NCBI GenBank assembly: GCA_002742845.1
Contig: DLUH01000005.1
Span: 848,586 to 912,585, forward strand
Source: Sulfurovum sp. UBA12169
GTDB lineage: Bacteria; Campylobacterota; Campylobacteria; Campylobacterales; Sulfurovaceae
DNA length: 64,000 bases
Reading direction: 5' to 3'
The translations under genes were made by a program, and so were the position numbers. Positions 1 to 64,000 of the stretch are shown here, in pieces. The notes under the pieces are model-generated. The model was not told the origin of the DNA. It saw only the letters and a program-made list of their open reading frames with translations, and did no database searches. Positions within the stretch are counted from its first letter, which is position 1. Each line of letters begins with the position of its first letter.

Positions 1-1
1 C

Positions 2-1666
2 GGAGATATTACATGGCATACGCCTCAACAGCTCACCACAGGGACAAGAGATTCTAACCACATTTGGATCGCAAGTTCAAGCGCAGGATTTGCCATGTCG
101 TGGCAAGAAGATACGGTGGGATTGCGTTCGGGCAACGGCGAAGGTCCCGGGGATGGCTGGAGCGGTGCGACAACCAATCACGGCTCGGATATCTGGTACA
201 CCTCTATCAAAATGGATGAGTTTGACGATATCAACGGGACTGATGAAAATGTAACCAAACCCAAATCGCTTTATAAATTCAACTATCCGGTGCGTATCAC
301 GGATAACGAAAAATGTTCCAATGACGATACGAAACCGTATTGCCAATATATATGTGACACTTACGGATTTGTGACGTTGACTACCAACAACAACCAAGAA
401 ACCGAGATTACACGTTGTAAAACGTACGATACGGATATGCTGACCGATACGCAGGTTGTTTTAGACGGTGATACGGGCGCTTCCAGATCGGCGATAGAAA
501 TTCTTGTAACGGATCAAAATGAACATGTGGTGATCCTCGGATACGAAGAGACCAAAGGATTGTCAGACAGCACGCCGGGCGAGCCTGATCAGGATCAAGG
601 GGACAGCGAAACCAACATTTCCGTAGAAGGTAAATCGGTCTATTTTGAAAGTTTCAAATTTGACGCCCTCGATGCGTTTGACGAAACCAATCTTTCAACG
701 ATCCAAAATGTAGCGATGCCGCTGGTGAGTGCAGGAAATATTGTCAATATTAAAGTGCCTGAACAAAACAATACTAGCAACATGATCTATGAGAATGCGC
801 GAAGATTGGTGATCGGTACACAGGTGGATGATTGTGAGGCAGACAAATATACGTTTGCGTTTATGTATAAACAGTCATTTGAAACCCAAGGAGGACCGGC
901 AGATATGTATGTGCGTGTCAACCAAGGGTTTACTTATGATGATTTTGTGCCGCTAAACGGGCTCGTGGTGACCAATGTCAGTTCGCAAGCCTATAAAGTA
1001 GTGGAAAATATCGAAGATTACAACATTACATGGAGTGAAGCGAATCTTGATGACAATACGTACGACAATGGCGAAGAAAATGTATTTTCTCCTCGTCTTT
1101 TCCTTAGAGGAAACAATATTTATGCAGGATTTGAGTATACGCCAAATGCCACCAAAACGGCTCAAGAAAATATGCCGGCGAATTTCCATATCCACAGATA
1201 TGTAGACGGAAGCGGATGGCAAGGGCCTCAAAATATCACGGAAGTGCTTACAGGATGGGAAACAACAGTGGATGCGAGATTCTTTAGTACGCCTGAAGGA
1301 ATGTATGACGACACCGGACTGGAATCAGACAAGAGCAATCCGAATGTATTTTTTGTGACATGGGGCAATGTCGGCTATATCAGCAACGATAACCATGATC
1401 TAGGCAAAGCAGAAGGAGATCTTTTCTATCGACGTTCAACGGATGGCGGTGTGACATGGGAGCCTGAGCGCGTGCTTTCAAACAGAGAAAAAAGCGTCAT
1501 CCAGGAAAAAGAGGTAGAGAGTTTTGCGTCACCGGATGGAAAAACGATCTACAATGTGTGGCTGCAGGATGAAGAGGAGTTTAATGCTACCGATCCGGAT
1601 TCAGGTGTGGACAGCTGGTTTGGACGTGTGGATTACAATATTTCTATTGCGTCAGTGCCTGAGTAA
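2..1666 (+). CDS. Large secreted Asp-box protein (5'-truncated by window edge)
   Basis: The reading frame is open from base 2, so the first ATG at 95 is internal and the true start lies upstream of the window; about 554 residues are visible. The protein is rich in Asp, Asn and Thr and nearly free of Cys and long hydrophobic stretches, as in exported beta-sheet proteins. An Asp-box (S-x-D-x-G-x-T-W, seen as STDGGVTW near 1436-1460) suggests a sialidase-like beta-propeller blade; other blades are degenerate. There is no C-terminal membrane anchor or sorting signal: it ends in a plain hydrophilic tail. It resembles, from memory, the 'choice-of-anchor O' proteins; that name is tentative. Substrate and role are unknown. 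A terminator-like hairpin follows, so it ends its transcript here. Confidence 0.75.
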   Translation, partial: GDITWHTPQQLTTGTRDSNHIWIASSSAGFAMSWQEDTVGLRSGNGEGPGDGWSGATTNHGSDIWYTSIKMDEFDDINGTDENVTKPKSLYKFNYPVRITDNEKCSNDDTKPYCQYICDTYGFVTLTTNNNQETEITRCKTYDTDMLTDTQVVLDGDTGASRSAIEILVTDQNEHVVILGYEETKGLSDSTPGEPDQDQGDSETNISVEGKSVYFESFKFDALDAFDETNLSTIQNVAMPLVSAGNIVNIKVPEQNNTSNMIYENARRLVIGTQVDDCEADKYTFAFMYKQSFETQGGPADMYVRVNQGFTYDDFVPLNGLVVTNVSSQAYKVVENIEDYNITWSEANLDDNTYDNGEENVFSPRLFLRGNNIYAGFEYTPNATKTAQENMPANFHIHRYVDGSGWQGPQNITEVLTGWETTVDARFFSTPEGMYDDTGLESDKSNPNVFFVTWGNVGYISNDNHDLGKAEGDLFYRRSTDGGVTWEPERVLSNREKSVIQEKEVESFASPDGKTIYNVWLQDEEEFNATDPDSGVDSWFGRVDYNISIASVPE

Positions 1667-1677
1667 AACATAAAACA

Positions 1678-1697
1678 AAGCGGGCTTTGACCCGCTT
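1678..1697 (+). repeat. Short GC-rich hairpin after the Asp-box gene
   Basis: A 7-bp inverted repeat (AAGCGGG / CCCGCTT) with a 6-base loop starts 11 bases after the stop codon. No T-run follows directly, so it is more likely an mRNA 3'-end stabiliser or a part of the terminator region just downstream than a terminator by itself. Confidence 0.45.
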
Positions 1698-1708
1698 GAT
1701 GATTGATC

Positions 1709-1749
1709 AAAAAAGCAAAAGATACCAAGTGGTGTCTTTTGCTTTTTTT
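1709..1749 (+). terminator. Rho-independent terminator of the Asp-box gene
   Basis: A long stem (AAAAAAGCAAAAGATACCA pairing with TGGTGTCTTTTGCTTTTTT, one G-T wobble) has a 2-base loop and ends in a run of seven T. It lies between the two exported-protein genes, which suggests that 1785-3104 has its own promoter. Confidence 0.8.
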
Positions 1750-1784
1750 GTTATGATGCTTAAAATAAAAAGGGAGAGAGGAAA

Positions 1785-3104
1785 ATGAAAACAAAAAAAT
1801 ATATAAAAGCAGCAGCGGGGATGTTTGCTTTTGCAGGGTTGAATCAAGAAGCTCAGGCATTGCCGATGTTCAGTACGCAAACGGGGATGGATTGCAAATC
1901 GTGCCACTTGCAGCATATACCCAAGCTCAATGAATTTGGCAGAAAGTTTGCTGCTTCAGGTATGACGCTGAGTAAAAAAATATTAGACGAAAATATGACC
2001 GCAACCGATATCAATCCTTCGGTGATGGTCAAATCGCTTTATCAAAAAACGTGGGATAAACCGGGAGCATCGGGTGACGTGAGCACCAAAAGCCAAACAG
2101 AAGACGGAGAATTTTCTATCCCTAAAACAGCTACACTTTATTTGGGCGGCAGGGTAAGTGAAAATATAGGGGGACTCGTCAATCTTTCCTATAAAAAAGA
2201 AGAAGATGAAGCCATTTCGGCAAAAGCAGCGTATGTTCAAGAAATCGAAGACGGGTTTTGGGGGATCGTAGGGTCTTCTTTTGCCGATTTTGGTCCGTTT
2301 TCTGGCATGGAATTTTATAACACAGGACTCTATAAGCCTCTAAGAACATTTGATATGAGAACACTCTCCAATGCATTTCAGGCATCCTCAATCGGTACGG
2401 GCGAATCAACGGGGTTGCAGGCTTATTATGACAAGGGCAACCTTTTTGGCACCGGAGATCATTTTTTTGTAACCGCGGGAGCGTATGCGCCGACACAGGA
2501 CAATCTTTATATGGATATCGCAGACAACATTCTTCCTTTTGCCAGAATGGCATACCTATATCCTGTGGGTAATTTTAATGTGATGATGGGCGCATTTGCG
2601 ATCGCCGGGGGATCAACCGTCGCATCTACGGAGTCTCTAAGCATTGAAAGAGAGACATACGGCATTGACTTGCAGATCGAAGGAGAGATCGCAGAAAAGC
2701 TTGTTTCCTTGAATGTGGCAAAAGTATTGAAGAATGAAGTGACCTATACGGGCGTCGGCGCAGGAGCGGTTCATGAACTTGACAACTTGGACAATGAAGC
2801 ATTCTCGATAGAAGGCGAAGTAAACCTTACACCTGATTTTGGCGTTAAATTGGCCTACATGAACTATAATGACCGTTATACGTATCCAGATCACGACCAT
2901 GGCGGAGAGGATCATGATCATGAATCGACCAATCAGTTTGTTGATGTAAAGGATTTGGACCATGCGATCACCGTGGGGCTTGACTATTCGTTTGATTTTT
3001 ATCTGCCTATGAAGGCCTCAGCAGAGTATTGTTGGGCAAAACCGAGTTTGGATAGAGTGAAAGATTATGAAACACTTCTTTTTTCTCTAAATATGCTTTT
3101 TTAA
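1785..3104 (+). CDS. Exported monohaem c-type cytochrome / outer-membrane beta-barrel protein
   Basis: This 439-residue protein has a signal peptide (basic MKTKKYIK, hydrophobic core, AQA cleavage region near residue 25). A single CXXCH haem site, CKSCH, follows near residues 37-41 with a nearby distal His. The remainder is made of alternating amphipathic strands with aromatic residues and ends in an aromatic F, typical of an outer-membrane beta-barrel. A His/Asp-rich loop (HDHGGEDHDHES) sits near residues 370-382 and may bind metal. The SD sequence GGGAGAGAGG precedes the ATG. I infer an outer-membrane redox or porin role; no named family is certain. It follows the Asp-box gene but is separated from it by a terminator. 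Confidence 0.7.
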   Translation: MKTKKYIKAAAGMFAFAGLNQEAQALPMFSTQTGMDCKSCHLQHIPKLNEFGRKFAASGMTLSKKILDENMTATDINPSVMVKSLYQKTWDKPGASGDVSTKSQTEDGEFSIPKTATLYLGGRVSENIGGLVNLSYKKEEDEAISAKAAYVQEIEDGFWGIVGSSFADFGPFSGMEFYNTGLYKPLRTFDMRTLSNAFQASSIGTGESTGLQAYYDKGNLFGTGDHFFVTAGAYAPTQDNLYMDIADNILPFARMAYLYPVGNFNVMMGAFAIAGGSTVASTESLSIERETYGIDLQIEGEIAEKLVSLNVAKVLKNEVTYTGVGAGAVHELDNLDNEAFSIEGEVNLTPDFGVKLAYMNYNDRYTYPDHDHGGEDHDHESTNQFVDVKDLDHAITVGLDYSFDFYLPMKASAEYCWAKPSLDRVKDYETLLFSLNMLF

Positions 3105-3116
3105 ATCCAAAAAACG

Positions 3117-3155
3117 AGTATCAATGGGGATAATTTGTCTCCATCGATGCTTTTT
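3117..3155 (+). terminator. Terminator after the cytochrome/barrel gene
   Basis: A 14-bp stem with two wobbles and one A-C mismatch (left arm 3117-3130, right arm 3138-3151) encloses a 7-base loop and is followed by five T. It begins 12 bases after the stop codon. Confidence 0.7.
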
Positions 3156-3257
3156 CCGCAGGATTATTTCAAAAATCTCATAAATACTTTTTAGTACACA
3201 ACCCCTCGCCTTCCTGTTTTGTTTTTTAGTGTAACGGTGTAAATTGTAGATCTCTAA

Positions 3258-3282
3258 AAGTTTAGTCTATTTAACTAAACTT
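3258..3282. promoter_or_regulatory. Inverted repeat upstream of grpE-dnaK, candidate operator
   Basis: A perfect 9-bp inverted repeat, AAGTTTAGT-N7-ACTAAACTT, lies 27 bases upstream of the -35 box of the grpE promoter. It is not a CIRCE element (TTAGCACTC-N9-GAGTGCTAA). Its layout (AGT-N7-ACT) resembles the HAIR element bound by HspR (CTTGAGT-N7-ACTCAAG), but the outer bases differ. No hrcA gene precedes grpE here. That it is an operator is inference from position and symmetry. Confidence 0.45.
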
Positions 3283-3309
3283 AATTTATAAAAAATATGA
3301 AGCATGTAC

Positions 3310-3339
3310 TTGACAATCATTCGCTCAATGTTGTATAAT
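3310..3339 (+). promoter_or_regulatory. Sigma-70 promoter of grpE-dnaK
   Basis: A perfect TTGACA at 3310-3315 and perfect TATAAT at 3334-3339 are separated by 18 bases. The -10 box lies 53 bases upstream of the grpE ATG. This is the only promoter in the window with both consensus hexamers intact, in keeping with high expression of chaperone genes. Confidence 0.85.
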
Positions 3340-3392
3340 TATTTCAAGCATTCAACTGAGATGCAATATATCTATAAAAAGGAGGTGTGTTA

Positions 3393-3935
3393 ATGAGTCA
3401 GGAGAAAGAAGATTTTCAAGACGAAAAAGCACCCCATGAGCAAAATGAAATTCAAGAAGAGATGACACAAGAAGATCTTTTAGCTCAAACCCAGGCTCTT
3501 GCGGATGAGTACAAAGACAAGTATCTTCGTGCACACGCAGATTTTGAAAATTCCAAAAAACGTTTAGAAAAAGATAAGGCGAATGCCATAGCTTATGCCA
3601 ATGAAGGTTTTGCCAAAGATCTTTTGGCGGTGATTGACTCTTTTGAAAATGCGCTTGCATCTATTGAAAGCACCAATGAAGAGAATACACATGAAATACT
3701 TGAAAAAATGAAAGAGGGAGTAAAGCTCACTTACGATCAGCTCAAAAAAGTTTTAGAAAAAAATCACATCAAAGAGATTGGATGCGAAGGAGTGTTTGAT
3801 CCTGAAGTCCATCAGGTGATCATGCAGGTAGAAAGCCAAGAGCACCAAACAAACGAAATCGTACAAGTCATGCAAAAAGGGTATATACTTAAAGACAGAG
3901 TACTCAGACCTGCCATGGTAAGTGCCGCAAAATAA
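3393..3935 (+). CDS. grpE: Nucleotide exchange factor GrpE
   Basis: GrpE is the DnaK co-chaperone that releases ADP so the Hsp70 cycle can turn over. The 180-residue product has the family plan: an acidic disordered N-terminus, a long dimerising helix (about residues 30-90) and a C-terminal beta domain with the conserved region around GVFDPEVHQVIMQ and the closing LKDRVLRPAMV motif. I chose the ATG at 3393 because GGAGG (3381-3385) lies 7 bases before it; the in-frame GTG at 3387 is too close. The gene is first in a two-gene operon with dnaK, 24 bases away. The hrcA gene that usually precedes grpE in this phylum is absent from this locus. Confidence 0.95.
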   Translation: MSQEKEDFQDEKAPHEQNEIQEEMTQEDLLAQTQALADEYKDKYLRAHADFENSKKRLEKDKANAIAYANEGFAKDLLAVIDSFENALASIESTNEENTHEILEKMKEGVKLTYDQLKKVLEKNHIKEIGCEGVFDPEVHQVIMQVESQEHQTNEIVQVMQKGYILKDRVLRPAMVSAAK

Positions 3936-3959
3936 AAAATTTCAATAAAGGATAGATAC

Positions 3960-5840
3960 ATGGGTAAAGTATTAGGAATAGATTTAGGGACAACAAACTC
4001 TGCAATGGCGGTTTATATCAATGGTGAAGCGTCGATTATTGCCAACAAAGAAGGAAAAAACACTACCCCTTCTATTGTTGCTTTTACGGATAAAGGAGAA
4101 GTGCTTGTCGGTGAAACAGCAAAAAGACAAGCGGTAACCAATCCGGAAAAAACCATTTACTCTATTAAAAGAATTATGGGGCTTATGAGTGACGAAGAAA
4201 AAGCCGCCGAAGCCAAGGAGAGACTGCCTTACCATGTCATAGACAGAAATGGCGCATGCGCGATCGAAGTGGCAGGAAAAGTTTATACGCCTCAAGAGAT
4301 TTCAGCAAAAGTATTGATGAAACTTAAAGAAGATGCAGAAGCGTATCTGGGAGAAAAAATAACAGATGCCGTTATCACAGTACCTGCTTATTTTAATGAT
4401 GCACAAAGAAAAGCAACCAAAGAAGCGGGAACAATTGCAGGACTCAATGTGCTAAGAATCATCAACGAGCCTACTTCGGCAGCGCTTGCATACGGATTGG
4501 ACAAAAAAGAGTCTGAACAGATCGTGGTGTATGACCTTGGCGGAGGTACATTTGACGTAACAACGCTTGAAACAGGCGACAATGTTGTAGAAGTTATGGC
4601 AACAGGAGGAGATGCATTTCTTGGCGGAGATGATTTTGATAATAGAATTATCGATTTTGTCGCAAGCGAATTTAAGTCTGAGACAGGTATTGATATCAAA
4701 TCAGACGTGATGGCTCTCCAAAGGGTAAAAGATGCAGCTGAAACAGCTAAAAAAGAGCTCTCTTCAGCAATGGAAACAGAGATCAACCTTCCGTTTATCA
4801 CGGCAGATGCGACAGGACCTAAGCACCTGGTTAAAAAGATCACCAGAGCAAAATTTGAGTCACTTGTCTCAGATTTGGTAGCCGGTACAATCAAAACGAT
4901 CGAAGCAGTTCTTAAAGATGCAGGTCTTAGCAAATCCCAGATCAATGAAGTGGTTATGGTGGGCGGATCCACAAGGGTTCCTTTGGTTCAAGAAGAGGTT
5001 AAAAAATTCTTTGGCAAAGAGCTTAACAAATCTGTAAACCCGGATGAAGTGGTTGCGCTTGGTGCGGCAATTCAGGGCGGAGTACTTGCAGGCGATGTAA
5101 AAGATGTATTGCTTCTTGATGTGACTCCGTTGAGCCTTGGTATCGAGACGTTGGGCGGAGTAACAACTAAGGTGATCGAAAAAGGTACCACGATCCCTGC
5201 GAAAAAATCACAAGTGTTCTCAACGGCAGAAGACAATCAGCCTGCTGTGAGTATTCATGTACTGCAAGGGGAACGTGAATTTGCAAAAGACAATAAATCT
5301 TTGGGTATGTTTGAATTAAGAGATATTCCTGCAGCTCCTAGGGGTGTGCCTCAGATTGAAGTAACTTTCGATATCGATGCCAACGGCATCCTGACGGTTT
5401 CGGCGCAAGATAAAGGTACAGGCAAATCTCAGGAGATTAAAATTACCGGTTCGTCAGGACTTAGCGATGCAGAGATAGAAAAAATGGTTCAAGATGCAGA
5501 AGCACACAAAGCAGAAGACGAAAAAAGAAAAGCTGTTGTGGAAATAAAAAATCAAGCAGATGCATTGATTCATCAAACCAAAAAATCAATCAGTGATTTG
5601 GGTGAAAATTTTGATGCCGGCGAAAAAGCCAACATTGAAAAAGCAATAGAAGATCTTGAGGCAATACTTAAAGATGAAAATGCAACCAAAGAGCAGATTG
5701 AAGAGAAACTAAAAGCATTGACAGAGAAAAGCCATAAATTGGCTGAAGCGATGTATGCCAAAGAGCAAGGCGGAGCTGATGCTGCAAAAGGCGGTAAAAA
5801 AGCAGAGGATGATGATGTTATTGATGCCGAAGTAGAGTAA
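3960..5840 (+). CDS. dnaK: Molecular chaperone DnaK (Hsp70)
   Basis: This is the cytosolic Hsp70 ATPase that binds exposed hydrophobic segments of client proteins, working with GrpE and a J-protein. The 626-residue length is normal. Visible signatures are the phosphate-1 loop GIDLGTTNS near residue 5, the second ATPase signature [11 protein letters not shown] near residue 190, a [11 protein letters not shown] motif near residue 330, the hydrophobic interdomain linker [12 protein letters not shown] near 381-392, the substrate-binding beta domain, a helical lid, and an acidic tail ending [10 protein letters not shown]. It is co-transcribed with grpE and closed by a terminator. No dnaJ lies in this window. 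Confidence 0.98.
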
Positions 5841-5862
5841 TAGACGCTGCGTTACTCCCCTT

Positions 5863-5888
5863 AAATCCCTCTTTAGGGGGGATTTTTA
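5863..5888 (+). terminator. Terminator of the grpE-dnaK operon
   Basis: A 7-bp stem (AAATCCC 5863-5869 with GGGATTT 5879-5885) is followed by further T residues, 22 bases after the dnaK stop codon. Confidence 0.8.
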
Positions 5889-5922
5889 TATCCTCTTCCC
5901 TCTCTATTAATTCATTTTAAGC

Positions 5923-5928
5923 TATAAT
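5923..5928 (+). promoter_or_regulatory. -10 box upstream of the chorismate mutase-like gene
   Basis: A TATAAT within GCTATAATC lies 35 bases before the ATG at 5963. No good -35 hexamer is visible. The same GCTATAATC context recurs before several other genes in this window. Confidence 0.45.
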
Positions 5929-5962
5929 CATTCTATTGTGACGATATACTCAAGGATAGAAA

Positions 5963-6262
5963 ATGAAAACAAAAAAATGCGTGACGCTTCAAGAAGCGAG
6001 AGAAGAAATCGATAAGGTTGACAGTCAGATCGTGACATTGATCGCTCAAAGAAATGACTATATCAAGCAAATCGCACATTTTAAAAACAGTATTGATGAG
6101 ATAAAAGCCGAAGATCGGATACAAGATGTTATTTCAAGAGTCAGGGAGCAGGCAATTTCATTGGGTCTTTCTCCTAACCTTATCAATGATCTGTATGTCA
6201 GAATGATCGATGCGATGGTTGAGAGTGAAATTGCGGAGTTTAAAAACGCAAAAAGTTATTAG
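5963..6262 (+). CDS. Chorismate mutase family protein (AroQ/PchB fold)
   Basis: The 99-residue all-helical protein matches the AroQ-class chorismate mutase fold, in particular the PchB-like subset. It has a first helix with the REEIDKVDSQIVTLIAQR pattern, a middle segment AHFKNSIDEIKAEDRIQDV carrying the Lys and Arg expected at the active site, and a third helix ending MVESEIAEF. It would convert chorismate to prephenate, or act as an isochorismate pyruvate-lyase. The sequence alone does not decide between these, and no siderophore or aromatic-pathway gene is adjacent. It stands alone between dnaK and the convergent CBS gene. Confidence 0.8.
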   Translation: MKTKKCVTLQEAREEIDKVDSQIVTLIAQRNDYIKQIAHFKNSIDEIKAEDRIQDVISRVREQAISLGLSPNLINDLYVRMIDAMVESEIAEFKNAKSY

Positions 6263-6456
6263 AGAATATTGCCCCTGCTTTTTTGGATGCACCCAAAAAG
6301 AAACAGTATGACAAATCGGATAATGCTTACGTTTTGATTTTTATTCAAAAGTGTTTGCAAAAATCATCGGGCACAACCAGAAATCCCAAATTTACCACTT
6401 ACGCAAAGAGAGGATTTCGCGACTATTTTTTAGTTGACAAATACGTAAAGACAAAA

Positions 6457-6861
6457 CTATTCTTTTGTGTCTTCAATGTCATTCATGAGAGCCCCGATTA
6501 CATCTGTCATCGTTAAGATGCCCAGCAGTTCATTGTTATCGACGACAAGCAGTCGTTTGATACTGTTTGTTACCATCATTTTGGCTGCATATTTTACATT
6601 GAGCTTCGCAGAAACCGATATGGCGGGTATGGTCGCGATATCATATACGTTTAAAAGATCGATATCACCGTCTTCTGCAACAATGCTTTGTAAAATATTT
6701 TTAAAAGTCACCAGGCCATAAGCGCCGTCTTCATGGTTTTTCTCCACGATGACAGAGCGCACTTTGTGCGTTTTCATTAGCTGAAGTGCTTGACGTACCG
6801 AAGCGGTGGGGGTAACGAGGACCAATTTCTCTTTTGGGGTCATAATGTTTTGAACTAGCAT
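6457..6861 (-). CDS. CBS-domain pair protein of the DUF1538 operon
   Basis: The 134-residue protein consists of two CBS repeats and little else. The first spans about residues 1-60 (opening MLVQNIMTPKEKLVLV) and the second about 68-128 (IPAISVSAKLNVKYAAKMM... LLGILTMTDVIGALM). Stand-alone CBS pairs usually bind adenosyl nucleotides and act as energy or ligand sensors. It is the last gene of a tight minus-strand unit: 9 bases after the PII-like gene, which itself overlaps the DUF1538 gene. A regulatory role toward that membrane protein is inferred. It ends with an acidic DIEDTKE tail. The small plus-strand frame overlapping its 3' end is not convincing as a gene. Confidence 0.85.
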   Translation of the reverse strand: MLVQNIMTPKEKLVLVTPTASVRQALQLMKTHKVRSVIVEKNHEDGAYGLVTFKNILQSIVAEDGDIDLLNVYDIATIPAISVSAKLNVKYAAKMMVTNSIKRLLVVDNNELLGILTMTDVIGALMNDIEDTKE

Positions 6862-6870
6862 ATTTTTCTC

Positions 6871-7221
6871 CTATAGCATATTTTTAATATCATCTTCAAA
6901 TTTTTCCAATTCTTTGATGTCCAGTCCGGCAACATGGCTCAAGGGCACAGTAAAAGTGAGGCCGCTGTTTTCGGGATTGTCCAAATCAAATGTTTTTCGT
7001 AAAACCCTCATGACTTTCAGGGAAAGTTTTCGGGGCAGTATAAAAAGCAATATGGATATGTTTTCTTCAAGTGTTAAGCCAAAAAATACCTTTTTTTCCT
7101 CAAGACCGATATTCTTTCCGGCGATAATGGTGACGCTGCCTGCTCCTGCTTCTTTGGCTACCTTGATAGCCTCTTCTTCATCTTTGTCTTGAATGATAGC
7201 GATAAGTGCCGTAAACTTCAT
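6871..7221 (-). CDS. PII-like signalling protein of the DUF1538 operon
   Basis: The 116-residue protein has the ferredoxin-like beta-alpha-beta layout of the PII superfamily: an opening strand [11 protein letters not shown], helix [13 protein letters not shown], and strand [10 protein letters not shown] at the place where PII proteins have their G-rich turn. A short T-loop-like stretch follows ([10 protein letters not shown]), then a second half ending in a C-terminal extension. It lacks the classic GlnB uridylylated Tyr motif, so it is a divergent PII-like protein rather than GlnB/GlnK. Such proteins often sit beside the transporter they control. Its ATG overlaps the stop of the DUF1538 gene by 4 bases, indicating translational coupling. 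Confidence 0.75.
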
Positions 7222-8726
7222 GATGCAACTCCTTTTGTTTTGGATTGTTGATAGTGGGCATAGATACCATATCCCATGACGGTCAGCATAGGAAAAAGAA
7301 CTGCAAATGCAATGAGACCAAATCCGTCAATGAGCGGATTGCGTCCCTCGACATTTTCAGCCAGTCCAAGCCCCAGTGCAGCTACAAGCGGCACTGTAAC
7401 TGTTGACGTTGTTACTCCGCCACTGTCGTAAGCGATAGGAATAATATAGCGAGGTGCAAAATAGGTTAGAATGATTACCACGATATATCCCATAATAATA
7501 TAATAATGAATCGGATCACCTTGAACAATGCGAAAAGCGCCCAGAGTAACTCCCATGGATGCACCCAACGCAACAATAAGGCGCAACGGCTTTTGTTTCA
7601 TGTTGCCTTGGCTCACCTCTTCTGCCTTGAGAGCAATAGCCAAAAGAGCCGGTTCCGCCATGGTTGTAGAGAAACTGACCAAAAACGCAAAAAGATAAAC
7701 CAAGCCGATATAATCCATGGAAGTCAATTGGAATGCAATGGCTGACCCAATAGGGAACAGCGCCATTTCGAGCCCTACAATAAAAGCATAGAGCCCAAAA
7801 ATTACCAAGATAATTCCTGTTGCGATTTTTCGTAAATAAGGAATGGCTTTTTTGATGATAAGGTATTGAAAGAAAAAAATGACCGCCAAAATGGGTGCAA
7901 CATCTTTTGTAACCCCTCCAATTCCCATTAGAATTTCACGTAATGAAAAGGCATAGGCATTTACACTCGCTTGTGTCTGATTTGCTACCGCCTCAACTCC
8001 CGCCGAGGATACTTCTGCGAAACTGTATACGATAATACCATAAATTTGGACAAAAATCATCGGAGTGAGTGAGGCGAAGGCAATGAGTCCAAAACCATCT
8101 ATGGCCGGGTTGCGGCCTTTGATACTTGAAGCCAGCCCGATACCCAGGGCGGCCACCAGCGGCACCGTCACGGTCGATGTCGTTATCCCTCCGCTGTCAT
8201 AAGCTAAACCAATGATCTCTGCAGGAGCAAAAAAAGTGATCGTTATCGCAAAAATATACCCGGCTATAATATAGTAATGAATCGGATGTCCTAATAAAAT
8301 ACGCAATACCCCAAGCATAATGGCGAATCCTACCGAAAGTGCCACAGTCATACGAAGCCAAAAGGCATCAATAAGCCCTCCGCTAATGAGAGTCGCCTTA
8401 TTGGCTATCGCCATTAAAGCCGGTTCCGCAACAGTCGTAGAAAATCCTACCGTGAAAGCAAAAAGAAGTAGCCAAAAGAGTGATCCTTTTTTTGCAAAAT
8501 CGACTGCAAGACTTTCTCCGATAGGAAAGATGCCAAGTTCCAATCCTCTGACAAAAAGAGCTAATCCTACGGCAACTATAAATAAACCTATTATGATGGA
8601 GTCAAGGTTCTTGGGAATAACCTGGATGATCCCTGCTTGGAAAAACGTCACAACTGCAATGATGGGCAAAAGATCTTTAAATGAATTTCTGATATCGGAA
8701 TAAAATATTTTAATGCTTTCTCTCAT
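7218..8726 (-). CDS. DUF1538 membrane protein with two homologous halves
   Basis: The 502-residue integral membrane protein has about 12 or more hydrophobic segments and is an internal duplication. Both halves carry FSTT-x-AEPAL-x-AIA, then PIHYYII-x-GYI, then [21 protein letters not shown], then [15 protein letters not shown]. The repeat spacing is near 245 residues. The motifs match what I recall of DUF1538, which has no established function to my knowledge; an ion or small-solute transporter is inferred from the pseudo-symmetric topology and the PII-like and CBS partners downstream. I chose ATG at 8726; a TTG eight codons earlier (8750) is possible. No strong SD precedes either start, and a TATAAT ends 7 bases before the ATG. 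Confidence 0.8.
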
Positions 8727-8949
8727 GTCAAATATTATATCTATTGGCAAATTCTTTTGTGTTTAAAAGGTTTTATTCTTATACAATCTTGTAGTAAAAT
8801 ACATAGTAAATCATTTTAATAAGAAATCCAAAGGCGAGATGTGCTGTTGGTATTTGAATGATTTGGAATTTGATACAAAAGCCCTTGTTGCTATGGCGGG
8901 AAAAAAAGAGTTTGAAGCCTTATTTTTCTTCTTGCTCCCGCAAATAAAA

Positions 8950-10890
8950 TTAGTTCCCCATTCTGGTTTGTACGCAGCTGATGATGCCGCTAAATTCTTT
9001 TTCATGTCCAAAGCAACTGCTGCTATTGCAAATCATAAAATCATCATTTAAACTATTTTTAAACAGCGTAAAAGGGTAGGGAACGGTGTCCATTTTTTCA
9101 ATATGCGGTTTGAGCGTTTCTTCTTTGGCTTTAATGACAAGGTCGTCCTTGAGGTAGCGTATCACCGTATGGCTTAGTTTCGGCGTTGAGATAGGTTGAC
9201 GCATGACATCATAAGAGTTAAGTTCCAAAGTTTTAAAAACAAACTTTTTGTAAACGGTGTCAACCAGTGAAGAGAGACTAAGAAGTACGCAAAGCATTGT
9301 TGAAACTGATGAAGGATAGGAACTGTCATAAAGATCTGCATCGGTTTCAAATTCGCCGCGGGAAAATTTCCATTTTCCGTGTACATAATATTTTTCTATC
9401 GCACTGTTTGCCAGCTTGGCGGCAGTGATGAGGTATCTTTCGTCCAGAGTGCTTTTGTAAGCTTCTATCAGCGCTTCGCTCAAAAAGGCATAGTCTTCCA
9501 AAAAGGCATGTATTTTTGGTTTTTTATCTATAAGTGCAGAATGAAAGAGCTGGGAATGGATATACATAGTTTCAAGCAGTCTGTCTAGGGAGCCAGTAGC
9601 TGCTTCAAGATAGTGTTCGTTGATACGCGCGGCTTTAAAAAGTGCTTTGATCATCATGGCATTCCAAGAAACAATGATTTTTTTGTCTATGAAAGGATAG
9701 GTGCGCTTTTCTCTGCATTTTTTTAAAGCCCCAATCGCCTCATTATAGAAAGGGGTATCTAAATGTTGAGGATCTTCGATCCGGATGATATTTTTGCCTT
9801 CAAAATTGCCTGCTTTTGTGATATGCAAGGCAGCCGCAAGCGCGGCATGCTCTTTGCTTGGGATGTTTGCTTTTTTAAAAGATTTGAGTGCTTCTTCGTA
9901 GGTATAAACAAAATAGTTTCCCTCTTTCCCTTCTGTATCTGCATCGCTTGCGGAATAAAAAAGTCCATTTTGGTTCATTTTTTTAAGCATAAAATCTAAT
10001 GTTTCAAAAGCGATTGTTTTGTAAACAGTATTTTGAGTGATACAGTAGGCCTTCAGGTATACTTCGGCAAGCAAAGCATTGTCATAAGTCATTTTTTCAA
10101 AGTGGGGAACCAGCCATTGATTGTCTGTAGAGTAGCGGCAAAAACCACCTTCCACCCTATCGTACAAGCCTCCTTTTGCCATTGATAGAAGCGATACCGT
10201 TCCCATTGAGAGTGCTTCTTTGTCTTTAGTGAGACTATAAAGATCAAAAAGCAGGTCAAGGATTGAAGCTTGCGGAAATTTGGGCGCCTGGTTGAATCCT
10301 CCGTTTTGATAGTCAAAAAGTTGTTTAGCTTGGCTTAAAAAACGATTTATGATACTTTCATCAAGTGTTGTGGCTTGAATTTTGTCTATTTTTGGATTAA
10401 GAAAAGTCAAAATCTCTTCCGCTTTTTGGGTAAGGAGTTCTTTTTCGCTATGGTATTTTTGCACAATCGCCTCCAAAAGCGACTCGAAACTCATCATGCC
10501 GTAGCGTGGTTCGGGAGGGATGTAGGTTGCCGCATAAAAAGGCTTTAGCTCTTCGGTAAGAAAAATGGATGTAGGCCAGCCTCCCGGACGGGAATTTATA
10601 AGCTGATAAACTCCCTGAAAGTGTTTGTCAATATCAGGACGTTCTTCCCTGTCTACTTTGATGGAAATAAAATATTCATTAAGAATTTTTGCGGTTTGTT
10701 TATTTTCAAATGATTCGCGCTCCATCACATGACACCAGTGACACGAACTGTAGCCGATTGAAAGAAAAATAGGCTTATGTTCTTTTTTGGCTTTTTTAAA
10801 TGCTTCTTCGCCCCATGGATACCAATTCACCGGGTTTTGAGCATGTTGCTGGAGGTAAGGAGAGTGTTCATTTTTAAGATGATTTGCCAT
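8950..10890 (-). CDS. YyaL/SPATA20-family thioredoxin-domain protein (DUF255)
   Basis: This 646-residue cytosolic protein begins with the hallmark of the family, [21 protein letters not shown] thioredoxin-like domain follows with the redox motif CHWCHVM near residue 50, then a long helical region resembling an (alpha/alpha)6-barrel of the N-acylglucosamine epimerase/cellulase type, including the [11 protein letters not shown] and [14 protein letters not shown] motifs. The biochemical function is not established; a thiol-redox role is inferred from the CXXC. It is transcribed divergently from dsbD, across 112 bases holding several TATAAT boxes, so shared control of the two thiol-related genes is possible. 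The length is normal for the family. Confidence 0.88.
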
Positions 10891-10920
10891 AAGTAACCTT
10901 TTTTATAATTCAATTTGTAC

Positions 10921-10971
10921 TATAATCTTATAGAGTAGTATGCGGCTTATATGCGATTATAATACTATAAT
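10921..10971 (+). promoter_or_regulatory. Cluster of three TATAAT boxes before dsbD
   Basis: Perfect TATAAT hexamers occur at 10921-10926, 10958-10963 and 10966-10971 in the AT-rich region between the divergent YyaL-type gene and dsbD. The latter two are 32-45 bases before the dsbD ATG. No clear -35 is seen, so the promoter in use cannot be picked by eye. Confidence 0.45.
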
Positions 10972-11002
10972 TGAATAAAAAATAAAGAAAAAAAGAGAAA
11001 AG

Positions 11003-12781
11003 ATGGGCAGTACGATAAAAAAAATGTTGTGGATGAGTGTTGTTTTGAGTACCTTTGTATTGGGAGGGTTTGGCGGCGCAATTCAAAAACAGGAATTTTT
11101 AAAACCTGAAGATGCTTTCAAGGTTAGCGCAGCCAAGCAAAACGATAAGATTGAAATAGACATTGCAATCGCCCAAAGTATTCATGTTTACAAAGAATCG
11201 TTGGAATTTATGATTGTATCTCCTATTGAAAAAAAGGTGGAAGCAGCCAAACCTCAAGCGATTGATTTTGAGGGAGAGGAAGTGTATGAAAAAACTATAC
11301 ATGTTTCTATCCCGGCAGAGCAAATCGAATCTCAAATCAAAGGAAATTATACGCTTGCAGTAAAATTTGAAGGATGTTCTGACCAAGGTATTTGTTATCA
11401 GCCCATAACGGAAACATTTGACTTTAAAGGAGAAGAGCTAAGCGTTTTTGATAAGATCTCCTCTTTGACAAAAGAAAGAAATACCGCAAAAATTGCTGAC
11501 GTATTAGGGGGTGAAAGTTCATGGTTTGTGATTGTGCTGTTTTTTATTTTCGGTCTGCTTTTGGCCCTTACGCCTTGTGTCTTCCCGATGATTCCAATTC
11601 TTTCTTCCATCATTGTTTCGCAGTCGGGTGATGAAAAGCCCAGTGTAGTCAAAGCATTTTTTATCTCGTTGGTGTATGTTGTTTCTATGGCGTTAACCTA
11701 TACCTTTGTGGGGGTAGTTGCAGGTCTCCTGGGGGCAGACATTCAAGCAGCAATGCAAAATCCTTGGGTTTTGACGCTGTTTGCCGGGCTTTTTGTTGCT
11801 TTGGCTCTTTCGCTTTTTGGTTATTATGAGATAGGTCTTCCCGCTTCTTGGCAGTCTAAAATCTCTAAAGCCAGTGATGATGCAGCCAAAAGCCAAGGAC
11901 TTTTGGGCACAGCCGTCATGGGATTGCTTTCCGCGCTTATCGTAGGCCCCTGTGTTGCACCTCCGCTTGGCGGAGCCGTGTTGTTTATTTCCCATACGGG
12001 AGATGCATGGCTTGGAGGATGGGCGCTTTTTGTGATGAGTATGGGTATGGGGATGCCGCTGCTTCTGGTAGGGATAGGTGCAGGCAAGTTTATGCCGCGT
12101 CCGGGAGGATGGATGATGCGCGTTTCACAAGTCTTCGGTGTGATGATGTTGGGGCTTGCCATTTTTATGTTAAGCCGTATTTTGCCCGACAGCGTTACGG
12201 TAGTGCTTTGGGCGCTGCTTTTTTTGGGGTCTGCACTCTACATGGGGGTCTTTGAGAGCAAAGAAGACGAGGGGGCGCTGAAACTTTTCAGACTTCTCGC
12301 TTTGGTCTTTTTGCTCTATGGAGCATCGTTGTTTGTAGGTGCGCTTAGCGGTGCAACCTCGATGCTTGATCCGTTTGAAAAATTTACTTCCGGTACGAAA
12401 GTGACAGGTGCTGCTCAAGAAACGGACAAGAGTACCCATTTGGGTTATTCCGTGGAGAGATTGATGCAGGAGGTTCAAGCTTCTGAAAAACCGGTGGTTG
12501 TGGATTTTGGAAAAGCTTCATGTTCTGCGTGCGATGAGCTTGAGCTTATCACTTTCCCAAATCCAATCGTGCAAGAACAGCTTAAAAAGTTTACGTTTAT
12601 TAAAATAGATTTGACCAAAAACACCGAAGAAGACAAAGCGCTGCTGAAAAAATTTGAACTTTTTGGGACTCCCAACATCATTTTCTTTGACAAAGACAAC
12701 AATTTTCTGCCGGAGAAAAGTTTGACGGGATTTATAAAACCTGAAGATTTTGCAAAACATTTGGAAGCGATAGCGCAATAA
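11003..12781 (+). CDS. dsbD: Protein-disulfide reductase DsbD
   Basis: DsbD carries electrons from cytosolic thioredoxin across the inner membrane to periplasmic thiol oxidoreductases and cytochrome c maturation. The 592-residue protein has all three domains. A signal segment is followed by a periplasmic alpha domain with the cysteine pair in FEGCSDQGICYQP near residues 122-131. A central membrane domain carries the paired cysteine motifs LTPCVFP and GPCVAPP. A C-terminal thioredoxin-like domain has CSAC near residue 512. The membrane domain has about eight hydrophobic segments. The neighbouring c-type cytochromes in this genome make a haem-maturation role plausible. Confidence 0.93.
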   Translation: MGSTIKKMLWMSVVLSTFVLGGFGGAIQKQEFLKPEDAFKVSAAKQNDKIEIDIAIAQSIHVYKESLEFMIVSPIEKKVEAAKPQAIDFEGEEVYEKTIHVSIPAEQIESQIKGNYTLAVKFEGCSDQGICYQPITETFDFKGEELSVFDKISSLTKERNTAKIADVLGGESSWFVIVLFFIFGLLLALTPCVFPMIPILSSIIVSQSGDEKPSVVKAFFISLVYVVSMALTYTFVGVVAGLLGADIQAAMQNPWVLTLFAGLFVALALSLFGYYEIGLPASWQSKISKASDDAAKSQGLLGTAVMGLLSALIVGPCVAPPLGGAVLFISHTGDAWLGGWALFVMSMGMGMPLLLVGIGAGKFMPRPGGWMMRVSQVFGVMMLGLAIFMLSRILPDSVTVVLWALLFLGSALYMGVFESKEDEGALKLFRLLALVFLLYGASLFVGALSGATSMLDPFEKFTSGTKVTGAAQETDKSTHLGYSVERLMQEVQASEKPVVVDFGKASCSACDELELITFPNPIVQEQLKKFTFIKIDLTKNTEEDKALLKKFELFGTPNIIFFDKDNNFLPEKSLTGFIKPEDFAKHLEAIAQ

Positions 12782-12793
12782 CGTAAAATTGGA

Positions 12794-12799
12794 TATAAT
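12794..12799 (+). promoter_or_regulatory. -10 box upstream of the CvfB-like gene
   Basis: A TATAAT in GATATAATC lies 13 bases after the dsbD stop and 54 bases before the ATG at 12854. There is no recognisable -35. Confidence 0.4.
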
Positions 12800-12853
12800 C
12801 ATTCATAGATTGTGTGTGCTTCGCAATACTTCAATACGACGGAAAAACCTATC

Positions 12854-13729
12854 ATGCCAAACAAACTTCAAAATACACATATTAAAATTGGTGAAGTCAA
12901 TACTCTCAAAGTAGAGCGGGATACTGACTTTGGTCTTTATCTTGTTGCTCAGGATTTTCACGAGGTGCTGCTGCCCAATATTTATGTGATGGAAGACGAG
13001 ATGCCCTTGGGCGCACTGATAGATGTATTTGTCTACACGGATTCTGAAGATCGTCCTGTGGCAACAACTAAAATGCCTTATGCAAAACGGGGTGAGTATG
13101 GGTATTTTACAGTGGTGGATTACAAATCATATGGAGCATTTGTCAATTGGGGTTTGCCAAAAGATCTCTTTGTCCCTCTTTCTCAGCAAAAAGAGTATTT
13201 TAATATCGGAAAAAAATATATCCTGCGTATTTGTCTGGATGAACAAACAGGGCGGCTTTATGGTACGCAGAAAATAGGCAAATATTTTAACCGCGATATG
13301 AAGGGGCTGCATCCAAACAAAGAGATGGAGATAGTTGTGATTGCTAAAACCCCTTTGGGATATAAAGTCGTTGCAGACAACCAGTATGAAGGAATGCTGT
13401 TTGATAATGAGATTTTTGAAGAGGTGAAAACAGGAGATCGCAAAAAAGCCTATATCAAAACGGTAAGGAAAGATTATAAACTAGATCTTTTATTGCAGCC
13501 TATGGGCAAAAAAGCTAAAGTGGAGGAGGCGCAGCATAAAGTGCTGCGATTGCTTAAGGAGCAGGGCGGCCGGCTGCCTTTTACTTATAAAAGCGATGCA
13601 GAGGAGATTCAAAAAGTATTTGGATTGAGTAAAAAAAACTTTAAACGCACGCTTACGACACTTATTGAAAATAAACAAATTATACTTCATGAAGATTGCA
13701 TAACATTTGATAGTGCATCTTTTGTCTGA
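12854..13729 (+). CDS. cvfB: CvfB-like S1 RNA-binding protein
   Basis: The 291-residue protein has the CvfB arrangement. N-terminal OB/S1-like modules include the conserved GEYGYFTVVDYKSYGAFVNWGLPKDLFVP, here cited as the GAFVNWGLPKDLFVP segment near residues 95-109, followed by a second S1-like region. A C-terminal winged-helix domain carries the FGLSKKNFKRTLTTLIENK-type pattern typical of this family. CvfB proteins bind RNA; the physiological targets in this phylum are unknown. I chose the ATG at 12854 because similarity begins there; the frame extends 14 codons upstream without a convincing start. The SD is weak. Confidence 0.8.
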   Translation: MPNKLQNTHIKIGEVNTLKVERDTDFGLYLVAQDFHEVLLPNIYVMEDEMPLGALIDVFVYTDSEDRPVATTKMPYAKRGEYGYFTVVDYKSYGAFVNWGLPKDLFVPLSQQKEYFNIGKKYILRICLDEQTGRLYGTQKIGKYFNRDMKGLHPNKEMEIVVIAKTPLGYKVVADNQYEGMLFDNEIFEEVKTGDRKKAYIKTVRKDYKLDLLLQPMGKKAKVEEAQHKVLRLLKEQGGRLPFTYKSDAEEIQKVFGLSKKNFKRTLTTLIENKQIILHEDCITFDSASFV

Positions 13730-13805
13730 CAATTTGACAATTTTTTCTTTTCTTCCTTATTTTCTTTGATAAAATATTTAATCAATACAAAATAGGGGAT
13801 TGCTT

Positions 13806-15350
13806 TTGCGATATTTTTATTTTTTTTTATTGCCATTGCTGCTGTATGCTAAGCCTTTTAAGATAGCAACCTATAATGTGGAAAACCTTTTTGATGCGTC
13901 TTTTCAGGGAAGCGAATACGAACAATATGTTCCCGGCAAACATAATTGGAATGAGCAGATGGTGGATACCAAGCTCAATCATACCGCAGAAGTTATCTGT
14001 GATTTGGATGCCGATATCCTGGGACTCCAAGAGATAGAAAACAGTAATATACTTAAACAGCTTCAAAAACGCCTTGAAGAGGTTGGGTGCGGCTATCAAT
14101 ATAGTGCCATTACGACAAAAACAAATACGTCGATCCAAGTCGCGTTGCTTTCGCGGTATCCTATACGGGCACATAAAGAACTGGTGGTAAGCCATGAGCC
14201 GAATATACGCAATCTATTGGAAGCGGACGTGGAAGTGCAAGAGCATTTTGTGAAACTTTTTGTCAATCATTGGAAATCAAAAAGCCGAGGCGGAAAAGAG
14301 AGCAAGCGTATCATCTATGCGAAAAAGTTAGAAAAGTATATTCTGTCTTTGCCTCCCGGTACAGATTATATTGTTATGGGGGACCTTAATAGTGATTATG
14401 ATGCGTACTTGACATTAAATCACAGGCTTGATGATACAAACGGGCAGACCGGCATCAATCATGTGCTGCGTACTGTCTGCGATGAGAAATTGCTGCAAAA
14501 AGATGAAATGTCAAAAGCGCAAAAAGGAAGTCATTATAATTTATGGCAGGAGCTTCCTTTCGTGCAAAGATGGAGCCATAAATTTTATGGCAATAAAAGT
14601 ACTTTGGATCACATAGTACTTCCTGCGGGTATGTTTGACAAAAAAGGCATTGACTATGTCAATCACTCTTTTAAAGTATTTAAGGCCCCTTATCTCTTTA
14701 CAAAGCAAGGATACATCAACCGCTGGCAATATGACCACGGCAAGCACAAGGGTAAAGGCTATTCTGATCATTTGCCTGTCTATGCCTTTTTTGACACAAG
14801 TCCTTATGCGGCAGATAAAAATTCTCAAAAGAATAAAACAATTGTCTCCAAACCGATAGAGTTTCTTTATAGTGTTGAATCCTTGAAAGAGGAAGTCTTG
14901 CTAGAAGATGTAGTGGTATTAATGAAGAGAGGGAACCATGCCCTGATCAAGCAAACTCCAAACGGGCGCGGCATCTATCTTTACGGTTGCGCAAAAGGAC
15001 TTACGGAGGGTCGCCGATATGATATTGTGGCTCAAAATATCGCTATGTATCATGGACTAAAAGAGATTACACATGCCTACAGGGTCAAAGAAAAAACCAA
15101 AACCAAAACCGCTTCTTATTTTAATCAAAATACAAAAGTACAAAATGAAGCGCTCAAAGAAATTATTGGGATCTACAAAGGCAAAAACTTTTATTTTAAC
15201 GGGCAAACGCTGCCTATTCACTTTAAAAATAAAAAAGATATTCCGCGCCAAGGAAGCAAACTAAAGTTACACTATGCGCATTTAGGATATTATAAACAAT
15301 TACAAGTGGTTGTATACAATAAAAAAGATTTTAGCATAGTGAGGGAATAA
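13806..15350 (+). CDS. Exported endonuclease/exonuclease/phosphatase-fold protein
   Basis: The 514-residue protein starts with a hydrophobic signal (RYFYFFLLPLLLYA) and continues into an EEP-fold domain. Landmarks are the opening IATYNVENLFD, the metal-binding Glu in ILGLQEIEN near residue 75, NHWKSKSRGG, the catalytic GDLNSDYD near residue 194, and the terminal YSDHLPVYA. A C-terminal region of about 170 residues resembles an OB-like appended domain of secreted nucleases. A periplasmic or extracellular nuclease or phosphodiesterase is likely; the substrate is not evident. The start is TTG: AGGGGA (13793-13798) is well spaced for the TTG at 13806, less so for the one at 13800. Its stop overlaps the hemJ ATG. 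Confidence 0.82.
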   Translation: MRYFYFFLLPLLLYAKPFKIATYNVENLFDASFQGSEYEQYVPGKHNWNEQMVDTKLNHTAEVICDLDADILGLQEIENSNILKQLQKRLEEVGCGYQYSAITTKTNTSIQVALLSRYPIRAHKELVVSHEPNIRNLLEADVEVQEHFVKLFVNHWKSKSRGGKESKRIIYAKKLEKYILSLPPGTDYIVMGDLNSDYDAYLTLNHRLDDTNGQTGINHVLRTVCDEKLLQKDEMSKAQKGSHYNLWQELPFVQRWSHKFYGNKSTLDHIVLPAGMFDKKGIDYVNHSFKVFKAPYLFTKQGYINRWQYDHGKHKGKGYSDHLPVYAFFDTSPYAADKNSQKNKTIVSKPIEFLYSVESLKEEVLLEDVVVLMKRGNHALIKQTPNGRGIYLYGCAKGLTEGRRYDIVAQNIAMYHGLKEITHAYRVKEKTKTKTASYFNQNTKVQNEALKEIIGIYKGKNFYFNGQTLPIHFKNKKDIPRQGSKLKLHYAHLGYYKQLQVVVYNKKDFSIVRE

Positions 15351-15784
15351 TGGAATTTTATACATGGATATTGGCATTTCATGTGATGAGTTTTGTGAGT
15401 TGGATGGCAATGTTGTTTTATCTCCCAAGGCTGTTTATCTATCACCGCGAAAATGCAGACAATAAATCCTTTACAGAGATTGTAGAAATACAAGAGTATA
15501 AACTTTTTAACTATATAGGCGTTCCTGCGATGTGGGCAACTCTGTTTTCAGGTTTGGCCATGATTTATTTAAATGCCGGTATTTTTTCAAGCGGCGGATG
15601 GATGCATGCGAAGTTGGTTTTGGCGGCATTCTTGATCGCTTATCATTTTTCGTTGGGAAATATTCGCAAAATCATGCTGGAAAATCCTCACTACAAAACA
15701 AGCAAATACTTAAGAGTCTACAATGAAGTTCCCACATTGCTGATGATTTTTATCGTGATTATGGTGGTTGTAAAGCCGTTTTAA
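15350..15784 (+). CDS. hemJ: Protoporphyrinogen IX oxidase HemJ
   Basis: HemJ oxidises protoporphyrinogen IX to protoporphyrin IX, the penultimate step of haem synthesis, at the inner membrane. The 144-residue protein has four hydrophobic helices. It carries the conserved His in FHVMSFVSWMAMLFYLPRLF near residue 11, the motif GWMHAKL with its conserved Lys near residue 87, and the terminal RVYNEVPTLLMIFIVIMVVVKPF pattern. The length is typical. The ATG overlaps the stop of the upstream nuclease-like gene (TAATG), so the pair is co-translated. Supply of haem fits the cytochromes elsewhere in the window. Confidence 0.92.
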   Translation: MEFYTWILAFHVMSFVSWMAMLFYLPRLFIYHRENADNKSFTEIVEIQEYKLFNYIGVPAMWATLFSGLAMIYLNAGIFSSGGWMHAKLVLAAFLIAYHFSLGNIRKIMLENPHYKTSKYLRVYNEVPTLLMIFIVIMVVVKPF

Positions 15785-15785
15785 A

Positions 15786-15815
15786 ATATCATAAAATAAA
15801 ATTATTTTATGATAT
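15786..15815. repeat. Perfect AT-rich 14-bp inverted repeat overlapping a -10 box
   Basis: Left arm 15786-15799 and right arm 15802-15815 are exact complements (ATATCATAAAATAA) around a 2-base loop. It begins right at the hemJ stop. Its right arm overlaps a TATAAT at 15813-15818 that lies 33 bases before the ATG of the DUF2231 gene. It could be an AT-rich terminator for hemJ, or an operator for the downstream gene. Confidence 0.6.
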
Positions 15816-15850
15816 AATATTTTATATAAAAGTTCTAAAAGGAGCAATAT

Positions 15851-16573
15851 ATGGAACTTCCGACTATTACATTGCCTGCTATACATCTCCCTTTTGATAT
15901 TCCCTTGTTGCTGCATCCGCCGGTAGATCATTTTGCTATCGCATTGCCCGGTGTTATTCTCTTGCTGGAGCTTTCAAATCTGGTACTTAAAAGAAGAGCC
16001 GTCAGTATAACTTCGTTCTTGTTTATAACTTTGATGGCCATAATGACCGGTGCGGCCTATTTCACCGGAGTGACCGATGGAAAAGAAGCTTTTGAGCTAT
16101 TAAGTGATGAGGGGCAGGAAGCACTCAGGGGACACAAAAACTTGGGCACCTATCTAATGTTGGCATCCTGGATTGTATGGTTGGCAAAATTGTTCTCCAT
16201 GATGCTAAGCAGGAGAGGAATACAGATAGCCTACATGGTTCTTCTTCTTTTGTTTGTTGCTCTTATTCTCAAGCAAGGCAAAGACGGAGGTGAGCTGGTG
16301 TATGTTCACGGAGCGAATGTAGCCAAGGTTCAAGAGCTTGATGATGAAATGTTTGATATAAGCGAAGAGCTTGATGATCTGAAAGCAGAGATGAAGAAGC
16401 TAAAGGAAATACAGCCGCCGGTCATTGAACCTGAGTTGGAGACTGAAGTTCCGGCTGCTTCGGCGCCTGACGCCAACCATACTGTTGAAGCAGAAGACAA
16501 AACAAAAGAAGTGCAGCAGAGCGAAGTTGATGCTCCGAGTGCGGAGACGTTGCCTCAAACAACAACGGATTGA
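15851..16573 (+). CDS. DUF2231-like membrane protein with acidic C-terminal tail
   Basis: This 240-residue protein opens with the LLHPPVDHFAIALPG motif of the DUF2231 family and has four hydrophobic segments within residues 1-150. Conserved His residues occur at the ends of the first and third segments (HPPVDHF, RGHKNLG), which may ligate haem. After the membrane part come a heptad-like coiled coil (about residues 160-185, rich in L, D, E) and a disordered acidic tail of Pro, Ala, Glu and Thr. No biochemical role is established. AAAAGGAG precedes the ATG. It follows hemJ but is separated by the perfect hairpin, so it may have its own promoter. Confidence 0.75.
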   Translation: MELPTITLPAIHLPFDIPLLLHPPVDHFAIALPGVILLLELSNLVLKRRAVSITSFLFITLMAIMTGAAYFTGVTDGKEAFELLSDEGQEALRGHKNLGTYLMLASWIVWLAKLFSMMLSRRGIQIAYMVLLLLFVALILKQGKDGGELVYVHGANVAKVQELDDEMFDISEELDDLKAEMKKLKEIQPPVIEPELETEVPAASAPDANHTVEAEDKTKEVQQSEVDAPSAETLPQTTTD

Positions 16574-16587
16574 ACGTATTTGAAGTT

Positions 16588-17310
16588 TCAATAAGTGATA
16601 CGGGCAAGATAAAGCCCTGAAGGCGACGCAAGTTTTGTAGTGTGTCGTATTTTACATGCAAGTTGCTGCTCTAAGGCTTCTATGGACATTGTGCCGCAAG
16701 CACAAGCCATTGCCGCCTCAATCATCATTCTTACCTGTGAGCGCAAAAATCCATTGGCCTGAAAATAGATAAAATGATAGCGGCCATGTTGTTTGTAAGC
16801 TGCATGGTAAATTTTCCTAACTGTGGTATGGGTGATTGTTCCTGTTTTATGAAAATAGTCAAAATCATGTTCGCCTTCAAAACATGCGAGCGCTTGGCAC
16901 AGCAGCGTTTTATCAAAAATGCCATAACAAGAGATATAGTTTTCTTCAAAGACAGAAAGTTCATCTGTTTTAAAAACATAACGATAAAGACGTTTTTTGG
17001 CACTGAAACGCGCATGAAATGCTTGAGATGTTTTGGTAATATGTTTAAAACGGATACCGCGCAGTTTTTTATTGAGTATGGACTTTAGTTTGTCTAAATC
17101 GTACCAGAATTCAGGCAGGTCAAAGTGTATAATTTGACCTGCAGCATGAACACCTGCATCCGTTCGTCCGCTTGCAACGATACGAGAGTCTATGCGTAAA
17201 GAATGCAGCGCTTTTTCTATCGCCGAAGCAATAGTCTGAGAGGTGCTGTTTTGTTTTTGAAAGCCATGGTAAGCGCTTCCGTCGTAGGCAATGACGGCTT
17301 TTACTCTCAT
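16588..17310 (-). CDS. truA: tRNA pseudouridine(38-40) synthase TruA
   Basis: TruA isomerises uridines 38-40 in the anticodon arm of tRNAs. The 240-residue product has normal length. It shows the N-terminal VIAYDGSAYHGFQ motif, the catalytic Asp in ASGRTDAGVHAAGQ near residue 52, the HARFSAKKRLYRY segment, and the FLRSQVRMM motif near residue 195. Its start lies 13 bases beyond the stop of the LptF/G permease gene, a pairing that I recall from other Campylobacterota. It converges on the DUF2231 gene with a 14-base gap. Confidence 0.96.
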   Translation of the reverse strand: MRVKAVIAYDGSAYHGFQKQNSTSQTIASAIEKALHSLRIDSRIVASGRTDAGVHAAGQIIHFDLPEFWYDLDKLKSILNKKLRGIRFKHITKTSQAFHARFSAKKRLYRYVFKTDELSVFEENYISCYGIFDKTLLCQALACFEGEHDFDYFHKTGTITHTTVRKIYHAAYKQHGRYHFIYFQANGFLRSQVRMMIEAAMACACGTMSIEALEQQLACKIRHTTKLASPSGLYLARITY

Positions 17311-17323
17311 AGGATTTCCTTTG

Positions 17324-18343
17324 TTAAAAATATTTAGCTACACGTTTGTTAAAGAGCCATTTTCCAAACAGCGCAATTATAAAAATCAGTAAAAGCACTA
17401 TGTAAAAATTTCCCCATTTGTCCAAAGATGACGCTATAAAATAAAAAAAGAGCGACACTGCAAAGATAATAAGAAAAGAATGATTGGCATCATATCGGGG
17501 GTTGATCATGGCAAAAGAAGCTATCGGATAGACACAAAGAAGGGGGATGAAACTCACAAAGATAAAAAATAGAATTTTGCCCATTAATTTTTGATTGACG
17601 GCTGCCTGTGCCCAATAGTTAAATATGTCTTGATAATGGAAATCTTTTTGTGCGGTTGTGTCGTAAACTTGAAGAAGTTTGTATTGGGCTTGCTGTAGTT
17701 TGGTGCCCGTGTAAGTATATCCGTATCCCTCATTGAGTAAAAGCGAAGTTTGATTGTGTTCTTTGTTGAGTTTGCCGCTATGCGAAGAGAAAAACTGTTC
17801 TTGGTCTTTGTTTGTGCGGTTATAGATGACGATCGTGTGAAAAACATCATCTTTGTTCTCTTTAACATAGACATAATAATCCCCAAACCTTTGACCCAAT
17901 TTACCCGGAACGATATTGAGTTTAGCCTCGGCTTGCTTGGCCGTCTTAAATGATTGATAATATTGCTTGCTGAGCGGCATCGCCAAAAAAGAAACAAAGA
18001 GAAGCAGCAGTGAAAAAAGCAATCCCAGAACAAAAAGACTTCTCAGTATTTTGTCTGCTTTGAGCCCAAGCGCATATAGCGCGATCAGCTCATTGTCCAA
18101 AGAGAGTCTCATGAGAACGTTTGTCAAAGCTGCCACAAAAGAAAGAGGCAGAGTATAGAAAATGATATCGGGCAATGTATAGCTGTACAGTTGAAACATT
18201 TCTGTAAAAGAGATTTGTATCTGAGCCGTAAGCGAAGCTATTTTTACAAGATACACCAGGGAGATGATAAGAAAAAAAGGAAGAAATACTGTCAAAAATG
18301 CTTTGGTGAAATTGGTTGAAATATACCCTTTGATATTAACCAT
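17324..18343 (-). CDS. LptF/LptG-family permease
   Basis: This 339-residue inner-membrane protein has the YjgP/YjgQ (LptF/G) plan. Three N-terminal membrane helices (the third near DIIFYTLPLSFVAALTNVL) lead to the conserved loop LSLDNELIALYALG that couples to the LptB ATPase. A periplasmic beta domain of about 150 residues follows, then three C-terminal helices. LptF/G move lipopolysaccharide from the inner membrane toward the LptCAD bridge. Only one such gene is in the window, and I cannot assign F or G. It overlaps the prepilin peptidase gene upstream by 8 bases and precedes truA. Confidence 0.9.
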   Translation of the reverse strand: MVNIKGYISTNFTKAFLTVFLPFFLIISLVYLVKIASLTAQIQISFTEMFQLYSYTLPDIIFYTLPLSFVAALTNVLMRLSLDNELIALYALGLKADKILRSLFVLGLLFSLLLLFVSFLAMPLSKQYYQSFKTAKQAEAKLNIVPGKLGQRFGDYYVYVKENKDDVFHTIVIYNRTNKDQEQFFSSHSGKLNKEHNQTSLLLNEGYGYTYTGTKLQQAQYKLLQVYDTTAQKDFHYQDIFNYWAQAAVNQKLMGKILFFIFVSFIPLLCVYPIASFAMINPRYDANHSFLIIFAVSLFFYFIASSLDKWGNFYIVLLLIFIIALFGKWLFNKRVAKYF

Positions 18344-19082
18344 AGATGATTTTTCCTATAAGATATGATGTTTGCGTGTCATAAAGATAGACAATCAGTG
18401 TTGCAAGTGCCAAAAAAGGCACAAACGGTACGCCTGTTTCGCGATTGATCAATGAGGGAACCATTGCCAGTACGGCCGAAAGAAAAAGGGCAACAAAAAA
18501 GTTTGGAAATCCAAGAAGGGCACCCATGGTTCCGGCAACAATGACATCTGCACTGCCCATCGCCTCTTTTTTTGCAAGAAAAGAAGAAACTAATCCGATA
18601 AGATAAAGTCCTCCTGCGGCAATGGCTGCATATAAAGCGGCATGTATGAAGTCCGGCTGAATCAAAGCAAAAATCAAGGCAGAAAAATTGACATTATCCG
18701 GAACAGCCATATATTTAAAATCGATCATCACCAAAGCAAGGAGTGCGGCAAAAGAAGCAGCCGCAAAAGGCAAATACCACACTAACCCCATTTTCATATA
18801 AAGCGCTGTAAAAATGAGTCCGGTAATCAGCTCGAGCATGGGATACTGTATGGCAATTTTTTCGCCGCAAAAATAACATTTTCCGCGCAATGCAATCCAC
18901 GAAACGAGAGGAATATTGTGCCACCATCGAAGCGGCGTATGGCAGCTTTGACATTTTGATGCCGGAAAAACGATACTTTCACCTTTGGGGATACGGTAAA
19001 TAACTACATTTAAAAAGGAACCGATGGTGATTCCCAAAATAAACACGGCTATGGCTACGGGAAGCAGAATCTCTTCTTGCAT
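18336..19082 (-). CDS. Prepilin peptidase (A24 family)
   Basis: The 248-residue membrane protease would cleave and N-methylate type IV prepilin-like leaders. The N-terminal methylase region has the motif GSFLNVVIYRIP and two Zn-type cysteine pairs, CQSC and CYFC. The catalytic aspartates are the one in VMIDFKYMAVPD and the one in MGSADVIVAG, the latter in place of the usual GxGD. About eight hydrophobic segments are visible. I chose the ATG at 19082, preceded by GGAGG and overlapping the uppS stop (TAATG), rather than a frame start 27 codons upstream inside uppS. No pilin or secretion genes lie nearby. Confidence 0.92.
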   Translation of the reverse strand: MQEEILLPVAIAVFILGITIGSFLNVVIYRIPKGESIVFPASKCQSCHTPLRWWHNIPLVSWIALRGKCYFCGEKIAIQYPMLELITGLIFTALYMKMGLVWYLPFAAASFAALLALVMIDFKYMAVPDNVNFSALIFALIQPDFIHAALYAAIAAGGLYLIGLVSSFLAKKEAMGSADVIVAGTMGALLGFPNFFVALFLSAVLAMVPSLINRETGVPFVPFLALATLIVYLYDTQTSYLIGKIIYG

Positions 19083-19768
19083 TATAGTCCTCCAAAGCGT
19101 CTTGTGCGCTGATGGTAGTTTTGGATGATTGTATCCAATTCGTCCGCGGTAAAATCGGGCCAAAAGGTGGATGCAAAATAGAGTTCGCTATAGCTCAATT
19201 GCCAAAGCAAAAAATTTGAAATGCGCTGTTCTCCGCTGGTCCGTACAAGCAGATCGATATCAGCATAAGGTGTTTGAAGTGCTGATGATATATCCTCTTC
19301 TGTAAGCATATTTTTCCCGCTTGCAATAAGACTGTTGACTGCCGCGGTGATTTCAGCGCGTCCTCCATAGTTGAGTGCAAGTATTTGTGTGAGGTTTGTA
19401 TTGTTTTTGGTTTGCTCTTGGGTATCCAGAATCCTTTGCTGTAAGGTTTTTGAAAAAGCGCTCAAATCCCCGATTGCTCTAAATGCGATGCCTTGTTTTT
19501 GATAAGAGGATAATTCTTCTTTAAGATATCTGTCTAGCATTTTCATAAGAAATTCCACTTCTATTTTGGGGCGCTTCCAGTTTTCTGTGCTGAACGCATA
19601 AAACGTAGCCGTTTCTATCGTGGGATGTTTGGCGCAATAAGCAGTAATATCGCGAATGACTTCTGCGCCCTTTTCATGTCCTTTGGTGCGCTTTAGTCCA
19701 CGCTGCTCGGCCCATCTTCCATTGCCGTCCATGATGACAGCCAGATGCCGCAGGGGAGTATCACCCAT
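19082..19768 (-). CDS. uppS: Isoprenyl transferase / undecaprenyl diphosphate synthase
   Basis: UppS makes undecaprenyl diphosphate, the lipid carrier for peptidoglycan and O-antigen, from isopentenyl diphosphate. The 228-residue product has the catalytic Asp14 in VIMDGNGRWAEQRG, the KGHEKGAEV segment, the conserved FYAFSTENWKRP, and the C-terminal LLVRTSGEQRISNFLLWQ (18 residues) and FWPDF motifs. It overlaps coaBC by 8 bases and the prepilin peptidase by one base, so coaBC, uppS, the peptidase and the permease form a compact minus-strand operon below glmU. Confidence 0.96.
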   Translation of the reverse strand: MGDTPLRHLAVIMDGNGRWAEQRGLKRTKGHEKGAEVIRDITAYCAKHPTIETATFYAFSTENWKRPKIEVEFLMKMLDRYLKEELSSYQKQGIAFRAIGDLSAFSKTLQQRILDTQEQTKNNTNLTQILALNYGGRAEITAAVNSLIASGKNMLTEEDISSALQTPYADIDLLVRTSGEQRISNFLLWQLSYSELYFASTFWPDFTADELDTIIQNYHQRTRRFGGL

Positions 19769-21029
19769 CTATAAGCGCCTTTGCTTTGTCAAGAATATAT
19801 CCAGAAAGGGTGAGTTTGTCGGTTCTTTCTAGCGTGGTTTGACTTTCTTTTGTGATAAATGTGATTTCGTTTTCTTCTGTCCCAAAGCTTTCGCTATTGT
19901 TTAAAAGATTGTAGCATACCCCATCAACCTCTTTTTGTTCAAGCAGTGCCGCGGCATTGGCGAGGCCATGCTCGGGATCCATTTCTGCTTTAAAAGCAAT
20001 GGTTTTAATGCCTTCTTTGTTTAAAACAGAGAGGATATCCGGTGTTTGTTTTAGCTCCAAACTCCATGTGTTACCCAAGAGGCTTTTTTTGAGTTTTCCT
20101 TTTTGCGGATACCTGGGCGTAAAGTCAGAAACGGCTGCAACCATAAAGAGGTAAGGTTCTTTCTGTATGAGATGTCTGGGGTCATAGCTGTTCAGAGAGA
20201 CTTTGCTCATCTTTCCTTTTTTGGCTACGCGAACAGCATCCTGTGTGTAATCCAAAAGCTCTTTTGTGTCATCAACCTCTATGGTGTAGATATTTTGAGG
20301 CAATCCTTCTTTCCCCGCAGTGGTAATGTAGCATACGTCTGCCCCCTTAAGATAAAGGCTTAGGCAGAGTGCTTTTGCCATTTTTCCTGAAGAGAAATTG
20401 CTGATATAGCGTACTTCATCTATCTTTTCGCGGGTACCTCCGCCCGTAACCACGATACGTCTGTCTTCCCAAAAATTCTCCTTGAGCAGGGCTTTTGCCG
20501 TTTCAAAAAATATTTCAGAAGGGTCTGCCAGTGCACCCGAACCTACATCCCCGCACGCTAAAAGTTTTTCTTGCGGCTGTATGATTGTATAATCATTAAC
20601 TCCCAGCATCTTAAGGCTGCCCGCAGTGTAATGGTTTTTGAGCATTTGAGTATTGGCAGCAGGGGCAACAAGCATAGGTCCGGCATAAGCCAGAGCAGTC
20701 TGTGTTAAGAGATTATCAGCAATCCCTTTAGAAAGTTTATTGATCGTGTTGGCTGTAGCGGGAGCGATGAGGAACGTGTCGCATTTTTTGCCTATCTCAA
20801 TATGATTCAATTCTGAGACCCAGCTTTCACTGCTTTCTGTCAGTACGGGATTTCGCGTAAGTGCCTCGAAGGTCAGCGCAGAAACAAACCGTTCAGCACT
20901 GGGCGTCATCACGACATGCACCTGTGCGCCGGCTTTGACAAAAAGTCTTGCAATGTCGCAGGCTTTGTAGGCTGAAATGCTTCCTGTGACGCCCAGTAAA
21001 ATCGTTTTATTTTTTAAATCAACCTGCAT
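19761..21029 (-). CDS. coaBC: Bifunctional phosphopantothenoylcysteine synthetase/decarboxylase
   Basis: CoaBC performs two steps of coenzyme A synthesis: condensation of phosphopantothenate with cysteine, then decarboxylation to phosphopantetheine. The 422-residue protein has an N-terminal flavoprotein decarboxylase (GVTGSISAYKACDIAR; LVAPAANTQM; the substrate-clamp motif ACGDVGSGALADP). The C-terminal synthetase domain has VVTGGGTREKIDEVRYISNF (20 residues) and a KGKLKKS lysine cluster. The length is slightly above the E. coli enzyme (about 406). Its start abuts the stop of glmU with no gap. Confidence 0.95.
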   Translation of the reverse strand: MQVDLKNKTILLGVTGSISAYKACDIARLFVKAGAQVHVVMTPSAERFVSALTFEALTRNPVLTESSESWVSELNHIEIGKKCDTFLIAPATANTINKLSKGIADNLLTQTALAYAGPMLVAPAANTQMLKNHYTAGSLKMLGVNDYTIIQPQEKLLACGDVGSGALADPSEIFFETAKALLKENFWEDRRIVVTGGGTREKIDEVRYISNFSSGKMAKALCLSLYLKGADVCYITTAGKEGLPQNIYTIEVDDTKELLDYTQDAVRVAKKGKMSKVSLNSYDPRHLIQKEPYLFMVAAVSDFTPRYPQKGKLKKSLLGNTWSLELKQTPDILSVLNKEGIKTIAFKAEMDPEHGLANAAALLEQKEVDGVCYNLLNNSESFGTEENEITFITKESQTTLERTDKLTLSGYILDKAKALIDG

Positions 21030-22340
21030 CTATTTGTCTTCCTTGTTGCTCTCTGCGAGAAAAAACTTGTAAAAAAAGTTTTTTATTGTTCTAAGCGGAG
21101 CTCTTGAGATAGCAAGCTCGCCTTGCTTTATATTTTTATTGACAGTGGTTCCGGCGGCTATCATCACATCGTCTTCTATGACAATGGGCGCAACCAACTG
21201 TGTATCGCTGCCGACAAAGACATTTTTCCCAATGATTGTTTGGTGTTTGTTTTTGCCGTCATAATTGCAGGTGATGACTCCTGCGCCAAGATTGGTGCCT
21301 TCATCGATGCTCGCATCACCGATATAAGCCAGGTGTCCTGCTTTAACACCGTTGAGGGTGGATTTTTTGACTTCTACAAAATTCCCGATATGGGTGTTGA
21401 TAATTTTTGAATGCGGTCTGATGCGTCCCATAGGGCCCACGTCAGAATTTTCTATATAGGATTCTTCAATAATAGAGTGTGCTTTGATGTGTGCATTATT
21501 GAGATGGCTTTTTCCTTGGATGCACACGCCATTTTCAAGGACACATTCTCCTTCAAATGTGGCTTGACTATCAATGTAGATCGTCTCAGGCAGGCGCATG
21601 CTCACCCCTTCTTTCATCCATTTATGTCTGATGCGTCTTTGCATAATCTCTTCAGCAGACGCCAGATCAAGTTTGGAGTTGACTCCTTTAAACTCTTCTT
21701 CTTGCACAAAAACAGGGTGCACTGTTTTATTTTCATCGACTGCCATTTTAATGATGTCGGTAAGGTAGTATTCTGCTTGTGCATTGTTGTTGTTTAGTCG
21801 GGGAATATAGTTTTCCAGCATTGCTTTTTTAACGCAATACACACCGGCATTGACCGATTGTATCTTTTTTTGTGCGAACGTACAATCTTTTTCCTCTACA
21901 ATCTCCTGTACCTTATCCTCATCGATGATTACCCGCCCGTAGCCGCTTGGATCATCAAGTTTCAGGACGGACATGTTGATGTGCGCGTCACCCAGCGTAA
22001 GAGAAAGCAGAGAATCTGTCGTCATAAGCGGCATATCTCCATTGAGTATCAATACTTTATCGTGCTGTATATGTACCCCCTTCATCGCACCTCCTGTACC
22101 GGGAAACTCTTGGGCGTTTTGCCTATGAAAAGAAATTCCCTCGTACTGCGTCTCTATCTCTTTTTGGATACGGTTTGCCTGATGATAAAGCACGACCGTG
22201 ATGTCATTCGAGAGTATTTTGGCTGCATCAATCACATGAAAAAGCATAGGTTTGCCGGATATTGGATGAAGTACTTTGGGGGTGGCTGACTTCATTCTTG
22301 TTCCTTGACCCGCCGCGAGTATAACCACACTGATAGACAT
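21030..22340 (-). CDS. glmU: Bifunctional GlcNAc-1-P uridylyltransferase / GlcN-1-P acetyltransferase GlmU
   Basis: GlmU makes UDP-N-acetylglucosamine for peptidoglycan and lipid A. The 436-residue protein begins with the nucleotidyltransferase signature LAAGQGTRMKSATPKVLHP. It continues with LNGDMPLM and the Mg-binding SVNAGVYC region. From about residue 240 it forms left-handed beta-helix hexapeptide repeats. The acetyltransferase site is marked by KAGHLAYIGDASIDEGTNLG (20 residues) and GAGVITCNYDGKNKHQT. It is the first gene of the minus-strand cell-envelope/CoA operon and is divergent from trmA, with 75 bases between the chosen starts. Confidence 0.96.
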   Translation of the reverse strand: MSISVVILAAGQGTRMKSATPKVLHPISGKPMLFHVIDAAKILSNDITVVLYHQANRIQKEIETQYEGISFHRQNAQEFPGTGGAMKGVHIQHDKVLILNGDMPLMTTDSLLSLTLGDAHINMSVLKLDDPSGYGRVIIDEDKVQEIVEEKDCTFAQKKIQSVNAGVYCVKKAMLENYIPRLNNNNAQAEYYLTDIIKMAVDENKTVHPVFVQEEEFKGVNSKLDLASAEEIMQRRIRHKWMKEGVSMRLPETIYIDSQATFEGECVLENGVCIQGKSHLNNAHIKAHSIIEESYIENSDVGPMGRIRPHSKIINTHIGNFVEVKKSTLNGVKAGHLAYIGDASIDEGTNLGAGVITCNYDGKNKHQTIIGKNVFVGSDTQLVAPIVIEDDVMIAAGTTVNKNIKQGELAISRAPLRTIKNFFYKFFLAESNKEDK

Positions 22341-22415
22341 TTACACTACCTTTTAGATAAAATGATACAAATAATATTATTGCGATTATACCTAATTGTA
22401 ATTAAAGGCATTACT

Positions 22416-23534
22416 TTGAGATGTAAACATTTTGGAAATTGTGGGTCTTGCGGATTGTATGAGATGAGCTATGAAGAGCAGCTCCATGAGAAGCACGAAA
22501 GGGTGGCGCAGTTGCTTGCGCCTTATTATAAAAAAGAGTTAGAGTTGTTTGGCTCTCCTTCTTCGCACTATAGAGCCAGAGCAGAGTTTCGTATCTGGCA
22601 TGAAGGGGACCGTTGTGCATATGCAATGGGCAACTCTCAAAAAAACGGTGCGGTTTGCATCGAGGAGTGCCCCAAGGTCATCGAAGCGATCGAAAAACGT
22701 ATGTGGAGACTGCTGGAAAAGATCAATGCATCGACACAGACATTGGGACATCGGTTGTTCGCAGTAGAATTTTTGGCTACGATGACCGATGAGTGCCTCA
22801 TAACGATGCTTTATCATAAAAAGCTCGACGACGCATGGAGCACAGAAGCCAAGCTTCTCGAACAAGAGCTCGGGTGCAAAATCTTGGGCAGAAGCCGCAA
22901 ACAAAAAGTCGTACTCAGCGATGAGTATGTGACTGAAAAGCTTATTGTTGACGGCAGATGTTTTACTTATAGGCAGTATGAAAGCGGTTTTACGCAGCCC
23001 AACCCAGCGGTTAACGCAAAGATGATAGAGTGGGCTATCAGACAAGCCAAAAAAGTAGGTTATGGAGATTTTTTGGAAAGTTATTGCGGGTTGGGCAATT
23101 TTACATTGCCGCTTTCGCACTATTTTGAGAAGGTGTTGGCTACAGAGATAAGCAAGCGTTCAATTGGGGCAGCACTTGAAAATTGCCAACACAATGATAT
23201 AGCCAATATCACTTTTGCAAGACTCTCTTCTGAAGAGATGACTGAAGCGCTCAGCGGTGCACGAACATTCAACCGTCTCAAAGGAATAGACTTGCAGGCG
23301 TATGATTTTTCTATCGTTTTGGTTGATCCGCCAAGGGCGGGGCTTGATGAAGGAACAATGGCGCTTATTTCAAAAATTGATCATATTATTTACATCTCAT
23401 GCAATCCTGAAACTTTAGCAAGAGATTTGGGCGTATTGACGCAAACCCATGAGGTGGCTGAGGCTGCCTTGTTTGACCAATTTCCTCATACCGAACATAT
23501 AGAGAGCGGTGTCTTCTTGGTCAAAAAAGGGTAG
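22416..23534 (+). CDS. trmA: tRNA/rRNA (uracil-C5)-methyltransferase, TrmA type
   Basis: This 372-residue SAM-dependent enzyme methylates C5 of a uridine, most likely U54 of tRNA. Visible motifs are the SAM-binding ESYCGLGNFTLPLS, the VLVDPPRAGLDEG segment, and the nucleophile motif IYISCNPETLARDL. The N-terminus has C-x5-C-x2-C (CKHFGNCGSC), the spacing of the Fe-S cluster of RlmD-type enzymes, which E. coli TrmA lacks. RlmC/D is therefore the alternative, but there is no TRAM domain. I chose TTG at 22416 after AAAGG, where similarity starts; an upstream ATG at 22362 remains possible. The frame also runs back into glmU, which is not plausible as coding. Confidence 0.85.
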   Translation: MRCKHFGNCGSCGLYEMSYEEQLHEKHERVAQLLAPYYKKELELFGSPSSHYRARAEFRIWHEGDRCAYAMGNSQKNGAVCIEECPKVIEAIEKRMWRLLEKINASTQTLGHRLFAVEFLATMTDECLITMLYHKKLDDAWSTEAKLLEQELGCKILGRSRKQKVVLSDEYVTEKLIVDGRCFTYRQYESGFTQPNPAVNAKMIEWAIRQAKKVGYGDFLESYCGLGNFTLPLSHYFEKVLATEISKRSIGAALENCQHNDIANITFARLSSEEMTEALSGARTFNRLKGIDLQAYDFSIVLVDPPRAGLDEGTMALISKIDHIIYISCNPETLARDLGVLTQTHEVAEAALFDQFPHTEHIESGVFLVKKG

Positions 23535-23545
23535 TCAGAAACCGT

Positions 23546-23977
23546 TTATCCCAAAAGCGCTCTGTGATCGACCATTGCGCATCGGTTCTGCACGACATGG
23601 ATGCCTGCATCTTTTGCTTTTTCCGCTGCAGTATTGTTGACGATACCAATCTGCGTCCAAAGCACTTTTACATCTCCTCTTTTGATGCAAGCATCAGCGA
23701 CAGCATCGACCACCTCAGGTTTTCTAAATACAACAACCATGTCAACAGGCTCATCGATCTCCAGAAGGCTTCTGTAGACTTTTTGACCGAGAATCTCTTC
23801 TTCTTTAGGGTAAACAGGGAACATTTTATAGCCTGCTTCAAGTAAATATTTGGCAACCCTATGGCTGTCTTTTTGGGGGTTTGGGGAAGCGCCGATTACG
23901 GCAATATTTTTTGTGTCTTTAAAATATTTAATGATTTCTTCTTTATTGCTGTTAATCCTTGGAAATTCACATTCCAT
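23546..23977 (-). CDS. CoA-binding domain protein
   Basis: The 143-residue protein is a single Rossmann-like CoA-binding domain (CoA_binding_2 type). It has the glycine motif IAVIGASPNPQKDSHRVAKYL near residues 24-44, VFPVYPKE-like FPVYPKEEEILG, PVDMVVVFRKPE, and the C-terminal VQNRCAMVDHR segment. Proteins of this kind bind acyl-CoA or CoA-like nucleotides; a specific reaction is not known for the stand-alone form. It converges on trmA with an 11-base gap and is divergent from ilvA, with 52 bases between the starts. Confidence 0.88.
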   Translation of the reverse strand: MECEFPRINSNKEEIIKYFKDTKNIAVIGASPNPQKDSHRVAKYLLEAGYKMFPVYPKEEEILGQKVYRSLLEIDEPVDMVVVFRKPEVVDAVADACIKRGDVKVLWTQIGIVNNTAAEKAKDAGIHVVQNRCAMVDHRALLG

Positions 23978-24029
23978 GCTTTATCCTTTATTTTGATATA
24001 CTTTTGCCAATTATTACCTAGGATGCATA

Positions 24030-25241
24030 ATGTTAGACTTAAAACGTATTGAAAAAGCCTATAAAAGAATAGAGGAGGTAGTCTGCCGTACCCCTTTTTC
24101 TTACGCCCCGAATTTAAGCAAAATGAGCGGCTTTGAAGTGTATCTGAAAAAAGAAAATCTCCAACATACCGGTGCTTTTAAACTCCGCGGTGCTTTCAAC
24201 AAGCTGTCTTGTTTGATGGAGGAGGGATACAAAGGAGGAGTGGTTGCTGCAAGTGCGGGAAATCATGCCCAGGGTGTTGCTTTCTCTGCACAATATTTTG
24301 GTATCAGTGCGACGATTGTAATGCCTGAATCCACTCCGTTAACCAAGGTGCAAGGCGTCAAAGAGTTTGGGGCAGCGGTCATGCTGCATGGAACAAATTA
24401 TGATGAGGCTTATGCTTATGCGGTTAAGTTCGCAGAAGAAAACGATTGTACATTTGTGCATCCCTTTGCAGACGATGAGGTAATGGCGGGCCAAGGCACG
24501 ATAGCACTTGAAATGCTAGAAGAGGCAGAAGATCTTGATGCCATCGTGGTGCCTGTAGGAGGAGGAGGGCTTATTTCCGGTATTGCGTGTGCCGCCAAAA
24601 CACTCCAGGAAAAAGTTAAACTTATCGGTATATCGGCAGAAGGTGCCCCGGCGATGAAAAACTCCTATGATGCCAAGCGGCCGTTGGACTCGTTGAGTGT
24701 TCGTACGATAGCGGACGGAATTGCCGTGCGTGATGTTTCGCCTGTAACATTAAAGTATATCCTTCGCTATGTTGATGCGTTTGAGAGCGTGAGCGAAGAT
24801 GAGATTGCTTCGGCTATTTTATTTTTGCTTGAGAGACAAAAGGTATTGGTGGAGGGCGCAGGAGCCGTAGGGGTAGCGGCGCTTATGCATGGCAAAATCG
24901 ATTTACCAAAAGGAAGCAAGGTGGGAATTGTTCTCAGCGGAGGAAATATTGATGTTACGATGCTTTCGCTCATCATTGAAAAAGGGCTTACGAAGTCTGC
25001 ACGAAAAATGAAATTGGTAGTTACGTTGGTTGATAAGCCCGGAGCGCTACAGGTATTTACAAAAATATTGTCAGACATTAATGCTAATATCGTTCAAATA
25101 GGTTATGATCGAACCTCTACAAATTTGGATTTTGGGGATGCTCATGTTTCTGTTGCGCTAGAGACCAAAGGGGTAGAGCATCAAGAGCTGATACGTCAAG
25201 CGCTCAAAAAAAACGGATTTGTGTTTAAAGAGGAACAGTAA
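24030..25241 (+). CDS. ilvA: Threonine ammonia-lyase (threonine dehydratase)
   Basis: IlvA deaminates threonine to 2-oxobutanoate, committing carbon to isoleucine. The 403-residue protein carries the PLP lysine in TGAFKLRGAFNKL near residue 54, the ASAGNHAQGVAFSA motif, the PLP phosphate-binding GGGGLISG near residue 180, and a C-terminal ACT-like domain (VVTLVDKPGALQVFTKIL) for feedback control. The length fits the class with one ACT domain, shorter than the two-ACT E. coli enzyme. It lies 1 kb upstream of ilvBN on the same strand, with a Ppx/GppA gene between them, so the locus is an isoleucine/valine cluster. Confidence 0.95.
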   Translation: MLDLKRIEKAYKRIEEVVCRTPFSYAPNLSKMSGFEVYLKKENLQHTGAFKLRGAFNKLSCLMEEGYKGGVVAASAGNHAQGVAFSAQYFGISATIVMPESTPLTKVQGVKEFGAAVMLHGTNYDEAYAYAVKFAEENDCTFVHPFADDEVMAGQGTIALEMLEEAEDLDAIVVPVGGGGLISGIACAAKTLQEKVKLIGISAEGAPAMKNSYDAKRPLDSLSVRTIADGIAVRDVSPVTLKYILRYVDAFESVSEDEIASAILFLLERQKVLVEGAGAVGVAALMHGKIDLPKGSKVGIVLSGGNIDVTMLSLIIEKGLTKSARKMKLVVTLVDKPGALQVFTKILSDINANIVQIGYDRTSTNLDFGDAHVSVALETKGVEHQELIRQALKKNGFVFKEEQ

Positions 25242-25259
25242 ACGGATAAATAAAAACAG

Positions 25260-26162
25260 ATGATAGCGATTGATCTGGGTTCAAATACATTACGGGTGGT
25301 TCAGTTTGACTGCGCAAGCCAAAAGTGCATCTTTGCGTATGAAAAAATAGTAAAAACTGCTGATGGACTGGCGTACCACGGAACCATAAGCAATGAAGCG
25401 GTTAGCCGAGTCATTGATGCAATCAATGAGGCTAAAACACAAATAGATTTCAGTAAAGACAAAATCAGGGCTGTGGCTACCGAAGCACTAAGAAGTGCTG
25501 CCAACAAAGAAGAGGTTATTGTAAAGGTAAAAGAGCAGACCGGCATTGCATTTGAAATAATTAGCGGCGATGAAGAGGCAGCATTGACCTTGCTGGCGGT
25601 AAAAAAAAGATTTGAAAACTTACCGTATGCATCTAAAAATTTTATCGTAGTCGATATAGGCGGAGGATCAACCGAGCTTATTTTTCACTATTCAAATCAA
25701 GTTTTCACCAAAAGCTTTCCTCTTGGTATCGTGACCGTTGCACAAAGTTATTGTTCGCTTGAGGAGATAGAAAAGGCATTGCCCGGACTGATGATCCAGA
25801 TGAAAACATTTTGCGCTGAAATTTATGCTGTTTACGGCAAAGCGGATATGTTTGCTGCCACTGCAGGCACTCCTACTACGGTAGCCGCAATGAAACTTAA
25901 TCAAAGCTATGCAACGTATGATTCGCGAAAAATAAACGGAACATTGCTTCAAAAAGATGAGCTGGATTTCTTTTTGGGCAAACTCTTGGCTATGCCTTTT
26001 GAGCAGCGCGAATATATGGTAGGCACAGGGCGGTCTGATCTGATCGCTGCAGGGATATTGATCTTTAAACAGCTTTATACCCTTCTTGAATTTGAAGAGT
26101 GTATGGTGGTTGATGACGGGCTGCGTGAAGGTGTAGCTTTGGAGATGTGCGATAAACTCTAA
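25260..26162 (+). CDS. Ppx/GppA-family phosphatase
   Basis: The 300-residue protein belongs to the sugar-kinase/Hsp70-type ATPase superfamily branch of exopolyphosphatase and pppGpp phosphohydrolase. It shows the opening IAIDLGSNTLRVVQFD-like motif, AVATEALRSAAN near residue 78, SGDEEAALT, VVDIGGGSTELIF near residue 129, and the terminal GTGRSDLIAAGILIF. It lacks the C-terminal HD-like extension of E. coli Ppx and is of the short form common in this phylum. The choice between polyphosphate and pppGpp as substrate cannot be made from sequence. It begins 18 bases after ilvA. Confidence 0.9.
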   Translation: MIAIDLGSNTLRVVQFDCASQKCIFAYEKIVKTADGLAYHGTISNEAVSRVIDAINEAKTQIDFSKDKIRAVATEALRSAANKEEVIVKVKEQTGIAFEIISGDEEAALTLLAVKKRFENLPYASKNFIVVDIGGGSTELIFHYSNQVFTKSFPLGIVTVAQSYCSLEEIEKALPGLMIQMKTFCAEIYAVYGKADMFAATAGTPTTVAAMKLNQSYATYDSRKINGTLLQKDELDFFLGKLLAMPFEQREYMVGTGRSDLIAAGILIFKQLYTLLEFEECMVVDDGLREGVALEMCDKL

Positions 26163-26173
26163 TCTTTTTTAGC

Positions 26174-26179
26174 TATAAT
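26174..26179 (+). promoter_or_regulatory. -10 box upstream of ilvBN
   Basis: A TATAAT in AGCTATAATCGG lies 12 bases after the phosphatase stop and 40 bases before the ilvB ATG, with no clear -35. It suggests ilvBN can be transcribed apart from ilvA. Confidence 0.45.
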
Positions 26180-26218
26180 CGGAAAAATAAAATATTAAAG
26201 AAAAACGGAGTGTAGGCC

Positions 26219-27913
26219 ATGCAGATGAGTGGTGCACAAATGGTATGTGAAGCGATCATCGCCGAGGGCGTAAAGACCGTATTTGGTTATCCCGGCGGTG
26301 CAATTATGCATGTGTATGATGAGATTTACAAGCAAAACGGTTTTGAGCATATACTCAACCGTCACGAACAAGCAGCAGTGCATGCAGCAGACGGATATGC
26401 CAGGGCAACAGGCGAAGTAGGTGTTGCAATGGTTACAAGCGGACCGGGATTTACCAATGCCGTGACCGGACTGGCAACGGCCTATATGGATTCTATTCCT
26501 TTGGTTGTTATTTCGGGGCAGGTTCCTTTGTCCCTTATAGGAACAGACGGATTTCAAGAGATTGATGCTGTAGGCATTTCAAGACCCTGTACAAAACATA
26601 ACTTTTTGGTGCGTACGATTGAAGAACTTCCGCGTATTTTAAAAGAAGCTTTTTATATCGCAAGGTCGGGAAGACCCGGTCCTGTGCTTGTAGATGTGCC
26701 TAAAGATATTACCGTAGCAGTGGGAAATTTTGTTTACCCTGAGACTGTAAACATACCTACGTATAAGCCAACATACAAAGGAAATAAAAAGCAGATAGAA
26801 AAAGCGGTTGAGGCGATCAAAAAAGCTAAAAAACCATTGATCTATGCGGGCGGAGGCGTCGTATTGTCCAACGCAAGCGATTTGGTGCGGGAGTTGGCCG
26901 AAAAAACACAGATTCCTACAGTTGAAACACTCATGGCAAGAGGGGTTATGGGCGCTAAAAATCCATTACTTTTAGGAATGCTTGGTATGCACGGAAACTA
27001 TGCCTCCAATATGGCAATGAGTGAAACAGACCTCATTATTGCATTGGGCGCGAGATTTGACGACAGAGTAACAGGCAAACTCTCTGAATTTGCGCGTTAT
27101 GCGGATATTATTCATGTGGATATCGATCCGGCAAACATAGCCAAATTGGTCGATGTGGAGTATCCAATTGTCGGTGATGTCTATGATGTATTGAAAAATA
27201 TGATCCCGCTGTTGGAGGATGTTAATTCCGATAGGTACCAAGCATGGAGGGAGATTCTTAAGCGGTATGATACGCTTCATCCTCAATCGTATGTAGATAG
27301 CGACGAAGTACTTAAACCGCAGTGGGTTATCGAAAGAGTGGGTGAGCTGGTAGGTGAAAATGCCATTATTACTTCGGATGTCGGGCAGCATCAGATGTGG
27401 GCAGCCCAGCATTATCCGTTTGACAGGCCGCGCCAATGGATCAATTCGGGAGGTCTGGGAACCATGGGGTTTGGATTTCCTGCTGCACTAGGAGCAAAAC
27501 GGGCCTTTCCTGAAAAAACTGTCATCAATGTTACCGGCGATGGATCAATCCTCATGAATATGCAAGAGCTTGTCACTGCGGCCGAATATAAAATACCGGT
27601 TATCAACCTGATTTTAAATAACCATTTTCTTGGAATGGTAAGACAGTGGCAGACTTTTTTTTATGAGAAACGCTATTCACAAACAGATCTTACTTTTCAA
27701 CCAAACTGGAAGGCTTTGGCTGAGGCATGCGGTGGCATAGGATACGATGTTGCGACCAAAAAAGAGTTTGATGCCGCACTCAAAGATGCCATAGAGCAAG
27801 ACAAGGTCTGCTTTATGAATATTGCCATCAATCGTTTTGAAAATGTACTTCCGATGGTGCCTGCAGGGGGTGCATTGTTCAATATGATGTTACCGCAAAG
27901 TGAGGAGAAGTGA
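26219..27913 (+). CDS. ilvB: Acetolactate synthase large (catalytic) subunit
   Basis: This ThDP enzyme joins pyruvate with pyruvate or 2-oxobutanoate, the first common step of valine, leucine and isoleucine synthesis. The 564-residue length is typical. Motifs include FGYPGGAIMHVYDE, the ThDP-activating Glu in HEQAAVHAADGYARATG near residue 47, the FAD region with RFDDRVTGKL, and the ThDP/Mg motif GDGSILMNMQEL near residue 440 ending in LILNN about 27 residues on. The ilvN start overlaps its TGA stop, so the two subunits are translationally coupled. Confidence 0.97.
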   Translation: MQMSGAQMVCEAIIAEGVKTVFGYPGGAIMHVYDEIYKQNGFEHILNRHEQAAVHAADGYARATGEVGVAMVTSGPGFTNAVTGLATAYMDSIPLVVISGQVPLSLIGTDGFQEIDAVGISRPCTKHNFLVRTIEELPRILKEAFYIARSGRPGPVLVDVPKDITVAVGNFVYPETVNIPTYKPTYKGNKKQIEKAVEAIKKAKKPLIYAGGGVVLSNASDLVRELAEKTQIPTVETLMARGVMGAKNPLLLGMLGMHGNYASNMAMSETDLIIALGARFDDRVTGKLSEFARYADIIHVDIDPANIAKLVDVEYPIVGDVYDVLKNMIPLLEDVNSDRYQAWREILKRYDTLHPQSYVDSDEVLKPQWVIERVGELVGENAIITSDVGQHQMWAAQHYPFDRPRQWINSGGLGTMGFGFPAALGAKRAFPEKTVINVTGDGSILMNMQELVTAAEYKIPVINLILNNHFLGMVRQWQTFFYEKRYSQTDLTFQPNWKALAEACGGIGYDVATKKEFDAALKDAIEQDKVCFMNIAINRFENVLPMVPAGGALFNMMLPQSEEK

Positions 27914-28398
27914 TGGGAGCAGAAACAATGAAAGACGAACGACGTGTTATTTCTATAATCGTAATGAATGAAAGTTCTGTGCTTGCAAGGGTGACTGCAC
28001 TTTTTGCAGGACGCGGTTACAACATTGAGTCACTCACGGTTGCGCCTATACCAAATAGTGAAATGTCCCATATTACTATAGAGACCAAAGGGAATGCCAA
28101 GGTAATGGAGCAGATAACAAAACAGCTTCACAAGCTCATTCCTGTTTATAAGGTTATCGAACATGAGGAGATGGTAGAAAAAGAGATGGTGCTGGTCAAA
28201 TTTCCTATTGCTGAAAATCTGAGTGATATTGCGGCGCTATGTAAAGCGTATAATGGCGGAATCGTTAACGTGGGCAAAGAGATGGTTATTGCGCAGGTTG
28301 CGGATGAGCCGATGCGTATTCAGCATTTTATTGAAGCCGCACAGCGTTACAATCCCTGCGAGACAGTGCGTAGCGGCGTTGTTGCTATTGAGCGTTAA
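27913..28398 (+). CDS. ilvN: Acetolactate synthase small (regulatory) subunit
   Basis: The 161-residue regulatory subunit has an N-terminal ACT domain ([20 protein letters not shown], then [13 protein letters not shown]) that binds valine for feedback inhibition. The C-terminal domain has the conserved [14 protein letters not shown] and [21 protein letters not shown] segments, the latter cited here as [15 protein letters not shown] start at the ATG at 27913, 5 bases after GAGGAG and overlapping the ilvB stop (TGATG). The adjacent GTG at 27910 is also in frame. Confidence 0.95.
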
Positions 28399-28421
28399 TC
28401 CATTTTTATAAAAGGCGAAGG

Positions 28422-29381
28422 GTGAAAGAATACAGTTTAAGAGAGATTTGCCAAGAGATCAAGATTGATTTTAAAGGGCAGGACATTCAAATCAATGGTA
28501 TTCATACACTGAGTGAGGCCGCTTCCTCGCAACTGAGTTTTTTTAATGCTTCAAAATATGCGGATCAGCTTTTTTTTACAAAAGCCGCAGCAGTGCTTAT
28601 AGAAGAAAAATATGCGCATCTTTTGCCTTCAGGCACGATCGCATTGATAACAGATGAACCGTATTTGAAACTCGCACTTGCCTCCAAACTTTTTGCCCAC
28701 AAAATAGAGTCTTATGGCGGACATCCTTCAATGGGAACAGGTTGCGATATTGATAAGCGTGTACGATTTGGCAAAAATGTAAACATTGGAAACAATGTAA
28801 CAATTTTGGCCGGATGTTATGTGGGGGACAATGTCACTGTCGGTTCGGATACACTATTGTATCCCAATGTTACACTGTATCATCATACCCAAATCGGAAG
28901 CCGATGTATTATCCATGCAGGCACCGTCATTGGTTCGGACGGTTATGGTTTTGCCCACACAAAGACGGGAGAGCATATCAAGATTTATCAAAATGGCAAT
29001 GTTGTAATTGAAGATGATGTGGAGATAGGGGCAAACTGTGCCATAGACAGAGCAGTTTTTGGCAGTACGTATATTCGCAAGGGTACAAAATTGGATAATC
29101 TTATACAAATTGCACATAATTGCGATGTAGGAGAACACAGTCTTTGTGCCGCCCAGGTAGGGCTTGCTGGCTCCACCACGCTTGAGAGAAATGTTGTCAT
29201 GGGCGGACAGAGTGCCACGGCCGGACACTTAAAAGTCGGGGCTTTTGCAACGATTGCGGGCAAAAGCGGTGTGACAAAATCACTTGAAGGCAGAAAAACA
29301 TATGCCGGCTTCCCTGCAATAGAGCATAAAATGTGGTTGAAAATGCAAGCCATGTTTTCTAAAATGTTAAAGCAGAAGTAA
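28422..29381 (+). CDS. lpxD: UDP-3-O-acylglucosamine N-acyltransferase LpxD
   Basis: LpxD adds the N-linked hydroxyacyl chain in lipid A synthesis. The 319-residue protein has a small N-terminal domain for substrate recognition (to about residue 100), then left-handed beta-helix hexapeptide repeats. It carries [13 protein letters not shown] near residue 168 and the catalytic His in [13 protein letters not shown] near residue 230. It begins with GTG after an AAGGCGAAGG ribosome-binding region. It follows ilvN by 23 bases, a purely positional link. It is one of several envelope genes in this window with glmU, uppS and the LptF/G permease. Confidence 0.95.
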
Positions 29382-29382
29382 A

Positions 29383-29411
29383 TTAAGAAGTTCTAAGATC
29401 TATGGTATAAT
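29383..29411 (+). promoter_or_regulatory. Candidate promoter of the 76-residue protein gene
   Basis: TTAAGA at 29383-29388 and a perfect TATAAT at 29406-29411 are 17 bases apart. The -10 box lies 33 bases before the ATG at 29445. Confidence 0.55.
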
Positions 29412-29444
29412 CAAACTGAAAAATTATAGTGTAAAGGAATAAAG

Positions 29445-29675
29445 ATGAGCGGAACAGTAACTAAAATGGATGAAATAGCATTAAGCAACACAAAAGAAGG
29501 TAAAATCACTATCGCAATTATTCACGAACCCTACGGCCCAAAGAGCCAGAGCGTAGCAAGCATCGGTATTTCGCTTCAGACAACCTTGGAAGAACCGGAC
29601 TGGAAAGTGCATATTCCTAAAGAAAATATTGATGCAGTCATTGAGGCACTACAAAAGGCAAAAGAAGCGCTTTAA
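29445..29675 (+). CDS. Small conserved-looking protein of unknown function
   Basis: I do not recognise a named family for this 76-residue protein. It is soluble and compact. It begins MSGTVTKMDEIALSN, has a central strand ITIAIIHEPYGPKSQSVASI, a motif TLEEPDWKVHIPKENI and a C-terminal helix VIEALQKAKEAL. A clear SD (AAAGGAAT) and its own promoter-like sequence precede it and a hairpin with a T-run follows, so it is a real, separately expressed gene. The pattern of two or three strands and a terminal helix suggests a small alpha/beta domain. Neighbours (lpxD, metH) give no clear clue. Confidence 0.75.
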   Translation: MSGTVTKMDEIALSNTKEGKITIAIIHEPYGPKSQSVASIGISLQTTLEEPDWKVHIPKENIDAVIEALQKAKEAL

Positions 29676-29695
29676 GCCTTCTTTGTGCTTTTTTT
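29661..29695 (+). terminator. Terminator overlapping the stop of the 76-residue gene
   Basis: A 7-bp stem (AAAGAAG 29661-29667 with CTTCTTT 29678-29684) has a 10-base loop that contains the TAA stop codon and is followed by a T-rich run at 29686-29695. Confidence 0.55.
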
Positions 29696-29815
29696 AAAAA
29701 ATACCACTCTTCCAATTTTTAGCCTTTCGCTTATTGCGGCACAAGAACAACATCCTTTTAAACGTATTTGTTTCATACTTTGCTACAATTACACCATTAC
29801 AATCAAGGAAGTTTT

Positions 29816-32800
29816 TTGTCTACGATCCAAACAATAAAATCACTTTTAAACAGACGCATTTTAGTTATAGACGGTGCGATGGGAACCCAAATACAAGACC
29901 TCGAAGTGCCCAAAGAAGCATGGATAGACGATAAAGGGGTCTCTCAAGAAGGGTGCAATGAATTGCTCAACGATACCGCACCTGAGCTTATAGCAAGAAT
30001 TCATAAACGCTATGCGATGGCGGGTGCAGATCTGATCAAGACCAATACGTTCGGTACGATGCCGTGGGTGCTGGATGAGTACGATATGAAAGAGCGTGCG
30101 TATGAACTCTCCAAAAAAGGTGCACAGCTTGTAAAAAACATATGCGATCAGTATGCTACAAAGGAGTCTCCGCGGTTTGTACTGGGTTCCATGGGTCCGG
30201 GAACAAAACTGCCTTCGTTAGGACATATCCACTATGATGAGATGTTTGAAGGCTACAAAGAGGTGGCTCTTGGACTGATCGATGGGGGGAGTGATATATT
30301 TTTGCTTGAAACCTGCCAGGATCCGCTTCAAATCAAAGCCGCACTCCACGGATGCGAAGCAGCGAACGGCGAGCGCAAGGTTCAATTGCCTATCATGGTT
30401 TCTGTAACCATTGAGCTTAGCGGAAGCATGCTTATCGGTACGGACACATCTACGATCGCAACAATCTTGGAGCCTTTTGATATCCTCTCGCTAGGTTTCA
30501 ATTGCGGAACAGGTCCCGATCAGGTCAAAAAACATCTTAAAACACTCAGTGAACTTTGTAACATTCCAATCTCTGTGCATGCCAATGCCGGATTGCCTCA
30601 AAACAGAGGAGGGTACACCTATTATCCGATGGGGCCGGATGAATTTACGGCAAAACAGCTTGAGTTTACCGAATTTGACGGAGTGAGCTTTTTGGGCGGA
30701 TGCTGCGGTACGACACCGCAGCATATTCAAGCGCTTAAAAAAGCAGTGGGGACTATAAGGCCCAAAAAACCCACAGGCAGCATCAAACCCTCTATCGCTT
30801 CTTTGTTTAACAGCGTAGAGCTGTTTCAGGAACCTGCACCTTTGCTGATAGGAGAGCGAAGCAATGCCACAGGATCTAAAGCATTTCGTGAACTTATCAT
30901 TGCAGGCGATTACGATGGGACGTTGACTGTGGGACAGGCACAAGTACGTGACGGAGCACACTGTTTGGATGTCAACGTAGAGTTTGCCGGCCGTGATGGA
31001 GCGGCGGATATGCGTGCGGTGATGGAGCTGTATAATCAAAAAATACCTCTGCCGCTGATGCCTGATGCCACACGTGTCAATACGATGGAAGAGGCGCTCA
31101 AATGCATAGGGGGTAAACCTATCATTAATTCGGTCAATTTGGAAGACGGCGAAGGAAAGCTTGACGAAATTTGCAGACTGGCAAAAAAATACGGTACCGC
31201 TCTGGTCTGTTTGACGATTGATGAAAAAGGGATGGCAAAGACCACTGAAGATAAACTTCGTATTGCTGAGCGCATCTATGACCTGTGTGTAAACCGACAC
31301 GGCATAAATCCCAGAAATCTCATCTTTGATATGCTGACTTTTACCGTTGGCTCAGGAGATCCGGAGTATCGTGATGCGGCAGTGCAAACTTTAGAAGCGA
31401 TCCGTCAGCTGCATGCAAGACATCCTGAGGTGGGTTCTACGCTTGGACTTTCAAATATCTCTTTTGGATTGAGTGCCAATGCGAGAGTCTATCTTAACTC
31501 AGTCTTTTTGCATCATTGTGTTGCGGCGGGAATGACATCGGTCATTATCAACGTCAAACACATTGTGCCGTTAGCCAAAATGAGTCAAGAGGAGATTGCT
31601 ATTTGTGAAGAGCTGTTGTTTGGGGCAGATGATAACTCTCTTTTTAAATTTATAGAATATTTTTCTGACAAAACAGTCGATAGCGGTGCCAATGATGAAG
31701 CCTATGAAACGATGAATCCCCAAGAGAAGATTGCAAAATTGCTTTTAGACGGCGATAAAGAGCGCATGATCCCTTTAGTCGAAGAGGCGCGTCATCATAT
31801 CCACCCCGATACCATTGTCAATGAGATACTCATTGATGCGATGAAAGTAGTGGGAGAACTTTTTGGAAACGGGCAGATGCAGCTGCCTTTTGTGCTTCAA
31901 AGCGCTGAGACAATGAAAGCCACAGTGGATTATCTTACGCCGTATCTCACCAAACAAGAGAAAGATACTGACACTACGCTGGTGATTGGTACAGTCAAGG
32001 GCGATGTCCATGATGTAGGTAAAAATTTGGTGGATATCATTCTTTCTAACAATGGATTTAAGGTTATCAATATAGGGATCAAAACCGAATTGCAAGAGTA
32101 TCTTGATATGCTCCAGGAACATCCGGTACAAGCTATCGGCATGAGCGGGCTTTTAGTAAAATCTACCGCTGTCATGAAAGATAATCTTGAGGCAATGGCG
32201 CAAATGGGACTTGAGATACCTGTACTTTTGGGCGGTGCGGCATTGACGCGAAGTTTTGTCGATGATTTTTGCCGCCCCGTGTACAAAGGACCTATCTTTT
32301 ACTGCCGTGATGCCTTTGACGGAGTCATTGCCATGGGCCGTATCGAAAAGTACAATGAAAACCCAAGTGTAGGACTTGATACACGCTTATCGGGTGACAT
32401 GACGGAACGCCAAGAAAAAGTACAAAAAAAGACGATCATTCCGCCTTTTGAGCAAATCAAGATGCCTGACCGCTCCGCGGAGATACCTACACCGCCGTTT
32501 TGGGGAAGAAGAGTACTCCAAAAAGCTGATTTGGATGCCAGTATGATCTATGAGTGGATCAATACACGTTCTGTTTTTAAGATGCACTGGGGATATAAAA
32601 GCAAAGGGATGAGTAAAGAAGCCTATGAAAAGCTGCTTGATGAAACCATTATCCCGGCATTTGAAAGACTTAAGCGAGAATTCATTGAAAAAGACCTTTT
32701 CGAGCCGATTATCATCTATGGGTACTATCCGTGCAGAAGCAATGATCAGGAGTTGCTGATTTTTGATGAGAGTGAGGGGTGGAATGTTGATGCCAATGCA

Positions 32801-33325
32801 AATAGAGAGCCGCTTTATGAGGTCATAGGCAGGGCCGTCACACAGTTTTCTTTTCCAAGACAAGGCAGAAAACCGCATCGTGCACTGAGTGATTTTTTTC
32901 ATCACGACAGGCATGATGTCATTGCTTTAACCTGTGTGAGCGCAGGCAAGAAATTCAGCCAATATGAAAAAGAGTTGTACGAAGCGGGAAAATACCTTGA
33001 ATACAATTTGGTACACGGACTTTCAGTGGAGTTAGCCGAAGCACTTGCAGAAATAGCGCACAAACAGATACGTTTGGATCTGAATATTGCAAGCAAGGAT
33101 GAGGGCCACACTTTAAGAGATGTGCGAATGAACCGTTATCAGGGGGCCAGATATTCGTTTGGATATCCTGCGTGTCCGGATTTGGAGCAAAGCCGCCAGC
33201 TTTTTGATCTATTGAAACCTGAAGAGTTTGGCATAGAGCTTAGCGAAACGTTCCAAATACATCCCGAACAAAGCACTACCGCACTGACGGTGCACCATAA
33301 GGAAGCTACCTATTATGCGGTATAA
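29816..33325 (+). CDS. metH: Cobalamin-dependent methionine synthase MetH
   Basis: MetH moves a methyl group from 5-methyltetrahydrofolate to homocysteine through cobalamin. All four modules are present in 1,169 residues. The homocysteine-binding barrel has zinc ligands in LGFNCGTGP and LGGCCGTTPQH. A pterin-binding domain opens with IGERSNATGSKAF. The cap and Rossmann cobalamin domains carry the lower-ligand motif GDVHDVGKNLVDIIL near residue 735. The C-terminal reactivation domain ends in RYSFGYPACPDLEQ. I choose the TTG at 29816, 5 bases after AAGGAA; the frame runs 16 codons further upstream without a good SD. I see no cobalamin riboswitch in the 140-base leader. Confidence 0.96.
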   Translation: MSTIQTIKSLLNRRILVIDGAMGTQIQDLEVPKEAWIDDKGVSQEGCNELLNDTAPELIARIHKRYAMAGADLIKTNTFGTMPWVLDEYDMKERAYELSKKGAQLVKNICDQYATKESPRFVLGSMGPGTKLPSLGHIHYDEMFEGYKEVALGLIDGGSDIFLLETCQDPLQIKAALHGCEAANGERKVQLPIMVSVTIELSGSMLIGTDTSTIATILEPFDILSLGFNCGTGPDQVKKHLKTLSELCNIPISVHANAGLPQNRGGYTYYPMGPDEFTAKQLEFTEFDGVSFLGGCCGTTPQHIQALKKAVGTIRPKKPTGSIKPSIASLFNSVELFQEPAPLLIGERSNATGSKAFRELIIAGDYDGTLTVGQAQVRDGAHCLDVNVEFAGRDGAADMRAVMELYNQKIPLPLMPDATRVNTMEEALKCIGGKPIINSVNLEDGEGKLDEICRLAKKYGTALVCLTIDEKGMAKTTEDKLRIAERIYDLCVNRHGINPRNLIFDMLTFTVGSGDPEYRDAAVQTLEAIRQLHARHPEVGSTLGLSNISFGLSANARVYLNSVFLHHCVAAGMTSVIINVKHIVPLAKMSQEEIAICEELLFGADDNSLFKFIEYFSDKTVDSGANDEAYETMNPQEKIAKLLLDGDKERMIPLVEEARHHIHPDTIVNEILIDAMKVVGELFGNGQMQLPFVLQSAETMKATVDYLTPYLTKQEKDTDTTLVIGTVKGDVHDVGKNLVDIILSNNGFKVINIGIKTELQEYLDMLQEHPVQAIGMSGLLVKSTAVMKDNLEAMAQMGLEIPVLLGGAALTRSFVDDFCRPVYKGPIFYCRDAFDGVIAMGRIEKYNENPSVGLDTRLSGDMTERQEKVQKKTIIPPFEQIKMPDRSAEIPTPPFWGRRVLQKADLDASMIYEWINTRSVFKMHWGYKSKGMSKEAYEKLLDETIIPAFERLKREFIEKDLFEPIIIYGYYPCRSNDQELLIFDESEGWNVDANANREPLYEVIGRAVTQFSFPRQGRKPHRALSDFFHHDRHDVIALTCVSAGKKFSQYEKELYEAGKYLEYNLVHGLSVELAEALAEIAHKQIRLDLNIASKDEGHTLRDVRMNRYQGARYSFGYPACPDLEQSRQLFDLLKPEEFGIELSETFQIHPEQSTTALTVHHKEATYYAV

Positions 33326-33382
33326 AGAGCGAAACGTAAACATAGGGTACCGGGGTAGGGTATAGTGATAAGCGAAGAGTTA

Positions 33383-34717
33383 ATGATGTGGAAAAAATTA
33401 TTATCAAAAAAAAGATATCATGGTTGCAATGAAACAAGAGAGGACACCATAGAAGAGTACTGTCGCAGCAGTTACCATAAAGATTACGACAAAGTAATCT
33501 TTTCCAATCCATTCAGAAGGTTGTCCAAAAAGACGCAAGTTCATCCTTTGTCAAAAAACGATCATGTCCACAATAGATTAACCCATAGCCTGGAAGTTGC
33601 CAGTGTCGGAAGAAGTTTAGGATTGAAAGCCGGCGAATTTCTAAAAAAGAAGTATCATGCCATTGAGCCTTATGATGTTGCCTATATAATTCAAACAGCA
33701 TGTTTGGCTCATGATATCGGCAATCCGCCTTTTGGACATGCCGGAGAAGAGGTCATCAAAGAGTGGTTTGCAAAAAATGCAGACAAAGATTTTTTAAAAG
33801 AGTTATCATCGGAGGAATTGGAAGATTTTAAATGTCTTGACGGTAATGCCCAAAGTTTCAGAATAGTCAGCAAAATAGAAAACAACCTATTTGGCGGAGG
33901 GATGAATCTTACATTTGCGACATTGGGAACACTGGTAAAATATCCTTATTCTTCAAGCCATTGTCAGCTAACCGGGACATCAAAATTTAATTATTTTCAT
34001 AGCGAAGCAGATTTTTTTAAACTTTTGTTTGAGGAGCTTGGATTGGCCAAAGCCGACGGTTCCTTCAAGAGACATCCTCTTTCTTATTTGATGGAGGCTT
34101 CTGATGATATTTGCTACGGATTATTGGATCTGCAAGATGCATTTGAGCTGAAGATTATAACCCTAGAAGACATGAGGGATATTTTTGTCTCAATTTGCGG
34201 TGAAGAAAAAACAGAAGAAGTTTATCGTAATGAAAAATATACACAGACCCAAAAAGTTTTAAAGCTGGTAGCCGCTTCTATCTATATTTTGGCTACCCAT
34301 GCAATGGAAGTCTTTGAAGAAAATTTTGATGCCATTGCAGGGGATAATCAGCCAAAAGATCTCATTGAACTTTTTAATAACAAAGTGCTTAAAGAAGGGA
34401 TCAAAAAAGCAAAACGATTGGGAATTAAAAAAATATTTAATGAAAAAAGAAAAATTGAACTGGAACTTGGAGCATACAACATCATAGAAACGCTGCTGGA
34501 TATTCTCATTCGCGCTACCTATGAACTCTATAAAAGCGGGGACGGAACAGCATTGTCTTTTAGAAATAAAAGGGCACTGGAATTGATGGGCGGAGGCAGG
34601 CCGCAAAAAACAGACAGCGTGTATCATATGTATCAAAGAGTCATAGACTATATCATTGGCATGACGGACAATCATGCAAAATATGTCGCAAACCAATTAA
34701 ACGGCAGCGGCTATTAA
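33383..34717 (+). CDS. dgt: Deoxyguanosinetriphosphate triphosphohydrolase-like protein
   Basis: Dgt-type enzymes hydrolyse dNTPs to deoxynucleosides and triphosphate. The 444-residue protein has the family's N-terminal FSNPFRRLSKKTQVHP motif. Its HD metal site is formed by NRLTHSLEVASVGRSLG near residue 58 and CLAHDIGNPPFGHAGE near residue 110, with a third site in LMEASDDICYGLLDLQDA near residue 235. I choose ATG 33383 because similarity begins with the MWKKLLS segment; a GTG at 33365 is the alternative. It stands alone between metH and an RND permease. A second, different HD dNTPase-like gene lies at 43143-44825. Confidence 0.9.
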   Translation: MMWKKLLSKKRYHGCNETREDTIEEYCRSSYHKDYDKVIFSNPFRRLSKKTQVHPLSKNDHVHNRLTHSLEVASVGRSLGLKAGEFLKKKYHAIEPYDVAYIIQTACLAHDIGNPPFGHAGEEVIKEWFAKNADKDFLKELSSEELEDFKCLDGNAQSFRIVSKIENNLFGGGMNLTFATLGTLVKYPYSSSHCQLTGTSKFNYFHSEADFFKLLFEELGLAKADGSFKRHPLSYLMEASDDICYGLLDLQDAFELKIITLEDMRDIFVSICGEEKTEEVYRNEKYTQTQKVLKLVAASIYILATHAMEVFEENFDAIAGDNQPKDLIELFNNKVLKEGIKKAKRLGIKKIFNEKRKIELELGAYNIIETLLDILIRATYELYKSGDGTALSFRNKRALELMGGGRPQKTDSVYHMYQRVIDYIIGMTDNHAKYVANQLNGSGY

Positions 34718-34761
34718 ATTAAAAAATAAAACTGCGATACAAAATCGTCTTTTGTGATTAA

Positions 34762-34789
34762 TGTTGATTAATATGCAGGCGGCTATAAT
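34762..34789 (+). promoter_or_regulatory. Candidate promoter with direct repeats before the RND permease
   Basis: TATAAT at 34784-34789 in GCTATAATT has a weak TGTTGA 16 bases upstream. Just before it, GATTAAT occurs twice as a direct repeat separated by GTT (34756-34772), which could be a regulator site. The TTG start of the permease lies 51 bases downstream of the -10 box. Confidence 0.45.
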
Positions 34790-34840
34790 TAGCGATAAAA
34801 AGTCAGCCTAAAATCTATCTAAAAAAGAGGAAATCTTATC

Positions 34841-37800
34841 TTGCACTCTCTTATAAAATATTTTCTCGACAATTCAAGATTGAACCACACTATTTTGGTA
34901 TTTTTATTGTTTATGGGTATTTTTGCTTACATAAAGATACCAAAAGAGATGTTTCCTATCGTGACGCTTGATGCGATCGATATCAAAGGAAACTATAGCG
35001 GAGCAAGTGCAGATGCGCTGAACAATTTTGCCGTTAGAGAGATAGAAAATCAAATCGATGCTATTTCCGGCATCAAAAAAGTAAGTTCAACTATTACTAA
35101 CGGGAGTTTTCTTGTCAGCATTGAACTTCAAGACGGTGTCGATAAGTATGAAGTGCTCAATGAGGTCAAAGATGCCATTAGCATCGCCAGGCAGTACCTT
35201 CCGGGCGATATGGATGAGCCCATAGCAACGGTTTCTCAAAAAGTGATGCCGCTTTTGAATGTTTCTTTGTCTTCAGGCGCTTATGACCAAAAAGGACTGT
35301 TGGATATCGCAGAAAAATTAAAGACATCTGTATTTCAGGTACCTCATATAAACGATGTGCAGATATTTGGCGATAGTGATCTGCAGATCGATATTATGCT
35401 AGACCATAAAAAAATTATGATGTACGGGCTGAACAGTTCTTTGATTATCAATAAAATTAAAGAGCTTTCGTATATCTATCCGGTTGCTTTTGTCGAGGAG
35501 GTCGGCAATCATATCTTTTTAACTGCCAACAACAACAAGTTTGATCTTAATCTCTGGAAAGAAACACTCATAGAGGCTGAGGGCAAAAAAATATATTTGG
35601 GCGATGTGGCTGCCGTCAAGATCGATTATCCGACCAAGGATACCATTTCGAGGTTTAATGCAAAATCATCTATTTCATTGCTGATATTTAAAGATGAGCA
35701 GGGCGACTCCATAAAGGTTTCCCAAGAAGTAAAAAAAGTTTTGCAGAAAACACAAAATACCTATAAAGATTTATCAATTGATATTTCAAGAGACAGCTCA
35801 AGGCCTGTTGAGCAGAGGATCAAAACGATACTTTCCAATATTACATTGGGGCTTATTTTAGTCGGATTTTCGATGTACATTTTAATCAGTCCCAGATTGT
35901 CGCTTGTAATTGTGATGGGGATACCGTTTTCGTTTATTTTTGGGCTTTTGATCATAGAGGTTTTGGGTTACAGTTTAAATATGATCTCACTGATGGCGAT
36001 GCTGATCACTTTAGGTATTGTTGTGGATGATGCGATCATAGTAAGTGAAAATATTCAGCGCCACTTGGATGAAGGAGCCGACGTCAACGAAGCGGTGATC
36101 AATGGCACCAAAGAGATGATTATGCCCGTCATGATCGCTGCGTTTACTACGATATTTGCTTTTTTGCCTATGCTTTTGATCAGCGGCGAAATGGGATTGC
36201 TGATCAAACTGATCCCGATAGTGATATCGGTGTTGATATTTTCATCTTTGATAGAATCTTTTTTCTTTTTGCCGCTTCATGCAAAAGATATTTTGCGGAA
36301 AAATGACAAACTGTTTGACTGGTCACCCGTATACAATGCATATGAAACGATTTTACATAAAATTATTCACCACAAGAAATCATTTTTGGTTGTATTTTAT
36401 ATTATTGTTCCTGTGTTAACTGTTTTTGCTGTAGAAAACAGCAGATTTCAAATGTTTCCCGACATGGATTCACGAAACGTTACGCTTTCTGTCAAGCTGG
36501 ATGATTCTTTAAGTATCGAAGAGACCGATAAGATAGTTGAAAAATACGAACAGCTTTTGCTGGAGAATAAACAGCGTTTTTACATTAAAAACATCAATAC
36601 CTCTGTAGGTGTTTTTTCTGATTTGACCGGCACGACAGAAGTAATAGAAAACGGATTTACGCTGATGCTGGAGCTTGAAGATTTTAAAGAAGACAATATT
36701 TTGGATAATTACATCAATCCGGTGCTGTCGCTTAGTTTTGATTTTGAACAAAAAGATAAAATCAGGTTAGAAAGTACTCAGGCCGTGATGCAAAAAATAA
36801 GAGAATTTGTTGCACCTGTTACACAAAAAGACAAAGCCGTGGATTTCAATATCGTAAGCAACAGGCTTCACGTGATGAAAACAGACATTGAAATAAAATT
36901 AAGCTCAGATGATACCCAATCGCTTGTTTCGCATATAGAAAAACTCAAAACAAAACTTTCTTCGATTGAGGGGGTAAAAGACGTTACAGACAATACAAAA
37001 ATGGGACAACAAGAGTATAAATTTATACTGAACCCTTATGGCCAAACTTTGGGGTTGACTGACACGGCTGTTGCTTTGGCGCTTAGCAGCTATTTTATGG
37101 AAAAAGAACAGGCAGCCACGTTTGACAATAGCGGAATTATCAAAATAAAAACATACTCAATCCACAAAGACAATTTGGATGAATTGAAACATTTTCCTAT
37201 CCCTCTAGGCAACGGATTTGTCGAATTGCAGGATGTGGTAGAGTTTAAGATCGAAAGAAATTTTGAAAAAATCGAAAAAGAAAATGGAAAAATCTACAAA
37301 AGTGTTTTTGCAAATGTAGATAATCGAATCATTAGCGCAAATGAAGTTTTAAAGCAAATCGATAAGATTGTTCAGGAGGCAAAACAGGACAATATCACAG
37401 TCAGTTTTGGCGGAGAACGTGAAAAAAGCATTCAAATGGCAATTGATATGGCAAAAGCGTTTATGATAGCCATCTTTTTGATTTTTATCACACTGTTGAT
37501 CAACTTTCCTTCCTTTAGGGTTTCCTTAATGCTTATTTCTGTCATCCCTTTTACTGTTTTAGGTGCCGTAGCTGGCCATTTTATTATGGGTATCAATCTC
37601 AATTCCCAATCTATGATCGGCATGCTCGGTCTTGCCGGAGTGGTAATCAATGATGGGATTATCATGTTGGATTTTTTGCACGGAACCAAAAACAAAGAAG
37701 AGTTTTACAAAAGAGCCAAACAAAGAGTAAGACCTATACTCATCACCTCAATTACTACGGTTTTGGGGCTTATGACCATTATATTTTTTCCATCGGGCGA

Positions 37801-37918
37801 GTCTATCATGCTTCAGCCGATAGCGGTATCTTTGGGGTTTGGTATCGCATGGGGGACAGTGTTGAATTTGCTCTATCTGCCTGCGCTTTATGCGGCGGTA
37901 TTTAAAATTAAGGATTAA
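34841..37918 (+). CDS. RND-family efflux permease (atypical)
   Basis: This 1,025-residue inner-membrane protein has the RND plan: a first helix, a large periplasmic loop, helices 2-6 with a second loop before helix 8, and the C-terminal bundle. The helix-4 proton relay is kept (TLGIVVDDAIIVSENIQRH near residue 393). In helix 10 the AcrB-type AKNA motif is replaced by VVINDGIIML near residue 933, so the Lys of the relay is missing, as in other RND subgroups. The start is TTG after AAGAGGAA. Only a short adaptor-like gene follows, and no outer-membrane channel is adjacent. Substrate is unknown. Confidence 0.88.
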   Translation: MHSLIKYFLDNSRLNHTILVFLLFMGIFAYIKIPKEMFPIVTLDAIDIKGNYSGASADALNNFAVREIENQIDAISGIKKVSSTITNGSFLVSIELQDGVDKYEVLNEVKDAISIARQYLPGDMDEPIATVSQKVMPLLNVSLSSGAYDQKGLLDIAEKLKTSVFQVPHINDVQIFGDSDLQIDIMLDHKKIMMYGLNSSLIINKIKELSYIYPVAFVEEVGNHIFLTANNNKFDLNLWKETLIEAEGKKIYLGDVAAVKIDYPTKDTISRFNAKSSISLLIFKDEQGDSIKVSQEVKKVLQKTQNTYKDLSIDISRDSSRPVEQRIKTILSNITLGLILVGFSMYILISPRLSLVIVMGIPFSFIFGLLIIEVLGYSLNMISLMAMLITLGIVVDDAIIVSENIQRHLDEGADVNEAVINGTKEMIMPVMIAAFTTIFAFLPMLLISGEMGLLIKLIPIVISVLIFSSLIESFFFLPLHAKDILRKNDKLFDWSPVYNAYETILHKIIHHKKSFLVVFYIIVPVLTVFAVENSRFQMFPDMDSRNVTLSVKLDDSLSIEETDKIVEKYEQLLLENKQRFYIKNINTSVGVFSDLTGTTEVIENGFTLMLELEDFKEDNILDNYINPVLSLSFDFEQKDKIRLESTQAVMQKIREFVAPVTQKDKAVDFNIVSNRLHVMKTDIEIKLSSDDTQSLVSHIEKLKTKLSSIEGVKDVTDNTKMGQQEYKFILNPYGQTLGLTDTAVALALSSYFMEKEQAATFDNSGIIKIKTYSIHKDNLDELKHFPIPLGNGFVELQDVVEFKIERNFEKIEKENGKIYKSVFANVDNRIISANEVLKQIDKIVQEAKQDNITVSFGGEREKSIQMAIDMAKAFMIAIFLIFITLLINFPSFRVSLMLISVIPFTVLGAVAGHFIMGINLNSQSMIGMLGLAGVVINDGIIMLDFLHGTKNKEEFYKRAKQRVRPILITSITTVLGLMTIIFFPSGESIMLQPIAVSLGFGIAWGTVLNLLYLPALYAAVFKIKD

Positions 37919-37920
37919 AA

Positions 37921-38625
37921 ATGAAATATGTATTTCTTTTGTGTGTGCCGATCATGCTTTTTTCTCAAACCTATATGGCAAAAATAGAGCCGTTTGACAG
38001 TTTTACTATTTACGCACAAACAAACGGACAGATTGTATACCTGGATAAAAATGATGAAACCAAAGTGGTCGATAAAATGATCATTAAACTCGATGACTCT
38101 TTGGAGCAAAAAGAGTTGAAAGGCTATCGGATACAGCTAAGGCATTATGAGGAAAAGTTAAATTTGCTTACCAAAAATTATCAAAAGTATCTTCAGGTTG
38201 CCGGAAAAAGTGCTTTTGAAAAAGATGAAAAGTACTATCTGGTGCTTGATCTTAAGGTAACAATAGAAAATCTTAAAATCCAGATAGCCCAACTTGAGGA
38301 TACGATAGCAAAAAAACAAATATCGGTAAATAAACTTTATATAAAATCATTTCAAGCAAATAACGGTGATTATGTTACCGCAGGTACACAATTGGCAAAA
38401 GCGTTCGATATTAGCCGTTCTAAGCTGGTTGTTTTTGTCAGTCGTAATGATTATGAAAACATAGACAATAAAAAAATTCTCATAGACGGAAAACATAATA
38501 ATGCAGAAATTTATAAAATTGACAAAATTCAAGACGAAACGATGATTTCGGCTTACAGGGTTGAGCTGCTTTTGGAAAGTAATGATTTTGGCAAAATTGT
38601 AGAAGTGGAGTTTGTTTCTTCTTGA
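37921..38625 (+). CDS. Short periplasmic adaptor-like protein of the RND pair
   Basis: The 234-residue protein has a signal peptide (KYVFLLCVPIMLFSQTYMA), then a lipoyl-like half-motif (YAQTNGQIVYLDKNDETKV), a central pair of helices with heptad character (about residues 60-120), the returning lipoyl half (KSFQANNGDYVTAGTQL) and a beta-barrel-like end. This is the membrane-fusion-protein order but lacks the usual membrane-proximal domain (typical adaptors have 350-400 residues). It begins 2 bases after the permease stop, the reverse of the usual adaptor-permease order. It probably serves that permease; the partner channel must be encoded elsewhere. Confidence 0.75.
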   Translation: MKYVFLLCVPIMLFSQTYMAKIEPFDSFTIYAQTNGQIVYLDKNDETKVVDKMIIKLDDSLEQKELKGYRIQLRHYEEKLNLLTKNYQKYLQVAGKSAFEKDEKYYLVLDLKVTIENLKIQIAQLEDTIAKKQISVNKLYIKSFQANNGDYVTAGTQLAKAFDISRSKLVVFVSRNDYENIDNKKILIDGKHNNAEIYKIDKIQDETMISAYRVELLLESNDFGKIVEVEFVSS

Positions 38626-38734
38626 GGATGCGTGCATTTTTGATAGATGGCGGTCATGGTGCCTTGCAATCTGTTTGTTGGAGAACGGGTGATGCAAAAA
38701 TTACACAAGTTGCTTAAAAAGCGGAAGAGGTTGC

Positions 38735-39853
38735 ATGAAAATAGTTCACTTTAGCGATACCCATTTGGGTTTTAATGATCTCGATGTGCTCAATGAGGAC
38801 AACATCAACCAAAGAGAAGCTGATTTTTATGATGCTTTCTTGCAGGTTGTAGAGCAAATCAAAGAGATAAAGCCCGATTATATCGTCCACACCGGAGACC
38901 TGTTTCATAGAACAAGCCCCAGCAACCGTGCCATTACGTTTGCCCTGGAGCAGTTTAAAATCATCAATGCTTTAAATATCCCTTTTATTTTAATAGCCGG
39001 TAACCACAGCACCCCGCGAACAAATCTAAGCAGTCCGATACTAAAGATTTTTGAGAACTTTGAAAATATCTATGTATCCTATAATCAGCAGTATAAAAAG
39101 CAAGAATTTGAAGATATCGTGTTTCACTGTTTGCCGCATATGAACGATGATGCCAAAGCACTCTCGCAAATCGAACTTTGCGAAGCAGGGATTGAACCAA
39201 ACAAAAAAAATATCATGATGATGCATTGCAGTGTCGGAGCATGGTATTTGATGCAAGAGTTTGGAGAGTGGGTCTATCCGACTTCTAAAGAGTATATCTT
39301 TTCCAAAATGGACTATGTAGCTTTGGGGCATTGGCATGGATTTGGAAAGGTTGGAAAGCATGAAAATGTTTATTACAGCGGAAGTACAGAGCGAACAAGC
39401 CTTAACGATAAACGCAACTCAAAAGGGTTTATCGTTGTAACTCTTGAAGATGAACCAACAGTTGAATATAAAGAGATAACTATCCGGCCGATACTGGAGT
39501 TTCAAATAGACTGTGAGGATTTTGAAAAAAGTGTGGCATCACTTGTTCTTTTGAATATCAAAGATGCCATCATCGATGTAAAACTAACGAATCTTACTAC
39601 ACTTCAGTCTATTGATATCAATACGGGCGATATCAAAAAGATTTTTGATGGCGCTGTGTATGTTAACGTCAAACGAGAGTTTAAAACCGCTGGCGATGCA
39701 AAAACGATCGAGGATATCGAATCGCTTTCACTGGAAGATTATTTTATAGAACATATCAAAGAAGAGAGTAAAACAGAAGAGTTTGACAGACTAAAATCAA
39801 AAGTGCAAGAGCTATTTAGTGCTTATGAGGAGGTGTGCAGTGATACTGAATAA
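38735..39853 (+). CDS. sbcD: SbcD/Mre11-type DNA repair nuclease subunit
   Basis: The 372-residue protein is a calcineurin-like metallophosphoesterase with the Mre11/SbcD motif series: FSDTHLGFND near residue 6, HTGDLFHRTSPS near residue 51, LIAGNHSTPR near residue 88 and VALGHWHGFG near residue 197. With SbcC it forms the ATP-dependent nuclease that opens hairpins and processes blocked DNA ends. Its last 14 bases overlap the start of sbcC, a tight coupling. The C-terminal helix region is where SbcC binds. It is preceded by a 109-base gap after the adaptor gene with no convincing gene in it. Confidence 0.92.
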   Translation: MKIVHFSDTHLGFNDLDVLNEDNINQREADFYDAFLQVVEQIKEIKPDYIVHTGDLFHRTSPSNRAITFALEQFKIINALNIPFILIAGNHSTPRTNLSSPILKIFENFENIYVSYNQQYKKQEFEDIVFHCLPHMNDDAKALSQIELCEAGIEPNKKNIMMMHCSVGAWYLMQEFGEWVYPTSKEYIFSKMDYVALGHWHGFGKVGKHENVYYSGSTERTSLNDKRNSKGFIVVTLEDEPTVEYKEITIRPILEFQIDCEDFEKSVASLVLLNIKDAIIDVKLTNLTTLQSIDINTGDIKKIFDGAVYVNVKREFKTAGDAKTIEDIESLSLEDYFIEHIKEESKTEEFDRLKSKVQELFSAYEEVCSDTE

Positions 39854-42209
39854 TCTTGAGCTCTTAAACTTTAAAAAGTACACCCAAAAAAGCTTTTCAT
39901 TTGATGAGGGGCTGACCGGCATCATCGGGAAAAACGGCAGCGGCAAATCCACCATCTTTGAAGCGATACTTTTTGTACTTTACGGAGAGCTAAAAAACAA
40001 AGGCTCAAAAGAACTGATACGAAATTCAAGCGTAAGCCAGAAAGAGCCTGTAAGCGTCACACTGGAGTTTGAGTTTGATAGCGCTACCTACAAAGTGATC
40101 AGAGAGTTTAGAGGCAAAACACTCACAGCCAATGCAAAACTTTATAAAAATGAAGCACTCGTTTCAAGCGGAGCAAAAGAGGTAACAAACTCTATTGGCA
40201 AACTTGTAAAAATGAACAAAGATGCTTTTTTGCATACTTTATTTGCCTCTCAAAAAGAGCTTACAAGTCTTAGCAATCTAAAACCAGAAGACAGAAAAAA
40301 GATGATAAGAAAGCTTTTGGGGCTGGAGAAAATCGATGCCATAGAAACCATGCTTGTTGAAAAAAGCAGAGGACTTAAAAGAGAGATTGATGCATTTAGG
40401 GAAGTGCTACTAAGTAGTGATGAGATCATATCTAAAGAGAGTGCAATAAAAACTCATAATGAAAATAAAACCTCAATATTTACAAATTTAACAGCAAAGT
40501 CAAAAGAGTTAGAAACGCTAAAACTAAAAGAGATTGAATCTAAAAAAGAGTTAGATCTTTTACAAAAAACAAAAGAGCATAAAACAAAGCTGCTAAGTGA
40601 ACTTGAACTTATTAAAAATACTCTTGAATCTAATAAGCTACAACAAACAAAACTTTCATCTGAGCTATTAGAGTTACAACAAAAACAAAAAGAGCTAACA
40701 GTTTTAGAGCCTTTAAAAATAGAGTTTGAACAGTTGCAAACTAAACTAAAAGAGCAACAGCAACTAAAAGAGATACATCTAAAAATTGAAGGGTTAAATA
40801 AAGAGCAGACTCAACTTAGAGAGCAATACACAAAAGCCAAAAATGATATTGCTGCTCTAGAACTTGAAGTGAAAGATTATGCAAGTTTGCAAGTGAAACA
40901 ACAGCAGATGAAAAATGAAGCGGATAAACTTCAAACAACTATCAAAGAGTTAGAAACTCAAATAAAAGCTATCAGTTCTTCTGTATCCGGAGAGCAAAAA
41001 CTCATCGACACTACAAAAGCCCAGATTGCAGAGATTGAAAAAATAGGCAAGGGCTCAAACTGCCCCACTTGCACCAGGCCGCTTCTTGAAGAGTACGACA
41101 AAGTCATTGCGACACTTTCAAATACCATACAGACTATCCAAAAAGAGAAAATTGATAAACAAACCCTGGAGTTGTCAAAAGTAGAAAGTTCAAAAGTAGC
41201 ACTTGACAAACAAAAAGAGGAAATTCAAAGTCAACTTCAAGAGCTAAATAAACAACTAACTATCATCGAGACAAAACAAAAAGACCTTATCAAAGCACAT
41301 GTACATTTTAAAGAGGTTGAAGCAAAAGGTATCCAAAACAAAAAAGAACTAGAAGCGCTTTCAAAATACTCTTATGATGAAAAATTGCACGAAGATTTGA
41401 TAGCAAAAGAGCAAACATTAAAACCTAAATATGATGAGTATAAAAAACTCCAAACTCTTATCCAAAGAGTTCCCGTACTTCAAAAAGAGTTAGACGAGAT
41501 TAAAAAAGCTATAAAAGAAAAAACTTTAGGTTTTACACATAAAGAGACTGAAATCAAAGCCATTATTTATGATGAAACAAATCATAAAACAAAACTTGAT
41601 GAGTTTACTCTCCTGCAAAAGCATAAAGATGAATTAGCAACTGTTATCAATGAATTTAAAGTGCAAATCGCTTCCATCGATGGTGAGATAAAAACACTTC
41701 AATCCTCCCTTGATACAAATAAAGAGCATCAAGCAAGATTGGCTGCAAAGCAGCAAGATTTAAGTGATTATGAAAAGATAAAAGTATCTTTGAACGAATT
41801 TAAAACGAAGCTCAACTCGAAAGTAGCTCCAAGAATTTCTCAAATTGCTTCAGCCATGTACGGTCAAATCACCAAAGGAAAATATCAGCATATCGAAGTG
41901 GATAACGACTTTGACTTTTATATCTACGATGAGGGGCAAAAGTTTCCGATAGAGAGATTTAGCGGCGGGGAAGTGGACCTTGCAAATTTAGTTCTTAGAA
42001 TTGCTATTTCAAAAACATTAGGGGAACTAAGTGGTGCAGGGAATATAGGGTTTTTAGCATTTGATGAAGTGTTTGGTAGTCAAGATGAAAGTAGAAGAAT
42101 GGAAATCTTAGAAGCATTTCATACTATCAAAGAGCAATACAGACAGATATTTTTGATATCCCATGAGATGGAGATAAAAGAGATGTTTGAGCGGCTTGTG
42201 GAGTTGTAA
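39840..42209 (+). CDS. sbcC: SbcC/Rad50-type ATPase
   Basis: The 789-residue SMC-like ATPase pairs with SbcD. It has an N-terminal ABC half with Walker A GKNGSGKST near residue 30. Two very long coiled coils (about 180-650) flank a zinc hook at CPTC (near residue 407, in GSNCPTCTRPL). The C-terminal ABC half has the signature ERFSGGEVDLANL near 705 and Walker B FLAFDEVFGS near 737. It is shorter than E. coli SbcC (1,048), the shortfall being in the coils. The GTG start at 39840 follows GAGGAGG. A 10-bp inverted repeat (42222-42231 with 42260-42269) lies in the convergent gap and 3' end of the CHAD gene. Confidence 0.93.
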   Translation: MILNNLELLNFKKYTQKSFSFDEGLTGIIGKNGSGKSTIFEAILFVLYGELKNKGSKELIRNSSVSQKEPVSVTLEFEFDSATYKVIREFRGKTLTANAKLYKNEALVSSGAKEVTNSIGKLVKMNKDAFLHTLFASQKELTSLSNLKPEDRKKMIRKLLGLEKIDAIETMLVEKSRGLKREIDAFREVLLSSDEIISKESAIKTHNENKTSIFTNLTAKSKELETLKLKEIESKKELDLLQKTKEHKTKLLSELELIKNTLESNKLQQTKLSSELLELQQKQKELTVLEPLKIEFEQLQTKLKEQQQLKEIHLKIEGLNKEQTQLREQYTKAKNDIAALELEVKDYASLQVKQQQMKNEADKLQTTIKELETQIKAISSSVSGEQKLIDTTKAQIAEIEKIGKGSNCPTCTRPLLEEYDKVIATLSNTIQTIQKEKIDKQTLELSKVESSKVALDKQKEEIQSQLQELNKQLTIIETKQKDLIKAHVHFKEVEAKGIQNKKELEALSKYSYDEKLHEDLIAKEQTLKPKYDEYKKLQTLIQRVPVLQKELDEIKKAIKEKTLGFTHKETEIKAIIYDETNHKTKLDEFTLLQKHKDELATVINEFKVQIASIDGEIKTLQSSLDTNKEHQARLAAKQQDLSDYEKIKVSLNEFKTKLNSKVAPRISQIASAMYGQITKGKYQHIEVDNDFDFYIYDEGQKFPIERFSGGEVDLANLVLRIAISKTLGELSGAGNIGFLAFDEVFGSQDESRRMEILEAFHTIKEQYRQIFLISHEMEIKEMFERLVEL

Positions 42210-42265
42210 AAATTGATATCTTTGATTTTTGCGGCCAGGATAGAAGGCAGAGAAAATTTCAAAAA

Positions 42266-43093
42266 TCAAGAAAATTTATTTCCAAAAATATCTTCTCCGA
42301 TCTTTAATGCCGCACGTTTAAGCTGCGTTTGTTCTTTGTCCAAAAACGTTTCAAACTCTTTGCCCAAAGGAGTGTCCAGCGTGTGCAAAAATGTTTTAAA
42401 AACTGTGATATCGTGGATATCCCCCAGGATATGTGCCAAAGATTTGAGAGTTTCTGCTTTTTCCTGAAACTCCTTTTTGTCTATCATAAAAAGCTGAAAG
42501 CCGTAGTAGTTCACCCACTTTCTCCACTCGTGAAAATACAAATCGCTTTTTTTCTTGATAGCCGTTTTTCTTAGTTTGTCGGTTTTTTGATACGTCTTTT
42601 TCAGACATGAGAGAAAATGCGCTTTTGTGTTTTTTTTCAGTTTGTAATGTTTGAGGGTTTTAAGGTTTTTTTGCAGGCGCTCTTTGATGTCAAGAAATGA
42701 TTGGTCGGGATCGAGCGGGGGTTTTGACGATCGGATGGCTTGGAGTATCGCATCATAGGTTTGTTCGTCGAGAGTGTATTTTCGGATGATTTCAAGATAG
42801 GTATCCCCCAGCACTTTTTGATCCCTTGAGGCAGAAAATGAGTGCGCGCACTCTTTGAAAATGCGGTTTTGTTTTTTAAAAAAGCTTTCGGAAAGATCGT
42901 TTAGCAGGAGATGTGTCAGGGCGCGAAGTTTTTTAAATCTTCTTCTGATCTGATGGATGGCTTTGTCCTGGGGAATAGTTTCATTTTCGCACATCGCAAT
43001 GATTTTTTGCATATGATTTTTGAGGATTTTTTGGATTTGTTTATTTAAATTTTTTTTAAATGATATGGTCGAAGACACAGCAAAACCCTCCAT
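42266..43093 (-). CDS. CHAD-domain protein
   Basis: This 275-residue, very basic, all-helical protein matches the CHAD domain, recognised by the conserved HQIRRRFKKLRALTHLL motif near residues 48-64 and by further Lys/Arg/His-rich helices in the second half (KKTYQKTDKLRKTAIKKK). CHAD domains bind inorganic polyphosphate and often accompany polyphosphate-linked enzymes. No polyphosphate kinase is nearby; the only possible link in the window is the Ppx/GppA gene at 25 kb. It is the last gene of a minus-strand run after PIN-PhoH and HD genes, separated from the HD gene by 49 bases. Confidence 0.85.
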   Translation of the reverse strand: MEGFAVSSTISFKKNLNKQIQKILKNHMQKIIAMCENETIPQDKAIHQIRRRFKKLRALTHLLLNDLSESFFKKQNRIFKECAHSFSASRDQKVLGDTYLEIIRKYTLDEQTYDAILQAIRSSKPPLDPDQSFLDIKERLQKNLKTLKHYKLKKNTKAHFLSCLKKTYQKTDKLRKTAIKKKSDLYFHEWRKWVNYYGFQLFMIDKKEFQEKAETLKSLAHILGDIHDITVFKTFLHTLDTPLGKEFETFLDKEQTQLKRAALKIGEDIFGNKFS

Positions 43094-43142
43094 CTCTTTT
43101 CAGTCATTGTACACCTTTGTGGCTTAATACACTCCGGTTTGG

Positions 43143-44825
43143 TTATTTGATATGCCATTCTTTATTTTTTTCAAATACGGATATTAAGATCTCTTTTAAG
43201 TCTCTTTTCATCTCTTTGCTCAGTTCTTTTTTGCTGCTGTATATAAAAAAAGGCACAGTGTTGAGCATGGATTTTTTAAGCCTTTTTCTGAGTGTTGATA
43301 CTTCATCGATAGATACCAAATCCGGCCCACTAAACAGGTAGAAATCTTTTGAGACCCCCAGTTTAAATGAAACGATCTGATAAGACAAAAAGACATCGCC
43401 TTTTGATTCGTAGTGCGCCATAAAATTATCCAAAGAGTTCTTGAGAATATGCAGTTTGGATGGGCTGATATATCCGAAGCTTTCCCGAAACTGATATTTT
43501 TGCGTTAGAGTAAAACCTAAAACGCCATAGAGGTCATTGAGGTTTTTCCATAGGGAGTTAAAATATTTTTTTCCAAAGAGAACTTCTTCAAATACCATTA
43601 AGATTTTTTGTTTATTTTTGGTGGAGGGGGAATATTTTATCTTGAAATACTCTTCTTTAAAAAGAGATATAAGCCAGTTTTCATCAAGCAGACTTATGGT
43701 GTCGAGTTTTTTTTCGAGTTCGTTGGCATCAACAAACTTCCACAGCATCGAGATATCATTGAGCCTGTCATTTTTCTCTTGTGTAAAATATTGATTGGCC
43801 AGATAGACAATCAGGTTTTCAAGCATGGCATCTTTTTTTGCTATTTGATGATTGAAAATCACTTTTTTGTAGAGATTGAACCGCATCTCCAGCATATGTT
43901 CAATGTCCAAAATGGCGCTGTCGTAAAAAGAGAGATGATAGGTATTGTTTTTTGATGTTAAAATGGTTTGTTTTGCGATTCTGAGCAAATCAACTGCTCC
44001 TCCGATATAGCCGCTGGCAAGCATGTCGCGGTTGACATAATCCAAGCGATCGGCGTCTACGGTAGAATCAATGATATCATGCAGTACCCCAAAATCAAAT
44101 CCGCCAAAATTTTCATCTTTGAAGATATTTTCAATCACTTCATAGACAATTTTTATATAATTTGTATCAATCGGATCGCTAAAATTTTCGATTATTTCGT
44201 ATTCAAACAGCATTTTTGTAAACGCATGGCCCATTGCTTCATGCAAAACTTTCTTTTTGTTGTCTGTTATTTTTTCGTAGAAATTTATAAACTCTTTTTG
44301 GGACGGGTTTGCATCGAGAAGTGTTGCTTGTTTGTCGTAGATGCTTTGCATGGCGTATTCTACCTGATGGGAAAAAGGCAGATGGCCTACATCATGAAGC
44401 AGTCCGGCGAGCCTTATGGCTTGCAGTGAGATCAGGTAGGCATATTTTTCTTTATTGTTTTTGAGCGGTATAAGAAATTGATACAAGGAGTCATCTTCAA
44501 GCAGATTGCTTTTGTTTATTTTTATGTCTATGTCCAGTTTGGTTTCTATCTTTTTAATCGCCCCATAAAGATCGGCTAAAAAATTTTCTCTTAATTTTGA
44601 TTTTGCATTGAGCAGGGCACTTTTGTACATATGCGATGCGAGATGCATGGTCCCAAGGCTATGTATATATCTTTTGGTGGTAATGGACGGAAAAGAAAAG
44701 TAGGCCAAAGCATTTTGCGTGATAAATTGCAGCCTGCTCAAAATCTTGGTTTGAAGAATTTTCCCTTCAAATTTTGTGTGTTCTATGTGGCTGTAGAGAG
44801 TATCGTTTATAAATCTATTTGTCAT
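43143..44825 (-). CDS. HD-domain dNTPase-like protein (SAMHD1/YwfO type)
   Basis: The 560-residue protein carries an HD phosphohydrolase core: YIHSLGTMHLASHMYKSAL near residue 48 with the first His, then LAGLLHDVGHLPFSHQVE near residue 147 (metal-binding His-Asp), and VDADRLDYVNRDMLASGY near residue 256, the pattern of SAMHD1/YwfO-like triphosphohydrolases. The C-terminal third is unassigned and helical. Activity on dNTPs or related nucleotides is inferred. I choose ATG 44825, which overlaps the end of the PIN-PhoH gene by 11 bases; the frame extends 20 codons upstream inside that gene. It differs from the Dgt protein at 33.4 kb in motif spacing. Confidence 0.82.
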   Translation of the reverse strand: MTNRFINDTLYSHIEHTKFEGKILQTKILSRLQFITQNALAYFSFPSITTKRYIHSLGTMHLASHMYKSALLNAKSKLRENFLADLYGAIKKIETKLDIDIKINKSNLLEDDSLYQFLIPLKNNKEKYAYLISLQAIRLAGLLHDVGHLPFSHQVEYAMQSIYDKQATLLDANPSQKEFINFYEKITDNKKKVLHEAMGHAFTKMLFEYEIIENFSDPIDTNYIKIVYEVIENIFKDENFGGFDFGVLHDIIDSTVDADRLDYVNRDMLASGYIGGAVDLLRIAKQTILTSKNNTYHLSFYDSAILDIEHMLEMRFNLYKKVIFNHQIAKKDAMLENLIVYLANQYFTQEKNDRLNDISMLWKFVDANELEKKLDTISLLDENWLISLFKEEYFKIKYSPSTKNKQKILMVFEEVLFGKKYFNSLWKNLNDLYGVLGFTLTQKYQFRESFGYISPSKLHILKNSLDNFMAHYESKGDVFLSYQIVSFKLGVSKDFYLFSGPDLVSIDEVSTLRKRLKKSMLNTVPFFIYSSKKELSKEMKRDLKEILISVFEKNKEWHIK

Positions 44826-46197
44826 CTTTTTTTTCAAAAATTCTTTCGCTAAATTGTGCAAACCTGCCGCGAACCGATTTTTCAAGTTCTATTGCAAACA
44901 TGCCCAGTTCGGAATGTTTATGCTTGCTTTGTTTGAGCAGCGCGGTGAGCCCATTGTTGTATTTGTTAAGATACAGGTTGTCTATTTGTCTATTTGATCC
45001 TATGACGATAGCCATACAACTCTCATCAAGCCTAGATAAGATAAGCTGGGTCGTTTTCTCGCTGCTGTTTTGCCATTCATCCATGATCACAATAGATCCG
45101 CTTAAGGTTCGGCCCCTTGCTTCTCCCGGCCAAAGCGTTTCAATGCCGTATCGTGCAATAAGTTCTTCTGTTTTTGAGTTAATTGATTCTGCATTGTCCG
45201 TATTTCCTTTCTTTTTTATCTGTTTTGTGGCAATAAACTCTATCGTATCTCTTAGGGCCATATTGTAGATTCTAAACTTCTCATCATTGCCGGACAAAAA
45301 TCCTATTTCAGCACCTTTGTCTATGGATTCTATAGAATTGCGCACGTAAATGATCTTATCATACAGTCCTTTGTCGATAAGTTCCATGGCAGAAACAAGC
45401 GATATAAGCGTTTTGCCGCTTCCGGCTTTTGCATCTATGACCAGTAAATTATACCCGTTTGTGATGATGGCTTTTGCAAAAAACTTTTGTTTTAGGTTGG
45501 CAGGTTTCACAAGAAGCGAACTAAAATCGCTATCATCGACAACCATAATCTTGTCGTTGGCTACTATCGCATACAAACTATTCCCGTCATTAAATTCAAA
45601 ATGGTAGCAGAAATTTTCCGGCTTGTATGCTTTGTCAAATTCCACAATCGATCGAAAATAAAGTGCATCGGGCTGTACCGTTTCAAGATAAAGTGTTTTA
45701 ACAAATTCAAAATCCGGTACTTCGCTTTTGTCATCATGCAAGGTTTGAGTTTTGATGTTTTTAAGCAGCGCAAATGTTCTTGCATAGATGTCGATAGAGA
45801 GGAAGATTACTTTTTTTCCCTTATAGTAATCCTTTGCAGCTTCTGCGGTCTCTATGATTCTTTTGTCGTTGCTCTCAGAAATATGGTGCTGTTCGATCGC
45901 GCTGTCGTAGTTGTCTTTGGAGATGATGTGGATTAGAATATCATCTTTATACAGTTTTGCAACTTTATAGTTTGACTTATGGTCAACCTCTTTTACTTTT
46001 GCAGATGCCAGAAATCTGGCAAATTCTCTTGAATAGAAACCAAGCTCGTTCGTTAGCTTTTTTTTGTCTTCAAGTTCAAGCAATACCGTTTCCGGTATCA
46101 CTATGATGTTTGTGCCGTTATCCGAGAGTTTTTTAATATTTTGCAAATTCTGCAAGATAATATTGGTATCCAGGACGTATACTTTTTCTTTTTTCAT
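44815..46197 (-). CDS. PIN-PhoH fusion protein (PhoH2-like RNase/RNA helicase)
   Basis: The 460-residue protein joins an N-terminal PIN nuclease domain (YVLDTNIILQN at residue 5, ETVLLELEDKK near residue 40, acidic SNDKRIIETA near residue 115) to a PhoH ATPase domain. The latter has Walker A DAKAGSGKTLISL near residue 252, IYVRNSIES, the LSGNDEKF motif and Walker B VIMDEWQNSS near residue 367. Related PhoH2 proteins act on RNA as nuclease-coupled helicases, and some are toxin-antitoxin linked. I choose ATG 46197; the frame extends 27 codons upstream, into the efflux-channel gene. It lies 46 bases beyond that channel gene and overlaps the HD gene by 11 bases. Confidence 0.88.
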   Translation of the reverse strand: MKKEKVYVLDTNIILQNLQNIKKLSDNGTNIIVIPETVLLELEDKKKLTNELGFYSREFARFLASAKVKEVDHKSNYKVAKLYKDDILIHIISKDNYDSAIEQHHISESNDKRIIETAEAAKDYYKGKKVIFLSIDIYARTFALLKNIKTQTLHDDKSEVPDFEFVKTLYLETVQPDALYFRSIVEFDKAYKPENFCYHFEFNDGNSLYAIVANDKIMVVDDSDFSSLLVKPANLKQKFFAKAIITNGYNLLVIDAKAGSGKTLISLVSAMELIDKGLYDKIIYVRNSIESIDKGAEIGFLSGNDEKFRIYNMALRDTIEFIATKQIKKKGNTDNAESINSKTEELIARYGIETLWPGEARGRTLSGSIVIMDEWQNSSEKTTQLILSRLDESCMAIVIGSNRQIDNLYLNKYNNGLTALLKQSKHKHSELGMFAIELEKSVRGRFAQFSERIFEKKDDK

Positions 46198-46243
46198 TGA
46201 AAAATGATACGTACTTTTGGTTACATTTTGGAGACAAATATCT

Positions 46244-47638
46244 TTATTTTTTTTTGTCAGCCATAAATCCTCCGCCAAGACTTACATACAACTCAACCGC
46301 GGATTTTAAAGTTTCAAATTTTATGCTTTCTTTTGATAGTGCAACTTCAAATTCTTCTTTTCTCGCCTCTAAAAACTCCAAATGATCGGCAAAACCCTGT
46401 TTGTATTGTTGTTCAATGATTTGTTTTTTATGGTTTATGGCCCGGTATCTTTTTTCTTGAGAATGCAGTCTTTGTTTGTTTGAAGCATAGGTGTTGAGGC
46501 TGTCTTTAACTTCCCCAAAAGCTTTTCTTACGGTATCTTGGTACTCCAGCAATGCTAGTTGCTGATCAATTTTAGCCGTTTTGATATTGGCTTGTATTTT
46601 TCCAAAATCCAATATCGGGGACAATATATTGCCACCTGCAGAGTAGGTAGAGGTGTTTGACGAGATGAGGCGGCTTAAGTCCCCGCTTACGTATCCCTGT
46701 GCTCCGCTGAGGGAAATGGAAGGGAAAAATGCACTTTTTGCAACAGAAACTAAAAAGGCACTGGATTTGACTTTTGCTTGAGATGCCTGAATGTCTGCTC
46801 TTCGCTGAAGTATATCGGATGGAAGGTTTGACGGAACGGGCAAGGAAGAAGCGCTGTAGGCAGCGTCCCGCACCTTTTGCGTTCCGGCAAATACTTGGGC
46901 AGGTTCTTTTCCAAGAAGTATCGAAACCGCTGTTTTGTAGGCGCTTAAAGCATCTTCTCGTTTTATCATTTCGTCATAAAACATTTGCACCAAAGATTCT
47001 TCCTGCAACAAATCACTTTCCCGTATTAGTCCGGCTTTGTATTGATTGTGCATATAGGTATAAAATGCTTTTTCGTTCAAATATTGCTCTTTGGCTATTT
47101 GATAAATTTTGGTGTTTGTTTTGAGGCCGAAATAAGCGATGATGCTATCGGCAATAATTCGTTGTTTGATGCTTTCTTTGAGATAGGATTCTCTCATCAT
47201 ATCTTCAAAAGCGGCCATTTTTGTATTTTTAAGCTTCCCCCATAGATCTACTTCATAAGAAGCCATGGCGCCTAATTCAAATTGGTCATAGGTGAAGCTT
47301 TGGTCAAACGAAGCCATATAGCTCTTTGTCTTTGAGGCGGATCCAAAAGCGTCTATTCTTGGAAGCTGTTCACTTTTTTTGATATCTAAAAACTCTCTAA
47401 AGCGCATTACTTGGAGTGTTGCGATTTTAAGGTCGCTGTTTTGGTCTAAGGCTTCCTGCACAAAGAGATTTAATTCTCTATCATGAAAATTTTCCCACCA
47501 TCTGTCGTTCAATAATAGCTTTTCGCTATCACCTATGCCGCTATGTTTCGGAAGAACGGTGTTTGGAATATTTGGATTTTGGGAAAGCGAACAGCCGCTT
47601 ATCAGGAGTAAACTTAAGGTTAAAGCCAGATGTTTCAT
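46244..47638 (-). CDS. Outer-membrane efflux channel (OprM/NodT-type lipoprotein)
   Basis: The 464-residue TolC-family channel has a lipoprotein signal (LLLISGCSLSQN, Cys at residue 16). It has the two-repeat OEP architecture with the NodT-type opening WWENFHDRELN, LYGLKTNTK-like helices, and the second repeat PSDILQRRADIQASQAKVK near residue 290 with the conserved LSPILDFGKI. It is the third gene of the adaptor-permease-channel operon, overlapping the permease stop by 4 bases (ATGA). Together they form a tripartite drug or solvent pump crossing both membranes. Regulation by the divergent MarR-type gene is likely. Confidence 0.93.
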   Translation of the reverse strand: MKHLALTLSLLLISGCSLSQNPNIPNTVLPKHSGIGDSEKLLLNDRWWENFHDRELNLFVQEALDQNSDLKIATLQVMRFREFLDIKKSEQLPRIDAFGSASKTKSYMASFDQSFTYDQFELGAMASYEVDLWGKLKNTKMAAFEDMMRESYLKESIKQRIIADSIIAYFGLKTNTKIYQIAKEQYLNEKAFYTYMHNQYKAGLIRESDLLQEESLVQMFYDEMIKREDALSAYKTAVSILLGKEPAQVFAGTQKVRDAAYSASSLPVPSNLPSDILQRRADIQASQAKVKSSAFLVSVAKSAFFPSISLSGAQGYVSGDLSRLISSNTSTYSAGGNILSPILDFGKIQANIKTAKIDQQLALLEYQDTVRKAFGEVKDSLNTYASNKQRLHSQEKRYRAINHKKQIIEQQYKQGFADHLEFLEARKEEFEVALSKESIKFETLKSAVELYVSLGGGFMADKKK

Positions 47639-50600
47639 TTGTTTGCCTCCTCTTTTTTGAAGCTTAGTTTAGAAATCCATACATAAAAAAGCGGAATAAA
47701 GACGATCGCCAGGAATGTTGCCGCGAGCATTCCGCCAATGACGCCCGTACCTATAGAGTGTCTACTGGCCGCACCCGCACCGCTGCTTATGGCAAGCGGC
47801 ACAACCCCCAATGTAAAGGCCAAAGAGGTCATGATGATAGGCCTTAGTCTTATTTTTGCCGCTTCGATTGCAGCATCGTAAATGCTCAAGCCTTCCTCTC
47901 TTTTCTGCATCGCAAACTCTACGATCAAAATGGCATTTTTTGCTGCAAGTCCGGCAAGCACTAAAAGCCCTATTTGGAAATATATGTCATTTTCCAAACC
48001 TCTCAAGAGGGTAGCGATAATCGCTCCAAAGATAGCAAAGGGAACTGCCAGAACGACTGAAATCGGCATCGACCATTTGCCGTATTGTGCAGCAAGTATC
48101 AAATATAGCAGCACCATGCCAAAACCAAAAGCCAAAATACTGCTGCTGGCAATTTGTTTTTCTTGATAAGCAGTTCCTACCCATCCCAGAGAATATCCCG
48201 CGGGAAGCACTTCTGCCGCCACTTCTTCTATGGCTTTGATGGCATCCCCGGAACTGTATCCCGGTGCAGGCTGACCGGAGATTTTTGCCGAAGGAAACAA
48301 GTTAAATCTTTCTGCCAGGTCGGTTCCTACCACTTTGGTAAAATTGACTAAAGCGCCAACCGGGATAAGATCGCCTTGATCATTTCTGACAAAGACTTTG
48401 TCCAAATCCTGCGGATCTTTTCTGAACTCACCGCTTGAAGCGATATTTACTTTGTATGTACGGCCGTAAAGATTGAAGTCATTGATATAATAATTTCCAA
48501 AAGCGGCATTCAGTGTTTCGTAAATGTCCGAGACGCTTACGCCTTTCGCCTTTGCTTCCTCTATATTTACAAGCACTCTATATTGGGGCACATTGGCATT
48601 TAGCGTGGTTCTTACACCCACTAAATCTTTCCGTTGATTTGCTTTTTGGATAATTTGCTGCACATACGTATTTATTTCACTGACATTTGCGCCTGTTCTG
48701 CTTTGTACGTACATATCAAATCCGCCGGCTATGCCCATACCCATGATAGGAGGCGGTAGCACTGGGATAGAAAATCCGTTGGGAATTGCCATTGTCTCTT
48801 TTGAAAATTGTCCTGCGAGGGCTTGGGCATGTTGATTTGCAAGCGGTCTTTGGTCCCATGGTTTGAGCTTGACTATAGTTGCGGCAGCATTGGTTTTTTC
48901 TGCAAACGTCATAAAATCAAGCCCTGTAAAAGATACGATATGCTTGATATTTGGATTTTGCGATATTACATCATAAATATTGTCTGTCAACTGTTCTGTT
49001 CTGTTTAAAGAGGCAGCAGGCGGATTGTAGCTCAATATAAATATCGTCCCCTGGTCTTCTTGCGGCACAAGTCCTGTTTTCATCATTTTTAACATATCAA
49101 AAGAGGCATAAATCAATGCACCAAACAAAAGAATACTGATAAAGCCGTATCTGATGGCTGTTTTCACGGTTGCCATATATCCGTTGGTAGCTTTGTCAAA
49201 CAGGGTATTGAACCATTTGAAAAAACCTTTTGGTTCATTGTGGGCCGGTTTTAAAATACTTGCGCAAAGCGATGGAGTCAAGGTGAGGGCAACAAAGCCT
49301 GAAATGGCAACAGATATTGCAATGGTAATAGCAAACTGTTTGTACATCTCTCCGGTCAACCCTCCCAAAAATGCTACAGGTATAAACACGGCCGACAACA
49401 CCAGAACAATGGCTACAAGTGCACTGGAAACCTCTTGCATGGCTTTAAATGTGGCTTCGCGCGGGCTGAGTCCTTCGCCCATGTGTCTTTCGACATTTTC
49501 TATAACGATGATGGCATCATCAACAACGATACCAATCGCAAGCACTAAGCCGAAAAGCGTTAAAAGGTTGATGCTGAAACCAAAGAGGTGCATACCCGCA
49601 AAAGCACCTACTACGGATACAGGAACAGCCAAAATAGGAATGAGCGTGGCTCTCCAGTTTTGCAAGAAAAGGAAGATAACCCCGATGACCAAAATAAGAG
49701 CCTCAATAAAAGTATATACGACTTCTTTTATGGATATTTCGACAAAGTCTGTAGAGTCATAAGGGATTTCATAAGAAACACCCTCTGGAAATTTGGCAGC
49801 CGCGGCCGCAAGAACCTTCTTCACCTCTTTGGCAGTCTCAAGCGCATTGGCCCCTGATTGTAAAAACAGAGCGACGGGAATTGCAGGAACTTTATTGAGT
49901 TTGGACACAAGGCTGTAGCTTTGCGCACCCAATTCTATCGTGGCAACGTTTTTTAATTTGAGTGAGGCGCCGTCTTTTTTTGAATACAGTAAAATATTAT
50001 CAAAGTCTCTTGGATTGCTCATGCGCTCCTGGGCTAAAATAGTATAGGTGAACATTTGCTTTTTATCAAGCGGCTCGGCACCGAATTGCCCTGCGGCGTA
50101 TTGTGCATTTTGTTCTTTGACGGCATTAATGATATCTTGGGGCGTCAGCCCGTACAAAGAAAGTTTTTCAGGATCTATCCATACTCGTATCGAATAGTCT
50201 TTCGCTCCAAAAATAACAGCATCGCCGACCCCTTTAACTCTTTTTAAATCATCGGTGATGTTGATGAGGGCGTAGTTTGACAAGAATGTGGTGTCTTTGC
50301 TTTTGTCGGGCGAATAAAAAACAGAAACCAGCAGCATGCTTGGAGATTTTTCATTGACCCTTATTCCCTGTCGCTGTACGGCTTCGGGAAGCCTCGAAAG
50401 GGCAACCTGAACTCTGTTGTTTACATCTATCTTGGCATCATCCGGATCGGTTCCGACTTCAAAAAATACATTGATGCTCACCCTGCCGCTGTCTTCGGCG
50501 CTTGAAGTCATATAAATCATATTTTTAGCACCATTGATCTGCTCTTCAAGAGGTGCGGCAACGGTTTTTGAGAGCGTTTCGGCACTTGCGCCGGGATAAG

Positions 50601-50745
50601 CCGCCGATACTACGATTTGAGGCGGTACCACTTTAGGATATTGCTCTACAGGCAACGTAACCATAGAAGCAACTCCGGCAAGAAGAATGATGATAGAGAC
50701 AACGGCAGCAAATACCGGATTTTTTATAAAAAATGCACTAAACAT
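47635..50745 (-). CDS. AcrB/MexB-type RND multidrug efflux permease (HAE1)
   Basis: The 1,036-residue inner-membrane proton antiporter shows the full AcrB plan. It opens MFSAFFIKNPVFAAVVSIII, with the pore-domain repeats and the helix-4 relay AIGIVVDDAIIVIENVERH near residue 405 (the Asp pair). The helix-10 Lys is kept in AAKNAILIVEF near residue 935, and helix 11-12 has RLRPIIMTSLAFTLGVVPL. The ATG at 50745 follows GGAGAAG and lies one base beyond the adaptor stop; a start six codons upstream is possible. Substrates cannot be read from sequence. It differs from the RND permease at 34.8 kb, which lacks the helix-10 Lys. Confidence 0.95.
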   Translation of the reverse strand: MFSAFFIKNPVFAAVVSIIILLAGVASMVTLPVEQYPKVVPPQIVVSAAYPGASAETLSKTVAAPLEEQINGAKNMIYMTSSAEDSGRVSINVFFEVGTDPDDAKIDVNNRVQVALSRLPEAVQRQGIRVNEKSPSMLLVSVFYSPDKSKDTTFLSNYALINITDDLKRVKGVGDAVIFGAKDYSIRVWIDPEKLSLYGLTPQDIINAVKEQNAQYAAGQFGAEPLDKKQMFTYTILAQERMSNPRDFDNILLYSKKDGASLKLKNVATIELGAQSYSLVSKLNKVPAIPVALFLQSGANALETAKEVKKVLAAAAAKFPEGVSYEIPYDSTDFVEISIKEVVYTFIEALILVIGVIFLFLQNWRATLIPILAVPVSVVGAFAGMHLFGFSINLLTLFGLVLAIGIVVDDAIIVIENVERHMGEGLSPREATFKAMQEVSSALVAIVLVLSAVFIPVAFLGGLTGEMYKQFAITIAISVAISGFVALTLTPSLCASILKPAHNEPKGFFKWFNTLFDKATNGYMATVKTAIRYGFISILLFGALIYASFDMLKMMKTGLVPQEDQGTIFILSYNPPAASLNRTEQLTDNIYDVISQNPNIKHIVSFTGLDFMTFAEKTNAAATIVKLKPWDQRPLANQHAQALAGQFSKETMAIPNGFSIPVLPPPIMGMGIAGGFDMYVQSRTGANVSEINTYVQQIIQKANQRKDLVGVRTTLNANVPQYRVLVNIEEAKAKGVSVSDIYETLNAAFGNYYINDFNLYGRTYKVNIASSGEFRKDPQDLDKVFVRNDQGDLIPVGALVNFTKVVGTDLAERFNLFPSAKISGQPAPGYSSGDAIKAIEEVAAEVLPAGYSLGWVGTAYQEKQIASSSILAFGFGMVLLYLILAAQYGKWSMPISVVLAVPFAIFGAIIATLLRGLENDIYFQIGLLVLAGLAAKNAILIVEFAMQKREEGLSIYDAAIEAAKIRLRPIIMTSLAFTLGVVPLAISSGAGAASRHSIGTGVIGGMLAATFLAIVFIPLFYVWISKLSFKKEEANK

Positions 50746-50746
50746 T

Positions 50747-51874
50747 CTACTTCTCCGTCTCAACTACTTTGGCATCCGGTCTTATTTTTGGAATATTGTT
50801 GATGATGATTTTATCGCCTTCATTAAGCCCTTTTTTTACAATGATTCCACCCTTGGTGAGTATATCTATCCCGATAGGCCTCATTTTAGCCACTCCGTTT
50901 TCTGCTACATACACCATTGCACCGTTTGGGGTTTGCAAAATAGCCTCTTCGGGAATCACAGCTACATTCGGCGCAATCAATCCTTCTATACTTACTCTCA
51001 CAAAATCTCCTGCCAAGAAACGGTCATCATCATTGTTTATTTTTGCTCTGATTAAGAGAGAGTTGGTTTTTTGATCAATTTCCGGAGAGATAAAATCGAT
51101 AGTCCCGTTATAGTCTGATTCATTATTTTTAGTATCCAATAATTTAATAACGGTCTGAGAATTTTTTATTTGAGACAAATAGCTATGTACATCATTTTTC
51201 GGGATAGAAAATTCTACATGCAATTGATTTGTGTTTGTTATCGTTGTTAAACGTGAGCTTTGCTCATTTGCGTCGATATAATCACCGATATCGTGATTTT
51301 TAATTCCTGCTATGCCGTTTATAGGTGCTTTGACGGTTGTGTAGTCAAATTCAATTTGTGCTTGTTTTAAATTTGCTTTAGCATTGGATAACTCCGCTTT
51401 GGCATTGGTGTATTCGGACAAATAAAAATCTGTCTCTTTAGGGCTGATGGAATTTGTTTTTTTAAGAGTTTTGGCTCTTTCCCAGTCTTTTGTGGCCTTT
51501 TGAAGATTTGAATGTGCTTTTTCGAGCACAGCATTTGCTGTATCAAGTTTTGCTTTATAGATATCTTGCTCTATGGTATAAAGGAGGTCACCCTTTTTTA
51601 CAAAAGCCCCTTCAGCAAAATGTTTTTTTTCTAAAATACCTGAAACTCTGGCAATAATATCTACCTTTTCATAGGCATTGATGATGGCTGGATATTTTTT
51701 TTCTATTTTGGCATCATTAAATTTTACTACATGAACAGATACGGGCAAAGGCGGCATGTTTTGTGCTTGGGGTGACTGCTGCTGCTTGGCATCGTTGTCA
51801 TTGCATCCATTTAATCCCAAAATTAAAACGCCTAAAATCACTGTGTTCAGACACCTCATTTTTATCGCTTTCAT
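50747..51874 (-). CDS. Periplasmic adaptor (AcrA/MexA-type) of the efflux operon
   Basis: The 375-residue membrane-fusion protein is a lipoprotein (LGLNGCNDND, Cys near residue 24). It has the lipoyl halves VDIIARVSGILEKKHFAEGA and TVKAPINGIAGIKNHDIGDY, an alpha-helical hairpin between them (about residues 100-165), a beta-barrel domain and a membrane-proximal C-terminal domain with IPEEAILQTPNGAMVYV. It is the first gene of the operon; AGGAGA precedes the ATG. The 155 bases between it and the divergent marR gene hold three palindromic sites, the nearest about 25 bases upstream of this start codon. Confidence 0.94.
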   Translation of the reverse strand: MKAIKMRCLNTVILGVLILGLNGCNDNDAKQQQSPQAQNMPPLPVSVHVVKFNDAKIEKKYPAIINAYEKVDIIARVSGILEKKHFAEGAFVKKGDLLYTIEQDIYKAKLDTANAVLEKAHSNLQKATKDWERAKTLKKTNSISPKETDFYLSEYTNAKAELSNAKANLKQAQIEFDYTTVKAPINGIAGIKNHDIGDYIDANEQSSRLTTITNTNQLHVEFSIPKNDVHSYLSQIKNSQTVIKLLDTKNNESDYNGTIDFISPEIDQKTNSLLIRAKINNDDDRFLAGDFVRVSIEGLIAPNVAVIPEEAILQTPNGAMVYVAENGVAKMRPIGIDILTKGGIIVKKGLNEGDKIIINNIPKIRPDAKVVETEK

Positions 51875-51898
51875 TTTATCTCCTGCATATACATATTT

Positions 51899-51916
51899 TA
51901 TCTTTCCGGAAAGATA
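51899..51916. promoter_or_regulatory. MarR-type operator site 1
   Basis: A perfect 18-bp palindrome, TATCTTTCCGGAAAGATA, lies 25 bases upstream of the adaptor gene start. It shares the ATCTTTC/GAAAGAT half-sites with sites 2 and 3 between the divergent efflux operon and the marR gene. Confidence 0.75.
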
Positions 51917-51935
51917 TCATTAATTGGCTTAAAAT

Positions 51936-51951
51936 ATCTTTCTAGAAAGAT
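51936..51951. promoter_or_regulatory. MarR-type operator site 2
   Basis: A perfect 16-bp palindrome, ATCTTTCTAGAAAGAT, with its centre 36 bases from that of site 1. It has the same half-sites and lies in the middle of the divergent intergenic region. Confidence 0.75.
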
Positions 51952-51985
51952 GTATAAACCAAATTATTAAGTTTTTTATTATACA

Positions 51986-52005
51986 ATCTTTCTATAAAGT
52001 ATAAT
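51986..52005. promoter_or_regulatory. MarR-type operator site 3 overlapping the marR -10 box
   Basis: An imperfect copy, ATCTTTCTATAAAG, begins at 51986 and runs into a TATAAT at 52000-52005, 24 bases before the marR ATG. A repressor here would block its own promoter; autoregulation is inferred. Confidence 0.65.
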
Positions 52006-52029
52006 TTAGAGTGTGTGTAAGGCAAAGAG

Positions 52030-52545
52030 ATGAAAAAAGACATGTTGGCGTTTATAGATGAAAAGCATAAGTTTTTAGAGAACAACATGCAAGTGCACTA
52101 TCGACACTACAAAACCGTGGTAGACATAGGGCTTCCTTTGATGCTGGTCAATAAACTTTTCAATGAAAAAAAAGATAAGATATTTATTCCGAAATACAAT
52201 ATTTCTTCATCAGAATTTGATGTTCTGATGACGATCTTATCCCACGGCAAACAAATGAGTCCGACTGTTTTATCCGAGAATATGATTTTTTCTTCAGGCG
52301 GCATGACAAAACTGCTTAAAAAACTGGAAGACAAAAAACTGATTCGAAGAATACCATCAAAGAAAGACAAAAGAAGTTTGCTTGTGGCATTGAGCCAAGA
52401 AGGAAAAAAACTTACCATTGACGCGTTTGGCGATATTGTTAAAATCAATATGGAAGTATTGTCTAAACTCCAAGAAAATGAACAAATTATGCTTGGCGAT
52501 CTTCTGAAAAAACTTTTAGTAGAGCTTTCTGAATCTCAAGATTGA
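52030..52545 (+). CDS. MarR-family transcriptional regulator
   Basis: The 171-residue protein has the MarR winged-helix core. An N-terminal dimerisation helix leads to YNISSSEFDVLMTIL near residue 55, a recognition helix in LSENMIFSSGGMTKLLKKLE near residues 83-102, the wing IRRIPSKKDKRSLLVALS with its conserved DKR, and C-terminal dimerisation helices. It is divergent from the adaptor-permease-channel operon. Three matching palindromes lie between them, so it very probably represses both the efflux operon and itself, with a small-molecule pump substrate as likely inducer. AAAGAG precedes the ATG. Confidence 0.92.
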   Translation: MKKDMLAFIDEKHKFLENNMQVHYRHYKTVVDIGLPLMLVNKLFNEKKDKIFIPKYNISSSEFDVLMTILSHGKQMSPTVLSENMIFSSGGMTKLLKKLEDKKLIRRIPSKKDKRSLLVALSQEGKKLTIDAFGDIVKINMEVLSKLQENEQIMLGDLLKKLLVELSESQD

Positions 52546-52556
52546 TACGGTAACCC

Positions 52557-52591
52557 CAGCTATTTTATTTTCATGCGGAATAAAATAGCTG
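52557..52591. terminator. Bidirectional hairpin between marR and the pentahaem cytochrome
   Basis: A perfect 13-bp stem (CAGCTATTTTATT 52557-52569 with its complement 52579-52591) encloses a 9-base loop. It lies in the gap between two convergent genes. There is no pure T-run outside the stem, so termination efficiency is uncertain. Confidence 0.65.
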
Positions 52592-52606
52592 CAGAGCGGC
52601 CATGAG

Positions 52607-53713
52607 CTACTCTACTGTAAAATATTTTTGCTTAAGAACTGTAAATTTTTTTAACTCTTTTTCTCCATCAAGATTTAACTGCTTAAGAGCTCCAGGGTTT
52701 ACCACATAGTATCCGATTTGTACTTCAAGTTTATCGCCGTTTTTCACCGGATTCTTATAGTTTACAATTCTTTTTTCATTGGCTTTGATCATGGTGTCAA
52801 CTATGATTGCATTTGCAAGCCAAGGCATTGATGGTTTGCCGTCACGACCGATTGCTTTGATAAAACTATTTGTTTTCAATGCAGTAGTGTTGCCGTCTCT
52901 TGTCAAATTTACCCTCAGTTCGATTGCCCGCAATGGATGAGTTAAAAGATCATGCGGCGCTTTGTTTTTCACGAGAATATTAAAGCCGGTTACTGTTTTT
53001 TCGAAATTTAGCTCAATGTACTCAGACAGCATCTGAGGTTTATGCCTGGCTCCGGCAAAACCGTGAAACGCATGTTTCTGTGTTTTTCTGATCGTGGTTG
53101 CGCTTCCTTTGATTTTTGGCATATGGCAGGTAATACAGTTGTTTTCTCTATCTTTTACACCGCTTTCTTCTATTTTGCACAGGGTAAATTCCTGCGAATT
53201 TTGTCTGTGAGAATGGCACCCCATGCATACTTGGCCTGTGTAGAAATTTTCATTTGTGTAATCAATGTCATGATAGGGTGAACCGACAGTGGTTTTATTC
53301 ATCCCGAAAAACGAACGTTCCTGCTTGTAGGTTACTTTTTGGGTTTCTTTGCCTTTTTCGGCCGAAAAAAATGTTTTGGGATCTTTGGAGTAAATGTTGC
53401 TATTGGATTGTTCATGATGTTCGATATTTTGTATCGTATGGCAGGTTGAGCAGGAGATGCCTTTTTTGATCTCTTCTTCTGTTTTGCCATGGGGAGCATG
53501 ACATTTTGCACAACTGTAATCACCCTTTTCTTTAGAGGGGTGTCTATCCCAAACGGCGCTATGAATCTTGTCATCATAAAATGATGATTTTTTATGCATG
53601 GAATTTTGAAACTCTTCAACGATAATCGGGTGACACTTTTTGCAGGTCTCCATTTCTGATTTGGCAAACATGAGCGATGATACTGTGGCGATGAAGACCA
53701 AGATTTTTTTCAT
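52607..53713 (-). CDS. Exported pentahaem c-type cytochrome
   Basis: The 368-residue periplasmic protein has a signal peptide (KKILVFIATVSSLMFA) and five CXXCH haem sites within the first 200 residues: CKKCH, CAKCH, CSTCH, CMGCH and CITCH. Scattered His residues (HPIIVEEF, HAPHG, HHEQ) may be distal ligands. The arrangement resembles the cytochrome c554/NrfA-like multihaem superfamily. The C-terminal 150 residues lack haem sites and look beta-rich, with KAPHDLLTHPLRAIELRV. No nitrite or hydroxylamine module is adjacent, so the electron-transfer partner is unknown. A single-gene transcript is likely, bounded by the hairpin at 52557. Confidence 0.88.
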   Translation of the reverse strand: MKKILVFIATVSSLMFAKSEMETCKKCHPIIVEEFQNSMHKKSSFYDDKIHSAVWDRHPSKEKGDYSCAKCHAPHGKTEEEIKKGISCSTCHTIQNIEHHEQSNSNIYSKDPKTFFSAEKGKETQKVTYKQERSFFGMNKTTVGSPYHDIDYTNENFYTGQVCMGCHSHRQNSQEFTLCKIEESGVKDRENNCITCHMPKIKGSATTIRKTQKHAFHGFAGARHKPQMLSEYIELNFEKTVTGFNILVKNKAPHDLLTHPLRAIELRVNLTRDGNTTALKTNSFIKAIGRDGKPSMPWLANAIIVDTMIKANEKRIVNYKNPVKNGDKLEVQIGYYVVNPGALKQLNLDGEKELKKFTVLKQKYFTVE

Positions 53714-53965
53714 ATAAACTATCCTTTTGATTACTATAAGGCAGAATTCTATCCAATATTAAAATATCAACATTGACCCATATCAATAAATAGAATTTTT
53801 TGATATCCGCATGTAACGTGATAGATAAAAATAACGATTTGTTTTTTGGGCGATCAAGAAAAAACACCATTGGCATACGCTTGACAGTGTCTGGGCTTTA
53901 TGGTGCAGCATTGCAGTATCCTTAAAAATACTATATACTAAAATGAAAAAAAGGAGATATTAAGA

Positions 53966-54286
53966 GTGGATAAATTTACTGCAAAATCAACCTTTCAAGA
54001 ACGATGTTATGCGCTTTTGACTCAAATTCCCAAAGGCAAAGTAACAACATACAGAGCGATTGCCCATGCGTTGGGATGCAAAGCGTATCGCGCAGTCGGA
54101 CATGCGATGGCGACCAATCCCAATCCTGTTACGGTACCATGTCACAGGGTTATCAGAAGTGACCGAAGAGTGGGTGGCTATGTTGGAGGGGAGGACAAAA
54201 AGATAGCACTGCTCAAAGAGGAAGGCATTCTCATTAGAGAGGAAAAGGTGGAAAATTTCTCTAATGTTTTTTTTGATTTTTCATGA
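53966..54286 (+). CDS. MGMT-family alkylated-DNA repair protein (minimal form)
   Basis: The 106-residue protein contains only the DNA-binding, methyl-accepting domain of O6-alkylguanine-DNA alkyltransferases. It shows IPKGKVTTYRAIAHALG, the arginine-finger region KAYRAVGHAMATNPNP, the acceptor motif VPCHRVIRSDRRVGGY near residue 58 and a terminal KIALLKEEGI. The Cys in PCHR is kept, unlike many alkyltransferase-like proteins where it is Trp. The N-terminal domain of Ogt/Ada is absent. Whether it accepts methyl groups or only flags lesions for excision repair is open. The start is GTG at 53966 after AAGGAG. Confidence 0.88.
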   Translation: MDKFTAKSTFQERCYALLTQIPKGKVTTYRAIAHALGCKAYRAVGHAMATNPNPVTVPCHRVIRSDRRVGGYVGGEDKKIALLKEEGILIREEKVENFSNVFFDFS

Positions 54287-54334
54287 GCTTATGAGGCTGT
54301 TTGCTTTTTTGACGGCAGGAAAAAGGGTGCTTGG

Positions 54335-56170
54335 TCATTCAAGTTCTTGCAGCCTGGTGTCATAGTGTGAAACGATCTCATCATATTTTTCGCTTGTTAC
54401 TTCGAGTTGCTCAAAATGGTTATCTATCTCTTTTTGTGTTTGGGCTATATGTTGTGAATATTCCATAATACCCGAGTTGTCGCCGTGTTCAGATGCTTTT
54501 GCGAGTGCACCGTTTTGTTCTTGAAGGAGTTTTTCAAGTGCCGTGATCTGTGTTTCGCAGAGTTCCATCTTTTTTTTGTAGGGAGCGATTTCTTTGCTTT
54601 TTTCCTGAATGAGTGCCGTTCTAAGTTTTTTGCGCTCTTTTTTATCGAGTTTGGGTCTGGTTTTTTTGGGTTTGGTTTGCCCTTCTTCCTCTTCCCAGCC
54701 AATTTTTTCAAGGAACTCATCATAGCTGCCTTCAAAATACTCGGCTCTTCCTTCATGAAAGACGATCAGGGCATCAGCCAAACGGCGCAGAAGCATCTCT
54801 GAGTGTGTAACCATAATGACTGCCCCGCGAAAAGATTCTACCGCATCACAAAGAGCATCTATGGATTGCATATCGAGGTGGTTTGTAGGCTCATCAAGCA
54901 GCAATAAGTTGGCAGGCGTGGCGATGATCTTGCCCAGCATAACACGGCTTCGCTCACCTCCTGAGAGCACCTCTATCTTTTTTTCGGCTAACTCGCCACT
55001 AAACATCATTGTCCCGCAAATACCTCTTACCTGTGCGATGCCAAGTTTTTTATCTACAGCGCTAATCTCATCAATGATGGTATTTTGAGTGTTGAGCCTT
55101 TCAATGTTGGTCTGTCCGAAGTGTGCCATGGCGGTAGAGGGATGAAGGGTGATCTCTCCTTGCTGTTTAGGAAGTTCGCCTGCAATATAGTTGAGCAAAG
55201 TGGATTTTCCTTTGCCGTTTTTTCCGATAATGGCGAGGCATTTACCGTTTTCCAAAGCAAAGGTAAGATGTGCAAAAAGAGGTACGCTCTGATCGTAGCC
55301 AAAACCCAAATTTTCTGCACGGAGTACGACCTTGGCGGGTGTTTCTTTGTAATTAAAATTGAATGCGAGAGAAGCTTCGTTTTCCAAACTGTCCATCTCT
55401 TCCATTTTTTCCAATGCTTTTACTTTGGATTGCGCCAAGGTAGCTGTAGAGGCTCTTGCTTTATTTCGTGCAATAAAATCCTCAAGTTCTTTGCGTTTTT
55501 TATCCTGGTTGAGCCGGGTTTTTTCATAGGTTTCGTCCTGCATTGCCAAAGTTGCTTCATACTTTTTTGTATCACCCTTGATGATGTGAAGTCCTTTGCG
55601 CTGAATACCCATCGTATGCGTAGTTACACTGTCCATAAACTCACGATCATGCGTGATAAGTATCACTTCTCCGTCAAACTCTCGGATAAATTGTTTAAGC
55701 CAGCGCAGGGACAGAATATCCAAATAGTTGGTCGGTTCATCGAGTAAAAGCATATTGGGTTCTGTGGCAAGAAGTTTAGCAAGATTGATGCGTATCTGAT
55801 AGCCGCCCGAAAAGCTTAAAGGGTTTTTATCTAGATCTTCTGCGCTAAATCCGAGTCCAAAAAGGATTTTTTCTATCTTGTAAAAGTTATACTGTTCTTC
55901 TTCGGGAAGCACTTGTGCGCATTCCTCATGTACGGTAGGCTTAGTAAATTCAAGATGTTGGCGCAGGGTGCCTATGCGGTAATTTTTGGGGATGCTTACC
56001 TCCCCTTCATCATAGCTTTCTTCTCCCAGTATGATCTTGAAAAGTGTGGATTTGCCTGTGCCGTTGCGTCCGATAAGGCCTATTTTTTGACCTTGTGAAA
56101 GCTTGAGGTTGAGGTTGCGAAAAAGAGTTTGCCCGCCAAAGCTTTTGGTGAGATTGGTTAATTGTATCAT
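54335..56170 (-). CDS. ABC-F family ATPase (Uup/YheS-like)
   Basis: The 611-residue soluble protein has two ABC cassettes. The first has Walker A GLIGRNGTGKSTLFK near residue 33, signature LSFSGGYQIRINLAKLL and Walker B MLLLDEPTNYLD. The second has Walker A AIIGKNGKGKSTLLN near residue 315, signature LSGGERSRVMLGK and LLLLDEPTNHLD. The basic P-site tRNA-interaction linker lies between them (about residues 210-275) and a coiled-coil C-terminal domain at about 500-611. ABC-F proteins act on the ribosome; the subfamily is not settled, but the layout fits translation factors rather than drug-resistance forms. It is a single gene, converging on the MGMT-like gene. Confidence 0.92.
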   Translation of the reverse strand: MIQLTNLTKSFGGQTLFRNLNLKLSQGQKIGLIGRNGTGKSTLFKIILGEESYDEGEVSIPKNYRIGTLRQHLEFTKPTVHEECAQVLPEEEQYNFYKIEKILFGLGFSAEDLDKNPLSFSGGYQIRINLAKLLATEPNMLLLDEPTNYLDILSLRWLKQFIREFDGEVILITHDREFMDSVTTHTMGIQRKGLHIIKGDTKKYEATLAMQDETYEKTRLNQDKKRKELEDFIARNKARASTATLAQSKVKALEKMEEMDSLENEASLAFNFNYKETPAKVVLRAENLGFGYDQSVPLFAHLTFALENGKCLAIIGKNGKGKSTLLNYIAGELPKQQGEITLHPSTAMAHFGQTNIERLNTQNTIIDEISAVDKKLGIAQVRGICGTMMFSGELAEKKIEVLSGGERSRVMLGKIIATPANLLLLDEPTNHLDMQSIDALCDAVESFRGAVIMVTHSEMLLRRLADALIVFHEGRAEYFEGSYDEFLEKIGWEEEEGQTKPKKTRPKLDKKERKKLRTALIQEKSKEIAPYKKKMELCETQITALEKLLQEQNGALAKASEHGDNSGIMEYSQHIAQTQKEIDNHFEQLEVTSEKYDEIVSHYDTRLQELE

Positions 56171-56207
56171 GATGTATCCGTTATGGGTAGGAGATTTATG
56201 GCGGAAT

Positions 56208-56239
56208 TATAACAAAAAGTCATTAGACTTTTTGTTATA
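56208..56239. repeat. Perfect 14-bp hairpin between ABC-F and cytochrome b genes
   Basis: TATAACAAAAAGTC (56208-56221) pairs exactly with 56226-56239 around a 4-base loop. On the minus strand it lies downstream of the cytochrome b gene and upstream of the ABC-F start. A factor-independent terminator for the cytochrome b gene is the simplest reading, with the T-rich stem arm in place of a tail. Confidence 0.6.
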
Positions 56240-56254
56240 TGGTTGAAGAGAAGG

Positions 56255-56836
56255 TTATTTTTTGCCGCCGTTGATCATATCGGAGATGATCCCTTTGTCT
56301 TCTTTTTGTTCAGCGATAATCACGCCCAAAAGGTGCAGGGGAACAAAGATAAGCACGCCGTTATACACAAGTTCATGCAGTTCTTTTAACGATTTTACCG
56401 TCTCTTCAATCAATCCAAGTTCTTCATGAAAAACCATTAGCAAACCGCTAATGCTCATAAATGCAATGATCGCATAAAATAGCAGATAGCCTATTTTTAC
56501 CATTTTGTAGTGAAGGGTTTGCTCTTTGAAATTTATATAATTTTCTTTGCCGCTTTGGGTAAAGAAAAGCAGTATCCTCCATACTGCTAAAGCAGCCAGA
56601 GCGTATCCCAATATAATATGCCACTCCCACATCGGTGCGCGGATAGCTTTGGCAAGAACCGTTGCCTGCTCGCTTGTGATATCAATATTAATTTCGGAAA
56701 GTTTTTGCACAAGCAGTTCACTGTTGGTGCGCCAACTTAAAAAAGTTTTTCGTAAAAATACAGTCCCTAATAATCCTAAGATAACAAAAGCGTTTATCCA
56801 ATGCCATACTCTAAAATTTATACTCCATTTTTTCAT
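56255..56836 (-). CDS. Dihaem cytochrome b561-type membrane protein
   Basis: The 193-residue protein has four hydrophobic helices with His residues placed to bind two b haems: VWHWINAFVILG near residue 11, PMWEWHIILGYALAAL near residue 70, and SLKELHELVYNG plus FVPLHLLGVI in the last helix. This is the layout of bacterial cytochrome b561 and hydrogenase-type b subunits that pass electrons between periplasmic partners and quinone. No partner enzyme gene adjoins it. I choose the ATG at 56836, directly preceded by GGAGAGTGTC; a frame start 29 codons upstream has no SD. Confidence 0.85.
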   Translation of the reverse strand: MKKWSINFRVWHWINAFVILGLLGTVFLRKTFLSWRTNSELLVQKLSEINIDITSEQATVLAKAIRAPMWEWHIILGYALAALAVWRILLFFTQSGKENYINFKEQTLHYKMVKIGYLLFYAIIAFMSISGLLMVFHEELGLIEETVKSLKELHELVYNGVLIFVPLHLLGVIIAEQKEDKGIISDMINGGKK

Positions 56837-56927
56837 GACACTCTCCTTTTTGTTGAGTATAACACAATAAAAAAAAGAATCAACAGCGTTTTTGGCATTA
56901 AACAGAGGTTTTTTTAAAAACATGTTT

Positions 56928-56933
56928 TATAAT
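56928..56933 (+). promoter_or_regulatory. -10 box upstream of pepD
   Basis: A TATAAT lies 20 bases before the ATG at 56954 and overlaps the region just before a possible ATG at 56936. Its position makes the 56936 start unlikely, as transcription would begin at or after it. Confidence 0.45.
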
Positions 56934-56953
56934 GCATGCAAAAAAGAGAAAAT

Positions 56954-58231
56954 ATGTCAAAGATCATTGAGCACTTTCAGGCCCTCACTCAAATTCCCCA
57001 TTGCAGCAAAGTAGCCGAAAGACTACTTGATTATCTGATTGAATTTGCTAAAAGCAGAGGTTACGCCGCAGAGGTGGATCAGGCTAAAAATATTTTTATA
57101 ACCAAAGGCAAACCAAGCGTGTGTCTTCAGGCGCATTATGACATGGTCTGTATGGGCAAGGCGCCCCTGATAGAAACCTATACGCAAGAGGGTTGGATGA
57201 AGGCCAAAGAGGCTTCCTTGGGCGCAGATAACGGCATAGGGATTGCGATGATGATGGCGCTGATGGACAAGACTGAGGAGCTGGAGTTTTTGATTACTTC
57301 GGATGAGGAAGTGGGATTGATCGGTGCAAATGCGGTGACATTTGATTTGCAAAGTAAATATATGCTCAATCTCGACAGTGAAGATGAGGCGGAGGTATAT
57401 ATAGGGTGTGCAGGCGGAGCAGATATCGTAGCAAGCAAAAAAGATAGATATATAGAAGGGAAAGGGCAATGCTATGAGGTGGCTGTCAGAGGGCTTCCGG
57501 GAGGGCATTCCGGCGTAGATATCGACAAAGGTATTTCTTCGGCGATCAAAGTGCTTGCCGAGTATCTTAATGGACATCAAGTGACCCAGCTCGCGTCACT
57601 TGATGCCGGTGAGCGCCGCAATTCTATTCCCGCCAATGCCGCGGCAATCGTCTATTCGCAGGCACCCCTTCATGGCTCACCGATGGTGCAGGTAAAGCAA
57701 TTGAACCAAAAACCAAAGATTCTTAAAGAGGGAGAAAAAGTATTGGCAATGATGGATGCTTTCAAGCAAGGGGTGCATGCGCAAAATATAGAACTGGGCA
57801 TTCCTGATACAAGCATCAATCTTGCTATTATGAAAACAGATGGCAAAGGGAGCCTTGTCGTTGAAACCAGTGCACGAGCAATGAGCGCTAAGGGATTGGA
57901 AAAGCTTTCCAAAGAAACTGTTGCTTTTTTTAAATCTTACGGTTTTGATGTGGTACTTGAAGATAAATATCCTGCATGGAAACCGGATGTCAATGATTTT
58001 ACAAATCTCGTCAGCGAGGAGATGGCGAAAGTGTTTGGTGACTCCAAACTCAAAGCGATTCATGCAGGCTTGGAATGCGGGGTTATCGCCGAAAAATACC
58101 CCCATATGAAATTCGCCTCCATCGGACCGACGATCCGATATCCCCATTCAACCAGAGAAATGGTGAATCTAAAGTCCGTAGAGCGAACTTTTGAGGTATT
58201 GTTGGGGATTGTAGAAAGAACTAGACTTTGA
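56954..58231 (+). CDS. pepD: Aminoacyl-histidine dipeptidase (PepD-like, M20 family)
   Basis: This cytosolic zinc dipeptidase would cleave Xaa-His and related dipeptides. The 425-residue protein shows the M20 metal motifs: QAHYDMVCM near residue 60, SLGADNGIGIAMMMALMD near residue 93, the catalytic Glu pair in TSDEEVGLIGA near residue 115, LDSEDEAEVYIGCAGG, and RGLPGGHSGVDIDKG near residue 185. The C-terminal metal His lies in FASIGPTIRYPHSTRE. It is shorter than E. coli PepD (485). The stop lies within the 3' end of the convergent nth gene (11-base overlap). Confidence 0.9.
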   Translation: MSKIIEHFQALTQIPHCSKVAERLLDYLIEFAKSRGYAAEVDQAKNIFITKGKPSVCLQAHYDMVCMGKAPLIETYTQEGWMKAKEASLGADNGIGIAMMMALMDKTEELEFLITSDEEVGLIGANAVTFDLQSKYMLNLDSEDEAEVYIGCAGGADIVASKKDRYIEGKGQCYEVAVRGLPGGHSGVDIDKGISSAIKVLAEYLNGHQVTQLASLDAGERRNSIPANAAAIVYSQAPLHGSPMVQVKQLNQKPKILKEGEKVLAMMDAFKQGVHAQNIELGIPDTSINLAIMKTDGKGSLVVETSARAMSAKGLEKLSKETVAFFKSYGFDVVLEDKYPAWKPDVNDFTNLVSEEMAKVFGDSKLKAIHAGLECGVIAEKYPHMKFASIGPTIRYPHSTREMVNLKSVERTFEVLLGIVERTRL

Positions 58232-58871
58232 AGGTTTCTTTGCTTTTGCAGTAGGGCAGCATAAAACACATTTCACATTCAGGCTTGAGCGCTTTGCATC
58301 GGTAGCGCCCAAAAAGCACCATCGCCTGATGAAGCCGATGAAGGTCGGTTTTAAAAATTTTACTTAAATCTTCTTCTGTTTTCAGTGCCGTTTTTGCTTG
58401 GCTTAAACCTAGGCGATGCGCTACACGAAATACATGGGTGTCTACTGCCATAAGATTTGCGCCGGCATACTCTATCATGACGACATTGGCTGTTTTTTGG
58501 CCTACGCCCGCAAGCTTGACCAGCTCTTTTTGCTCCAGAGGTATTTCCCCATTGTAGTTTTCTACGATGCTTTGCGCCATTTTGATGAGATTGGCGGCTT
58601 TGTTGTTGAAAAAGGAGCAGGTATTGATATGGGACTTTACTTTTTCAAGGTCTGCATTTGCTAAGCTGGAAGGATCGGGATAGGTTTCAAAAAAAGCCGG
58701 AGTAATCATATTGACGCGTTTATCGGTGCATTGGGCCGAAAGCATTACGCAAACAAGCAGCTCATAAAGGTTTCGGTAGTGTAGTTCTGTAACGCTGTTT
58801 GGGTAGTATTCCAAAAAAAGAGCCTTTATTTCTTCCGCCTCTTTTTTAGTCGCTTTTTTTATTTTTGCCAT
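58221..58871 (-). CDS. nth: Endonuclease III
   Basis: Nth removes oxidised pyrimidines from DNA and nicks the abasic site. The 216-residue protein has the helix-hairpin-helix motif KLAGVGQKTANVV near residue 118, with the catalytic Lys in GQKTAN. The catalytic Asp is in MAVDTHVFRVAHRLGL near residue 140. The C-terminal Fe-S loop has Cys-x6-Cys-x2-Cys-x5-Cys (CKALKPECEMCFMLPYC). The length is normal. Its 3' end overlaps pepD on the opposite strand by 11 bases, and it is divergent from the PEB4-type gene. Confidence 0.96.
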   Translation of the reverse strand: MAKIKKATKKEAEEIKALFLEYYPNSVTELHYRNLYELLVCVMLSAQCTDKRVNMITPAFFETYPDPSSLANADLEKVKSHINTCSFFNNKAANLIKMAQSIVENYNGEIPLEQKELVKLAGVGQKTANVVMIEYAGANLMAVDTHVFRVAHRLGLSQAKTALKTEEDLSKIFKTDLHRLHQAMVLFGRYRCKALKPECEMCFMLPYCKSKETFKV

Positions 58872-59016
58872 TTTTAAAGATATTGCCTTTGAGTAATAAG
58901 ATGATGTTTGTACGGTAAGATAATATCAAAAACAGATTAAGAATGCTGCCTGTTAAGCATTGATTTACCCAATAGGGTTATACTTCTTCTAAAAATAAAT
59001 AAGTAAGGATTAAATT

Positions 59017-59862
59017 ATGTTAAAATTTGCCAAAACCTCATTGGTTGCTATAGCGATTACTGCCACTTCTCTTGCCGCTTCAGATATTCTTGTTACTGTC
59101 AACGGTAAGAACATTACAAAGCAAGACGCCGAAGTATTTGTAAGTGCGACTGCGCCTAATGCACATTTTTCGCAATTGAGCAAATCACAGCAAGATATGA
59201 TTAAAGAAAGATTGATTGAAAAGGTACTTTTTATGCAGCTTGCACAAGAAGAGGGGATCGATAAAAAACCGGAATTCGCAATGAACATGGAAAAAATAAA
59301 AGAAGAACTTCTTGTCAATATGTGGATGAAAGCACAAATGGATAATGCGGTAGTGAGCGACAGCGAGGCAAAAGAATTTTATGACAAAAATACAGAGAAA
59401 TTCATACAAGAAGATTCTGCCCATGCAAGACATATATTGCTTAAAACAGAAAAAGAAGCGCAAGACATTATCAATGAGATGAAAAATTTAAAAGATGATG
59501 CGCTTAAAGCAAAATTTATTGAATTGGCCAAAACGAAATCCGCAGATCCCGCAGGCTCTAACGGAGGCGATCTGGGAACCTTTACAAAAGAGCAGATGGT
59601 GCCTGAATTTTCCAAAGCAGTTTGGGAACTGGAAGCAGGAAAAATGACGATGCAGCCGGTCAAAACACAATTTGGATATCATATTATCTATCTTGAGGAA
59701 AAATCAGATGCAAAACCTATGTCATATGAAGAGGTTAAGGACAAAATTATTGCATCATTAAAGCAGCAACAGTTTAACAACAAGATCACAGAAGTAGTAA
59801 AAGAATTAAAAGGCAAGGCGAAGATTGTTGATTTGTCAAACGAAAGCAATACAACAAAATAA
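59017..59862 (+). CDS. Periplasmic parvulin-type peptidyl-prolyl isomerase (PEB4/Cbf2-like)
   Basis: The 281-residue exported chaperone has a signal peptide (KFAKTSLVAIAITATSLAA) and a SurA-like N-terminal helical domain (SDILVTVNGKNITKQDAEVF). The parvulin domain has AHARHILLKTEKEA near residue 134, ADPAGSNGGDLGTF near residue 177 and TQFGYHIIYLEEK near residue 226. It closes with a helix that swaps back to the N-terminal domain. It matches the Campylobacter PEB4/Cbf2 antigen, which helps outer-membrane proteins fold. As in Campylobacter it lies upstream of class II aldolase, here with one extra related gene between them. Confidence 0.9.
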   Translation: MLKFAKTSLVAIAITATSLAASDILVTVNGKNITKQDAEVFVSATAPNAHFSQLSKSQQDMIKERLIEKVLFMQLAQEEGIDKKPEFAMNMEKIKEELLVNMWMKAQMDNAVVSDSEAKEFYDKNTEKFIQEDSAHARHILLKTEKEAQDIINEMKNLKDDALKAKFIELAKTKSADPAGSNGGDLGTFTKEQMVPEFSKAVWELEAGKMTMQPVKTQFGYHIIYLEEKSDAKPMSYEEVKDKIIASLKQQQFNNKITEVVKELKGKAKIVDLSNESNTTK

Positions 59863-59925
59863 TGGTTAATCAATTATTTATCATTATTGGATAGAATTCC
59901 ACAATTAATTAATCAAGGATTTTGA

Positions 59926-60408
59926 ATGAAAAAACTTTTGACAACAGCGGGATTGGTTTTGATGCTTAGTGCCACTGCGGTGTCCGCAAAAGATGCGGGC
60001 TCAGTAAACGGTATGGCTATCACTGAAGATGAGGCAAATAAAGCTCTCAAGGTGCTTACCCAGGGCAAAATGACATGGGATAAGCTGCCAAAAGAAGGCA
60101 GAAACCAATTGATTCAGATGATGGCGCCAAGCAAATTGGTTGCAGCGGCATCAAAAAAAGAATTGACAGCCAAAGAGCAAGAAGCAGCACTTTCAGGTTT
60201 TTGGATGCAAAAAAAGATGGCTAAGGTGAATGTGTCTGACCAAGAGGCAAAACAAGCATACGATAAAATGGTTAAAGCAGCCAAAGCAGCAAAAACCAAA
60301 GAAAAGATACCTGCATTTGATGGCGTTAAAAATAACATCAAAATGCAGCTTAAACAAGAAAAAGTTGTAACGCAACTTATGAAAAACGCAAAAATTAAAG
60401 TAAACTAA
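59926..60408 (+). CDS. SurA-N-like exported protein lacking the parvulin domain
   Basis: The 160-residue protein has a signal peptide (KKLLTTAGLVLMLSATAVSA) and then a segment SVNGMAITEDEANKALKVL that mirrors the VNGKNITKQDAEVF start of the neighbouring isomerase. Helices and a C-terminal VKNNIKMQLKQEKVVTQLM resembling the swapped C-terminal helix of PEB4/SurA follow. The parvulin domain is missing between these parts. It therefore looks like a chaperone-only relative, probably a paralogue of the upstream gene. It begins 63 bases after that gene and 21 bases before the fba start, so the three are likely co-transcribed. Its role is inferred only. Confidence 0.75.
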   Translation: MKKLLTTAGLVLMLSATAVSAKDAGSVNGMAITEDEANKALKVLTQGKMTWDKLPKEGRNQLIQMMAPSKLVAAASKKELTAKEQEAALSGFWMQKKMAKVNVSDQEAKQAYDKMVKAAKAAKTKEKIPAFDGVKNNIKMQLKQEKVVTQLMKNAKIKVN

Positions 60409-60429
60409 TCAAGCAGAAGGACATTGTCA

Positions 60430-61503
60430 ATGGCTACAAAAGTACTAGAGGTAGTTGAGGCGGGCGTTGTCTCGGGAGATCATCTTCAAAAGATGCTTAA
60501 AGTAGCCAAAGAAGAAGGGTTTGCTCTTCCTGCAGTGAATGTGGTAAGCACCTCTTCAATCAATGCGGTACTTGAAGCGGCAAAGAAAGTCAAATCTCCG
60601 GTTGTGATACAGTTTTCACATGGAGGGGCAGCTTTTTATGCAGGCCAAGGTTTACCTTCGGAGGAAGGGGCTGTCTTGGGAGCGATTTCCGGAGCTATGC
60701 ATGTGCACACCGTTGCAAAAGCGTACGGCGTACCCGTGGTGCTTCATACGGACCATGCAGCCAGAAAACTGCTTCCATGGATTGATGCCCTTCTTGATGC
60801 AAGTGAAGCTTATTTCAAAGTGCACGGTATACCGCTATTTTCTTCCCATATGCTTGATCTCTCGGAAGAGCCTATTGAAGAAAATATTGCTACATGCAAA
60901 GCTTATCTCGAAAGAATGAGCAAGATAGGCATGACGCTTGAAATTGAGCTTGGCGTTACCGGAGGCGAAGAAGACGGAGTAGACAATAGCGACGTAGACA
61001 ATGCGCTGCTCTATACTCAGCCGCAAGAAGTAGCCTATGCCTATGAAGAGTTGAGTAAAATTTCAGATAAATTTACTATCGCAGCTTCGTTTGGCAATGT
61101 CCATGGTGTCTATAAGCCCGGCAATGTAGTGCTTAAGCCTTCAATTCTCAAAAATTCACAAGTATTTATACAAGAGAAATTTAAGACTGAGCAAAAACCG
61201 ATCAATTTTGTATTTCATGGAGGCTCCGGATCTGAACTGTCAGACATTCGTGAAGCTATTGTTTACGGTGTAATTAAAATGAATATAGACACCGATACAC
61301 AATGGGCATTTTGGGATGGCGTAAGGGGATATGTAAAATATTATTATGATTATCTCCAGGGGCAAATTGGCAATCCTGAAGGGGATGATAAGCCAAACAA
61401 AAAATACTACGATCCAAGAAAGTGGGTAAGAGCCGGCGAAGAATCAATGGTGAAAAGGTTAGAGCAGGCATTTGAAGATCTTAATTGTATGAATAGAAAT
61501 TAA
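60430..61503 (+). CDS. fbaA: Class II fructose-bisphosphate aldolase
   Basis: This zinc enzyme interconverts fructose 1,6-bisphosphate with dihydroxyacetone phosphate and glyceraldehyde 3-phosphate, serving gluconeogenesis in organisms of this kind. The 357-residue length fits type A. Visible motifs are the FALPAVNVVSTSSINAVLEA-type opening, the zinc/catalytic VVLHTDHAARKLLPWID near residue 102, LEIELGVTGGEEDGVDN near residue 175, the zinc His in FGNVHGVYKPGNV near 222, NFVFHGGSGSE near 260 and MNIDTDTQ near 284. I choose ATG 60430, 9 bases after AAGGA; the TTG at 60424 is too near the SD. Confidence 0.96.
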   Translation: MATKVLEVVEAGVVSGDHLQKMLKVAKEEGFALPAVNVVSTSSINAVLEAAKKVKSPVVIQFSHGGAAFYAGQGLPSEEGAVLGAISGAMHVHTVAKAYGVPVVLHTDHAARKLLPWIDALLDASEAYFKVHGIPLFSSHMLDLSEEPIEENIATCKAYLERMSKIGMTLEIELGVTGGEEDGVDNSDVDNALLYTQPQEVAYAYEELSKISDKFTIAASFGNVHGVYKPGNVVLKPSILKNSQVFIQEKFKTEQKPINFVFHGGSGSELSDIREAIVYGVIKMNIDTDTQWAFWDGVRGYVKYYYDYLQGQIGNPEGDDKPNKKYYDPRKWVRAGEESMVKRLEQAFEDLNCMNRN

Positions 61504-61504
61504 T

Positions 61505-61533
61505 CCTAACTCCGATACGGGTATCGGATTAGG
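61505..61533 (+). terminator. Strong hairpin after fbaA
   Basis: CCTAA-C-TCCGATAC, GG loop, GTATCGGA-TTAGG forms a 13-bp stem with one bulged C, one base after the stop codon. A mixed T-rich stretch follows rather than a pure T-run. Confidence 0.65.
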
Positions 61534-61838
61534 CAGTACTCTTTATCTTAAAAATACAATCTTTACATTTTCTTTTTTAAAAAAAACAAATTTTCTTCCG
61601 GATAGATCTTCTTTTATAAATAATAACTTTTAAACAATGACGCTGTATTTATCAAACTTCATAAAGATATCTATAAAATTTGGTTAAAATTATGACAACA
61701 TGCAAAGACCTCCCCATGATGGCACGTTTTGTTGATTTTCAGATTTTTACAAAGACTATTTGGTAAATATTAAAAAACGGGAATTTATGGAGCGGGTATA
61801 TTATTTTAAAGATGCAAAAGAAAACAAAAGGATAATAA
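61534..61838. other. Non-coding, AT-rich leader region before hisD
   Basis: After the fbaA hairpin this 305-base stretch holds no recognisable gene. It is AT-rich with several A- and T-runs. A 24-codon frame (61787-61861) overlaps the hisD start but has no His codons, so it is not a classical his leader peptide. I could not fix a promoter: TTAAAATTAT near 61684 is the best -10-like sequence. No RNA gene was recognised. Confidence 0.5.
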
Positions 61839-63137
61839 GTGAAAGTTTTTTACAGCAGTGATGAGAGTTTTGAGGCAAATTTTAACGAATTGCTCGGACG
61901 CGGGAAGATGGATATAGATAGTGTATCAAACATTGTATCCGAACTTTTAAATGAGATCAAAAACAAAGGTAACAGCGCACTTATGGCACAGATAGCCAAA
62001 TTTGACAGATGGGAACCAAAAAATGACGATGAGCTTTTGGTTTCTACGGATGACATGAAAAGGGCGTATGATGCCCTTAGTCCTCAACTTCGTGACGCTT
62101 TGCATCTTTCTTATGAGCGTATAGAAAACTATCATCAAAAACTAATGCCAAAATCTTGGTTTGAGTTTGAAAAAAACGGTACGATGCTTGGACAAAAAGT
62201 GACACCGGTAGATAGAGCAGGACTTTATATTCCCGGAGGCAAAGCAGCCTATCCGAGTTCACTCTTGATGAATGCGATTCCTGCCATCGTGGCCGGGGTG
62301 GAAGAGATAGTTGTCTGTACGCCTACACCTGATAATGAAATCAATGAACTTTTGCTTGCGGCATGCCACCTATGCAAAGTTACGAAAGTCTTTAAAGTAG
62401 GCGGTGCTTCAGCCATTGGGGCTATGGCATACGGGACGGAGAGTATCCCTAAGGTTGACGTGATCACGGGACCGGGCAATATTTTTGTTGCCACAGCCAA
62501 GAAGCTCGTCTTTGGCGAAGTGAACATTGATATGATCGCAGGACCAAGCGAGATAGGAATTTTGGCCGATGAAAGCGCAAGAGAAGATTATCTGGCGATT
62601 GACTTGCTCTCTCAGGCAGAGCATGACGAGATGGCAAGTTCTATTTTGATCACTACTGACAGTGAGCTTGCTAACAAAGTCAGCGACCAAGTAGAAGAAT
62701 TTCTTTTAAAACTTTCACGCGAAGCAATTGCGCGTAAATCTATCGAAGAAAGAGGGGCAATTATTGTCGCGTCAAATATGGATGAAGCAATCAATTTGAT
62801 GAATCAGATTGCACCGGAGCATTTGGAGGTGATAACGCAAAACCCTATGGATCTGCTCTCAAAGATCAAGCATGCAGGGGCCATTTTTCTTGGCGAAAAC
62901 ACTCCGGAGCCCATAGGGGATTATATGGCAGGCCCCAATCATACACTCCCAACAGGCGGAACGGCAAAATTTTATTCACCGCTCAGCGTTGAGCATTTCT
63001 TGAAAAAATCTTCAATTATCTCAATGAGCAAAGAAGGTATTAGGCAAATAGGCGAAGCGTGTGCAATGATTGCTCATACCGAAGGCTTGACGGCACACGA
63101 GGAGAGTGTGAGGATAAGGTTAAGGCTAAGGGATTAG
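61839..63137 (+). CDS. hisD: Histidinol dehydrogenase
   Basis: HisD oxidises histidinol to histidine in two NAD-dependent steps. The 432-residue protein has the motif VDRAGLYIPGGKAAYPSSLL near residue 126, DVITGPGNIFVATAKK near residue 208, the zinc Gln/His in LSQAEHDEMAS near residue 258, the catalytic Glu-His in APEHLEVIT near residue 326, the zinc Asp in GDYMAGPNHTLPTGG near residue 360, and the last zinc His in EGLTAHEESVRIRL. The GTG start at 61839 follows AAAGGA. No other his gene is in the window. A degenerate copy of its 3' third lies directly downstream. Confidence 0.96.
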   Translation: MKVFYSSDESFEANFNELLGRGKMDIDSVSNIVSELLNEIKNKGNSALMAQIAKFDRWEPKNDDELLVSTDDMKRAYDALSPQLRDALHLSYERIENYHQKLMPKSWFEFEKNGTMLGQKVTPVDRAGLYIPGGKAAYPSSLLMNAIPAIVAGVEEIVVCTPTPDNEINELLLAACHLCKVTKVFKVGGASAIGAMAYGTESIPKVDVITGPGNIFVATAKKLVFGEVNIDMIAGPSEIGILADESAREDYLAIDLLSQAEHDEMASSILITTDSELANKVSDQVEEFLLKLSREAIARKSIEERGAIIVASNMDEAINLMNQIAPEHLEVITQNPMDLLSKIKHAGAIFLGENTPEPIGDYMAGPNHTLPTGGTAKFYSPLSVEHFLKKSSIISMSKEGIRQIGEACAMIAHTEGLTAHEESVRIRLRLRD

Positions 63138-63155
63138 GTATTTGTTTGGGTATCA

Positions 63156-63200
63156 AAATAAGAGGATATTTTAGTATATTTATGAAAGATCCTCTTATTT
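63156..63200. terminator. Hairpin downstream of hisD
   Basis: AAATAAGAGGAT (63156-63167) pairs perfectly with 63189-63200 around a 21-base loop. The T-rich right arm can serve as a weak tail. It separates hisD from its degenerate copy. Confidence 0.55.
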
Positions 63201-63246
63201 AACAACACCAATTCTAACAAAAAACACAATTTATTAAAAGTAGTGT

Positions 63247-63622
63247 GAGGGAGGGATAATTATGATCGCGTCAAATATGGATGAAGCAGTTGATCTGATG
63301 AATGAAATTGCACCAGAACATTTCGAGGTGATAACAATGAATGCTGTTGATCTGCTTCCAAAGATTCAATATGCTGGAGCGATCTTTTTACGAGAAAATA
63401 CACCTGAACCTATCGATGACTATATGGCTGGATCAAACCACACGTTGCCAACTGGTGGAACGGCGAAGTTTTATTTGCCGCTGAGCGCAGAGAACTTTTT
63501 GAAAAAATCCTCCATTATCTCTATGGGTAAATAAGGTATTGAGGAGATCGATGAGGCGTATACAACAACAACCCATAACTAAGGATTGACGGTGCACTAA
63601 GTAAGTGTAAAGATGAGATTGA
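63247..63622 (+). pseudogene. Degenerate 3' duplicate of hisD
   Basis: From about 63247 to 63622 the sequence aligns without gaps to hisD 62748-63123 at a constant offset of 499 bases, roughly three-quarters identical by eye. The readable part (63262-63531) encodes 90 residues covering the catalytic EH and zinc Asp region (APEHFEVIT, DDYMAGSNHTLPTGGTAKF). It then meets TAA at 63532, where hisD has GAA, and two more in-frame TAA codons (63580, 63598) at positions that are Glu codons in hisD. The N-terminal 70% is missing, so it cannot be an active dehydrogenase. The ATG at 63262 with an upstream GGGAGGG could still give a short peptide. Confidence 0.9.
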
Positions 63623-63629
63623 ACAAACA

Positions 63630-63665
63630 AAAGCAGATTTAACTAAATCTGCTTTTATTTTGTTT
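63630..63665. terminator. Bidirectional terminator between hisD remnant and dodecin
   Basis: AAAGCAGATTT (63630-63640) pairs perfectly with AAATCTGCTTT (63645-63655) around a 4-base loop, with a T-rich tail on the plus strand and an A-rich flank that becomes T-rich on the minus strand. It ends the dodecin gene transcript and anything reading through from hisD. Confidence 0.8.
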
Positions 63666-63666
63666 T

Positions 63667-63870
63667 TCAATCAATCTGAAAAGATATTTTTGCAGTAATT
63701 CGATATTGTGAAATTTTGTTATCCACTACTTTGGCACTTTTGTCTTTGATGTAGATAGATTTAATATGTCGAATGGACTTAGATGCTTCGTTGATAGCAT
63801 TTTGTGCAGCATCTTCCCAACTTTTGTCTGACTGAGCTAAAACTTCGATGACTTTTGCAACTTTTGACAT
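63667..63870 (-). CDS. Dodecin (flavin-binding storage protein)
   Basis: The 67-residue protein matches dodecin over its whole length: the opening KVAKVIEVLAQSDKSWEDAA, the helix AQNAINEASKSIRHIKSI, and the strand ending KISQYRITAKISFQID. Dodecins assemble into dodecamers that bind flavin or CoA pairs and buffer them; the flavin-stacking residue is usually a Trp, seen here in SWEDA near residue 18. AAAGGA precedes the ATG. It is a single gene between the terminator and the tRNA-Asp gene. Confidence 0.92.
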   Translation of the reverse strand: MSKVAKVIEVLAQSDKSWEDAAQNAINEASKSIRHIKSIYIKDKSAKVVDNKISQYRITAKISFQID

Positions 63871-63948
63871 AATGAATCCTTTAGTAAAATATTGAACAGT
63901 ATCAATTGTATCTGATAAAAGCTTAAATAGAAAATTGTATGAAAGAAG

Positions 63949-64000
63949 TGGCGCGGCGGACGGGGCTCGAACCCGCGACCCCCTGCGTGACAGGCAGGTA
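63949..64000 (-). tRNA. tRNA-Asp(GUC), 3' part only
   Basis: Read on the minus strand, the end of the window gives an anticodon stem-loop CCTGC-CTGTCAC-GCAGG with anticodon GTC. A T-arm with TTCGAGC, the 3' acceptor strand CCGCCGC, a G discriminator and an encoded CCA follow. The D-arm and 5' acceptor strand lie beyond the window edge. Its 3' end faces the dodecin gene. Confidence 0.95.

Follow-up and report, generated by a model that had tools for sequence, protein, structure and literature searches.

The locus considered here raises the question of what a duplicated membrane protein of the DUF1538 family transports, and whether the two putative sensor proteins encoded beside it act as its switch. 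Within the window (the whole 64,000-nucleotide stretch of DNA that was analysed) of Sulfurovum sp. UBA12169, whose genome amounts to 1.86 Mb in five contigs, a three-gene unit lies on the minus strand; it comprises the gene of a 502-aa protein with two DUF1538 copies (7218-8726, read from the ATG at 8726), that of a 116-aa protein with a predicted SbtB-like PII fold (6871-7221), and that of a 134-aa CBS-pair protein (6457-6861). The first two genes overlap by 4 bases (7218-7221), and a gap of 9 bases (6862-6870) separates the PII-like gene from the CBS gene; the compact arrangement described in the first-pass annotation is thus reproduced to the base, with all its coordinates. For the DUF1538 gene, an in-frame TTG situated 24 bases above the ATG at 8726 provides an alternative start, and because a TATAAT precedes this ATG at 7 bases (in the 8727-8750 region), either a leaderless start or initiation at the TTG at 8750 is possible; a promoter and terminator scan returned counts no more than one standard deviation from those of shuffled sequences. 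The nearest upstream gene on the same strand, encoding a thioredoxin-like DUF255 protein (8950-10890), is 223 bases away, and the downstream gene, encoding chorismate mutase (5963-6262), lies on the opposite strand, so that the three genes look like a separate unit.

The DUF1538 membrane protein

The membrane protein, whose closest named relative is that of a Sulfurovum MAG at 85% identity, matches DUF1538 (Pfam PF07556) with 439 bits over two stretches. DUF1538 is the UmpA/UmpB family of Na+(Li+,K+)/H+ antiporter subunits (NCBIfam NF041627/NF041628), and the two halves of the protein can be further differentiated by these models: the N half scores 298 bits with UmpA and 206 with UmpB, and the C half 255 bits with UmpB and 212 with UmpA, which makes the protein a UmpA-UmpB fusion in the order A then B. 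The whole protein passes the UmpA equivalog cut-off (496.7 versus 490) through the summing of its halves and falls short of that for UmpB (446.6 versus 500), while either half alone lies far under both cut-offs of these models, which were built for separate subunits; for this reason, the substrate assignment is borrowed from a relative, and Na+(Li+,K+)/H+ antiport by the window's protein is inferred from its sequence. The first-pass annotation had called the transport system uncharacterised, a description that gives way to the published UmpAB family. The host genome also encodes two Na_H_Exchanger proteins (an NhaA match was not found there), and UmpAB is therefore not its sole candidate antiporter.

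The sole characterised DUF1538 member found is a cation/proton antiporter. According to the available part of PMC5484666, UmpA and UmpB of Halomonas zhaodongensis form a heterodimer when co-expressed and catalyse pH-dependent antiport in E. coli; since umpA and umpB alone were enough for this activity, PII and CBS partners are dispensable for transport. The Halomonas system shares with the present one the two DUF1538 halves, A then B, and the conserved acidic residues, and it differs in that here a single fused chain is accompanied by PII-like and CBS partners; the terms PII, P-II and CBS gave zero matches in the same part of that text.

Four acidic residues are identical in all rows of a 118-row DUF1538 alignment, which includes clostridial, alphaproteobacterial and divergent campylobacterotal sequences, with two genes entered twice. 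Glu101 (8424-8426, minus strand), a candidate cation/proton site, falls at a predicted helix break, Asp177 (8196-8198) stands directly before another, and Glu358 (7653-7655) and Asp434 (7425-7427), on the same strand, are their respective counterparts in the second half; Arg142 is likewise invariant (118/118). A 759-aa protein with three repeats (P0241), judged by eye to be a chimeric assembly, was excluded from the alignment (A2). In the AlphaFold model of a fused relative (L107; pLDDT 84.7), Glu101, which bears the same number there, sits between helices 83-99 and 102-114, and helix 169-181 is followed by a break just past Asp177; the second half repeats this pattern. The pairs Glu101/Asp177 and Glu358/Asp434 at broken helices are therefore likely ion sites, the conservation being directly observed and the role conjectural. 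A comparison of DUF1538 with PDB sequences gave no match at E <= 1 (single sequence) or E <= 10 (profile), and in a fold search with the L107 model the match list was filled by the PII domain.

The PII-like and CBS-pair proteins

PII proteins gate ammonium and bicarbonate transporters, and the canonical PII T-loop follows the pattern YRGA[AE]Y. The PII-like protein of the unit scores 17.3 bits with Pfam P-II (PF00543), under the cut-off of 25, in keeping with its earlier description as divergent. Searches of PDB sequences yielded nothing usable (best E 0.63 with the single sequence and 0.26 with a profile), so the placement of the protein comes from fold comparison only: SbtB is the top match for both predicted models, with canonical PII close behind, and in one Foldseek search, in which no match reached 0.001, the best (2.4e-3) was again SbtB. 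By its predicted fold, the protein belongs to the PII superfamily and is SbtB/CPII-like; it may, as a trimer, bind adenine nucleotides, the models themselves being of the monomer. The canonical T-loop and B-loop patterns, taken from general knowledge, occur in none of 105 PII rows, the window's included, and nucleotide binding consequently does not follow from the sequence. The window's protein contains no cysteine and so lacks a redox loop like that of SbtB.

The predicted docking element is the T-loop region, residues 40-54 (7060-7104, minus strand), where K43, F46, F47, G48 and E52 are identical in 41/41 chosen rows. Of 84 rows from stand-alone PII proteins, 83 keep its core, FFG or FFA (80 by pattern and three, reading FFGV, by eye, with the window counted twice), and none of 21 rows from proteins in which PII is fused to UmpAB does so; the model confidence of this loop is low (mean pLDDT 53 over residues 41-50). 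As a separate observation, the PII-like protein is the one P-II match in the host genome, where no canonical GlnB/GlnK was found and two ammonium transporters are nevertheless encoded (G000:C2:35475-38196).

The CBS-pair protein matches Pfam PF00571 with 78 bits over two stretches, corresponding to two CBS domains, and the closest solved sequence is that of CBS-CP12 (5nmu, E 5.8e-18); this match spans the CBS part only, the 134-aa protein having no CP12 part in the Pfam scan. In its second CBS domain, a GILTMTD motif (6502-6522, minus strand), presumably of the ribose-binding type, is conserved among 75 aligned CBS proteins at Gly114 (97%) and Asp120 (95%), and the protein is predicted from its sequence to be an adenine-nucleotide sensor.

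Linkage and fusion across genomes

DUF1538 is present in 29 of 200 Campylobacterota genomes, and in every one of the 29 a PII-like gene is adjacent or fused to it: 19 genomes carry PII and CBS, eight carry a fused PII, one (G116) carries PII with GAF, and one (G060) carries two PII-like genes. A wider survey took the best 80 of 121 related loci, retrieved with the window's protein as the query, which favours close relatives. PII is beside or fused to DUF1538 in 76 of these 80, with PII and CBS in 60, a fused PII in 13 and PII only in three, among which two contigs (L044 and L074) end inside the CBS gene and the third locus (L098) has GAF. Of the four loci without PII, one (L097) ends after 2 bases, L045 offers 562 bases in which PII is absent, and L076 and L089 extend for more than 3.9 kb downstream, likewise lacking it. 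All five Aquificota loci among the 80 have PII and CBS. Moreover, among nine plasmid records with DUF1538, a P-II gene was next to it in 6/6 loci examined, the hosts being the alphaproteobacterial Methylocystis and Chelativorans and four Clostridia. Because relatives from outside the Campylobacterota derive only from the window-protein search and the plasmid collection, the spread over phyla stands on few loci.

The neighbourhood check proposed with the first-pass annotation thus returned a near-constant link to PII. That annotation had also named two findings that would speak against its reading, namely rare linkage of the genes and a published function of the membrane protein that needs no partners; the second exists in the E. 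coli work on UmpAB, whereas the linkage is anything but rare. Its wider proposal of a regulated transport unit gains support from this linkage, from the other phyla and from gene fusion.

The local arrangement varies. In 59 of 83 loci with an assigned PII start, the UmpAB and PII genes again overlap by 4 bases, and in two genomes (L026/L122 and L027/L123) the order is PII, CBS and then UmpAB, with linkage kept. Two genomes (G177 and G196) carry a second, divergent DUF1538 gene that is again followed by a PII-like gene. The P-II partner in the clostridial plasmid loci is 222-224 aa long in three cases, with a matching 227-aa frame in the fourth, and the two halves of L114 share 30.5% identity, which indicates a tandem double PII. 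The second PII-like gene of G060 (L119) is weak (profile E 4.6e-4) and lacks a Pfam match. Over 83 loci, the pairwise distances among UmpAB proteins correlate with those among stand-alone PII proteins (r 0.78); shared ancestry alone would yield such a value, and the correlation was not used as evidence.

Several further observations accompany these loci. The clostridial double PII (L114:4484-5152 and relatives) echoes the two halves of UmpAB; divergent DUF1538 proteins with a PII-like gene of their own occur at L120:4004-5864, L121:4213-6073 and L119:3619-6019; and the L122:4024-8725 unit (G134) lies near a Na_H_Exchanger and TrkA_N gene, with one unassigned gene between. In the same locus, L122:6284-6679 was taken by eye for a universal stress protein, which Pfam did not confirm.

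The CBS gene is the variable member of the unit, being present in 19 of the 29 DUF1538-positive Campylobacterota genomes. GAF proteins occupy its position in two loci (L124:3280-6098, from G116, and L098:5889-6386), and in G116 they flank the UmpAB-PII pair on both sides. No close CBS homologue was found in 8/8 fused genomes, one of them (G122) having a 605-aa protein of 35% identity, and none was seen beside the six examined plasmid loci in their incomplete annotation. The dual sensor envisaged at first pass accordingly holds for the CBS-bearing majority and not for the loci with GAF, the fused genomes or these plasmids.

In 21 loci, all of the Sulfurimonas/Arcobacter type, the PII domain is fused at the C-terminus of the antiporter. 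These loci form one clade with an SH-aLRT of 100 in a quick tree, so a single fusion event suffices, and the disappearance of both CBS and the T-loop core counts as one event and not as a repeated correlation. Fused forms are common: with the fused PII part as the query, in a search confined to proteins whose length was 0.55-1.75 times that of the fusion, 387 matches were obtained, and all 120 matches listed carry both Pfam domains. Tethering may have replaced docking in this clade, which would fit the missing T-loop core and CBS gene.

Proposed control of the antiporter and its alternatives

The near-constant presence of PII beside or fused to UmpAB makes it likely that the antiporter is switched by the energy state of the cell, and the overlapping gene, the T-loop kept in free and lost in tethered forms, and SbtB as the nearest fold mean that the PII-like protein is best read as the gate. 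The fused UmpA-UmpB, the SbtB-like PII and the CBS pair would together constitute a Na+(K+)/H+ antiporter under the control of adenine nucleotides, a reading that is slightly favoured overall. The broader proposal, that UmpAB represents a class of PII-gated antiporters with PII as a standing subunit in at least four phyla, a third-gene socket for CBS or GAF, and one clade with a covalent PII, is evenly balanced between acceptance and doubt.

In this mechanism, the UmpA and UmpB halves, heterodimeric in Halomonas, would form the antiporter, and the PII-like protein would dock on its cytoplasmic face via the conserved T-loop, whose shape would change upon binding of AMP or ADP versus ATP so that the antiporter is closed or released. 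By analogy with SbtA-SbtB, a fall in energy charge would shut UmpAB and thereby preserve the proton gradient; the CBS protein would supply a second adenylate reading, with GAF proteins in that place at two loci, and in the fused clade the PII domain would act within the antiporter chain, held by a tether instead of docking. The purpose of such a lock may be to prevent proton leak and cation loss at low energy. The ligand of PII and the sign of control are both proposed by analogy, and direct contact of the PII-like and CBS proteins with UmpAB is likewise inferred.

Known systems resemble the unit in part. The CPII of Thiomonas intermedia is associated with carboxysomes, and we know of no link between it and UmpAB. 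It is also PII-like, was solved with ADP/AMP and appears among the fold matches (5d4n, 5ds7). AmtB-GlnK (2ns1, also among the fold matches) similarly places a PII fold beside a membrane protein, but here the canonical PII patterns are absent and the unit has no ammonium transporter. SbtA-SbtB, as described in the available parts of PMC10991534 and PMC10710835, combines a transporter with the PII-like protein of nearest predicted fold, in which the T-loop is expected to dock; the present unit differs in its transporter family (DUF1538/UmpAB, not SbtA), one fused clade, a third sensor gene and the lack of cysteine. The binding of SbtB to SbtA is strong in the presence of AMP or ADP and is hindered by ATP, cAMP or c-di-AMP (available part of PMC10991534; see also PMC10710835). 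PII control seems restricted to transporters able to work as trimers, according to the accessible part of a review (PMC10710835); UmpAB, by contrast, is reported as a heterodimer, and the mismatch between a PII trimer and a two-fold antiporter counts against PII gating.

Other readings of the locus have to be weighed against PII gating. The partners could serve the stability or assembly of UmpAB as chaperones or scaffolds, which is unlikely: gene overlap and fusion demonstrate association and not gating, but known examples of the PII and CBS folds serve as ligand sensors, and in two loci the third gene is swapped for GAF, another type of sensor. Sulfurovum, Sulfurimonas, Hydrogenimonas and Aquificota are autotrophs, whereas the clostridial hosts and Chelativorans are not known to be. 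It could accordingly be supposed that the unit is an inorganic-carbon system of chemoautotrophs, with DUF1538 as a bicarbonate transporter in the manner of SbtA/SbtB, since many carriers bear these names, and the fold is nearest SbtB with CPII matched too; however, the sole characterised member found exchanges cations for protons, DUF1538 and PII also stand together in Clostridia and on a Chelativorans plasmid, and DUF1538 has no sequence link to any solved protein, which makes this supposition quite improbable.

A role of the PII-like protein as a nitrogen regulator of the usual kind, merely adjoining the antiporter, would accord with its weak PF00543 match, with the database names and with its standing as the single P-II match of a genome with two ammonium transporters. 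Its score under the Pfam cut-off, the canonical loop patterns absent from all 105 rows, and the near-constant linkage and fusion to UmpAB speak otherwise, and a strong canonical PII is encoded besides in 31 of the 32 genomes surveyed, the window's own being the exception, so that a nitrogen role appears very improbable. Hardly credible is a c-di-AMP target with a PstA-like PII and CBS, comparable to Gram-positive K+ control, for which there are precedents in the PII-like receptor PstA (known here from a literature abstract) and the c-di-AMP-binding CBS domains of OpuA (available part of PMC10710835), as well as an SbtB complex with c-di-AMP among the fold matches: diadenylate cyclase was found in 0/29 UmpAB genomes of Campylobacterota by a search that was positive in 11 of 14 control genomes, and c-di-AMP is therefore unlikely as the ligand there.

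The DUF1538/UmpAB literature searched, outside which subscription papers mostly lay, contained no link of UmpAB to PII or CBS, the lone 'PII' match (PMC7221264) being a stretch of peptide motif, and, judged by titles and the opening lines of abstracts, the literature on PII with transporters or antiporters contained nothing on UmpAB. Both the transporter family and the kind of regulator are known, and their combination was found nowhere described in the literature searched. If PII gating of UmpAB holds true, PII logic would be extended to Na+/K+/H+ antiport, and pH and salt balance would be tied to the energy of the cell. The fusion offers a single chain in which transport and switch can be studied jointly, and the exchange of GAF and CBS allows the nature of the second signal to be tested by comparing loci. 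Hundreds of proteins (546 and 387 matches), some of them now named 'transcriptional regulator' or 'nitrogen regulatory protein PII' in the databases, would thereby acquire a name linked to their function.
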